Below, piece after piece: positions 1 through 37,798 of a DNA stretch of 37,798 nt; position 1 is the first letter of the stretch, and each line of letters opens with the position of its first letter. A program made the position numbers and the translations under genes. This stretch comes from Bacteroidales bacterium. GTDB taxonomy: Bacteria; Bacteroidota; Bacteroidia; Bacteroidales; Bacteroidaceae. Below the pieces are notes generated by a model, which worked only from the letters and a program-made list of their open reading frames with translations, did not search any database and was not told where the DNA came from. The DNA is taken from contig JAUMXY010000025.1 in assembly GCA_030528885.1 (NCBI GenBank), positions 1-37,798 of the forward strand. The letters are read 5' to 3'.

Positions 1-263
1 TGTTGCTCAGGAACTTATAAATAAAGTTAAATTATAGTGTTGCGGAATTAAGGTATATATGTATTTTTATAAAAGTTATATGAAAATTATTTTTCGTATA
101 TATTTTCGAGGGGGTGCATTTTGCGAATATGAAAGTTGAGAGTTGAAATATACGAGTGAGCGAGTGAGAGGTTTAACTTTTTGTAAAAACAGCCGCAGAC
201 TTGCATCTTAAAGGAATAGTGAAATAGATGTAGTTTCGTTGGCTATGTTGGAAGCCGAAGGCT

Positions 264-291
264 GACAACTGACTACTGTCAACAGACAACG
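264..291 (+). repeat. 7-bp tandem array, 4 units
   Basis: Four consecutive heptamers read GACAACT, GACTACT, GTCAACA and GACAACG. The array is degenerate but keeps an exact 7-bp period. It is one of six related arrays in the window, all in the same orientation. Confidence 0.75.
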
Positions 292-322
292 GTTATTTAA
301 TTGATGACCTTAGCTGAAAGTT

Positions 323-350
323 GTCAACAGACAACAGACAACGGACAACA
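323..350 (+). repeat. 7-bp tandem array, 4 units
   Basis: The units are GTCAACA, GACAACA, GACAACG and GACAACA. The array is followed by a CTAATTGA-type flank that runs directly into the palindromic repeat starting at 361. The two repeat types therefore form one composite unit here. Confidence 0.85.
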
Positions 351-360
351 ATTGGCTAAT

Positions 361-404
361 TGATGCCCTTGCGCTGGCGCTTTGAGGGCGGGTTGAAAGG
401 AAAT
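361..404. repeat. Palindromic repeat, copy 1
   Basis: The core GCCCTTGCGCTGGCGCTTTG is followed by AGGGCG, so GCCCT pairs with AGGGC around an inner GCGC/GCGC. The same core and the GAAAGGAAAT tail recur at 1345-1388. It resembles a REP-like element in layout, but no named family is assigned. Confidence 0.7.
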
Positions 405-460
405 TTTAAGGAAATACAAAGTAAATTATTAAAATTGAAATAACCTTAGTTATACTGTTT

Positions 461-502
461 TCCTTGCGCTACGCTTTGAGGATAGATTGGAAAGGGAATA
501 TT
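461..502. repeat. Palindromic repeat, worn copy
   Basis: CCTTGCGCTACGCTTTGAGG followed by GATTGGAAAGGGAAT resembles the copies at 361 and 1345. The outer GCC/GGC bases are lost and a few core bases are missing. It is a diverged member of the same repeat family. Confidence 0.55.
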
Positions 503-612
503 GAGTAAATTAAAAGGACATTACCTTGATTAGTTTGGATGAAGTGGGATTGGTGGTCACACTATTGAACCGAAATATGAGAGGTATGACCACCGCACCC
601 TGTTTTTTAATT

Positions 613-640
613 GACAACAGAAAACGGACAACAGACAACA
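613..640 (+). repeat. 7-bp tandem array, 4 units
   Basis: The units are GACAACA, GAAAACG, GACAACA and GACAACA, followed by GTTTGCTAATTGAT. That right flank is shared with the arrays at 323 and 1258, so the mobile or copied unit is larger than the heptamers alone. Confidence 0.85.
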
Positions 641-737
641 GTTTGCTAATTGATAATTGTTTTCTCACGTAACACGGATTTCTCTTGTCACAAGTGCCTC
701 GTTGGGCTTAAGAGAGAGTTGAGACCCTCATGTGGGG

Positions 738-1230
738 TTATGCTGTTTCCGTTAGCTGGAAGAGTTCCATGAGGTAGTGGTCTTCTTCGGTCATGGTGTT
801 GTCTTGCCATGTGGACATGAGGTGGTCGATGGCAGGGAGCAGGTCCTCGTCTAGGGTCTCTTGGTAGAGGTGGACGAGGAGGTGGGTTTTGTAATTTATT
901 ATTGACAACGGACAACGGACGACAGTTTGGTGCTTCGAGGGAGTCTGCGGCTTCAGCCAATTGGGGCAGGAGGTCGTAGGTCATGTCGGCGGCACGAGTG
1001 AAGAGGTCGTGATTGCGGTAGCCTATCTGGAGGAGGACGAAGATGGTGAGCAGGATTTCTGCTTTTTCTTCGAGGGGGAGGGCTCCTCCTTGGGTGTCAA
1101 GGCGCAGGAAGAGGGTCTTGACGGTATGTTGTGCCTCGTGCCACCGGGATTGATAATCCTGGATGCTGTGGTCTCCGAGGGTGTCGAGGAGAAGCAATTG
1201 GCGGTAGGCTTGGAGGCGAAGGGAGGTCAT
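738..1230 (-). pseudogene. upxZ: UpxZ-like capsule antitermination inhibitor, split between two frames
   Basis: UpxZ proteins (about 160 aa in Bacteroides) stop the UpxY antiterminators of other capsule loci from working, so that one capsule is made at a time. The first about 100 residues read from ATG at 1230. At 904-924 the gene meets a three-unit 7-bp array. The UpxZ-like C-terminus (YKTHLLVHLYQETLDEDLL, then STWQDNTMTEEDHYLMEL) continues one base out of phase, ending with TAA at 738-740. In the starting frame the protein runs on into an unrelated proline- and arginine-rich tail to 688. The position just downstream of upxY supports the call. Losing one 7-bp unit would rejoin the halves without a stop, giving about 160 aa, so this may be an off state rather than a dead gene. 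Confidence 0.7.
904..924 (+). repeat. 7-bp tandem array inside upxZ, 3 units
   Basis: The units are GACAACG, GACAACG and GACGACA, with AATTTATTATT on one side and GTTTGG on the other. The array separates the two reading frames of the UpxZ-like gene. Because 7 is not a multiple of 3, each unit gained or lost changes the frame. Confidence 0.85.
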
Positions 1231-1257
1231 TGGGGAATTGACAATTAACTTAAGTTA

Positions 1258-1285
1258 GACAACGGACAACAGACAACGGACAGCA
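1258..1285 (+). repeat. 7-bp tandem array, 4 units
   Basis: The units are GACAACG, GACAACA, GACAACG and GACAGCA, followed by GTTTGTCTAATTGA. The array lies in the 195-bp gap between upxY and upxZ. Confidence 0.85.
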
Positions 1286-1293
1286 GTTTGTCT

Positions 1294-1328
1294 AATTGAA
1301 AATTGAAAGTTGATAGTTGAAAATTGAC
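1294..1328 (+). repeat. Second type of 7-bp array, 5 units
   Basis: The units are AATTGAA, AATTGAA, AGTTGAT, AGTTGAA and AATTGAC. The period is again 7 bp but the consensus (A/G)RTTGAA differs from the GACAAC arrays. A shorter relative, AGTTGAGAGTTGAA, occurs near 134-147. Confidence 0.7.
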
Positions 1329-1344
1329 AATGCGGTTATCGGAT

Positions 1345-1388
1345 TGATGCCCTTGCGCTGGCGCTTTGAGGGCGAGGTGGAAAGGAAA
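1345..1388. repeat. Palindromic repeat, copy 2
   Basis: This copy shares the TGATGCCCTTGCGCTGGCGC core and the TTTGAGGGCG arm with 361-390, and has a GGTGGAAAGGAAAT tail. It lies between upxY and upxZ, where a folded RNA could influence expression of upxZ relative to upxY. That role is only a possibility. Confidence 0.7.
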
Positions 1389-1425
1389 TCCTAAGTAAAT
1401 TGAAGGAAATTACTTTATTTGAGAA

Positions 1426-1980
1426 TTATTCGAGGAACTTGAGGTGGGAGGAGGGGACGTAGGCGAGGGCTACGGCGGCTACTCCTTCAAGTTGGATGAC
1501 GACGTGGCGGTTTTTCTTGACGCGTTTGACAGTGCCTTCGATGCCTGCGAAGTCTCCTTCAGTGATGATGACGCGTCTGCCTACTTTGTGGGCTACATCG
1601 GAGTAGTCGAGGAACATGACGCGGTTGTCGGTGATGGAGGCGACGCGTATGAAATTCTCCATTTCCCGTTCGGGTATATGGATGATTTGTGGTCGGATGG
1701 ATGGGTCAAGGGGACGTGTCATCATGTATCGCAACGGGCTGAAGTCGTCTTCGGTCATCTTCAGACTTGTGAGTGTGTCGCGTGTGGAATGGACAAAGAG
1801 CAGGTTGTGAATGGCTGGCACTTGTTCAAAGTGGCGATGGCCGTTGCGCTCTACCAGTTTGGTCTTGATGGGAAGGAATGTTTTGATGTTGAGCTGGTCG
1901 AGACTGGCTTTCACTTTCAGTTCGCGGTTGTAGGTGACACGCATGGGAAACCAGTGCAGTTCGTTGCGGTTATCGCTCAT
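1426..1980 (-). CDS. upxY: UpxY family transcription antiterminator (NusG paralogue)
   Basis: This 184-aa protein has a NusG N-terminal domain at about residues 5-105 (beginning NELHWFPMRVTYNRELKVK) and a C-terminal KOW domain (VGRRVIITEGDFAGIEGTVK). In Bacteroides, UpxY proteins are the first gene of a capsule operon and let RNA polymerase read through a terminator in their own 5' leader. The ATG at 1980 is preferred, because the longer frame to 1992 needs a TTG start. The gene follows a 310-nt structured leader and precedes upxZ, the normal order in capsule loci. No polysaccharide genes are visible before the left window edge. Confidence 0.9.
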   Translation of the reverse strand: MSDNRNELHWFPMRVTYNRELKVKASLDQLNIKTFLPIKTKLVERNGHRHFEQVPAIHNLLFVHSTRDTLTSLKMTEDDFSPLRYMMTRPLDPSIRPQIIHIPEREMENFIRVASITDNRVMFLDYSDVAHKVGRRVIITEGDFAGIEGTVKRVKKNRHVVIQLEGVAAVALAYVPSSHLKFLE

Positions 1981-1996
1981 CGATGAAGACAATAGG

Positions 1997-2011
1997 AGGG
2001 GGACACCCCCT
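1997..2011 (-). promoter_or_regulatory. Tight GC hairpin just upstream of upxY
   Basis: AGGGGG and CCCCCT flank a three-base loop. The hairpin ends about 16 nt before the upxY ATG and could affect ribosome access. No T-run follows on the minus strand, so it is not an intrinsic terminator. Confidence 0.5.
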
Positions 2012-2153
2012 GTAGGGCAGGGCGGCAGAAGAATGCTACCATAAAATGGTTACGAATCATTTTCCTTACTGATGTCCAATAACGTCAATGACTGGTGTTG
2101 TCTTGTTGAAATAGACGCTATTGCGAACTGTCCTGCAGGAACTGGAGAGAACG

Positions 2154-2465
2154 AAAAAAGCGTGAGTCTGCTTCTTGCCTGCTCAACATTTAGGTCGTAG
2201 GAAACCTTCCTTAAAAACAGACAGAATTGACGCTCACGCCGTTGGTATATACTGCACCCGTAAAGTGTGCCTGAGGACGAAGGGTCCTCTGCACACTAAC
2301 GGGTTTGTTATAATATACCTACCCGCAGCATCCACTTCTGCAATGTTTTAGTTAAGGTCGTTTGAATTTCCTACGTTCAAATGTTCAAAAACAATGCATA
2401 GCGAGACGCTATTCCAATAAGTTGGCCCACACCTTCCTCTCTTTATGAGAGTTTACGGCGTTAGC
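2154..2465 (-). ncRNA. Structured upxY leader RNA with intrinsic terminator
   Basis: Read on the minus strand, the RNA would start about 2465 and holds a row of hairpins: CTCTC/GAGAG, CCAA/TTGG, ATAGCG/CGCTAT and TTTGAA/TTCAAA. A long hairpin follows at 2319-2244, with outer GGTATAT/ATATACC and inner stems around ACCCGT and GTGTGC. The last element pairs GCGTGAG (2239-2233) with CTCACGC (2166-2160), is followed by six T (2159-2154), and looks like a terminator. ACGCCGT near the 5' end (2461-2455) is complementary to ACGGCGT (2242-2236), which overlaps the terminator's 5' arm, so the two pairings compete. upxY starts about 175 nt further on. It could be a UpxY-responsive leader or a free small RNA. 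I cannot match it to a named RNA family. Confidence 0.65.
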
Positions 2466-2470
2466 TATCG

Positions 2471-2501
2471 CAAAGGTAATATGTTTTTTTGAATGGGCAA
2501 A
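2471..2501 (-). promoter_or_regulatory. Bacteroidetes-type promoter of the upxY leader
   Basis: On the minus strand a -33 box TTTG (2501-2498) is followed after exactly 19 nt by a -7 box TACCTTTG (2478-2471). This is a full match to the TTTG / TAnnTTTG consensus of the Bacteroides primary sigma factor. Transcription should start near 2465. Confidence 0.8.
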
Positions 2502-2530
2502 GGAAAAAAGTGAAAAAATGATAATTATTT

Positions 2531-2570
2531 TATTCCTTGGTCATCTACGGGATATGGATGGCAAGGAATA
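2531..2570 (-). terminator. Candidate terminator of queH
   Basis: TATTCCTTG (2531-2539) and CAAGGAATA (2562-2570) form a 9-bp perfect stem with an inner CATC/GATG pairing. On the minus strand it is followed by AAATAATTATC, a weak T/A tract. It lies about 110 nt past the queH stop. Confidence 0.4.
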
Positions 2571-2680
2571 TTTCACCTATGAAACGGGGGCATTTTTCAT
2601 GTGCTGACAGGGCATTCCTTGCTGGTGTTACACATTGTATTATATATAGTGCGAAGGTTGGTGCTTGCTATGTTGCAGGG

Positions 2681-3256
2681 TTAGTTGCGGATACTGAATT
2701 CGCATCCGCAGTATAGCTGGTTGTAGAAGGAGTACTCTTTGAGGAGTTGGTTGCGGCGGTCTTGCAGTCCTCCTTTGCGCCAGTTCTGTGCCCAGAAAAG
2801 GGTGGAAGGTACTGCGGCTTGGGCTTGAAGGCCTGTAGTGGTGATTTGTTCTATGCTTTTCCAGCGTGAAGATGCTAGGGTGGTGGTGAAGTAGGTGATG
2901 CCGAGTGCTTGTGCCTGAAGGGCTGTCGCTGTGAGGCGTATACGGAAGCATTGCTGGCAGCGGGAGCCTCGTTCTGGCTCTTGCTCAAGTCCGCGTATGG
3001 CTTGCAGCCATGCCTCATGGTCGTAGTCGCCGTCTATCCAAGGGATTCCGAGACTTTCGGCATGACGCTTGCTCTCGTTCTTTCGGATTTCGTACTCTTC
3101 GTATGGAAAGATGTTGGGATTGAAGTAGAATATGGTGGGACGGATGTTGTGCTGAAGCATCCATTCGACAATGGCTGACGAGCAAGGGGCACAACAAGCA
3201 TGCAGCAGCACTTGGCTGATGCCTTCAGGAATCTCTATGTCGTTCTTTTTCTTCAT
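2681..3256 (-). CDS. queH: Epoxyqueuosine reductase QueH
   Basis: QueH (formerly DUF208) reduces epoxyqueuosine to queuosine in tRNA, the last step of queuosine synthesis, and replaces QueG in many bacteria. The 191-aa protein shows the family cysteines in order: HACCAPCS with Cys21, Cys22 and Cys25, then SRCQQCFRIR with Cys100 and Cys103, then LYCGCEFS with Cys183 and Cys185. These match the metal- and redox-active cysteine set of the family. The start at 3256 is chosen because a -7 box (TATCTTTG, 3283-3276) lies just upstream. The open frame continues to 3499, but that extension overlaps the promoter and a 7-bp repeat array. The gene is divergent from the BASS transporter. Confidence 0.92.
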   Translation of the reverse strand: MKKKNDIEIPEGISQVLLHACCAPCSSAIVEWMLQHNIRPTIFYFNPNIFPYEEYEIRKNESKRHAESLGIPWIDGDYDHEAWLQAIRGLEQEPERGSRCQQCFRIRLTATALQAQALGITYFTTTLASSRWKSIEQITTTGLQAQAAVPSTLFWAQNWRKGGLQDRRNQLLKEYSFYNQLYCGCEFSIRN

Positions 3257-3275
3257 GTGACAGCTTTTCGTGCTG

Positions 3276-3283
3276 CAAAGATA
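3276..3283 (-). promoter_or_regulatory. -7 box for queH
   Basis: TATCTTTG on the minus strand fits TAnnTTTG. No clear TTTG is seen 19-21 nt upstream. The predicted start near 3270 leaves a very short leader before the ATG at 3256. Confidence 0.5.
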
Positions 3284-3304
3284 CGCTTTTTCGTGGATAA
3301 TGTG

Positions 3305-3312
3305 TAACTTTG
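3305..3312 (+). promoter_or_regulatory. -7 box for the BASS transporter gene
   Basis: TAACTTTG on the plus strand fits TAnnTTTG, with a weak upstream element. Transcription would start near 3319, so the eight-unit 7-bp array at 3325-3380 would form most of the 5' leader. Confidence 0.5.
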
Positions 3313-3324
3313 TTGCGTGAAATT

Positions 3325-3380
3325 GACAACGGTCAACAGTCAACAGACAACAGACGACGGACAACAGACGATAGATAATG
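3325..3380 (+). repeat. 7-bp tandem array in the BASS gene leader, 8 units
   Basis: The units are GACAACG, GTCAACA, GTCAACA, GACAACA, GACGACG, GACAACA, GACGATA and GATAATG. This is the longest array in the window. It ends 8 bp before the transporter's ATG and could be read through in frame from a GTG at 3317. It is much more likely to be untranslated leader. Confidence 0.8.
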
Positions 3381-3388
3381 GGAAAGTT

Positions 3389-4366
3389 ATGAGATTTATT
3401 GGTTTTATCAAAAACTGGATGTTGCCGATAGCTATGCTGGCAGGTGTGGCTTCTTATTATATATATGTGAATATCCCTGCATTGGATGGGACGCATCAAG
3501 TGGTTGGGCGGCTGATTGGCTATGTGCAGCCTGCATTGCTGTTTTGTATGCTGTTTGTGAGCTTTTGTCGGATGAGTGTCAGGGAACTGAAACCACGCGC
3601 TTGGATGCTGAAGTTGCTGGCCATTCAGGTGGTGGCGTTTGTGGCGCTGGGGTTACTGATTGTGTGGATGCCTGATGTGGGAAGTCGTGTGGTGATTGAG
3701 AGTGCGATGGTTTGCATGATTTGCCCGACGGCAACGGCTGCTGCTGTGGTGACATCGAAATTGCGTGGCAATTCGAATGTGGTGGTCAGCTACACGTGTC
3801 TCATCAATTTGGCTGTGTCGCTGCTGGTGCCTGCAATGGTGCCGTTTTTGCATGAAGGCAGCATGCCCGGCATGACTTTTGAACTATCTTTTCTTATCAT
3901 TCTTGCCAAAGTGTTTCCTTTGCTGATTCTTCCATTGGTGGCTGCCTGGTTTGTGCGTCACCTGTTTCCTGTATTCCATGCTTTCATCTTGCGTCAAACA
4001 GACTTGGCGTTCCATCTGTGGGCTGTGTCGCTGGCATTGGCAATCGGCATGTCTGTGAAGGCGTTGGAGCATAGCGAAGAGAGTGTGGAGAACATGGTGG
4101 GCATTGCTGTGGTGTCGCTCGTGTGCTGCTTAGCTCAGTTTGGATTAGGTCGCCTGATTGGGCGAAAGCATGGCGAAGCTGTGGCTGGTACGCAGAGCCT
4201 TGGACAGAAGAACACGGTATTTGCCATTTGGATGGGTTATACATTCCTGAACCCTGTTACGGCTCTTGCTGGCGGGTTCTATTCTATCTGGCATAATGTG
4301 GTGAACTCTTGGCAGTTGTGGAGGGAGAGGAAGAGAATGGAGGATGGCAAAGGGGATGCTGCATGA
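3389..4366 (+). CDS. BASS-family (bile acid:sodium symporter-like) membrane transporter
   Basis: The 325-aa product is almost entirely hydrophobic, with about nine or ten membrane segments, and resembles the bile acid:Na+ symporter superfamily (SBF/SBF-like). Recognisable parts are CPTATAAAVVTSKLRGN at about 110-126 and the late GQKNTVFAIWMGYTFLNP segment, a region that carries conserved polar residues in this fold. Family members import bile acids, pantothenate, pyruvate and other organic anions with sodium, so the substrate here is open. The start at 3389 (MRFIGFIKNW) is preferred over an in-frame GTG at 3317, because the extra 24 residues are only the translated 7-bp repeat. Confidence 0.75.
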   Translation: MRFIGFIKNWMLPIAMLAGVASYYIYVNIPALDGTHQVVGRLIGYVQPALLFCMLFVSFCRMSVRELKPRAWMLKLLAIQVVAFVALGLLIVWMPDVGSRVVIESAMVCMICPTATAAAVVTSKLRGNSNVVVSYTCLINLAVSLLVPAMVPFLHEGSMPGMTFELSFLIILAKVFPLLILPLVAAWFVRHLFPVFHAFILRQTDLAFHLWAVSLALAIGMSVKALEHSEESVENMVGIAVVSLVCCLAQFGLGRLIGRKHGEAVAGTQSLGQKNTVFAIWMGYTFLNPVTALAGGFYSIWHNVVNSWQLWRERKRMEDGKGDAA

Positions 4367-4413
4367 GAAATGGCAGAAGAACCTCTAAAACGATATAGGG
4401 TGTATCGAAATTA

Positions 4414-4453
4414 CGATGAAGGGCATAACGAAATTACGATGTGCCCTGCATCG
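4414..4453. terminator. Inverted repeat after the BASS gene, possible two-way terminator
   Basis: CGATGAAGGGCA (4414-4425) pairs with TGCCCTGCATCG (4442-4453) with one mismatch. The segment CGAAATTACGATG also occurs twice in tandem, near 4406 and 4429. The element lies between convergent genes, the BASS transporter and ygiQ. No clear T-run follows. Confidence 0.4.
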
Positions 4454-4523
4454 ATTCAGAGGTGATGGAGGGAGTGTTGCGATGGCATCGCAATATGTAA
4501 AAATGAGGAAAAGTAAACGCAGA

Positions 4524-6362
4524 TTATTTGCGTTCGAAGAGTCGCCGGATGAGGTCTGAACGCCCCATCTGTCGAAGCAGCCGAAGGATGTTCTGCTTTT
4601 CAGAAGGCTTGTACCAGAAGAAGAATTGGCGCTGGGCGAGCTTTTCTTTTTGTGTCTTGGCCGACCAAACGGGCTGGAGCGTGTAGGGATGCAAGCCTGT
4701 GTACCATGCTTCGGTTGATACGGTCATGGGAGTAGGTGTGAAGTCCTGCACTTGTTCAAGCTGGAAGTTGAGGTCTTTGGTGATGGCTGCCAGCTCTGCC
4801 ATATCTTCGGCTGTACATCCAGGGTGAGAACTGATGAAGTAGGGGATAATCTGCTGGCGAAGATTTTTGCGACGGTTGATGTCATCAAAAATGCGCTTGA
4901 AGTCGTAGAAGAGCTTGAAAGATGGCTTGCGCATGAGGTCGAGTACACGGTCGGAAGTATGCTCTGGTGCCACTTTCAGACGACCGCTGACGTGCTTGGT
5001 GATGAGTTCCTCTGTGTATTGTCGATTGACACGATTGGTGTGTTCATCGCCTGTGTCGTGGAGCAGGAGGTCGTAGCGGACGCCTGAGCCAATGAAACTC
5101 TTCTTGATGCCAGGCAACGCATCGACAGCATGGTAGATGTCGAGCAACTGAGAGTGGTCGGTGTTGAGATTCTTGCACACTTGAGGATGGATGCACGAAG
5201 GGCGCTTGCACTTGTGGCAAAGGTCGAGGTTCTTTCCGTGCATGGCATACATGTTTGCAGAAGGTCCGCCAAGGTCGCTCAGATGGCCTTTGAAATCAGG
5301 AAGTTGAGTGATGGCTTTCACTTCTTTGATGATGCTTTCCTTGCTGCGTGAAGTGATGAACTTGCCTTGATGGGCAGAAATGGTGCAGAAGGCGCAGCCG
5401 CCAAAACATCCACGATGGAGGCATACGGAGAATCTTATCATCTCGTAGGCAGGGATGCGCTTGCCCTTGTATTTAGGATGTGGCAGATGCGTATAGGGCA
5501 GGTCGAAAGAGTGGTCGAGTTCGTCTTGGCTGAGCGGCTGATAAGGCGGATTGACCACGGCATAACGTCCATCTACTTCCTGGATGATGCGTTGTGCTTC
5601 ATATTTGTTGGATTCCTCCTCAATGTGACGGAAGTTTTCGGCTTGTGCTTTTTTGTTGTGAAGGCATTCTTCGTGGCTATGCAAGAGAATGTCGTCAGGA
5701 CGGATTCCGTTGGGAATTTCGTTCTTCATCAAGAGGGAAACGGTTTGTTTTTGAGGATATCTCGACATGAGGTTACTGAACATCTTCACGTCAATCTCGC
5801 AGTCTTGCTCCATCAGCAATTGTGCTAAGGAAATGATAGGCTTTTCTCCCATTCCGTAGATGAGGAGGTCGGCGCCAGACGGGTGAAGAATTGTGGGCAT
5901 GAGACGGTCTTGCCAGTAGTCGTAATGGGTGAGACGTCGCAAACTTGCCTCGATGCCGCCAATAACGACAGGCACATCTGGGAAAAGCTCTTTTAGGATG
6001 CGTGTATAGACGATAGTCGGATATTCTGGGCGAAGGTCGTGGCGGCCATCGGGAGAATAGGCATCTTCAGAACGGAGACGTTTGTTGGCTGTGTATTTGT
6101 TTACCATCGAATCCATGGCACCAGGGGCAATTCCAAAGAAGAGGCGAGGACGTCCCAGTTTCTTGAAGTCGCGATAGTCGCCATGCCAGTCGGGCTGGGG
6201 AACGATAGCCACTTTCAGTCCTTCTGCTTCGAGAATGCGACCAATGACTGCTGCTGCAAAAGATGGATGGTCAACGTAGGCGTCGGCAGAGAAGAGGATG
6301 ACATCGAGGGTGTCCCAATTGAGACGTTCGAGTTCTTTTTTTGTAGTGGGTAGAAAGTGCAT
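4524..6362 (-). CDS. ygiQ: YgiQ family radical SAM protein
   Basis: This 612-aa protein belongs to the YgiQ/UPF0313 radical SAM family. The [4Fe-4S]-binding CxxxCxxC is at Cys319, Cys323 and Cys326 (RGCFGGCAFCTIS). An N-terminal domain of about 300 residues, DVILFSADAYVDHPSF onward, resembles the cobalamin-binding-like fold seen in such proteins. A second cysteine group (CHKCKRPSCIHPQVC) follows the SAM core and could hold another cluster. The in vivo reaction of YgiQ proteins is not settled. The length is normal for the family. The gene begins 47 bp after the amidase-like gene stops and is probably read from the same transcript. Confidence 0.88.
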   Translation of the reverse strand: MHFLPTTKKELERLNWDTLDVILFSADAYVDHPSFAAAVIGRILEAEGLKVAIVPQPDWHGDYRDFKKLGRPRLFFGIAPGAMDSMVNKYTANKRLRSEDAYSPDGRHDLRPEYPTIVYTRILKELFPDVPVVIGGIEASLRRLTHYDYWQDRLMPTILHPSGADLLIYGMGEKPIISLAQLLMEQDCEIDVKMFSNLMSRYPQKQTVSLLMKNEIPNGIRPDDILLHSHEECLHNKKAQAENFRHIEEESNKYEAQRIIQEVDGRYAVVNPPYQPLSQDELDHSFDLPYTHLPHPKYKGKRIPAYEMIRFSVCLHRGCFGGCAFCTISAHQGKFITSRSKESIIKEVKAITQLPDFKGHLSDLGGPSANMYAMHGKNLDLCHKCKRPSCIHPQVCKNLNTDHSQLLDIYHAVDALPGIKKSFIGSGVRYDLLLHDTGDEHTNRVNRQYTEELITKHVSGRLKVAPEHTSDRVLDLMRKPSFKLFYDFKRIFDDINRRKNLRQQIIPYFISSHPGCTAEDMAELAAITKDLNFQLEQVQDFTPTPMTVSTEAWYTGLHPYTLQPVWSAKTQKEKLAQRQFFFWYKPSEKQNILRLLRQMGRSDLIRRLFERK

Positions 6363-6409
6363 AACGATGGTTGTTGTGATGATGGCGATTCAATCCTGAT
6401 GATGGATGT

Positions 6410-9229
6410 TTATTCTAAGAATGTGATGAACGCCTGGGTCAGCGCGTTGAGTTTCTGGCGTTCTGTGATGCTTTCGAGAGGGAAGCCAAGTCGCACAAAG
6501 CGTTGTGGCTGTGCGATGGCGGCATAGGTGCCGTCAGCATAGGTGAGTATGGCAAAGGCTTCGCCTGCAGGAGTCAGTACAGATGGTGCAGGCACGCAGT
6601 AGCTCTCAGGGTTCATTTCTCGATAAATATTGAAAGTGAGGCCGCATCCAGACAGGGTGCTGATGGATTTCTGTTTCACTTGTGAAGTAACGTTTCCACC
6701 TATGTCAGAACATCCTGCATTGGCTGCGCTGATGAGCAGTTTCCCTCCATTGTCATAGTATTGGCTGATGAGGGCATTGGTCTGGCTGCTGAATTGTTTC
6801 TGTGTGCCGTAGATGATGTCGGCAATAGGATAGTCGGAGAGTGATACTTTCCCTTCGATAAGTGCCTTTTCGCTGCATGAGGTGAAAGAGTGCTTTTTGC
6901 CCATCATTATAGCTCGTCCATGTATGGCTGTGTAGTCGAACGTGTTGCCCATCATGGTTTGCCCTTCCCATTCTGTGCCGCTGGCTCCCAATCCGTCACT
7001 TGCTTCGCTGCCAGCTTTTGAGCGGTCGAAGCTGAGTTGTGCGCCACAGAATCCGGTGTAGGCTCCGTAAGGTACTCCTGGGTCTGCATCGATGTCGAAT
7101 CCTGCTTCCGTTTCTGTGTCAATGACCTGTGGTCCTTCCAATCTGGTAAAGGCGTTGACTACGAGCACAGTCCCTTGGTTCTTTGATGCGATTCCACATG
7201 AGAGCACTTCTGAAGGAAAACTTTCGCCACCTTCGTTTACTGCTGTGATTTTGAAGGAGTAAACTTCATCGTTGAAAAGCTCTACCGTATGGCTCGTTCC
7301 TTTGACGATGGTACCATTGTCAAAGTCCTGATACCCGTGTCGGGTGTATACGATATACTCTTTGGCTTTTGCTGTTGGTTCGAGTGGGTCATCCACAGCC
7401 GACCATGTAAGCGTGGCTGTCTTTTTCTTCTCGTTCAGGGTGATGGCGAAGTTATCGACAGGCAAGGGCTGTATGACATAGTCTCGCTTGTAGAGCGTGG
7501 CGATGTATTTGACGATGGTCTTGTAAATGGAGCGCGACATGTCGAACTTGAAGTGTGGGTCGTAGGCGCGCTTCATGTCTGCGAAGTTCTGGTGTGACAG
7601 CATCTCAAGGATGCAGGTTGGCGTCAGTGGTTCCCTTGCCTCTCCGTAGTTTCTGTTCCAGAGCTGTCGCACTTTCCAGTTGTATTTCTTCAGGTCGGTT
7701 GTGAAGTTGGTCAAGAACATGCTGGCGAGGTCGCGCGATACATGCCTGTCCATTCCCGCTCCCGTCTTGCCGTTGTTGTGCTCGGTCATGTAGATGCCTA
7801 ATGTTCCTACCAGCTCATCGCCCTCCTTTACGCCTGCATCGGTGTGGAACGCTACCGTCAGGTCGAGCGGCACTCCCAGTCCCTCCTTCCTGTCAGGATT
7901 GTAGATGGAACGTCCTGACAGATGGTTGATGGCAGCCGAACGTGCACTGATGTCGTTGTTGTAATCGTTTCGTCCGAAAGCCTCAGAATGAATTCGGTAG
8001 GGGAATCCCATCCACTGGATGCTGTACTTGGCTGCTTCTGCCCACCGTGGCAGCCCTGATGGCTTGATGTCCTGCGCATAGCTGACGGGGACGATGTTTC
8101 CCATGCCTCCGCCAAAACGCACGGCATCGGCTGTCACAATGCCCTTGTCGTCACTTTGGTTTGACAGCGCCACCATGCCGTAGTCGTGCTCGCCCTCGTC
8201 AAATTCGAAGGTTCCCAGATACACCCATGTGCCTCCGCCCATTTGTTGATTTACTCTGAATTCGGTCATTCCTCCCTTGTGGAACACCTTGTAGAGGGCA
8301 TCGGTAGCTGAGTTCTCATACGATTGATAGGTCACATATACTGCATATTTCCCCTCCTTCGGAATGTTGGGAATCCATTGTGCAATACCTTCTTCTTTGG
8401 CTGCCGATACCGTTGGCACATAGCGTGCTGTTCCATCGCAGAAAGGCGAGTCGCACACTTCGTATATTTCTTTTTTGTAGGCAAAGCCCTCTTTGGGTGC
8501 AGTTTGCCATTTCAGGCTCTTTTGCTTTTTCCTGAAATATTCGATGTAGGTGCCGTTCTTGTTCGGCTGGTCGTTGTCTACAATGACCTCGTTTGGCTGG
8601 TAGTCCCTTTCGCGTGGCGTGAAGACCACTGCACCTGCGTTCTGCAGCATGGGAATGATGTAGGGGATGACGAACGTTTGCGAAAACAGGTCTTCCGTTG
8701 TGCCAAACAATTTGGGGCGTTGCCACATCCATTCTCCTTTCTCTTCCTTGTAATACCTTCCATGACTTTGCCACACGGCAATGTGGTTACCCTCCAGCCC
8801 CAGTGCAGCCGAGTAGGGTCGTGACAGGTTCGTCACCCATGGCTTTCCTCGGTAGGTGCGCTGCAGCACTCTCGATTCGTCCCTTCTCTGTTCTCTGAAA
8901 TACATTGGCACCAAGTCTTCAATCTTCCTCCCATCCGTCTCAATCGTCAGGTCGTATCTCTTTTGTTTCCCCGACAAGAGCGTTTCCACCTGTGCGTAGA
9001 TGCGCTCAACGACAGCAGGTGTGAAATGCTGCTCCTGGAAGCCGCCACCAAACACGACACGCACCGTTTCCTCCCTATCGTTGACGGAGCACGAAACCAG
9101 TGTCGATGGCTTAATGTTAGCATCCTCCCGAACATAATTCGCAGCCCATTCCTTCAGCTGTCTCTCTAAGCTCTGTGCCTGCATGGCGCAGGAAAACGCC
9201 AGCAATATGATGAGGAGTGTATTTTTCAT
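6410..9229 (-). CDS. Secreted amidase-like protein with inserted golvesin-like domain and FnIII domain
   Basis: This 939-aa protein has a signal peptide (about residues 1-18, ending MQAQ). The first half resembles an N-acetylmuramoyl-L-alanine amidase of the Amidase_3 fold, which cuts the stem peptide from peptidoglycan. Likely zinc or catalytic residues are His156 in VWQSHGRYY, His462 in VAFHTDAG and Glu542 in CILEMLSHQN. Residues of about 225-375 form an inserted golvesin/xanthan-lyase-like beta domain (KYAVYVTYQS to TADAVRFGGG), which separates the first histidine from the rest of the active site. A fibronectin III domain follows (about 588-682), then a C-terminal domain of about 250 residues I do not recognise. 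Its ATG overlaps the T9SS plug gene's TGA by four bases (ATGA), implying translational coupling. Such proteins are sometimes annotated as xanthan lyase. Confidence 0.7.
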   Translation of the reverse strand: MKNTLLIILLAFSCAMQAQSLERQLKEWAANYVREDANIKPSTLVSCSVNDREETVRVVFGGGFQEQHFTPAVVERIYAQVETLLSGKQKRYDLTIETDGRKIEDLVPMYFREQRRDESRVLQRTYRGKPWVTNLSRPYSAALGLEGNHIAVWQSHGRYYKEEKGEWMWQRPKLFGTTEDLFSQTFVIPYIIPMLQNAGAVVFTPRERDYQPNEVIVDNDQPNKNGTYIEYFRKKQKSLKWQTAPKEGFAYKKEIYEVCDSPFCDGTARYVPTVSAAKEEGIAQWIPNIPKEGKYAVYVTYQSYENSATDALYKVFHKGGMTEFRVNQQMGGGTWVYLGTFEFDEGEHDYGMVALSNQSDDKGIVTADAVRFGGGMGNIVPVSYAQDIKPSGLPRWAEAAKYSIQWMGFPYRIHSEAFGRNDYNNDISARSAAINHLSGRSIYNPDRKEGLGVPLDLTVAFHTDAGVKEGDELVGTLGIYMTEHNNGKTGAGMDRHVSRDLASMFLTNFTTDLKKYNWKVRQLWNRNYGEAREPLTPTCILEMLSHQNFADMKRAYDPHFKFDMSRSIYKTIVKYIATLYKRDYVIQPLPVDNFAITLNEKKKTATLTWSAVDDPLEPTAKAKEYIVYTRHGYQDFDNGTIVKGTSHTVELFNDEVYSFKITAVNEGGESFPSEVLSCGIASKNQGTVLVVNAFTRLEGPQVIDTETEAGFDIDADPGVPYGAYTGFCGAQLSFDRSKAGSEASDGLGASGTEWEGQTMMGNTFDYTAIHGRAIMMGKKHSFTSCSEKALIEGKVSLSDYPIADIIYGTQKQFSSQTNALISQYYDNGGKLLISAANAGCSDIGGNVTSQVKQKSISTLSGCGLTFNIYREMNPESYCVPAPSVLTPAGEAFAILTYADGTYAAIAQPQRFVRLGFPLESITERQKLNALTQAFITFLE

Positions 9230-10467
9230 TCCTTATAACTAATGTTTTTGAATCCTACAAGTTTGTCATATCTCAGTCCGAACGGGCGGTGATACACATA
9301 AACAGCATATTCGTTCTCTGTCTGGTGAAAGTCACCCTCACACTGCCGTGTCTCTCCCGTCTCTCCCTCGTCAGGCAGGAACATATACATATAATTATAT
9401 GAACCTTGCTTCAGCGGCACTGCCAACTCATACTGATGGTCAATCAGATTGTACGTCATCTTGTATTCTTCCTCCATCCTGTTGTTTGTCAGGCTGCCAA
9501 ACAGATACACCTCGCCCCCTGCCAATTGCGGCATCTGCAGCGTGAAATGTGTCACAAAGTAGTCGCTCTCCGTATCATTCTCCACATTGTCGCCATTCCT
9601 TATCAGGAAACGACCGTTCTGCTCCTCGTCATAGAGGTAGTTTATGCGCTGCTCGTCCACAAACAGCGTGGCGTGGTAGCAAGCATCGTCAAACTCCATG
9701 TGGTCAACTCGCAATGTCGGCACATACTCATCCAGAATCTCAAACTTTCGGTACTCATTGCCAGCGGGGAAGATGAGCGCGCGGTTGTGGTTAAAGATGA
9801 GCTTGTTAATCTGCATGAGTGATGGGCGCAAGTCCTCCACATGGCTATCCCATCGCCCATTCTGCATCACCACATACTTAAATTCGCTCACCGCATTGCT
9901 CACCTCGTAACCGCTGTAATTTACCGCGAAATTTACCTGCTGGTGTTGCGCATACGTGTCAATGTCTGTGTTGGCAGTCACTTCCACGTCTACTCCCACT
10001 TTAGGCTCAATTACCGAGAAGCATGCCTGTGCTACAGGCTCCTCCTTTCCGTCCTCGAAAATTTCAACTTTGTAGTTGCCTGATACCAATAGCTGTACCT
10101 CGCTGTTGGGCAATGTCAGCCTGTAGTGGCAATACTTCACCTCTGTGCCCAGCGCAGGCTCATAGTCGTCGATGCGCTGCTCGTCAAATCCTGTCATGTA
10201 CTCGCTCCTCAGCAAGTCACTCTGCGTCCAGTCCGCATTGCAATGCGTAATGGTGTATATATACCTCTCGTACTCAGGCTGCAAGTCGTCAAAGCTGATG
10301 TCCACCCTGTGTCCGCCCCTCAGCAGCATCACGGGCGGTTCACCCCATGCGCCGTTCACCTTCACCTGTATCGTCTTGATGCGCGACGAGAAGCAGATGT
10401 TCTCCTGAGCCTGGCATACTCCCGCCCAAGACAATAAAAATATCAATATGAATAAGCTCTTTTTCAT
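9226..10467 (-). CDS. Type IX secretion system plug protein (DUF5103)
   Basis: The 413-aa product has a signal peptide (about residues 1-20, ending CQAQ) and the DUF5103 sequence, now described as the plug of the SprA translocon in type IX secretion. Typical pieces are the N-terminal RIKTIQVKVNGAWGEPPVMLL, then RYIYTITHCNADW, a central SGYEVSN, and a C-terminal carbohydrate-binding-like domain (GEVYLFGSLTN). In Flavobacterium this protein seals the SprA pore from the periplasmic side. It would act in the outer membrane complex. It is the first gene of a probable operon with the amidase-like gene and ygiQ. No other T9SS component lies in the window, as is usual for these scattered genes. Confidence 0.82.
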   Translation of the reverse strand: MKKSLFILIFLLSWAGVCQAQENICFSSRIKTIQVKVNGAWGEPPVMLLRGGHRVDISFDDLQPEYERYIYTITHCNADWTQSDLLRSEYMTGFDEQRIDDYEPALGTEVKYCHYRLTLPNSEVQLLVSGNYKVEIFEDGKEEPVAQACFSVIEPKVGVDVEVTANTDIDTYAQHQQVNFAVNYSGYEVSNAVSEFKYVVMQNGRWDSHVEDLRPSLMQINKLIFNHNRALIFPAGNEYRKFEILDEYVPTLRVDHMEFDDACYHATLFVDEQRINYLYDEEQNGRFLIRNGDNVENDTESDYFVTHFTLQMPQLAGGEVYLFGSLTNNRMEEEYKMTYNLIDHQYELAVPLKQGSYNYMYMFLPDEGETGETRQCEGDFHQTENEYAVYVYHRPFGLRYDKLVGFKNISYKE

Positions 10468-10486
10468 CGTTTCTCAAAATTCAGTT

Positions 10487-10494
10487 CAAAATTA
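10487..10494 (-). promoter_or_regulatory. -7 box for the T9SS plug operon
   Basis: TAATTTTG on the minus strand fits TAnnTTTG and lies 19 nt upstream of the ATG at 10467. No good -33 TTTG is visible in the A-rich sequence beyond it. Confidence 0.45.
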
Positions 10495-10623
10495 GTAAAA
10501 AAAAGGATAAAAAAGAACAGGAAAAGGAGAAACTTGTAAAATATAAAGGAAGTTTAAGGAAAGGGGGAAGAGGGAAGGGGAGTTTGACTCAAAGTGCTTG
10601 GAATGGACAGGGAATAAAATGGT

Positions 10624-10661
10624 GGACCCGAGGGGTACGGTGGAGTGTACCCCTCGGGTCC
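10624..10661. repeat. Perfect 15-bp inverted repeat downstream of the GH3 gene
   Basis: GGACCCGAGGGGTAC (10624-10638) and GTACCCCTCGGGTCC (10647-10661) enclose an 8-nt loop. A third copy of the arm, GCCCCTCGGGTAC, follows at 10672-10684 right beside the GH3 stop. It probably ends or stabilises the GH31-GH3 transcript, although only a weak T-rich stretch follows on the minus strand. Confidence 0.6.
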
Positions 10662-10686
10662 GATGTGCCGTGCCCCTCGGGTACGA

Positions 10687-12870
10687 TTATTTGTTGATGC
10701 TGGCTGTTGCCTTTCCGCGGATGTCGTTGACATTGGCACCTACATGGAAAGTATAGATGCCAGAGGTGAGTGCCCAGCTATGTTGGCTCTCGTCGAAATA
10801 GCGTAGTTCTTCTTTAGGAATAGTTACACACAGTGTTTCGCTTTCTCCCGGTTGCAACAGTTTGGTCTTTGCGAACCCCTTGAGTTCCTTGATTGGGCGT
10901 TCAAGGTCGCTTTTAGGAGCCTGTGCATAGATTTGCACAGCTTCCTTTCCTGCAACTTTTCCTGTATTGCTGACGGTGACAGTGACAGTGACCTCATTGC
11001 CTGATGCTGCAACGGTGGGCTGGCTGTAACTGAATGTGGTATAGCTGAGTCCGAAGCCAAAGGGGAACAGTGGCTTGACGTTGTTGGTGGAGAAATGGCG
11101 ATAGCCAACAAAGACGTCTTCTTTGTAATAAACCTGCTTGTTTACGCCAGGATAGGCTTCTGCTCCGAACTTCACATAAGGGAAGTCCTCATATTTTGTG
11201 GCAAAAGTAATGGGCAACTTTCCACTTGGGCATACTTTTCCGCTCAGAACATTGACGAGTGCTGTTCCAGACTCGCTGCCGAGATACCAGCAGTGGGCGA
11301 GGGCTGACACCTGGTCGAGCCATGGCATGGCGTAGGGGTTGCCACCAAAGATGATGGCGATGGTGTTCTTCTGTATCTTGGCCAGTTCGCTGATTAACTC
11401 GTTCTGTCCGTATGAAAGGTCATAAGACTCTCTGTCGCCGTTTTCACAATCTTGGCGATGGTTTTTGTTCAATCCGCCGATAAACAGGATGAGGTCTGCA
11501 TCTTTGGCTTTTGCCAGAGCTTCAGCCTTGAGCGCTTCCTGCTTCTTTGGGTCGATGGGGTCAACGCGGTCGTAGATTGCGCGTCCTGCATAGTAGCCTG
11601 GCACATATTCAATTTTGTCGCCATAGGCAGATTGAAGGGCTTCGAGCGGTGAAATGTCTTTGAGGGATTTCAGTTCTGAAGAGCCGCCTCCTTTGGTGAG
11701 TGAGCGGGTGGCATTGTCGCCCACTACCAGTATCTTTCTATACTTTGATGCATCGAGAGGCAGGATGCTCTTCTCGTTCTTCAGCAGCACGATGCCTTCT
11801 TCTGCAATCTGCCGGCATGTTTCGTAATGCGCTTCTGAGCATTGGCTGCCAATGACCTTGTTGGGATTCATAGCTGTACGGAATATGGTACGCAGCACTC
11901 GGCTTACCTTGTCGTCAAGCACAGACATGGGCACTTTGCCCTCGTTGATGAGCTTCTCGAAAGGCTTAGCCAAATAGTAATCATCGTAGCCGAATTCGCT
12001 TTCTTTCAGTTTTCCGTCGGTGTATGTGCCCATTTCGATGTCGAGGCCTCCTGTGGCTGCTTCCCAAGTGTTAGTGGTTCCTCCCCAGTCGCTGATGAGG
12101 GCGCCATCCCAATTCCAGTCTTTTTTCAGGATGTGATTCAAGAGCTCATTGTTGTGGCAGCAATGAACGCCCTTCCATAGGTTGTATGACCCCATGATAG
12201 TCCATACATTAGCTTTTTCTACGGCTCGTTTGAAGGGGGCCAGATAAATCTCGTGCAAGGCGCGTTCGGAGACATTGACGTTGACAGTGAAGCGGTCGAT
12301 TTCCTGATCGTTCAGCACAAAGTGCTTCAGACAGCAGGCAACACCGTTTGCTTGCGCTGCCTTGATGTAGGGAACCAGCATTTCGCCAGCCAAGAATGGG
12401 TCTTCGCCCATATATTCAAAAGCACGTCCGTTGAGCGGTGTGCGTGCTATGTTTGCGCCAGGACCCAGCATGATGTCTTTGCCACGAAAAGCGAATTCCT
12501 CGCTGACGGCATCTCCGTAGGCTTCGGACAAATCCCTATTCCATGTAGAGGCAAGACAGGTGAGGGAGGGGAAGGCTACGATGGAGTCATTGGTCCATTT
12601 TGCTGGAGACCATGTGTTCCATTCCAATTCTTCGCGCACTCCGTGAGGACCATCGTCCATGTTGAGCTGGCGAATGCCGAGTCGTGGTACTCCTGCGCTT
12701 GTGAATTTACTCTGTGCATGGAGCATCTTTACTTTTTCATGTGTAGTCATGCGGCTAAGCGCATCTTTTACCCGCTCTTCGAGGGGAGCGTTTGGGTCGA
12801 GGTAAACCTGGGCGTTTACTGACATGGACATCAAGGCAATCAATGATGTCAGGAGATGTTTTTTGTTCAT
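10687..12870 (-). CDS. Glycoside hydrolase family 3, probable beta-glucosidase
   Basis: The 727-aa enzyme has a signal peptide (about residues 1-20, SMSVNA). The (beta/alpha)8 domain includes MDDGPHGVRE, GPGANIARTPLNGRAFEYMGEDPFLAG and KHFVLNDQE, and the nucleophile is Asp261 in ALISDWGGT. A second alpha/beta sandwich domain follows (KILVVGDNA, LILFIGGLNKNH), then a C-terminal FnIII-like domain. It should hydrolyse beta-glucosides in the periplasm. It follows the GH31 gene by 7 bp on the same strand. Together the pair fits removal of xylose and then glucose from xyloglucan oligosaccharides. That substrate is inferred from the GH31 partner, and other beta-glucans are possible. Confidence 0.88.
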   Translation of the reverse strand: MNKKHLLTSLIALMSMSVNAQVYLDPNAPLEERVKDALSRMTTHEKVKMLHAQSKFTSAGVPRLGIRQLNMDDGPHGVREELEWNTWSPAKWTNDSIVAFPSLTCLASTWNRDLSEAYGDAVSEEFAFRGKDIMLGPGANIARTPLNGRAFEYMGEDPFLAGEMLVPYIKAAQANGVACCLKHFVLNDQEIDRFTVNVNVSERALHEIYLAPFKRAVEKANVWTIMGSYNLWKGVHCCHNNELLNHILKKDWNWDGALISDWGGTTNTWEAATGGLDIEMGTYTDGKLKESEFGYDDYYLAKPFEKLINEGKVPMSVLDDKVSRVLRTIFRTAMNPNKVIGSQCSEAHYETCRQIAEEGIVLLKNEKSILPLDASKYRKILVVGDNATRSLTKGGGSSELKSLKDISPLEALQSAYGDKIEYVPGYYAGRAIYDRVDPIDPKKQEALKAEALAKAKDADLILFIGGLNKNHRQDCENGDRESYDLSYGQNELISELAKIQKNTIAIIFGGNPYAMPWLDQVSALAHCWYLGSESGTALVNVLSGKVCPSGKLPITFATKYEDFPYVKFGAEAYPGVNKQVYYKEDVFVGYRHFSTNNVKPLFPFGFGLSYTTFSYSQPTVAASGNEVTVTVTVSNTGKVAGKEAVQIYAQAPKSDLERPIKELKGFAKTKLLQPGESETLCVTIPKEELRYFDESQHSWALTSGIYTFHVGANVNDIRGKATASINK

Positions 12871-12877
12871 AAGCAGA

Positions 12878-15796
12878 TTATAGATTAGTAGTGATTGATT
12901 TTCCGTTATAGGTGACGAGTGTCCCTTGCGGGTTGTCGAGATTTAGCGGTTGTGGCTTCTCTTTGGTGATGAAGATGATGTTGAAGCGGCGCTCTTTCAA
13001 CATTCCTTTGAACGCTCCCTGTCGTGGCTCGATGGTGAGTGTTCTTGCTGTGTCATCGTAGCGAATGTTGATTGTGCTGTATTTCCCTTTCTCGTAGTTG
13101 TAGTTTGTGCCTTCATCTTCATATAGCTGAAAGTGCGCGTCATGTCCTGCATAGACGTATAGGTGGATGAGTTCGGCAGGTTTCTCATCGCTCCATTCCA
13201 TTGTTGGCCCCAATGGAATGATGGAGCCTTCTGGTACAAAGACTGGTATGCGCTCGTATGGGGCGTCAACGATAAGTGTTTGTCCGCCAGTGATGTGGCG
13301 TCCTGTGTAAAGGTCGTACCAGTTGCGTTGCTGAGGGAAATAGACGCGTCGATTGCGTGCTTTGTATTCTCCTACAGGGCATGCCATGAGCGAGGGACCG
13401 AACATCCATTGGTCTTTGATGTCATAGACATTTGAATCTCCATTGAAGTCCATGACCAGTGCTCTCATCATGGTGTAGTCGTGCAGATGCACCCATCCTG
13501 TCATGGAATAGAGGTATGGCATGAGTCGGTAGCGCAGGTTGTGATACCAGACAATGCTTTTGTAGGCTGGGTGATTGTCGGGGGCAATGTTCCACACTTC
13601 GCGTAATGGCCATTGTCCATGAGCACGATACAATGGGATGAAGCATCCGAACTGGTTCCAGCGAGTTTGCAGTTCTCTCCATTCTTTCAGGTCTTCGTTC
13701 TCTTGTTTTGTCTGGTCGTATAATTGCTGTGCCCTTACATATCGGTTCTCGACACAGAATCCTCCGATGTCCATTCCCCAAAACGGCAGTCCCGAAAGGG
13801 AGTAGTTCATGCCAGCGGTCATTTGTGCTCTCATGTCTTCCCATCGTGTGCCGATGTCGCCGCTCCATGTAGCTGTAGAGTATCGTTGTTCGCCAGCAAA
13901 TCCGCTGCGAGTGAGCAGGAATACTCGTTGGTTAGGATTGACGGCGCGTTGTCCGTTATAGATGGCGTCGGCATTGACGATGCTGTAGGCATTGAAGTAT
14001 TCAGCAGATGTGCCCAAGGCTGTGGAACCGCATAAAGCTTTTCTGTACCACATCGGTGTACAGTCGCGCACGTTGGGTTCGCTGGCATCCATCCACCAAG
14101 CGTCGATGCCGTAATTGTATTTTGAATAAAGTTTGTCGTCCAGCTGTTTCCAGAACATTTCACGTGCTCCTGCATCGTAAGCATCGTAGAAAGAACCTAC
14201 ATAGCCAGGACCGACCCAGTCGTGAATGTCGTCTTTGACGGCCTGTTGATACATCCACCCTTTTGCGTCTAACTCTTTGTAATGCTCTGTGTTGCAGTAG
14301 AATTTAGGCCATACGCTAATCATGAATCGTCCGTTCATGCTGTGTATGGAGTCCATCATCAGCTGCGGGTCAGGATAGCGTTCTGCTTCAAAATCATGAC
14401 TTCCCCATTGGTCTTCAGGCCAGTAGTTCCAGTCTTGTACAATATTGTCGACGGGGATATGTCGCTGGCGGAATTCGGCTAAAGTGCTTATGACCTCCTC
14501 GGCAGTCTTGTAGCGCTCTCTGCTTTGCCAGAACCCTAATGCCCATTTGGGGTAAACGGGGGCTTTTCCTGTCAGGGTGCGATAGCCGCTAATGACCTCG
14601 TCCATGTTGTTGCCGGCGATGAAATAATAGTCCATGTCGCGGTTCATCTCGCTCCAGATACTCAGTTTGTCTCGTTCTTCAGCAGTGCGTGGCTCGGCTG
14701 TACGCAGACCTAAATAGCTCACGCTGCCATCTGGCTTCCACTCGATGCGCAGCTGGGTCCTTTCTCCTTTAGTCAGCAGATGCTCGAATTTGTAAGCATT
14801 TGGATTCCATGCTGTTCTCCATCTTTCGGGCACTACTTCCTCTCCTCCAATGTACACTTTGACGTATCCAGCATAATAGAGTATGAATTGGTAGCTGTGT
14901 GTTTCTGGGGCTTCGATGAATCCCTCATACACAACGTTAGCCCCGTCCAGTCTAAATCCTTTGGGCAGATTCTGTATGCCTCCGTTGTCAGTTTTACCTA
15001 TTGCCGATTTCTCTGGTAGGGCGTACTCGAAATAGAGCGAGTCTTCATGGCGTACCAGCGTGTTTCCTGTGCGGTCGGTGTATGTGCCTGTCAGGTGTCC
15101 AGCCTTTCCATCTTTATCGTAGAGGCGGAATGCCTGATGCAATTGCCTATAGTCGCTGGGACTTCCGAAGCGGCAATAGGAATAGCTGTCCCAGAGGATA
15201 CCGAAGTTTCTGTTTGAGATGATGAAGGGAACTGACACCTTGGTGTTGTATTGGAACAGGTCTTCATTCTTTCCTTTCATGTTCAGCTCTTCGGACTGGT
15301 GCTGCCCCAATCCATAAAAGGCATCGCTGTGGGGAGCGGTGAAGGTTGTGTGCCAGGTCCATCCGTTGCGTTGCGCCTCGTTGGGTGTACCGCTGCCAAT
15401 TTCTCTGTCTGCTACACGGTGGGGCGTGAATTGCTTCTGTTCTTCGTGCAGCAGTGTTTGTCCGTGTGCGTCGATGAAGGACAGCGTGCCGTCGTGCTTG
15501 CTGACTGTGGCTGTGACAGCCTTGGTGCGTATGCTGACGATCTGGTCGTTTTCTTCAACAGCAAAGCTGCTCTTAGCCTCCTGCGGTACTACCATCAGGC
15601 TGGGGAGCTTGACTGGAAGCTGTTCCTCGCAGGTTGCCTGCACGCGGATGATGCGGTCGTTTATTACTTGCAGTCGAATGACCTTCGCTTCTCCGCTGTC
15701 AGGGCGTATGGTGACGTGTCTGTTTGTCTTCTCTATGTTAGTGGCTGTGGCAGTGCTGGCTATCAGCATGAGCGCGGCGAGATGTATTTTTTTCAT
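12878..15796 (-). CDS. Glycoside hydrolase family 31 with PA14 insert, probable alpha-xylosidase
   Basis: The 972-aa enzyme has a signal peptide (about residues 1-18). An N-terminal beta-sandwich is interrupted by a PA14-like domain (about 230-380, containing VVYEGFIEAPETHSYQFILYY), as in characterised xyloglucan alpha-xylosidases. The catalytic barrel carries the nucleophile Asp570 in WWMDASEPN and the acid/base Asp647 in TWSGDIGT. Two C-terminal beta domains follow. The 77-residue spacing of the two aspartates and the PA14 insert favour alpha-xylosidase over alpha-glucosidase, though sequence alone does not settle it. The ATG at 15796 is used because the longer frame to 15802 needs a TTG. 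The start lies 16 bp after DUF2752, and no SusC/SusD pair is in view. Confidence 0.88.
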   Translation of the reverse strand: MKKIHLAALMLIASTATATNIEKTNRHVTIRPDSGEAKVIRLQVINDRIIRVQATCEEQLPVKLPSLMVVPQEAKSSFAVEENDQIVSIRTKAVTATVSKHDGTLSFIDAHGQTLLHEEQKQFTPHRVADREIGSGTPNEAQRNGWTWHTTFTAPHSDAFYGLGQHQSEELNMKGKNEDLFQYNTKVSVPFIISNRNFGILWDSYSYCRFGSPSDYRQLHQAFRLYDKDGKAGHLTGTYTDRTGNTLVRHEDSLYFEYALPEKSAIGKTDNGGIQNLPKGFRLDGANVVYEGFIEAPETHSYQFILYYAGYVKVYIGGEEVVPERWRTAWNPNAYKFEHLLTKGERTQLRIEWKPDGSVSYLGLRTAEPRTAEERDKLSIWSEMNRDMDYYFIAGNNMDEVISGYRTLTGKAPVYPKWALGFWQSRERYKTAEEVISTLAEFRQRHIPVDNIVQDWNYWPEDQWGSHDFEAERYPDPQLMMDSIHSMNGRFMISVWPKFYCNTEHYKELDAKGWMYQQAVKDDIHDWVGPGYVGSFYDAYDAGAREMFWKQLDDKLYSKYNYGIDAWWMDASEPNVRDCTPMWYRKALCGSTALGTSAEYFNAYSIVNADAIYNGQRAVNPNQRVFLLTRSGFAGEQRYSTATWSGDIGTRWEDMRAQMTAGMNYSLSGLPFWGMDIGGFCVENRYVRAQQLYDQTKQENEDLKEWRELQTRWNQFGCFIPLYRAHGQWPLREVWNIAPDNHPAYKSIVWYHNLRYRLMPYLYSMTGWVHLHDYTMMRALVMDFNGDSNVYDIKDQWMFGPSLMACPVGEYKARNRRVYFPQQRNWYDLYTGRHITGGQTLIVDAPYERIPVFVPEGSIIPLGPTMEWSDEKPAELIHLYVYAGHDAHFQLYEDEGTNYNYEKGKYSTINIRYDDTARTLTIEPRQGAFKGMLKERRFNIIFITKEKPQPLNLDNPQGTLVTYNGKSITTNL

Positions 15797-15812
15797 TATC
15801 AAGTTCTTTTGG

Positions 15813-16205
15813 CTAAAGGTTAAACACGTTGCGGATGATGCCCCAGAGCAGCGCTAGCACGAAAAAGGCTTGTAGGTAGAGGGGCTTTTGTATGATATGT
15901 ATGAACCTGGTTCCTCGTCCTGATGGCTTGAGGCATTCGGCTATGAGCAACAGGGCAAGGTAGGGGAGGCTGCAAACGAAGAAAGCGTTGTGCTGAAAGG
16001 CTTGGCGCACCTCGCCGTGCAGCATAGCGTGGAGGGCGCGCTGTGTGCCGCAGACGGGACATTCCCATCCTGTGAGCATGTGCAGGGGACACTTGGGTAT
16101 CCACTGGTGGCGAGCAGGGTCGATGACTGCATAAAAGAGCAGGACGGCAGCCGCTGCTGTGACTATCAGCAGGACGTAGGTGGTGGCTGAGGACTTTTGT
16201 GTCAC
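15813..16205 (-). CDS. DUF2752 family small membrane protein
   Basis: This 130-aa protein has about three hydrophobic segments (residues 9-27, about 72-90 and about 108-128). The DUF2752 signature is KCPLHMLTGWECPVCGTQRA, which carries three cysteines and the CPxCGxxRA motif. The function of the family is unknown. It is the first gene of the DUF2752-GH31-GH3 run. Its presence there may be chance, since DUF2752 genes occur in many contexts. The product is likely in the inner membrane. Confidence 0.8.
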   Translation of the reverse strand: MTQKSSATTYVLLIVTAAAAVLLFYAVIDPARHQWIPKCPLHMLTGWECPVCGTQRALHAMLHGEVRQAFQHNAFFVCSLPYLALLLIAECLKPSGRGTRFIHIIQKPLYLQAFFVLALLWGIIRNVFNL

Positions 16206-16237
16206 GGCTTTTGTGGTCAGTTTTTGTTTGCTGACTG

Positions 16238-16266
16238 CAAAAATACTGTTTTTTTTTGTAACTTTG
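16238..16266. promoter_or_regulatory. Back-to-back -7 boxes for the divergent DUF2752 and ABC genes
   Basis: TATTTTTG on the minus strand (16245-16238) and TAACTTTG on the plus strand (16259-16266) both fit TAnnTTTG and point away from each other. Neither has a clean TTTG at 19-21 nt. The plus-strand leader that follows (to 16397) holds short tandem motifs (ACTCATAAACTCAAGAACTC) and a CCCCC/GGGGG hairpin at 16351-16366. Confidence 0.4.
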
Positions 16267-16397
16267 CATATGTTTTGTGTTTTTTGAGGTTATGTGGTTG
16301 TGTGGTTGTGCTTTGGGGGCGGTTGTACAAACTCATAAACTCAAGAACTCCCCCCTCTCGGGGGTGGTAAGGTCATCTGATAAATATCATTAGAACT

Positions 16398-17996
16398 ATG
16401 CAGAAAATTATCGAGATAAGAGATGGAGTGGTGAGGCATCCGCAGTATAAGATGGCTGAACCCATCAACTTTGAACTGTTGGCTGGCGAACAGCTTGCGA
16501 TAGTGGGTGACAACGGCAGTGGCAAGAGCAGGCTGGTGGATGTGCTGACGGGCAGATGCGCGCTGATGCCGATGAATGAGGTGAGGTATGACTTTACCCC
16601 GAGTACAGCCAAACTGGTGAGTGACAATGTGAAGTATCTGACGTTCAGAGACTCGTATGGCACAAGTGAGGGTGTGTATTACCATCAGCAGCGATGGAAC
16701 CAGAATGACATAGAGGAGACGCCGCTGGTAAGAGACCTGTTGGCCGACGCGTTTCGTATGGCTGAGCAGGGAGTGGTGCGCCAGACTGTGTATGACAAGT
16801 TTCTTGTGAGGGACGAAACGCCCGAACAGGAAAAGGCGAGGCTGGCTGCCGAGGAGGCTGATAGGCAGAGAATGCGTCAGGAGCTGGAGCGAGTGAGGGA
16901 ACGTTTGTATGAGATGTTCCATTTGGACGAGTTGCTGGACAAGCATGTGGTGTTGCTGAGCAGCGGAGAATTGAGGAAGTTCCAGCTGACCAAGACACTG
17001 ATGACAAACCCGAGGGTGCTCATCATGGACAACCCGTTCATTGGGCTGGATGTGAAGGCAAGGGCACAGCTGGCAGAGTTTCTTGAACTGCTGACAAGCC
17101 AGACACAGGTGTCGGTCGTGCTGGTGCTGGCAAAGACAGATGACGTGCCTGACTTCATCACGCATGTGGTGCCCGTGAGAGAGTTGGCTGTGGGTCGCAA
17201 GATGACCTTGCGGGAGTTCAGAGAGACCATGGAACCTGTGCCGGCGCGAGTGCTTTCAATGCAGAAGGAGCAAGCGATACTGAACCTTGCCTGTGCAGAT
17301 GCAGCTGAGCTAGATGCAGCCGTAGGCACAGAGCCTGTCATAGACTTCAGGAACGTGACCATTCGCTATGGCGAGCGCACGATATTGAAAGACCTGAACC
17401 TGACCGTGATGAATGGCGAGCATTGGGCATTGAGCGGCGAGAATGGTGCAGGCAAATCGACCTTACTCAGCATTGTCTGCGCCGACAATCCACAGAGTTA
17501 TGCCAACGACATCGTGCTGTTCGGTCATCGGCGCGGCAAGGGTGAAAGCATCTGGGACATCAAGAAGCACATCGGGTACATCTCGCCCGAGATGCATCGC
17601 GCATATATGCGTGACGTACCCTCGATAGACATTGTGGGCAGCGGCTTGAGCGACGTGTCAGGACTGTACAGGAAGGTGTCGCCCGAGCAGCGGAGCGCGT
17701 GCCTCTTCTGGATGGACATATTTGGTGTGGGGCAGTATGCCGATACTCCCTTCCTGAAGCTGAGCAGCGGCGAGCAACGACTGGTACTGCTCGCCAGGGC
17801 ATTTGTGAAAGACCCCTCACTGCTCATCCTCGACGAGCCGCTGCATGGGCTCGACCTGAAGAACAGGCGGCTGGTGAAGGATGTGATAGAGGTTTTTTGC
17901 CAACGGCGGAACAAGACCCTGCTGATGGTGACACACTACCGCGAGGAATTTCCCCGCAACATAGACCATGAGATATATTTAAGGAAACAGATATGA
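16398..17996 (+). CDS. Twin-cassette ABC ATPase (ModF/PhrA-like)
   Basis: The 532-aa protein has two ABC nucleotide-binding domains and no membrane segments. Walker A motifs are GDNGSGKS (37-44) and GENGAGKS (347-354). The signature sequences are LLSSGELRKFQLTK and LKLSSGEQRLVLLARAF. Walker B motifs are VLIMDNPFIGLD, where Asn replaces the usual catalytic Glu, and LLILDEPLHGLD, which is canonical. The order and length resemble E. coli ModF/PhrA, soluble proteins of unclear role once linked to molybdate transport or photorepair. The degenerate first Walker B suggests that only the second site hydrolyses ATP. The stop overlaps the next gene by four bases (ATGA). Confidence 0.82.
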   Translation: MQKIIEIRDGVVRHPQYKMAEPINFELLAGEQLAIVGDNGSGKSRLVDVLTGRCALMPMNEVRYDFTPSTAKLVSDNVKYLTFRDSYGTSEGVYYHQQRWNQNDIEETPLVRDLLADAFRMAEQGVVRQTVYDKFLVRDETPEQEKARLAAEEADRQRMRQELERVRERLYEMFHLDELLDKHVVLLSSGELRKFQLTKTLMTNPRVLIMDNPFIGLDVKARAQLAEFLELLTSQTQVSVVLVLAKTDDVPDFITHVVPVRELAVGRKMTLREFRETMEPVPARVLSMQKEQAILNLACADAAELDAAVGTEPVIDFRNVTIRYGERTILKDLNLTVMNGEHWALSGENGAGKSTLLSIVCADNPQSYANDIVLFGHRRGKGESIWDIKKHIGYISPEMHRAYMRDVPSIDIVGSGLSDVSGLYRKVSPEQRSACLFWMDIFGVGQYADTPFLKLSSGEQRLVLLARAFVKDPSLLILDEPLHGLDLKNRRLVKDVIEVFCQRRNKTLLMVTHYREEFPRNIDHEIYLRKQI

Positions 17997-18571
17997 AGAT
18001 AATGTATTTTCACGGATTTGGCTCGTCTCACGCCAGCGGCACGGTGGAGATATTACGGCGTGAGCTTGCCAACGATGAGATTGTAGCTCCCGACATCCCT
18101 GTCGACCCAGTAGAGGCTTTGCCCTATCTGACAGCACTGTGCCAGACCGAAAACCCCGACCTCATCGTTGGCACCAGCATGGGCGGCATGTATGCACAGC
18201 AGATGCGAGCCTACCGGCGCGTGTTGGTTAATCCTGCTTTCACCATGTCCACCATGTCGAAAGGACTCAAAACAGGCGAGCACAAATTCTTCAACGGCAG
18301 ATATGATGGCGCAAAGACCTTCAAGATTACCCGCGACATCATCCAGCACCACAACCAGATGGAGCGTCAGCAGTTTAAGAACATCACTGCCGAACAGAAA
18401 GCGACGTGCTGGTGCCTGGTGGGACTGCACGACGACGTAGTGACCAATGCTGAAGCACTCTTCAAGAAGAATTATCTGGCAGACCATCTGATGCGCTTTG
18501 ATGGCGAGCATCAGCTGAACGAGAAAGTCATCAAGAAAGTGCTGATTCCACTGATAGAGCAGTTGAGATGA
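17993..18571 (+). CDS. YqiA-like alpha/beta hydrolase
   Basis: The 192-aa cytoplasmic protein resembles the YqiA/YcfP (UPF0227) esterase family. It starts with FHGFGSSHASGT, has the nucleophile elbow GTSMGG with Ser62, an acidic pair at Asp147-Asp148 (GLHDDVV) and His173 (GEHQL), which gives a complete Ser-Asp-His triad. The length is right for the family. The natural substrate is unknown and is probably a small ester or thioester. It overlaps the ABC ATPase gene by four bases, so the two are translated together. Confidence 0.82.
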   Translation: MKIMYFHGFGSSHASGTVEILRRELANDEIVAPDIPVDPVEALPYLTALCQTENPDLIVGTSMGGMYAQQMRAYRRVLVNPAFTMSTMSKGLKTGEHKFFNGRYDGAKTFKITRDIIQHHNQMERQQFKNITAEQKATCWCLVGLHDDVVTNAEALFKKNYLADHLMRFDGEHQLNEKVIKKVLIPLIEQLR

Positions 18572-18605
18572 GTTGTATGGTTTTGACAATTCACAAAAGT
18601 ACAAG

Positions 18606-18639
18606 AATCGGCTCAAACGTGCAAGCGTTTGAACCGATT
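18606..18639 (+). terminator. Terminator of the ABC/YqiA operon
   Basis: AATCGG (18606-18611) and CAAACG (18614-18619) pair with CGTTTG (18626-18631) and CCGATT (18634-18639), leaving a small two-base internal loop. The hairpin is followed by TATTTG. It lies 35 bp after the hydrolase stop. Confidence 0.7.
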
Positions 18640-18753
18640 TATTTGATAATTAGACCGATTAGGGTATTGTCAAACTAAAAATTGTATCTGTTGTCACTTT
18701 TGAAAGTGAAAAGCGAATATTAATCAATAAGTGAATATCTTTCATCGGGAATG

Positions 18754-19371
18754 TTATTCCTTTGCCTTTTCTTCTCTTGTTTTGAACTCTTCTTCTTTGA
18801 AGGTCTGGGAATAGTCTATTAGAAGATTTTCTTCAGTGAAGAGATCGTAATAGTCATTATAGGTTTTCATCTTTCCTATGTATTCGGGCAATTCCTCTCC
18901 TATTGTGTTAAATTGTGTTCGTAGTTTTTCGACATACAGCAGTATGGATTCTTGTAAATTCTGCTCTCTTAAACTGACTGTGTAGTTTTCCCCCTTTTGT
19001 TCGTCCTGCTCTTGCTTTTCTTGAGGGAACTTCGAGAATGAAGACTCGACATTGTGGATGAAGTTTTCGAGCAAGATTTCTTTTGTCTTAGTTCTATTAC
19101 CCATCACAATACTGGTTCTCAAGCGTTGTAGAGTGTTCTCTGCCGTATTATTATCATGCTCATGGAAATAGTCTTTTTTCAAAGCCCTAATGTCATTTGT
19201 CATTCCCCAAAGCTTGAAGAATAGAATGATCTCCAAGATGCCCCATGCAATCATAATCACATACATGAGTATGAGCCATCCAGGCATTTCAAACGAAGAT
19301 GATGAATACCCATAAGCAAAACTGTTTAGTGCAATTGTGGCTAATGACGTGAAAACAATAAATCTTTTCAT
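18754..19371 (-). CDS. Hypothetical membrane protein with long hydrophilic C-terminus
   Basis: The 205-aa protein starts at 19371 (MKRFIVFTSLATIALNSFAYG), since the longer frame to 19458 would run through the 3' half of a structured RNA. It has a signal-like N-terminal segment (residues 4-19) and a strong membrane helix at about 31-55 (GWLILMYVIMIAWGILEIILFF), followed by about 150 charged, helix-prone residues rich in Glu, Lys and Gln (KFPQEKQEQDEQKGENY). This layout recurs in uncharacterised Bacteroidales proteins, but I recognise no functional domain. It has no operon partner. The start codon lies 36 nt after the T-run of the upstream RNA. Confidence 0.7.
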   Translation of the reverse strand: MKRFIVFTSLATIALNSFAYGYSSSSFEMPGWLILMYVIMIAWGILEIILFFKLWGMTNDIRALKKDYFHEHDNNTAENTLQRLRTSIVMGNRTKTKEILLENFIHNVESSFSKFPQEKQEQDEQKGENYTVSLREQNLQESILLYVEKLRTQFNTIGEELPEYIGKMKTYNDYYDLFTEENLLIDYSQTFKEEEFKTREEKAKE

Positions 19372-19406
19372 ACAGCAAAGTATTTGAAAGTTAAACAATA
19401 ATATAC

Positions 19407-19577
19407 AAAAAAGGCACAGACTTTCGCCATACGCTTCACGGTTCACCACAAACCACAACTATATACGGGAAATCTGCGCCCATTATGGGGCAGCTCCTAT
19501 AATAGTTGTTGCTCTTTGGTTCAGGGTGGTGATTGTGAAGCTATAGAGCAATATGTCTTGCACTCTTTTGCAGAATG
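19407..19577 (-). ncRNA. Rod-shaped structured RNA, 6S (SsrS)-like candidate
   Basis: On the minus strand this about 170-nt RNA folds as one long interrupted hairpin. Stems from the outside in are GCAAGAC with GTCTGTGC, GCTTCAC with GTGAAGC, CACCAC with GTGGTG, ACAACTAT with ATAGTTGT, and an apical CTGC/CCCA with TGGG/GCAG. Between the third and fourth stems lies an uneven internal loop (CCTGAACCAAAGAGCA against GTTT). It ends with GCC and six T (19412-19407) and has its own promoter. Closing stem, internal bubble and terminal hairpin at this length are the layout of 6S RNA, which binds RNA polymerase. The assignment rests on shape only. A leader of the following membrane-protein gene is the alternative. 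Confidence 0.5.
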
Positions 19578-19583
19578 CAGTGG

Positions 19584-19615
19584 CAAAATTATGGAAAAGA
19601 TTTGGTATAAACGAA
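19584..19615 (-). promoter_or_regulatory. Promoter of the 6S-like RNA
   Basis: TAATTTTG (19591-19584) matches the -7 box, and TTCG (19615-19612) stands 20 nt upstream as a three-of-four match to TTTG. Transcription would start near 19577. Confidence 0.55.
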
Positions 19616-19809
19616 GAAAAAGAGAAAAATGTGGGTTTGTGACGCTTCTTTCTAAAAAGGTTTTAACATTATCTTGAATTTGATGGGTTCAAACACAGGC
19701 ATCATCAATTGTATCTGTGTTGAAGAAGCACATCGGAAACTTCCCAGATGACAAGAAAGGAGTATTCTAAAACGTCAGTTCAATCTAAAGATTCTGCCTC
19801 GTAGAGGTA
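19616..19809. other. Intergenic DNA, no convincing gene
   Basis: The stretch holds a 7-bp inverted repeat (AACACAG near 19691 with CTGTGTT near 19714) and a 28-codon open fragment near 19684-19770 without a start codon (ending LKKHIGNFPDDKKGVF), possibly a gene remnant I cannot name. ACGTCAGTTC at 19772-19781 and the bases after it resemble the arm of the inverted repeat at 37587-37641. Confidence 0.4.
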
Positions 19810-20226
19810 CTACACAAAAACATGTTTTTTGTTATATCGAACTCGCCTTTCCAAACGTTCACGACACTTGTCAGACACTGCCTCTTCAGCACGGAGGCAC
19901 AGGGCATTTTCACCTTGTGCCTCTTTTCTTTTTGAGGAGGGCTTGGCAAGTGGCTGCAAACGCACACCGCGCAGACAAGGTTTCAGACACCGTGCGCATA
20001 ATAACACGAACACCCTGTGCCTATTATTTCCGACACGGGCGGCATGTATGAGTATCAACGCTTTAGATTTTTGAAGGGGCAAGGGCACAAAAAGCGTACC
20101 CGAGGGATGCACCATCGTTTCCATTGTCCTTTTCTCTGTGATAAGTTTTTCCTTTGTCTGTTGTTCCGTGGCTTTTATTTCACATGTGATGTTTGAGTAT
20201 AATACAGAATATTTGTAAAATGTCAT
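19810..20226 (-). CDS. Doubtful hypothetical ORF, Arg/Lys-rich
   Basis: The open frame is 138 codons. An internal Met near codon 35 (METMVHPSGTLFVPLPLQKS) is an alternative start. The product is basic, rich in Arg, Lys and Cys, with no recognised domain. Its 3' end includes TTATATCGAACT (19832-19843), a short motif found again, inverted, at 37599-37610. The frame could therefore be read from repeated non-coding DNA. It lies between the nifJ remnant's terminator and the 6S-like RNA. I keep it as a possible gene only. Confidence 0.25.
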   Translation of the reverse strand: MTFYKYSVLYSNITCEIKATEQQTKEKLITEKRTMETMVHPSGTLFVPLPLQKSKALILIHAARVGNNRHRVFVLLCARCLKPCLRGVRLQPLAKPSSKRKEAQGENALCLRAEEAVSDKCRERLERRVRYNKKHVFV

Positions 20227-20229
20227 GAA

Positions 20230-20266
20230 AAAGGGATGCTGAACCTAAGTGGAACAGCATCCCTTT
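20230..20266 (-). terminator. Terminator after the nifJ remnant
   Basis: AAAGGGATGCTG (20230-20241) and CAGCATCCCTTT (20255-20266) form a perfect 12-bp stem, with T residues at the exit on the minus strand. It differs in sequence from the terminator after the complete nifJ (26161-26192), so the two nifJ 3' ends carry different downstream DNA. Confidence 0.75.
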
Positions 20267-20290
20267 GAATGGATTGATATGTAAGTTTCT

Positions 20291-21517
20291 TTATTCTGCT
20301 GAGTAGTCAATCTTGCTCATGCGTACGTAGGTAGCGTAGCGGTGCTGTGCTGCCTTCTTAGCCGCATCGAAGAGCTCCTGAGCGTCTGTTGGGCATACCT
20401 TCTTGAGTGAGAGGTAACGAACCTCGCCGTCGAGGAATGCCTGGAAGTTGTCCCAGTTTGGAGCCTTTGAGTCGAGCTGGAATGGGTTTTGGCCCTGTTC
20501 AGCAAGACGTGGGTCGAAGCGCCAGAGGTGCCAGTAACCGCACTCAACAGCCTTAGCCTCTTCTGCTTGACTCTTGCCCATGCCGCCCTTAGCCTTGAGG
20601 CCGTGGTTGATACATGGAGCGTAAGCGATGACGAGTGATGGGCCTGGGTATGCTTCTGCCTCACGGATTGCCTTGAGGCACTGTGCGTTGTCTGCGCCCA
20701 TAGCTACCTGTGCTACGTAAACATAGCCGTAGGTTGACTGCATGAGGCCGAGGTCCTTCTTGGTGATGCGCTTACCGCCTGCAGCGAACTGTGCGATAGC
20801 ACCGATTGGAGTAGCCTTTGAAGATTGACCGCCTGTGTTAGAATAAACCTCTGTGTCGATAACGAAGATGTTGATGTCCTCGCCAGATGCCAGTGCGTGG
20901 TCAAGACCGCCGTAGCCGATATCGTAAGAAGCACCGTCACCACCGATAATCCACTGTGAACGCTTTACGAGGTAGTGAGAGAGTTCAGAGAGCTGCTTGC
21001 ATACAGGACAGCCAGCATTGCGACCTGCCTCGATGGCTGGAGCGAGCTTAGCTGCTGCTGCCTTAGAAGCGTCTGCGTTGTCCTTGCCTGCAATCCACTC
21101 TTCTGCTGCTGCCTTGAACTCTGCTGGAGTGCCTTCCTGTGCGCAAGCCTCGTTGAGGAGCGCTACGATGCGTGCGCGCATCTTCTTGTTGGCGATTGCC
21201 ATACCAAGACCGTATTCGCAGAAGTCTTCGAAGAGTGAGTTAGACCATGCTGGACCCTGACCCTTTGCGTTCTTAGTGTATGGAGTGGATGGGATGGAAC
21301 CAGAGTAGATGGAAGAGCAACCTGTAGCGTTAGCCACCATCTGACGCTCACCGAAGAGTTGAGAAATCAACTTCACGTAAGGAGTTTCACCGCAACCAGA
21401 GCATGCGCCTGAGAACTCGAAGAGTGGAGTGGCGAACTGGCTCACACGTGGGTTGGCCTTGTAGTCGATGAGGTCTTGCTTGCTGGCCACGTTCTTCACG
21501 CAGTAGTCCCAGTTCTT
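20291..21517 (-). repeat. Direct repeat, copy A (nifJ 3' end)
   Basis: This 1227-bp segment aligns without gaps to 26215-27441. Similarity begins at the codons for KNWDYC and stops at the stop codon; sequences on both outer sides are unrelated. A stretch of 167 bp (21108-21274) is identical to 27032-27198, although the rest carries frequent silent differences. Confidence 0.9.
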
Positions 21518-21595
21518 GGCCTCCTGCTTCATGTCTTCGGTGTCGGGGTTCTTGCTAAAGCAAGCGCCCCTTTGAACCGAGCGGCACGGATCCAT
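20291..21595 (-). pseudogene. nifJ: 3' fragment of pyruvate:ferredoxin oxidoreductase (second copy)
   Basis: From 21517 down to the stop at 20291 this matches residues 777-1184 of the complete NifJ at 26215-29769 with no gaps and only about seven amino-acid differences. It holds the C-terminal thiamine-diphosphate domain (GDGASYDIGYGGLDHALASG) with the ACSGCGETPY cysteines. It lacks the pyruvate-binding domains and the two-cluster ferredoxin domain, so it cannot be active alone. The first about 26 residues (MDPCRSVQRGACFSK, then NPDTEDMKQEA) do not match the other copy. The NPDTEDMKQEA part looks like an authentic NifJ linker of another allele, while the start is junction sequence. At DNA level the copies differ by very roughly a tenth, mostly at third positions. 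Confidence 0.85.
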
Positions 21596-21604
21596 CGTAA
21601 GAAT
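21518..21604. other. Junction between the nifJ remnant and the NACHT gene
   Basis: This short segment joins two unrelated sequences. It contains GGATCC (21588-21593) and GAATTC (21601-21606) seven bases apart, the latter overlapping the NACHT stop codon. No inverted repeat, att-like core or target duplication is evident. The restriction sites may be coincidence, but the join should be confirmed. Confidence 0.5.
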
Positions 21605-23434
21605 TCATATCAAGTTAAGTAAATCTTCATCTCTGGAAACCTTCTTATTCATTTCATCCTCATATTTTTCTTTAATTGCTAATAATTTTTTGAATGCTTC
21701 ATATATATCTTTTTCCAAGTTACTATTTTTCAATGCTTCAATAATTTGTTTGTTATTTGCTAACGAACAATATTTGAAATCTGATTCTTTTTCTGTCTCC
21801 ATTGTAACAAATGGCTCAATAGTATCATAATAGTTTCCAGAAAGAAACATGAATGGATTTATAAAGTCTGTATCCAAATTCACGAATCTCATAATTGATA
21901 GAAATTCAGAACCCGTGTATCTGATGCCATTTATTTTATCATTCCTCTGAATTAGTGACATATTAAACATGTCAATAACATTACTCAAAATAGAAGCCTT
22001 TTTCCCTAAATTGCTTTTCTTCTTTGATAACATTTCTTCTAGTTTTGTTAATTTAGGAATAAGAAAATATTTATCGAAACAATGTTTATCCATTTCACGG
22101 CATAATGACCAGAAATTATCATCATCAGATCTTCTCACTTTTGATAGTTTGTCACCATAAATTACCTTAGATTTTATCTCTTCAGAAAGAGAACTAATTA
22201 AATATGCCGCAAAATATTCTTGCATTGAGCGATGAGGAAATGTATATTCTTGTCCATCTAATAAAAGTATTGATATCGAAACGGAGAAATCATATATTAG
22301 ATCGACAATCTCATAATTAGTTTTGGTTTTTTCCTTAATTGTATTAAATGTTTGTTGCAAATATCGGTCGTCAAACACATATTTATAACTAAAGTAACTT
22401 AAATAAGAAAACCATTTTAATATACTTTGATAATCATCTTTTTCTAGTTTACATTTCCTGTCGTGTATATATCCACCGCTTTTGCTTTTAACATCATGTT
22501 TTGAATACAAGGTGTCAAAAACATTAAAATAGAAATCACTTCTTTTTGAAGGTATTTCGGGATTCATTCTATATGTTAACATAAACATTGATAGTAAAAG
22601 TGGATTTTTAAGATAGCCAATAAAAGACTTATTCCGTTCACTATAAATGGATGATAGCATTTTTTTTGCAATTTGTTTGCAATCATCTGTATCATCACTC
22701 ATCAAAGAGGTGTGCATTTCGACAAATTTTTTTATTTCATTGTCACTAAGATCACACATATGATAGGTTTTAAATCTACTTAAGACTTCTGCATTAGATC
22801 CAGGTCTTGCTGTAAGTAAGTAGAAATTGTTGTAATATCTATCAACAAATTCTTCTATTTCTGATGTTCTCTTCTCTTTCGTTTCCAAAGACAATTCATC
22901 ATATCCATCCAGCAAAAAGATAAAGTCACCTTGTTCTAAAAAACGTTGGAGAATAATGTCATTTTTTGCTAAATTCATATTAAAGACAAACTTGGAAACG
23001 TAATTAGCAAAAGAACCAGAATAATTATTTAGTTTCCTCAGTTCTATGATTATAGGAATCATTCCCCCATTTTTTAAGCTTGACAGAAAGCAATGCTTTA
23101 ACAGCATAGTCTTCCCCGATCCAGCATGCCCTTGAATCGTTATATAATTAGAACTTTTAAATAAAAGTGAAATTGGTTCTGGAACAGATATTCGTTTTCG
23201 TTTTTGACCGTATGGCGCATATGATATACTTAAAGGGAAATATATGGTTTCAAAATCGACTGGATTCTCATTAAAAAGAAAAGTCTTGACATTCTTTATT
23301 TTGTTTTGCCAATTTATTGTATACACATTTAACCCTTTATCAAGGAGCTGGTTAATTTCATCTGTTTGGTTAGAAACAATTTGATTAATCTTATCTTTAA
23401 AGACAGAAATAATACTTAACAATTCTGTAGTCAT
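21605..23434 (-). CDS. NACHT-domain STAND NTPase, probable antiphage NLR-like protein
   Basis: The 609-aa protein has a Walker A GHAGSGKT (102-109), Walker B FIFLLDGYDEL (171-181), the arginine-bearing TARPGS (208-213) and, about 400 residues in, FPHRSMQEYFAAYLI, a hallmark of NACHT proteins. A helical N-terminus of about 95 residues with no known enzyme motif precedes the NTPase, and a helical C-terminal sensor-like part follows. Bacterial NACHT proteins are established antiphage defences, but no effector domain is recognisable here. The start at 23434 lies 10 bp after the dpnA stop; an ATG at 23464 overlapping dpnA is an alternative. The gene is far more AT-rich than its neighbours, suggesting a separate origin from the restriction genes it follows. 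Confidence 0.85.
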   Translation of the reverse strand: MTTELLSIISVFKDKINQIVSNQTDEINQLLDKGLNVYTINWQNKIKNVKTFLFNENPVDFETIYFPLSISYAPYGQKRKRISVPEPISLLFKSSNYITIQGHAGSGKTMLLKHCFLSSLKNGGMIPIIIELRKLNNYSGSFANYVSKFVFNMNLAKNDIILQRFLEQGDFIFLLDGYDELSLETKEKRTSEIEEFVDRYYNNFYLLTARPGSNAEVLSRFKTYHMCDLSDNEIKKFVEMHTSLMSDDTDDCKQIAKKMLSSIYSERNKSFIGYLKNPLLLSMFMLTYRMNPEIPSKRSDFYFNVFDTLYSKHDVKSKSGGYIHDRKCKLEKDDYQSILKWFSYLSYFSYKYVFDDRYLQQTFNTIKEKTKTNYEIVDLIYDFSVSISILLLDGQEYTFPHRSMQEYFAAYLISSLSEEIKSKVIYGDKLSKVRRSDDDNFWSLCREMDKHCFDKYFLIPKLTKLEEMLSKKKSNLGKKASILSNVIDMFNMSLIQRNDKINGIRYTGSEFLSIMRFVNLDTDFINPFMFLSGNYYDTIEPFVTMETEKESDFKYCSLANNKQIIEALKNSNLEKDIYEAFKKLLAIKEKYEDEMNKKVSRDEDLLNLI

Positions 23435-23444
23435 AGTTGCATAA

Positions 23445-24320
23445 TTAAAACGGTAAATCGTCATATATTTCTTCCTCGCAAACGAAACAAGTAGGCTCCA
23501 AGACTTCTGATTTGGCAATGTCCTTAATCTTCGAGCGGTAGTCGCCGTAGATGTGGAAGTTGTCGATTTCCTCTCGGCGCTTGCGGCTGATGTCGGCGAA
23601 GTCGGCCTCACGCTCGATGCCGAGGTAGCGGCGACCGATGAGATTGGCGGCGATGCCGGTGGTGCTGCTGCCGGCGAAGGGATCGAGCACCCAGGCGTTT
23701 TTGTCCGTCGATGCGAGGATGATGCGGGTGAGCAAGGCCAAGGGCTTCTGCGTCGGGTGTTTGCCGCAGGTCTTTTCCCACGGGGCGATGGCGGGCAGGC
23801 GCCAGACGTCGGTCATCTGCTTGTCGTCGTTCAAGTGCTTCATCAGTTCGTAGTTGAAGTGATGCGGTTTCTTCGCCGACTTCCTTGCCCAGATGATGAA
23901 CTCTGTGCTGTAGGTGAAGTAACGGCACGAAATGTTGGGCGGCGGGTTGGTCTTTGCCCACGTCACGACGTTGAGGATTTTGAAGCCCAGTTCGGTGAGG
24001 CTGTTGGCGACGGAGAAGATGTTGTGGTAGGTGCCGGAAATCCAAATTGTGCCGTCGTCTTTCAGTTTCTCACGACAGAGACTTATCCAGCGTTTATTAA
24101 ACTCGTTGATTTTATCGGGTGTTCCTCCCTTATCCCATTCGCCCTTGTTCACCGACACGATTTTGCCCGCCTGCACACTGATGCCGTCGTTCGAGAGGAA
24201 GTAGGGCGGGTCGGCAAATATCATATCGAAGTGGAAATTGAACAGGGGAAGCAGTTCAAAACAGTCGCCATTAAGCAACGTGAAGTCGTGGGATGCGGAA
24301 CGGTAGTACGGAACAATCAT
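23445..24320 (-). CDS. dpnA: DpnA-type DNA adenine methyltransferase
   Basis: The 291-aa methyltransferase resembles DpnA of the Streptococcus DpnII system. It has the catalytic DPPY at 37-40, then FLSNDGISVQ and KIVSVNKGEWDK, WISGTYHNI, SCRYFTYSTEFIIWARK, GKHPTQKP and the SAM-binding DPFAGSSTTG near 218-227. DPPY before FxGxx makes it a beta-class enzyme. DpnA methylates adenine in GATC and also acts on single-stranded DNA, which protects incoming transforming DNA. A short tail after the catalytic domain has a cysteine pair (CFVCEE). The gene follows dpnB by 6 bp, and the NACHT gene follows 10 bp later. Confidence 0.92.
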   Translation of the reverse strand: MIVPYYRSASHDFTLLNGDCFELLPLFNFHFDMIFADPPYFLSNDGISVQAGKIVSVNKGEWDKGGTPDKINEFNKRWISLCREKLKDDGTIWISGTYHNIFSVANSLTELGFKILNVVTWAKTNPPPNISCRYFTYSTEFIIWARKSAKKPHHFNYELMKHLNDDKQMTDVWRLPAIAPWEKTCGKHPTQKPLALLTRIILASTDKNAWVLDPFAGSSTTGIAANLIGRRYLGIEREADFADISRKRREEIDNFHIYGDYRSKIKDIAKSEVLEPTCFVCEEEIYDDLPF

Positions 24321-24326
24321 AGAGGC

Positions 24327-25160
24327 TTATTTTAGCCCGTCCAAAAAGCCTCGGAGGGTCGAGAGGTTGTAAACGCTCGGTATTGTGTAGTAAGCTTCCT
24401 GCAATTTGTTCTTGGCGCTCTCCCAGCCTTTGCCGTCGGTGATCCACAGGAACTCGAAGCCTTTGACGGCATTGATTTTCGGGGCAAGTTCTGTGAAGGA
24501 ACGGGCGGTCTCGTTGAGTTTGGAGCCACCGCCGCTGTAGAAATTCACCTCGGCGAGGTAGGTCTTGCTCTTGGCTTCAATGACGAAGTCGAAACGCTTC
24601 TTGTCAGTGCCGAGGGCTTCCGTGATGGTGGGCCACTCGCTGGAATAGACCTCTTTGCGATACTTCAATCCGCTGCCCTTGATGATGAGTTCCACGGTGT
24701 CCTCCATGGCGTCGCCGCTGCGGTTCTTGCGGGCATTGGAATCGAGGCCGACTTCCACGCCGAAGACATAATCGACGAGGTTCTTGACATTCTTGTCCTT
24801 GAAAATTTTGGCGAGGCCGGTGCCCTCGATAAATTTCATCACACCGCCGAGCGTCGTGAGGTAACTTTCGAGCAGGACAAACTCGGCATCGGCGTTGATG
24901 ACCTTCTTCTTGTCGCGCTTGCGGCAGGCGACGAGGATTTGCAGCACGTCGAACACGCGGCTGTCGTTGTTCCAAAGCTTAGTGACGGCAGCCCGTAGGT
25001 CTTCCTTGCCGAGCAGATAGTTGAGGGTGTTCAACTTGATTTCGATGCTGGCCACGTTAGTCTTCACTTTCGTAAAGTCCGTCCAGTAACTCAGTGTGGC
25101 GTTTGTTTCGGAGAGTTGCGACATGAAGGTGTTGAACTCCGCTTCTGTATGTGCGCTCAT
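24327..25160 (-). CDS. dpnB: DpnII-type restriction endonuclease (GATC)
   Basis: The 277-aa protein matches the DpnII endonuclease family. The conserved block runs from RSGDAMEDTVE (148-158) through KKRFDFVIEAK (187-197) and TYLAEVNFYSGGGSKLNETA (200-219) to FLWITDGKGWESAK (237-250). Asp191 and Glu204 are the likely metal-binding acidic residues of its PD-(D/E)xK-like site. DpnII cuts unmethylated GATC in double-stranded DNA. The gene starts 3 bp after dpnM stops and ends 6 bp before dpnA, so the order is dpnM-dpnB-dpnA. In Streptococcus the order is dpnM-dpnA-dpnB. All family landmarks are present, so it should be active. Confidence 0.93.
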   Translation of the reverse strand: MSAHTEAEFNTFMSQLSETNATLSYWTDFTKVKTNVASIEIKLNTLNYLLGKEDLRAAVTKLWNNDSRVFDVLQILVACRKRDKKKVINADAEFVLLESYLTTLGGVMKFIEGTGLAKIFKDKNVKNLVDYVFGVEVGLDSNARKNRSGDAMEDTVELIIKGSGLKYRKEVYSSEWPTITEALGTDKKRFDFVIEAKSKTYLAEVNFYSGGGSKLNETARSFTELAPKINAVKGFEFLWITDGKGWESAKNKLQEAYYTIPSVYNLSTLRGFLDGLK

Positions 25161-25163
25161 AAA

Positions 25164-26129
25164 TTACAATGCGATTTTGAATTGTTTGTCGATGATTTCT
25201 TTCTGGGGCTTCGTCGTGTAGTTTCTGATGAGAAGCTCTGTCAGTTTGCCCCGCTTGCTGGCGTTGGCGTTCACCATGCGGGAGGCATAGACACGCTGAA
25301 TGTCGAAGCCGCTGTAGATGTCCTCGAAGAACGTATCTTCGGGGTTCTTCGCCGAGCAGTCGGAGTTGCTGAGCATCCAGCGCACATTGTCTTTGGTGCT
25401 GAGGGCGCGGCAGAAGTCGGCGAGGTCGCGTTGGCTGTCATCATTGAACTCTTCCTTGACGTAGGATTTGAAGCTGGAGGTCTCACTCAATGGGCGATAC
25501 GGCGGGTCGAAGTAGAAGAAGTTCAAGCCGAAAGCATCGATGTGATTGGCGGTTTCCTTGAAATCTCCGTTGAGGATTTGTACGTCGTAGTGGTTTAATA
25601 ATTCACTGTCGGCGTATATGACTTCCTCATTGCAAATCGTCGGTTTGCTGTATCGACCAAATGGGACGTTGAAGAATCCCTTCGTGTTCTCGCGGTATAA
25701 GCCATTAAAGCACGTGCGATTCAGGAAAATGAGCAGCGCGGTCTTGTCAATACGATATAATTGCTCCTCGTTGAAGCGACGGCGTATTTCAAGGTAGTAT
25801 GCTCGCTGTTTTTCCTCGTCCGCGATGGCCTTGTACTGCTGTTCGATGTGCTTCAAGCGATAGACCAATCCTTCTGGTTCCTCCTTGATAGTCTTGTAAG
25901 CATCGGTGAGGTTCTTGTTGATGTCATTGATGACCACCCGTTTGATGTTCACGAAGTTTTGCAGCATGAAAAACAGCATCGCCCCGCCGCCCACGAACGG
26001 CTCGATGTAGGCAAATTCCTCGTCGTGCAGTTCAGTAGGAACATTCGCCTCCAGTTGCGAGAGCAGTTGCCCCTTGCCTCCAACCCACTTGATGAATGGC
26101 TTTGCATGACAATGTAATAGGAATTTCAT
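25164..26129 (-). CDS. dpnM: Dam/DpnM-type DNA adenine methyltransferase
   Basis: The 321-aa enzyme belongs to the Dam/DpnM alpha class. The N-terminal KPFIKWVGGKGQLL (10-23) is the usual first motif, EPFVGGGAM (43-51) binds S-adenosylmethionine and FYFDPPYRPLS carries the catalytic DPPY at 208-211. It methylates adenine in GATC on double-stranded DNA and protects the host from DpnB. It is the first gene of the restriction operon, starting 85 bp after the nifJ stop with a terminator-like hairpin between. No good Bacteroidetes promoter is visible in that gap, so transcription may partly depend on read-through from nifJ. Confidence 0.92.
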   Translation of the reverse strand: MKFLLHCHAKPFIKWVGGKGQLLSQLEANVPTELHDEEFAYIEPFVGGGAMLFFMLQNFVNIKRVVINDINKNLTDAYKTIKEEPEGLVYRLKHIEQQYKAIADEEKQRAYYLEIRRRFNEEQLYRIDKTALLIFLNRTCFNGLYRENTKGFFNVPFGRYSKPTICNEEVIYADSELLNHYDVQILNGDFKETANHIDAFGLNFFYFDPPYRPLSETSSFKSYVKEEFNDDSQRDLADFCRALSTKDNVRWMLSNSDCSAKNPEDTFFEDIYSGFDIQRVYASRMVNANASKRGKLTELLIRNYTTKPQKEIIDKQFKIAL

Positions 26130-26160
26130 TTTACGATGATAGGAGTTTGACTAAATTGTA

Positions 26161-26192
26161 AAGAAGGTACCCGAGATTTCGGATACCTTCTT
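26161..26192 (-). terminator. Terminator-like hairpin after the complete nifJ
   Basis: AAGAAGGTA (26161-26169) pairs with TACCTTCTT (26184-26192), with CC/GG inside. On the minus strand it is followed by TACAATTTAG, so the T-run is weak. Read-through into dpnM is possible. Confidence 0.6.
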
Positions 26193-26214
26193 TTATCGAA
26201 TGATCCTCTTGCTT

Positions 26215-27441
26215 TTACTCTGCAGAGTAGTCAATCTTACTCATGCGCACGTAGGTAGCGTAGCGGTGCTGTGCTGCCTTCTTGGCTGCGTCGAAGAGTT
26301 CCTGAGCCTCGTTTGGACATACCTTCTTGAGAGAGAGGTAGCGAACTTCGCCGTCGAGGAATGCCTGGAAGTTATCCCAGTTAGGAGCCTTGGAGTCGAG
26401 TTGGAATGGGTTCTTGCCTTCCTCGGCGAGACGTGGGTCGAAACGCCAGAGGTGCCAGTAACCGCACTCAACTGCCTTGGCCTCTTCTGCCTGAGACTTG
26501 CCCATGCCGCCCTTAGCCTTGAGGCCGTGGTTGATACATGGAGCGTAGGCGATGACGAGTGATGGGCCGGGATAAGCCTCTGCTTCGCGGAGTGCCTTGA
26601 GACACTGTGCATTGTCGGCACCCATTGCCACCTGAGCCACATAGACATAGCCGTAGGTTGACTGCATGAGACCGAGGTCTTTCTTGGTGATGCGCTTGCC
26701 GCCTGCTGCGAACTGAGCGATGGCACCGATAGGAGTGGCCTTTGAAGACTGACCACCTGTGTTGGAGTAAACCTCGGTGTCGATAACGAAGATGTTGATG
26801 TCCTCGCCAGATGCAAGTGCGTGGTCAAGACCACCGTAGCCAATATCGTAAGAAGCACCGTCACCACCGATAATCCACTGGCTGCGCTTCACGAGGTAGT
26901 GAGAAAGCTCAGAGAGCTGCTTGCAGATTGGGCAACCTGCGTTGCGACCAGCCTCGATAGCTGGAGCGAGCTTAGCTGCTGCTGCCTTAGATGCGTCAGC
27001 GTTGTCCTTGCCGGCAATCCACTCTTCAGCGGCTGCCTTGAACTCTGCTGGAGTGCCTTCCTGTGCGCAAGCCTCGTTGAGGAGCGCTACGATGCGTGCG
27101 CGCATCTTCTTGTTGGCGATTGCCATACCAAGACCGTATTCGCAGAAGTCTTCGAAGAGTGAGTTAGACCATGCTGGACCCTGACCCTTTGCGTTCTTTG
27201 TATATGGAGTTGAAGGGATTGAGCCTGAGTAGATAGATGAGCAACCTGTTGCGTTTGCTACCATCTGGCGGTCGCCGAAGAGCTGAGAAATGAGCTTCAC
27301 GTATGGAGTTTCACCACAGCCAGAGCATGCGCCTGAGAACTCGAAGAGTGGAGTTGCGAACTGGCTGACACGTGGGTTTGCCTTGTAGTCGATGAGATCC
27401 TGCTTAGAAGCTACGTTCTTTACGCAGTAGTCCCAGTTCTT
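26215..27441 (-). repeat. Direct repeat, copy B (nifJ 3' end)
   Basis: This is the 3' end of the complete nifJ and the partner of 20291-21517. The two copies point the same way and enclose the restriction-modification and NACHT genes. Recombination between them would delete the island and leave one intact nifJ. Confidence 0.9.
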
Positions 27442-29769
27442 CTGCTCAGGAAGCTGGCTTTCGAGGCCAACCATCTTGAGTGCCTTGTTGCCCTTCTTGC
27501 CTGGACATACGTCAACACAGTTGCCGCAGCCGAGACAGTCCATAACGCTTACCTGCATACGGAACTTCATGCCCTTGAGTGCTGGTGGAGCTACCATATC
27601 GAGTGTTGCGCTCTCGAAGCCTGCAACTTCTTTGTCGTCCATGACGAATGGGCGGATGGCTGCGTGAGGACAAACGAATGCACACTTGTTGCACTGGATA
27701 CAGTTCTCTGAATCCCATTCTGGAACGAATGCAGAAACACCGCGCTTTTCGTATGCTGCTGTGCCCTGTTCCCACATACCGTCTTCGTAGCCCTTGTAAG
27801 CTGATACAGGGAGGAGGTCTCCGTTCTGTGCGTTGATTGGGCGAACAATCTTGTTGATGAACTCTGGGTCGTCGTTTGCCTCAACTGGGTCTGCAGGAAG
27901 ATCCTTCCATGCTGGGTCGATGTCGAGTTTCTTGTATTCGCCACCACGGTCAACTGCAGCATAGTTCATGTTAACGATGTCTTCGCCCTTCTTTCCGTAT
28001 GACTTCACGATTGCCTTCTTCATCTGCTCTACCGCGAGCTCAACAGGAATAACCTCTGTGATGCGGAAGAATGCTGACTGGAGGATGGTGTTTGTGCGGT
28101 TGCCAAGACCAATTTCCTGAGCAATCTTTGTTGCATTGATGTAGTAAACGGTGATGTTCTTCTCTGCGAAATACTTCTTGATGTTGTTTGGCAGGAAGTT
28201 GACAAGTTCCTCACCCTCGAAGATGGTGTTGAGGAGGAACTGACCGTTCTGACGGAGACCGCGAAGCACGTCATACATGCGGAGGTAAGCCTGTACGTGG
28301 CATGCTACGAAGTTTGGAGTCTTGATCTGATATGTTGAACGGATTGGCGTATCGCCGAAACGGAGGTGTGAGCAAGTGAAACCGCCTGACTTCTTTGAGT
28401 CGTAAGAGAAGTAAGCCTGGCAATACTTGTTGGTGTTGTCACCGATAATTTTTACAGAGTTCTTGTTGGCACCTACAGTACCGTCTGCGCCAAGACCGAA
28501 GAACTTAGCTTCGAAGATACCTTCGCCGCCGAGTGCCATTTCCTCTTCGAGTGGGAGAGAACGGAATGTCACGTCGTCGACGATACCGAGAGTGAAGTGG
28601 TTCTTTGGTTCTGGAAGTTCAAGATTCTTGTAAACAGTGAGAATCATTGTTGGAGTTACGTCTGCTGAACCAAGTCCATAGCGTCCGCCTACGATGATTG
28701 GGGCATTTTCCTGACCGTAGAATGCATCCTTCACATCAAGGTAGAGTGGTTCACCGTTTGCTCCAGGCTCCTTGGTACGGTCGAGGACTGCGATGCGTTT
28801 AACAGATGCAGGGATGGCAGCGAGCAGGCGCTCTACAGAGAATGGACGGTAGAGGTGTACTGACACCATACCATACTTCTTGCCGTTTGCATTGGCGTAG
28901 TCGATAGCCTCGCGTGCAGCTTCTGTAGCAGAACCCATGAGGATGATACACTCTGTAGCGTCTTCTGCTCCATAGTATGTGAATGGCTTGTATTCGCGGC
29001 CTGTAATCTTTGAGATGGCTTCCATGTACTTTTCAACAGCAGCCGGAACCTCATCGTAGAATGGGTTACAAGACTCGCGATGTGCGAAGAATGTTTCAGG
29101 GTTTTCTGCCATACCCTTAGCCTCTGGACGCTCAGGAGAGAGTGCGCGGCTACGGAATTCAGAAACCTTATCCATAGGAACGAGTGGACGGATGTCTTCC
29201 ATGTCCATCTCTTCAATCTTGTGGTATTCGTGAGATGTGCGGAAACCGTCGAAGAAGTTGATGAATGGAACGCGAGTCTCAAGCGCTGCCAGATGAGCAA
29301 CAGCTGAAAGGTCCATCACTTCCTGTACTGAGCCTTCGCAGAGCATTGCGAAACCTGTCTGGCGGCAAGCCATTACGTCGCCATGGTCGCCAAAGATACA
29401 GAGTGAGTGGCTTGCTATAGTACGTGCTGAAACGTGGAATACGGATGGAAGCAATTCGCCAGCAATCTTGTACATGTTAGGAATCATCAGAAGAAGACCC
29501 TGTGACGCAGTGAAGGTAGTGGTGAGTGCACCAGCTTGGAGAGAACCGTGTACGGCACCTGCAGCTCCTGCTTCTGACTGCATTTCCTGAACGAGAACTG
29601 TGTCGCCAAAAAGATTCTTGCGACCTGCAACAGCCCACTCATCCACGTGCTCTGCCATTGGAGACGATGGGGTGATAGGGTAGATGGCAGCAACCTCTGA
29701 GAACATGTATGCTACGTGAGCAGCAGCGGTGTTACCATCACAAGTAATAAATTTCTTTTCTTTACTCAT
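26215..29769 (-). CDS. nifJ: Pyruvate:ferredoxin (flavodoxin) oxidoreductase
   Basis: The 1184-aa single-chain enzyme converts pyruvate and CoA to acetyl-CoA, CO2 and reduced ferredoxin in anaerobic metabolism. The N-terminus (CDGNTAAAHVAYMFSEVAAIYPITPSSPMAE in part) is the pyruvate domain. A two-cluster ferredoxin domain starts at Cys690 (CIQCNKCAFVCP) and Cys745 (CLGCGNCVDVCP). The C-terminal thiamine-diphosphate domain includes GDGASYDIGYGG and the ACSGCGE cysteines of the third cluster. The length is full for the family. It begins 52 bp after the AAA ATPase gene with no clear promoter of its own. Its last 408 codons are duplicated at 20291-21517, so this 3' end may have been exchanged when the island arrived. 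Confidence 0.95.
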   Translation of the reverse strand: MSKEKKFITCDGNTAAAHVAYMFSEVAAIYPITPSSPMAEHVDEWAVAGRKNLFGDTVLVQEMQSEAGAAGAVHGSLQAGALTTTFTASQGLLLMIPNMYKIAGELLPSVFHVSARTIASHSLCIFGDHGDVMACRQTGFAMLCEGSVQEVMDLSAVAHLAALETRVPFINFFDGFRTSHEYHKIEEMDMEDIRPLVPMDKVSEFRSRALSPERPEAKGMAENPETFFAHRESCNPFYDEVPAAVEKYMEAISKITGREYKPFTYYGAEDATECIILMGSATEAAREAIDYANANGKKYGMVSVHLYRPFSVERLLAAIPASVKRIAVLDRTKEPGANGEPLYLDVKDAFYGQENAPIIVGGRYGLGSADVTPTMILTVYKNLELPEPKNHFTLGIVDDVTFRSLPLEEEMALGGEGIFEAKFFGLGADGTVGANKNSVKIIGDNTNKYCQAYFSYDSKKSGGFTCSHLRFGDTPIRSTYQIKTPNFVACHVQAYLRMYDVLRGLRQNGQFLLNTIFEGEELVNFLPNNIKKYFAEKNITVYYINATKIAQEIGLGNRTNTILQSAFFRITEVIPVELAVEQMKKAIVKSYGKKGEDIVNMNYAAVDRGGEYKKLDIDPAWKDLPADPVEANDDPEFINKIVRPINAQNGDLLPVSAYKGYEDGMWEQGTAAYEKRGVSAFVPEWDSENCIQCNKCAFVCPHAAIRPFVMDDKEVAGFESATLDMVAPPALKGMKFRMQVSVMDCLGCGNCVDVCPGKKGNKALKMVGLESQLPEQKNWDYCVKNVASKQDLIDYKANPRVSQFATPLFEFSGACSGCGETPYVKLISQLFGDRQMVANATGCSSIYSGSIPSTPYTKNAKGQGPAWSNSLFEDFCEYGLGMAIANKKMRARIVALLNEACAQEGTPAEFKAAAEEWIAGKDNADASKAAAAKLAPAIEAGRNAGCPICKQLSELSHYLVKRSQWIIGGDGASYDIGYGGLDHALASGEDINIFVIDTEVYSNTGGQSSKATPIGAIAQFAAGGKRITKKDLGLMQSTYGYVYVAQVAMGADNAQCLKALREAEAYPGPSLVIAYAPCINHGLKAKGGMGKSQAEEAKAVECGYWHLWRFDPRLAEEGKNPFQLDSKAPNWDNFQAFLDGEVRYLSLKKVCPNEAQELFDAAKKAAQHRYATYVRMSKIDYSAE

Positions 29770-29821
29770 AATGTTATTTTGAATATAAAAATGTTAAAAG
29801 TCTTGTCTTGTGTGAGTAGAA

Positions 29822-31003
29822 TTAATACAGGAATCCAAATATCCACAGAGGTATCTGGTTACCCTCGCCTATGTCGCACTGGTTGACTGCATAGAGTGAT
29901 TTTGCCTTACTCTTGAGCTTGGTGCTGTGCTCTGCAATCTTGAACTCAATCTGCTCATCAATGAGGAAGGAACAGAGGTTGCCATGCTTGTTGACTTTGT
30001 GGTCTTTCCAAAGCGTGTTGCAGAAGAAGGTTTCCAATACATCGTGCTCATCAAAGCATCGCGGATAGAAACTATACATCAAGTTGGAGTTGTGGAGCAA
30101 CACGCGGGCTGGCTTCTTAGGGAACTCGTCGCCCTTGCTGTAAATCATGTTGACCAGTCGTGCCTCTTCGAGATATTTGATGTAGTGCATTACTGTAGCA
30201 CGGCTCATGCCAAGGTCTTGCGCCAGCTGGCTCACGTTGGGAACACTGCTGCCGCTGGTGGTGAGCATATAGAAGAGTTGCTTAATCTTGGTCAGATACT
30301 TGAGCTCGATCTGCTTGACGAGCAGGATGTCTACCTCTATCATCATATTCATGTTCTTCAACAGGTTCTCGCTATAGTTGGCCTTGTTGAGGAAGAAGGG
30401 GTAGAAGCCGTGGTGCAGGTATGCCTGGAAATATTCGCGTGGATTTACTTTTGAATAAATCTCTGATGCGATTTGCTTGTGGTTTGCAATGATTTCGTCA
30501 AGAGTATACGAACGAAGTTGAAGTCCTGTGGAGAGATTAAGGAATTCCCTGAATGAGAAACCACGCAGGTTGTAGGATTTTACGATACCGTTTAGTTCAG
30601 GATTCTCATCTTTCAAACGCATGACAGGAGAGCCTGTGAAAACTATCTTCAAGCCTGGGTAGCGGTCGTAGCATTCACGCAGTTGTGCACTCCAGTCGGG
30701 CTGTTTGAAAACTTGGTCGATGAGCAACACCTTGCCACCTGAATGGTAAAATTCACCGGCAAATTCAGTAATGCCGACATTTTGGACGTAAAAGTTGTTA
30801 GTGTTGATATACAGACACGAATGGTCGTATGGAGAGAAATGCTCTTTTGCGTACTGCAAAAGGAAGGTCGTTTTACCCACGCCTCTAGCCCCCTTGATGC
30901 CTATCAATCGGTCTTTCCAATTGATTTCATCCATCAGGTCGCGACGGACGGGCGCTTTCAAGTGCTCAACTAAATAAGCATGGGTACGGAAAAAAGATTC
31001 CAT
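29822..31003 (-). CDS. AAA_14/DUF4143-type ATPase with altered Walker B
   Basis: The 393-aa protein starts with an AAA domain: Walker A GARGVGKT (38-45) and a Walker B-like KVLLIDQVFKQPDW (91-104). A sensor-like IVFTGSP follows. A winged-helix segment (SVPNVSQLAQDLGMSRATVMHYIKYLEEA) and a DUF4143-like C-terminus, a nuclease-like fold in related proteins, complete it. The usual DE of Walker B is DQ here, with Gln97 in place of the catalytic glutamate, so hydrolysis may be weak. Members of this group are common in Bacteroidales and their role is unclear. It has a good promoter and lies 52 bp upstream of nifJ. Confidence 0.78.
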   Translation of the reverse strand: MESFFRTHAYLVEHLKAPVRRDLMDEINWKDRLIGIKGARGVGKTTFLLQYAKEHFSPYDHSCLYINTNNFYVQNVGITEFAGEFYHSGGKVLLIDQVFKQPDWSAQLRECYDRYPGLKIVFTGSPVMRLKDENPELNGIVKSYNLRGFSFREFLNLSTGLQLRSYTLDEIIANHKQIASEIYSKVNPREYFQAYLHHGFYPFFLNKANYSENLLKNMNMMIEVDILLVKQIELKYLTKIKQLFYMLTTSGSSVPNVSQLAQDLGMSRATVMHYIKYLEEARLVNMIYSKGDEFPKKPARVLLHNSNLMYSFYPRCFDEHDVLETFFCNTLWKDHKVNKHGNLCSFLIDEQIEFKIAEHSTKLKSKAKSLYAVNQCDIGEGNQIPLWIFGFLY

Positions 31004-31085
31004 AATTCTTTGGGTTAATTAAAGTATGTCATTCGCGAATGCCACAAAATATACTGTAAAAATACTTCTGTGACGAAATTTTGTG

Positions 31086-31117
31086 CAAATGTACTCATTT
31101 TATTTCGAAATCGCAAA
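31086..31117 (-). promoter_or_regulatory. Promoter of the AAA ATPase (and perhaps nifJ)
   Basis: TTTG (31117-31114) is followed after 20 nt by TACATTTG (31093-31086), a full match to the Bacteroidetes consensus. Transcription would start near 31079, leaving a leader of about 75 nt. Confidence 0.75.
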
Positions 31118-31223
31118 CTCGACTTTGCAAAATTTGCCTTTTCCTTGTAAAAAATGTTTGTTGTGGCTGCGTTTGGGCGAAAAAACGAGGGTATAAGGTG
31201 GGACGAAGGCGAGTTTGCGAACT

Positions 31224-32264
31224 TCAGACAAGGGGGTATTGCATGGTGGAGCAATGGAGCGAGCCGTGTTGGATGATGAGTACGCGGCAGTCTATCCCAA
31301 TGACTTTGCGGTCAAGGAATGCTGCTTGGATTTGCGACAGAGCCTGAGCGTCGTTGTGTGGCTGGTTGTAGGTGGGGACAAGGACTGCGTCGTTGATGAT
31401 GAGGAAGTTTGCGTATGTTGCAGGCAGTCGCTCGCCGTCTGTATCGTAGCAGGGGTCTGGAAGGGGGAGGGGAAAGAGCGTGTAGGGCTTTCCTTCTGCT
31501 GTGCGCAATGACGTGAGCTCTGCTTCCATTGCTTGCAGTCCTTCGTAATGTTCGTCGTGGGGGGCGTTGCATTTGACGTAAGCGATGGAAGTGGGGGAAC
31601 AGAATCGTGCTATGGTGTCGATGTGTCCGTCAGTGTCGTCTCCTGCCAGCCATGAGTTTTTTATCCAAAAGACTCTTTCTGCGTTAAAGCTTTCCTTTAG
31701 ATAGTAGTCTATATCTTCTTGAGACATAGCATTGTTTCTGTTGTCCGAAAGCAGGCAGCTTGATGTAACCATCAGCGTTCCTTCTCCATCGCTTTCGATG
31801 CTTCCTCCTTCAAATACAAAATCGAGGGAGTTCTTATATTCTGTTTGCAAGCCTTTGCTTTGATAGAATGCTGCAATGGAAGGGTAGGTGCTTTTGTTGA
31901 TTTGGTTGTCGTGATTGGCTGCGAATTTCAGCCCCCATCCGTTGAACTGGAAGTCTTCGAGAATGAGCTTCTTGTTCGTTTCGTCAATGCTGGTGATGAA
32001 GGCATGGTCGCGTGCCCATGTGTCATTTGTTTCGCATTGGATGAATGTGATGTTGTGGAGGCTTATGTTGCGTTTCTGCAATTCGAGCTTGGTCTCTTCT
32101 GGATTTTGTGTTGCTATGAGGAGGGGCTCGAATGGTGTGATCTGCTTGGCTATTTCACAGAAGCAATCAATGGCATCAGCTAACACTGGTGCCCAGTCCG
32201 TGTGCTTGTGCGGCCACGTTAGCTGAACAAATGCTTGCTGATGCCATTCTGATGGTAGATACAT
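31224..32264 (-). CDS. aguA: Agmatine deiminase
   Basis: The 346-aa enzyme belongs to the peptidyl-arginine deiminase-like family (PF04371) and converts agmatine to N-carbamoylputrescine and ammonia, a step to putrescine. Landmarks are LTWPHKHTDW near the N-terminus, ETNDTWARDHAF, FNGWGLKF, EGGSIESDGEGT, GDDTDGHIDTIARF and the nucleophile Cys338 in HGSLHCSTMQ. The cysteine, histidine and acidic residues expected for catalysis are present. The usual partner aguB is not in the window. The start is 22 bp after the GH43 stop, so the gene may share that transcript despite the unrelated function. Confidence 0.92.
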   Translation of the reverse strand: MYLPSEWHQQAFVQLTWPHKHTDWAPVLADAIDCFCEIAKQITPFEPLLIATQNPEETKLELQKRNISLHNITFIQCETNDTWARDHAFITSIDETNKKLILEDFQFNGWGLKFAANHDNQINKSTYPSIAAFYQSKGLQTEYKNSLDFVFEGGSIESDGEGTLMVTSSCLLSDNRNNAMSQEDIDYYLKESFNAERVFWIKNSWLAGDDTDGHIDTIARFCSPTSIAYVKCNAPHDEHYEGLQAMEAELTSLRTAEGKPYTLFPLPLPDPCYDTDGERLPATYANFLIINDAVLVPTYNQPHNDAQALSQIQAAFLDRKVIGIDCRVLIIQHGSLHCSTMQYPLV

Positions 32265-32286
32265 ATATATTATATATAATGTGTGT

Positions 32287-34278
32287 TTATTTCTTGAGAG
32301 GCTTGAGGGGCTCTGGACCGTTCAGGGTTGGCTTGACTGGTATGATGTTGCCTTTCTTGTCGAAGGTCATCTTGTCGATGCAAACTTCTCTGTGTGTGCC
32401 TGGCACGCCACCGCCATACTTCTTGTCCACGTAGTTTTTGTTGATGCGATGGTAGCAGATGTACCATTCGTCTTTGCCAGGGACTTGAACGACAGAGTTG
32501 TGGGCTGTTCCATAAATCTTGTCTTCTGGCACTTGCTCGATGACACGATAGTTTTGTTCGTCTATCTGAATGTCACCTAGCGGTGACTTGCTTGTGCCGT
32601 AGCATACGTGGTAGTTGGGGGAGCCTGTATCGTCGACAGACCACATGAAGTAGTAGGTGCCTTTGCGATAGATGACATAAGGCGCTTCTCTGTATGCCCA
32701 AGTGCTGAGGTCGCCTCCCTGTGGTGTCATGAGCTTTTCTGTCTCTTTTTTGATGCTGATCATGTCATCGTTGAGTTCTGCGCCTGCCATGTAGCCGTTG
32801 CCCCAATAGAGGTAGAACTTCTTAGATTTTGGGTCTTGAAAAACGTCAACGTCTATTTGCTGTCCATGTCTCTGACCTGCTGGAAGCTGGTCTACTACAG
32901 GGCGCCCGCAATCTACAAATGGACCTGTCGGAGAGTCGCTGATGGCGCAGCCGATAGATTTGCGGTTGAAGCCACGTCTAGTGTCATGTGCTGAATAATA
33001 GAAGTAGTACTTGTACGAGCCGTCTTTCTGTTTGCGTTCGATGATGCATGGTGCCCAAGCATTTCCGTTAGCCCATTTTACTTGGTCGCTTTTCACGTCA
33101 AGCATTTTGCCCTCGTCGGTCCAATTTACAAGGTCTTCGGAAGAGAATACACTGAAGTCGTAGCCTCCCCATCCTGGTGTTCCGTCTGTTGTGCTATAGA
33201 TGTAGTACTTCTTTGTCTTGTTGGAGTACATGATTTCAGGGTCAGCATGGAAGCCTGGGATGACAGGCTGTTTGTGATTGCCAAATTCCTTCAGCAGACG
33301 GTCTTTCTCTGCTTGTGTGATAGGAATCATCGTGCCGTGGCGTGGGGTGAATTTTCCTTTTGTTTCTGTGTTTTGCACAAATTGGAAAGTCTTCAGGTCT
33401 GTGGATTTGCAGAATTGGTAATGTCCATTACCGTAGCAGTCGTACATGATAATCCATGACTTGCCATCAATGGCCTTGCATACGCCAACGCCTTCTACCG
33501 CTTCTTTGGTCTGTTCTACGTTGCCGTCCAGCATTCTCCATCTGTCTGTCAGATTCTTGGCTACTGCTTGGTATATGCCTCGTCCCGACTCTTGCTTGTA
33601 GAACAGGTGGTAGAGTTGGTCTTCCTCGTTGTATACGATGTCTCCGTCGATGGTGGCGTTGCCTGCGTCAAAGAGCCATTTGGGCTCGCCTTCCAAGTCG
33701 GTGAAGTCTTCGTTGGCATATTGGTAGTAAATCTTGTCGTAGCTGCCTGGGTCGCTTGTTCTTAACGAGTAGAATACCATGTACTTGCCAGCTTTCTTGT
33801 CGTAGACAGTTTCTGGTGCCCAAACTCGAATTACATTCTTCCACTCTTTGGTGTATCGAGTGGGGAAATTGACGGTTGAGTGCTCCCAGTTGATGAGGTC
33901 TGTGGATTTGAGCAACACCATTCCTCTGTTGCTTGACCATCCATAAGCTGAGCGCATGTCTGTTGCAACCATATAGAATGTCTTGCCGTCTTCGCAGCGC
34001 AGGATATGTGGGTCGCGTACGCATTGTGTGAGGGCGATTGTGTCTGATGAAATGACGGGGTTGCCGTGGTTCAGTGGTGTGAAATTGTAGCCGTCGTCAG
34101 AGATGGCATAGCATATTTGTTCGTCCTTTGGGTCGTTGCTGTTGAAATAGGTGAACAGATATGCGACCATTGCATTGGGATCTTGGGTGGCTTCAGATTG
34201 TGCCTCTTTGTTTTGGGCAAAACCTGTTGATGTCAGTGAAGCGCAGATGAATGCTGTCAAAAATAATTTGGTATTCAT
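32287..34278 (-). CDS. Glycoside hydrolase family 43 protein with two propeller domains
   Basis: The 663-aa secreted protein has a signal peptide (about residues 1-21). It is built from two five-bladed GH43-like units. The first (about 36-330) has CVRDPHILR with Asp89 and RVWAPETVYD. The second (about 338-645) has PGFHADPEIMY with Asp346, NAWAPCIIE and YREAPYVIYRKGTYYFMWS. Both keep an Asp in the first blade, so both could be active. GH43 enzymes remove arabinose or xylose from plant polysaccharides, or cut arabinan; which applies here is not readable. There is no SusC/SusD pair nearby. It follows the nucleotidyltransferase by 33 bp. Confidence 0.85.
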   Translation of the reverse strand: MNTKLFLTAFICASLTSTGFAQNKEAQSEATQDPNAMVAYLFTYFNSNDPKDEQICYAISDDGYNFTPLNHGNPVISSDTIALTQCVRDPHILRCEDGKTFYMVATDMRSAYGWSSNRGMVLLKSTDLINWEHSTVNFPTRYTKEWKNVIRVWAPETVYDKKAGKYMVFYSLRTSDPGSYDKIYYQYANEDFTDLEGEPKWLFDAGNATIDGDIVYNEEDQLYHLFYKQESGRGIYQAVAKNLTDRWRMLDGNVEQTKEAVEGVGVCKAIDGKSWIIMYDCYGNGHYQFCKSTDLKTFQFVQNTETKGKFTPRHGTMIPITQAEKDRLLKEFGNHKQPVIPGFHADPEIMYSNKTKKYYIYSTTDGTPGWGGYDFSVFSSEDLVNWTDEGKMLDVKSDQVKWANGNAWAPCIIERKQKDGSYKYYFYYSAHDTRRGFNRKSIGCAISDSPTGPFVDCGRPVVDQLPAGQRHGQQIDVDVFQDPKSKKFYLYWGNGYMAGAELNDDMISIKKETEKLMTPQGGDLSTWAYREAPYVIYRKGTYYFMWSVDDTGSPNYHVCYGTSKSPLGDIQIDEQNYRVIEQVPEDKIYGTAHNSVVQVPGKDEWYICYHRINKNYVDKKYGGGVPGTHREVCIDKMTFDKKGNIIPVKPTLNGPEPLKPLKK

Positions 34279-34311
34279 AAGTGTTAGGTTTTGGTGTTAG
34301 TGTGTTATTAT

Positions 34312-35004
34312 TCAAGAAGATAAAAACTTCTCTGCTTTTTCTATGTCTGAAGCATGGTCAACGTCTAAGATTTTGCTGAAGGGGTAGGCTTGCAGTCTTA
34401 GCCCTTCTTTGACGAGCTGGCGCTGGAAATTGCGCATTCGTGATAGCCCCTCCTCTATGCATTTGTTCAGGACTGGGAATGACTGCTCGTTGAGGCAGTA
34501 GATTCCGCCAGATATGTATGTTTGTGGAAGGTCGTCATGGAATCCTGTGATGGCAAGCTCTTGGTCGGTCGAGATGTATAATGGCTTTTCGTCATCGATG
34601 AAGTCTGTGACTGCCATGATTCCGTCTAGTTCTGCTTGGTCCCATGCTGTGATGTATTGCTTGAATTCGTCTTCTCTGAAGATGGTGTCGACGGTTGTCA
34701 GACAGAATTTTCCGCTTCCCATGATTTTGCTCAACTCGTAAAAGCTGTGCATGGATGACGGAGTTGTCTTGACGATGAGGTGTATCTTGGGGTTTGCTTC
34801 TTGCAACAGACGGAGGTGGTTTTGGGTCAGTGGAGTCAAGTTGTTGGTGATGATATAGATTTCTTCAGCCTTGCACTCGTTGAATATACGAATGAGGCGG
34901 TCAATCATGGCTTCTCCGTTTATTTTGACCAGAGGCTTGGGCAGTTCGATGCCTTCTTGGGCAAGCCGTGAACCTTCTCCTGCTGCAAGTATTGCAAATT
35001 TCAT
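34312..35004 (-). CDS. Sugar-phosphate nucleotidyltransferase-like protein
   Basis: The 230-aa protein has the NTP-transferase fold. FAILAAGEGSRLAQ is the nucleotide-binding signature, ELPKPLVKINGEAMI includes the conserved Lys, TTVDTIF carries a metal-binding Asp in the usual place, and the C-terminus ends with DVDHASDIEKAEKFL. It resembles enzymes that make NDP-sugars or CDP-alcohols, including MurNAc-1-phosphate uridylyltransferase-like proteins, but the substrate cannot be told. It lacks the acyltransferase domain of GlmU. It lies between prs and GH43, all on the minus strand, and is preceded by a long inverted repeat. Confidence 0.78.
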   Translation of the reverse strand: MKFAILAAGEGSRLAQEGIELPKPLVKINGEAMIDRLIRIFNECKAEEIYIITNNLTPLTQNHLRLLQEANPKIHLIVKTTPSSMHSFYELSKIMGSGKFCLTTVDTIFREDEFKQYITAWDQAELDGIMAVTDFIDDEKPLYISTDQELAITGFHDDLPQTYISGGIYCLNEQSFPVLNKCIEEGLSRMRNFQRQLVKEGLRLQAYPFSKILDVDHASDIEKAEKFLSS

Positions 35005-35021
35005 TGTGGCATTTATGATGA

Positions 35022-35083
35022 ATGGCTATGTTGCCGTACACAATCAAGCGCTAATAGCTCTTCTTGTAAGGCAGCATAGCCAT
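35022..35083 (-). promoter_or_regulatory. Long inverted repeat between prs and the nucleotidyltransferase gene
   Basis: ATGGCTATGTTGCC (35022-35035) pairs with GGCAGCATAGCCAT (35070-35083) over 14 positions, with one G-T wobble, around a 34-nt loop. The hairpin would end 18 nt before the ATG at 35004. No T-run follows on the minus strand, so it may be a processing or stability element rather than a terminator. Confidence 0.55.
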
Positions 35084-35089
35084 GTTTTG

Positions 35090-36028
35090 TTAGAAGTTAA
35101 ATTCCTCGCTGACGCTTTTCTCCTCAGAAACGGCACGGATTGCTCTTGCGAACATTTCCGCGATGGAGAGCTGCTTCAGTTTTGGACATTCTTTCTTGTA
35201 TGGGATTGAATCTGTAAATACGATTTCTGTCAGGCTGGATTCCATTACTCTGTCGCAAGCTGGGTCGCTCATTACACAATGGCTAGCTACAGCACGTACG
35301 CTTTTTGCGCCAGCTTTCAGCATTTCGTTCGCTGCGCGTGTGATGGTTCCAGCTGTGTCAACAATGTCGTCAACCAGCACAACATCCTTGCCCTCGACGT
35401 CGCCAATGATTTGAATGGACTCAATCACGTTGGCACGTGCACGTGTCTTGTTGCATAATACGAGTGGCGCATGGAGTTTCTTTGCAAAAAGTCCTGCTCG
35501 TTTTGCTCCTCCCACGTCTGGGGTGGCAATGACTAAGTCGTCAAGATGCAGGGACTCCACATATGGAATTTCAACGAGCGACCCATAGAGGTGGTCGACT
35601 GGGACATTGAAGAATCCCTGTATTTGATCTGCATGCAAGTCCATTGTGATGAGGCGGTCTATGCCAGCAACGCTGAGGAGGTCGGCTACAAGTTTTGCGC
35701 CAATGCTGACTCTTGGCTTGTCCTTGCGGTCTTGGCGCGCCCATCCGAAGTATGGGATGACAGCGATGATGCTGCGTGCGCTGGCGCGCTTGGCTGCATC
35801 AATCATCAGCAGCAATTCCATCAGATTATCGCTGTTGGGGAATGTTGACTGCACAAGGAATACGTCGTTGCCGCGAATTGATTCTTCGAAAGACACTGCA
35901 AATTCACCGTCAGCAAAATGCGTGATAATCATATTGCCGAGTGGGCAGCCTAAATTCTGGCAGATTTGTTCTGCCAAATGTCTTGTCTTTGTACCTGAAA
36001 ATACCTTGAATGGTCTTGCTTCACTCAT
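35090..36028 (-). CDS. prs: Ribose-phosphate pyrophosphokinase
   Basis: The 312-aa enzyme makes PRPP from ribose 5-phosphate and ATP for nucleotide, histidine and tryptophan synthesis. Characteristic parts are FADGEFAV, PYFGWARQDRKDKPR (flexible ATP loop), TMDLHADQIQGFF, the long PDVGGAKRA segment and the PRPP-binding loop VVLVDDIVDTAGTI. The length is normal for bacterial Prs. It heads the minus-strand run prs, nucleotidyltransferase, GH43, aguA. Confidence 0.96.
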   Translation of the reverse strand: MSEARPFKVFSGTKTRHLAEQICQNLGCPLGNMIITHFADGEFAVSFEESIRGNDVFLVQSTFPNSDNLMELLLMIDAAKRASARSIIAVIPYFGWARQDRKDKPRVSIGAKLVADLLSVAGIDRLITMDLHADQIQGFFNVPVDHLYGSLVEIPYVESLHLDDLVIATPDVGGAKRAGLFAKKLHAPLVLCNKTRARANVIESIQIIGDVEGKDVVLVDDIVDTAGTITRAANEMLKAGAKSVRAVASHCVMSDPACDRVMESSLTEIVFTDSIPYKKECPKLKQLSIAEMFARAIRAVSEEKSVSEEFNF

Positions 36029-36071
36029 GATTTTTCTAACTATTTAGAAAGTTGATAGGTTAAATTTACTG

Positions 36072-36079
36072 CAAAGGTA
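36072..36079 (-). promoter_or_regulatory. -7 box for prs
   Basis: TACCTTTG on the minus strand fits TAnnTTTG and would start transcription near 36065, 37 nt before the ATG. No clear TTTG at -33. Confidence 0.55.
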
Positions 36080-36188
36080 ACTAAAAAAGTGAATAGTTAA
36101 TAGTGAAATGTGAAAAATATAAGGCACAATTTGTCTGGATTGTCCGTTATGTGATTATTTGGCTCTTCACTGGGCTTTTTTAGGCCTG

Positions 36189-36533
36189 TTAGTAAGCACT
36201 TTCCATGCGGAACTCAAACCTCGTGTCGTCGTTGTATTCTCTGTCCACTTCGCTGGCAAAGATGTTGAAGTCGATTCGTATGTTTTCCCTGTCTGGGAAG
36301 GGAACGGCTATCAGAGCTTCTGCTTGCTGCGTCTCTTTGTTTTCAGGCTGCAGGATGACATGCAGGTCGTATTTCCCCTTTGCGAAAGAGATGAAGCGAT
36401 TCAGTATCTTTGCTGTAAGATTTTCAGTGCATTCATCCTTGTTTTCAGAGACTGAACGGCAGCATCGGTCACAGACGCTGATGTGCAAGGGGAAATAACC
36501 TTTGGGATATGCTTGTGAGCTTTTATTATTCAT
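36189..36533 (-). CDS. Hypothetical protein, 114 aa
   Basis: The soluble, charged product has two cysteine pairs near the N-terminus (ICDRCC-like SVCDRCCRSV), then ENKDECTENL, and an even beta/alpha-like pattern to the end (YDLHVILQPEN, RIDFNIFAS). I recognise no domain. Its codon use and length look like a real gene, and it is divergent from the OmpH pair. It lies about 110 bp upstream of the prs promoter on the same strand. A role in metal or redox binding is possible from the cysteines but not supported further. Confidence 0.6.
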   Translation of the reverse strand: MNNKSSQAYPKGYFPLHISVCDRCCRSVSENKDECTENLTAKILNRFISFAKGKYDLHVILQPENKETQQAEALIAVPFPDRENIRIDFNIFASEVDREYNDDTRFEFRMESAY

Positions 36534-36591
36534 AAAAAAGATGATGAGATGCTAAAATAGAGTGTTTTCTACTAAATAAGGTTAAAAAACG

Positions 36592-36622
36592 TTGGCATGT
36601 TCAGTTTTAACGCTTATCTTTG
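36592..36622 (+). promoter_or_regulatory. Promoter of the small membrane protein/OmpH operon
   Basis: GTTG (36592-36595), a three-of-four match to TTTG, is followed after 19 nt by TATCTTTG (36615-36622), a full -7 match. The leader holds a short ACTAA/TTAGT hairpin before the ATG at 36653. Confidence 0.6.
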
Positions 36623-36652
36623 TAACTAATTTGACTACAAAGTTAGTGAATA

Positions 36653-36865
36653 ATGTTGAAACTGGTTATTTTTTGCATCATAATTATCGGCATAGCAATG
36701 CTTTTTCTTTGCGTCAGATTGCTGTTCAAGAAAAACGGGCGCTTTGTCAAGACACACGTGAGCCAATCGAAAGCAATGCGAGACAGAGGCATCACCTGCG
36801 TGCAGAGCCAAGATTATGCCATGCGCAAGAAATCACCCTTTGCCGTCAAAGAGCTAAGTAAATAA
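36653..36865 (+). CDS. Small conserved-looking membrane protein, 70 aa
   Basis: Residues 2-25 form one membrane helix (LKLVIFCIIIIGIAMLFLCV). The cytoplasmic or periplasmic tail NGRFVKTHVSQSKAMRDRGITCVQSQDY resembles a motif I associate with short uncharacterised Bacteroidales proteins. No function is known to me. It lies 11 bp upstream of the OmpH-like gene behind a shared promoter, which suggests an envelope role. Confidence 0.65.
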   Translation: MLKLVIFCIIIIGIAMLFLCVRLLFKKNGRFVKTHVSQSKAMRDRGITCVQSQDYAMRKKSPFAVKELSK

Positions 36866-36876
36866 AATAATATATT

Positions 36877-37506
36877 ATGAAAAGAATTACGACACTAGTC
36901 CTGAGCGGACTCACGCTGATTGCAGCTTCTGCAATCATGGCATCATGCAGCAATGCCGAACAGAAGAATGCTGCAGAAGCAGCTGTTGCTGAGGTGGCAG
37001 CAGAAAAGGCACCTAGCTACAAGATTGCCTTTGTCTTGATTGACACGCTTACTTCACAGTACCAGAAATGCAAAGACCTGGAAGAGGAATTCGCACAGAA
37101 GCGCGCAAACGCAGAGTCCACCATCAATGCCAAAGGAAAGAACTTCCAGAACCAGATGCAGGAATTCAACCGCAAATACCAGAGCAACCAGTTCACTCAG
37201 CAGCAGTTCGAGGCAGAGCAGGCACGTTTGGCAAAGCTGCAGCAAGATTTGGAAGAACTTCAGATACGTCTGAGCAATTCCCTGCAAGAAGAATACCAGA
37301 AAGAGTTCCTTGAACTGACCGACACGATACAGAGCTTCACCAAGTCCTACGCAAAAGCAAAAGGATACGACTTCATTCTTTGCAAGTCATCAGGCATCGA
37401 CAACGTGCTGTATGCCAACGAAGCATACGACGTGACAGACGAGGTGGTGAAAGGCCTGAACAAGCGTTATGAGAAAGCCAACGCAAAGAAAGAAGAGAAG
37501 AAATAA
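36877..37506 (+). CDS. OmpH/Skp-family periplasmic chaperone-like lipoprotein
   Basis: The 209-aa protein has a lipoprotein signal with lipobox IMASC, so Cys24 would be lipidated. After it come YKIAFVLIDTLTSQYQKCKDLEEEF, a long coiled-coil region (about 70-150, rich in Gln, Glu and Ala) and a return segment (KAKGYDFILCKSSGIDNVLYANEAYDVT) typical of the OmpH/Skp fold. Skp carries outer-membrane proteins across the periplasm. In this family the lipid anchor is common among Bacteroidetes. It forms an operon with the small membrane protein and ends at a strong hairpin. Confidence 0.85.
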   Translation: MKRITTLVLSGLTLIAASAIMASCSNAEQKNAAEAAVAEVAAEKAPSYKIAFVLIDTLTSQYQKCKDLEEEFAQKRANAESTINAKGKNFQNQMQEFNRKYQSNQFTQQQFEAEQARLAKLQQDLEELQIRLSNSLQEEYQKEFLELTDTIQSFTKSYAKAKGYDFILCKSSGIDNVLYANEAYDVTDEVVKGLNKRYEKANAKKEEKK

Positions 37507-37552
37507 AATCTCGCAGCCTTTACTTATCATACTGTAAAAAGATACGACAACG

Positions 37553-37584
37553 ATGAGGGTGTGCCCATTCAGGCGCACCCTCAT
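37553..37584 (+). terminator. Terminator of the OmpH operon
   Basis: ATGAGGGTGTGCC (37553-37565) and GGCGCACCCTCAT (37572-37584) form a 13-bp stem with one mismatch or wobble and a 6-nt loop, followed by TGCTTT. Confidence 0.75.
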
Positions 37585-37586
37585 TG

Positions 37587-37641
37587 CTTTCATACGTCAG
37601 TTCGATATAACGATTCTATGTGTCGAACTGACGTATGAAAG
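37587..37641. repeat. Perfect 19-bp inverted repeat
   Basis: CTTTCATACGTCAGTTCGA (37587-37605) and TCGAACTGACGTATGAAAG (37623-37641) enclose a 17-nt loop. Part of the arm and loop resembles 19772-19796, and AGTTCGATATAA (37599-37610) is the inverse of 19832-19843. This points to a small dispersed element. Confidence 0.7.
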
Positions 37642-37692
37642 ACAAGTTCCTTCGGAACGATAAAGTAGATTGAGCGGATGCGGAATTGATTC

Positions 37693-37734
37693 TCTCACCG
37701 AAATATATAGGTTGTATCCTATATTTTCGTGAGA
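37693..37734. repeat. Inverted repeat at the right window edge
   Basis: TCTCACCGAAATATATAGG (37693-37711) nearly pairs with CCTATATTTTCGTGAGA (37718-37734) around a 6-nt loop, followed by AAAAACC. On the minus strand it is preceded by T-rich DNA, so it may serve a gene beyond the window. The last 40 bases are A-rich short repeats (AAACTCAAAAACC type) like those at 16329-16350. Confidence 0.5.
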
Positions 37735-37798
37735 AAAACCTCTGAAAAAAACGAACTGACAAATTCAAAAAACAACAAACTCAAAAACCTAAAAACTC

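Follow-up and report, generated by a model that had tools for sequence, protein, structure and literature searches.

A Coding Heptanucleotide Array in the Frame-Split upxZ Gene of a Bacteroidaceae Capsule Locus, Predicted to Be Off

Organization of the upxZ Locus

The DNA analyzed here, referred to as the window, comprises bases 1–37,798 of contig C3 (43,135 bases), which belongs to a draft genome (G000) of 2.62 Mb in 73 contigs. On the minus strand, an open frame runs from 1230 to 688, directly after a UpxY-like gene. A second UpxZ piece is read on the same strand in a different frame, up to its own stop codon (Table 1). As the contig starts at window base 1, the capsule genes expected downstream of upxZ fall outside the assembled piece. 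An inverted repeat of the invertible-promoter type was sought upstream of upxY, at 1990–2720, and none was found.

Table 1. Position, strand and supporting evidence of the features at the upxZ locus and of the heptamer arrays around it.
Feature	Position	Strand	Evidence or remark
Loose intergenic heptamer array	262–290		Tandem Repeats Finder
Intergenic heptamer array downstream of upxZ	325–350		Tandem Repeats Finder
Intergenic heptamer array downstream of upxZ	613–641		Tandem Repeats Finder
Out-of-frame tail after the N-terminal piece	688–903	-	Stop at 688–690
upxZ C-terminal piece, other frame	741–902	-	Stop at 738–740; profile match C3:741–938, E 5.2e-32
Coding heptanucleotide array, inter-helix linker	904–924	-	2.4 perfect units at 904–920, then a degenerate unit
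upxZ N-terminal piece, 100 codons to the linker	~931–1230	-	Profile match C3:892–1233, E 1.0e-52
Heptamer array in the upxY-upxZ gap	1258–1282		Tandem Repeats Finder; present in G018 too
upxY-like antiterminator gene (NusG/KOW)	1426–1980	-	Directly upstream of upxZ; Pfam NusG 7.8e-09, KOW 1.2e-04
Heptamer array outside the upxYZ pair	3325–3369		Tandem Repeats Finder

According to the original prediction, the UpxZ-like frame from 1230 meets a repeat array, beyond which the C-terminus resumes one base out of phase. This was confirmed, as a profile built from relatives matched the two pieces independently and in different frames. The two matches overlap at the array because the cyclic heptapeptide encoded by a 7-bp repeat does not depend on the frame; for the CCGTTGT repeat it is PLSVVRC. 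The predicted frame arithmetic was likewise sound: the frames lie one base apart and the unit is 7 bp long, so that the relation between the frames is preserved only when the unit number changes by a multiple of three. The unit count fared less well. An array is indeed present where three CGTTGTC units had been proposed, but only the first part of it was delimited as perfect repeats by Tandem Repeats Finder, the third unit being degenerate.

The N-terminal piece is 91% identical to the intact homologue P0002 over residues 1–112. The C-terminal piece is undecayed, with 46 of the 47 residues from LLVH to its end identical to the intact homologues P0007 and P0009, and no second lesion was found in either piece. 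Beyond the N-terminal piece, the out-of-frame tail has no relative among the 86 homologues collected (best E 6.7).

Elsewhere in the window, a frame at 20291–21595 was seen by eye to repeat nearly verbatim a large part of a long pyruvate:ferredoxin oxidoreductase-like protein (26215–29769); DNA methyltransferase-like and NTPase-like genes lie between the two.

Assignment to the UpxZ Family

No match to PF06603 was obtained for the 180-aa open frame, for its first 99 residues or for the C-terminal piece. Pfam and NCBIfam returned nothing usable for the upxZ pieces or for 34 relatives, again with no PF06603 match, and membership was therefore assessed from profile searches, fold comparison and distant relatives. 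The homologue set, obtained by searching with the aligned relatives, consisted of 86 proteins. Eight wider relatives were scanned against the Pfam UpxZ model (cut-off 21.2 bits), which P0081 (34.6 bits) and P0085 (29 bits) passed and P0084 (16.7 bits) did not; P0068 carries a precomputed PF06603 label, yet gave no match on scanning.

The solved UpxZ structure 4epz was matched by the clade profile with E 9e-4 and by a wider profile including P0081 and P0085 with E 7.7e-10. It was also the top Foldseek match (probability 1.00, TM 0.50, E 0.02) of the structure modeled for P0002, although the model itself is weak (pLDDT 60). By position, upxZ of the window comes second, after upxY, in the arrangement that opens a capsule operon. 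In the related genome G018, upxY and upxZ are followed by genes for a polysaccharide flippase, hexapeptide transferases, a Wzy-type ligase and glycosyltransferases; among ten genes tested downstream of this pair, eight had polysaccharide-synthesis Pfam matches and two had none.

Because of the profile matches to 4epz, the fold match, the distant relatives passing PF06603 and the capsule-operon position in G018, the gene was filed as upxZ. By homology it is a UpxZ-family gene, though the Pfam model does not call it. The expectation of a UpxZ-family gene beside upxY with an array within it was thus supported. A rejoined protein lacking full-length similarity to UpxZ was not what was found, each piece matching the family across its own part. 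No UpxZ relative turned up when viral contigs were scanned.

Repeat Units in the Inter-Helix Linker

In array-free relatives, a turn of about six residues separates two helices (e.g., LLPHL-SDSKLK-CHLLVHLYQET); its counterpart in the alignment with 4epz is the turn PASLLK. In the clade of the window, translated repeats take up this inter-helix turn. The distance between the end of the helix and the QET motif, measurable by script in 76 of the 86 homologues, ranged from 15 to 65 residues. In the 22 homologues that share their flanks, spacer length was 11 residues in 12 proteins, 18 in nine and 25 in one, so that it changed in steps of exactly seven residues, equal to three units. One of the nine proteins with 18 residues, P0023, reaches that length via a different module.

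The heptapeptide was recognized in at least 59 of the 86 homologues, and all 78 motif hits fell inside the linker; the patterns were written post hoc, after the linkers had been read, and missed P0003, P0017 and P0022. Intact upxZ relatives exist among the homologues, and the C-terminal domain, judged by motif, was kept in 84 of the 86. The remaining two proteins, P0035 and P0077, stop inside the linker, which may instead reflect the end of the contig, since their contigs are short (1,527 and 815 bases, respectively). As the protein library lacks the OFF product of the window itself, this count of two in 86 may under-report OFF forms.

The upxZ linkers of two further loci, L031 (G014:C93) and L027 (G059:C11), hold other dispersed repeats, which are palindrome-like. 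On this ground, the upxZ linker seems to accept repeats of several kinds.

Comparison with Related Genomes

The upxZ orthologue of G018 is intact and in frame and shares its flanks with the window; the arrays of the two differ cleanly by 14 bp, equal to two units. The idea that all relatives might carry the same three units was therefore not upheld, the unit number differing between relatives by whole units. A simple disabling insertion, put forward as the plainer alternative, no longer looks like the plain one, since the nearest relatives have this array too, in a longer version and in frame. DNA was read for four heptamer-bearing upxZ loci, of which three were in frame and only that of the window was out of frame. 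The genome of the window holds a second upxY-upxZ pair, in frame, on contig C48, together with two more UpxY/NusG-like genes.

Other arrays also differed between the two genomes. Relative to G018, the window was 7 bp shorter at 3325–3369 and 14 bp longer at the loose array at 262–290, and at the C53/C28 locus the arrays differed by 7 bp between nearly identical flanks. No clean unit step was seen for the array in the upxY-upxZ gap or for that of the second upxZ (C48 compared with C67). The whole-unit differences at several of these arrays indicate that unit change is recurrent in the lineage.

When compared with G018, dN/dS was not low, reaching 0.48 for the N-terminal and 0.70 for the C-terminal piece, each from few sites. 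These values did not distinguish a pseudogene from a gene that had only recently gone OFF, and dN/dS was rejected as a discriminator between the two.

Dispersed Heptanucleotide Arrays

The pattern ACAACNGACAACNGAC was matched 19 times in the genome of the window, compared with 3 matches for the same pattern read backward as a control. Across the 45 genomes of the genus, the pattern occurred in 12 and the control in 13, with 135 and 23 matches overall, respectively. The excess over the control was confined to a few genomes, namely G002 (34 vs. 1), G018 (27 vs. 2), G042 (22 vs. 0), G003 (16 vs. 4), G055 (7 vs. 0) and G000 itself. The upxZ array is one member of a dispersed heptamer family, whose unit recurs in the intergenic arrays of Table 1 and, in frame, within other genes of the genus. 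The same pattern matched 96 stretches in viral contigs, from which nothing was drawn. Freedom from stop codons on both strands was considered as a special feature of the repeat and rejected, as 50% of all heptamers share it. The repeat itself may interrupt assembly, as suggested by two contigs of the genome, C29 and C53, that start within a heptamer array.

Array-bearing gene sites were picked from the pattern list (14 in G002, 6 in G018, plus those of G000) and represent examples, not a census. For nine of the ten array-bearing frames scanned, a Pfam family was found; other arrays among those picked were intergenic or at gene ends. In PrmC of G002 (L190/L176:2060–2917), the array lies within the matched domain, just before the NPPY motif. 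The array is also within the matched domain in a SpoIID-like protein of G002 and, in both G000 and G018, in a nucleotidyltransferase. Arrays were located in or near linkers in two ABC-F ATPases and a SNF2-type protein and, in a DUF4230 and a DUF6048 protein of G002, in the C-terminal tail.

A comparison of 30 PrmC orthologues in the genus revealed two strongly variable loops. In several orthologues these take the form of heptapeptide repeats, built on this unit or on similar ones; the loops of G000 and G018 are among those without them. In this conserved single-copy methyltransferase, heptapeptide repeats occupy the two loops in the G002 gene, in L216 (G042), and in L196 and L201, and are absent from other genomes of the genus. 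In the nucleotidyltransferase (PF14907; L059:1167–2261 on G000:C48 and L044:150–1274 on G018:C60), the heptamer sits at the same place in both genomes and is read from the other strand (TTDNRQ). In G002, the frames of the two ABC-F, SpoIID-like, SNF2-type, DUF4230 and DUF6048 proteins carry their arrays in frame (L180, L184, L185, L181, L172 and L179).

Discussion

The reading preferred here, with a probability of roughly 0.68, is that a loss of units by slippage put upxZ out of frame. At its present length, the array leaves the C-terminal third out of frame, and the prediction for upxZ is accordingly OFF. In this proposal, a capsule-locus upxZ has an inter-helix linker built of a coding heptanucleotide array, and the loss of two units, likely by slippage, would have displaced the C-terminal third. 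As a 7-bp unit shifts the frame and three units add seven residues, relatives keep three-unit steps, while other steps break the gene. UpxZ has been described as an inhibitor of the UpxY proteins of other capsule loci in other Bacteroides (PMC7315117, PMC12118408). By extension from this published role, an OFF upxZ would have lost its function, and another capsule locus, such as that of the C48 upxY-upxZ pair, may thereby be relieved of inhibition.

Two features of slippage-prone genes were found at the locus. A tandem unit of 7 bp, not divisible by three, lies within the coding frame, and relatives differ by whole units, both in the 14 bp separating the window from G018 and in the seven-residue steps among the 22 homologues. 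Several observations speak against unit loss by slippage. Only a single genome is out of frame, and it is a draft assembly; 2.4 perfect units would probably make a poor slippage substrate; the upxY-upxZ gap and the C48/C67 comparison gave no clean unit steps; and dN/dS was not low. In addition, the frame was off in only two of the 86 homologues, both on short contigs, compared with 42 of 64 genomes for the freely switching neuO.

Unit loss in upxZ could be either one-way or reversible, and both forms fall under the preferred reading. The rarity of OFF forms and the shortness of the array argue against fast switching, and on this account one-way loss was given a chance slightly short of even and reversible variation was considered somewhat unlikely. 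If the loss was one-way, upxZ would be a plain pseudogene that neither reverts nor serves as a switch. The short remaining array, the apparently uncommon OFF state (with the C-terminal domain kept nearly throughout the homologues) and the dN/dS values are consistent with this, but a decaying gene is not what the pieces look like, given the lack of a second lesion and the nearly unchanged C-terminal residues. The recurrence of whole-unit differences between G000 and G018 at several other places also points away from a single dead end.

If unit number is instead reversible within the population, it would toggle UpxZ and, with it, the exclusion between capsule loci, in the manner of neuO. A coding heptamer array with a frame-breaking unit, the whole-unit differences between relatives, the neuO precedent itself (PMC13001214) and the termination of P0035 and P0077 inside the linker are in line with such phase variation. 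OFF forms, at two of 86 in a library that may under-report them, are nevertheless rare, and the array is short.

An error of assembly, in which two units were lost because of similar arrays in the sample, is improbable. The genome is a draft with many similar arrays, two of its contigs start inside one, and tandem repeats are known to cause misassembly (PMC6868369). Yet even a short read would span the upxZ array, which is flanked on both sides by unique upxZ sequence, and the frame is kept at the three other heptamer-bearing upxZ loci, which come from comparable assemblies. A restoration of the full UpxZ protein by ribosomal frameshifting at the array is highly improbable: a shift anywhere in the repeat would yield a similar linker, the heptapeptide being identical in all frames, but the intact relatives have no need of it, and inspection of the site by eye showed neither a stop codon nor a recognized shift signal.

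A broader proposal, which we regard as unlikely, is that in this ruminant-gut Bacteroidaceae genus the heptanucleotide repeat is self-spreading and writes heptapeptide linkers into the surface turns of conserved proteins, the unit count in upxZ serving as an ON/OFF switch of a one-cell-one-capsule rule. In-frame 7-bp repeats in proteins as conserved as PrmC, ABC-F ATPases and a nucleotidyltransferase are in any case an unusual source of loop variation, and they leave several genes of the genus exposed to frame-breaking changes in length. Capsule choice in Bacteroidales switches via invertible promoters (PMC12118408) and through cross-inhibition between UpxY and UpxZ (PMC7315117, PMC12118408). 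If unit loss in upxZ is as proposed, a slippage-prone array in the inhibitor UpxZ would be a further layer and could free capsule loci from the exclusion that operates between them.

Comparison with Known Systems

No description of any array of repeats within upxZ was found in the titles and abstracts of the literature searched. In comparison with the UpxZ family (PF06603; 4epz from Bacteroides uniformis), the window gene is alike in profile, in fold and in following upxY where a capsule operon begins. It differs in that the inter-helix linker of its clade, about six residues in array-free relatives, consists of translated dispersed repeats, and in that the window copy is split between frames.

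Among dispersed heptamers, TAACTGA has been reported from Beggiatoaceae, Cyanobacteria and five Bacteroidetes (PMC4679880), and GGGAATC from Xanthomonas (PMC4692102). Like the heptamer of the window, both are tandem, scattered over the genome and variable in length between relatives. They have other unit sequences and, as described in these sources, are mainly intergenic, whereas several arrays of the present heptamer lie in conserved coding genes. The Rickettsia palindromic elements (PMC2229807) are likewise dispersed repeats found both between genes and fused in frame within genes of conserved proteins; these elements are described as palindromes of 105–146 bp, in contrast to the tandem heptamer array of the window with its unit-wise changes in length.

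The invertible capsule promoters of Bacteroides (PMC12118408) also switch capsule expression in Bacteroidales, but as described there they do so by recombinase-driven inversion, not by a change of units in a coding array as proposed for upxZ. Among known switches, neuO of E. coli K1 comes closest; it acts in acetylation of the K1 capsule, and its long array, at the 5' end of the gene, is reported to hold 3–53 units (PMC13001214). Both genes act on the capsule and share a coding heptanucleotide array, a modulo-three frame rule and the equivalence of three units to seven residues. In contrast to neuO as described in that source, the array of upxZ is short, lies in the middle of the gene and belongs to a regulator, and OFF forms are rare.
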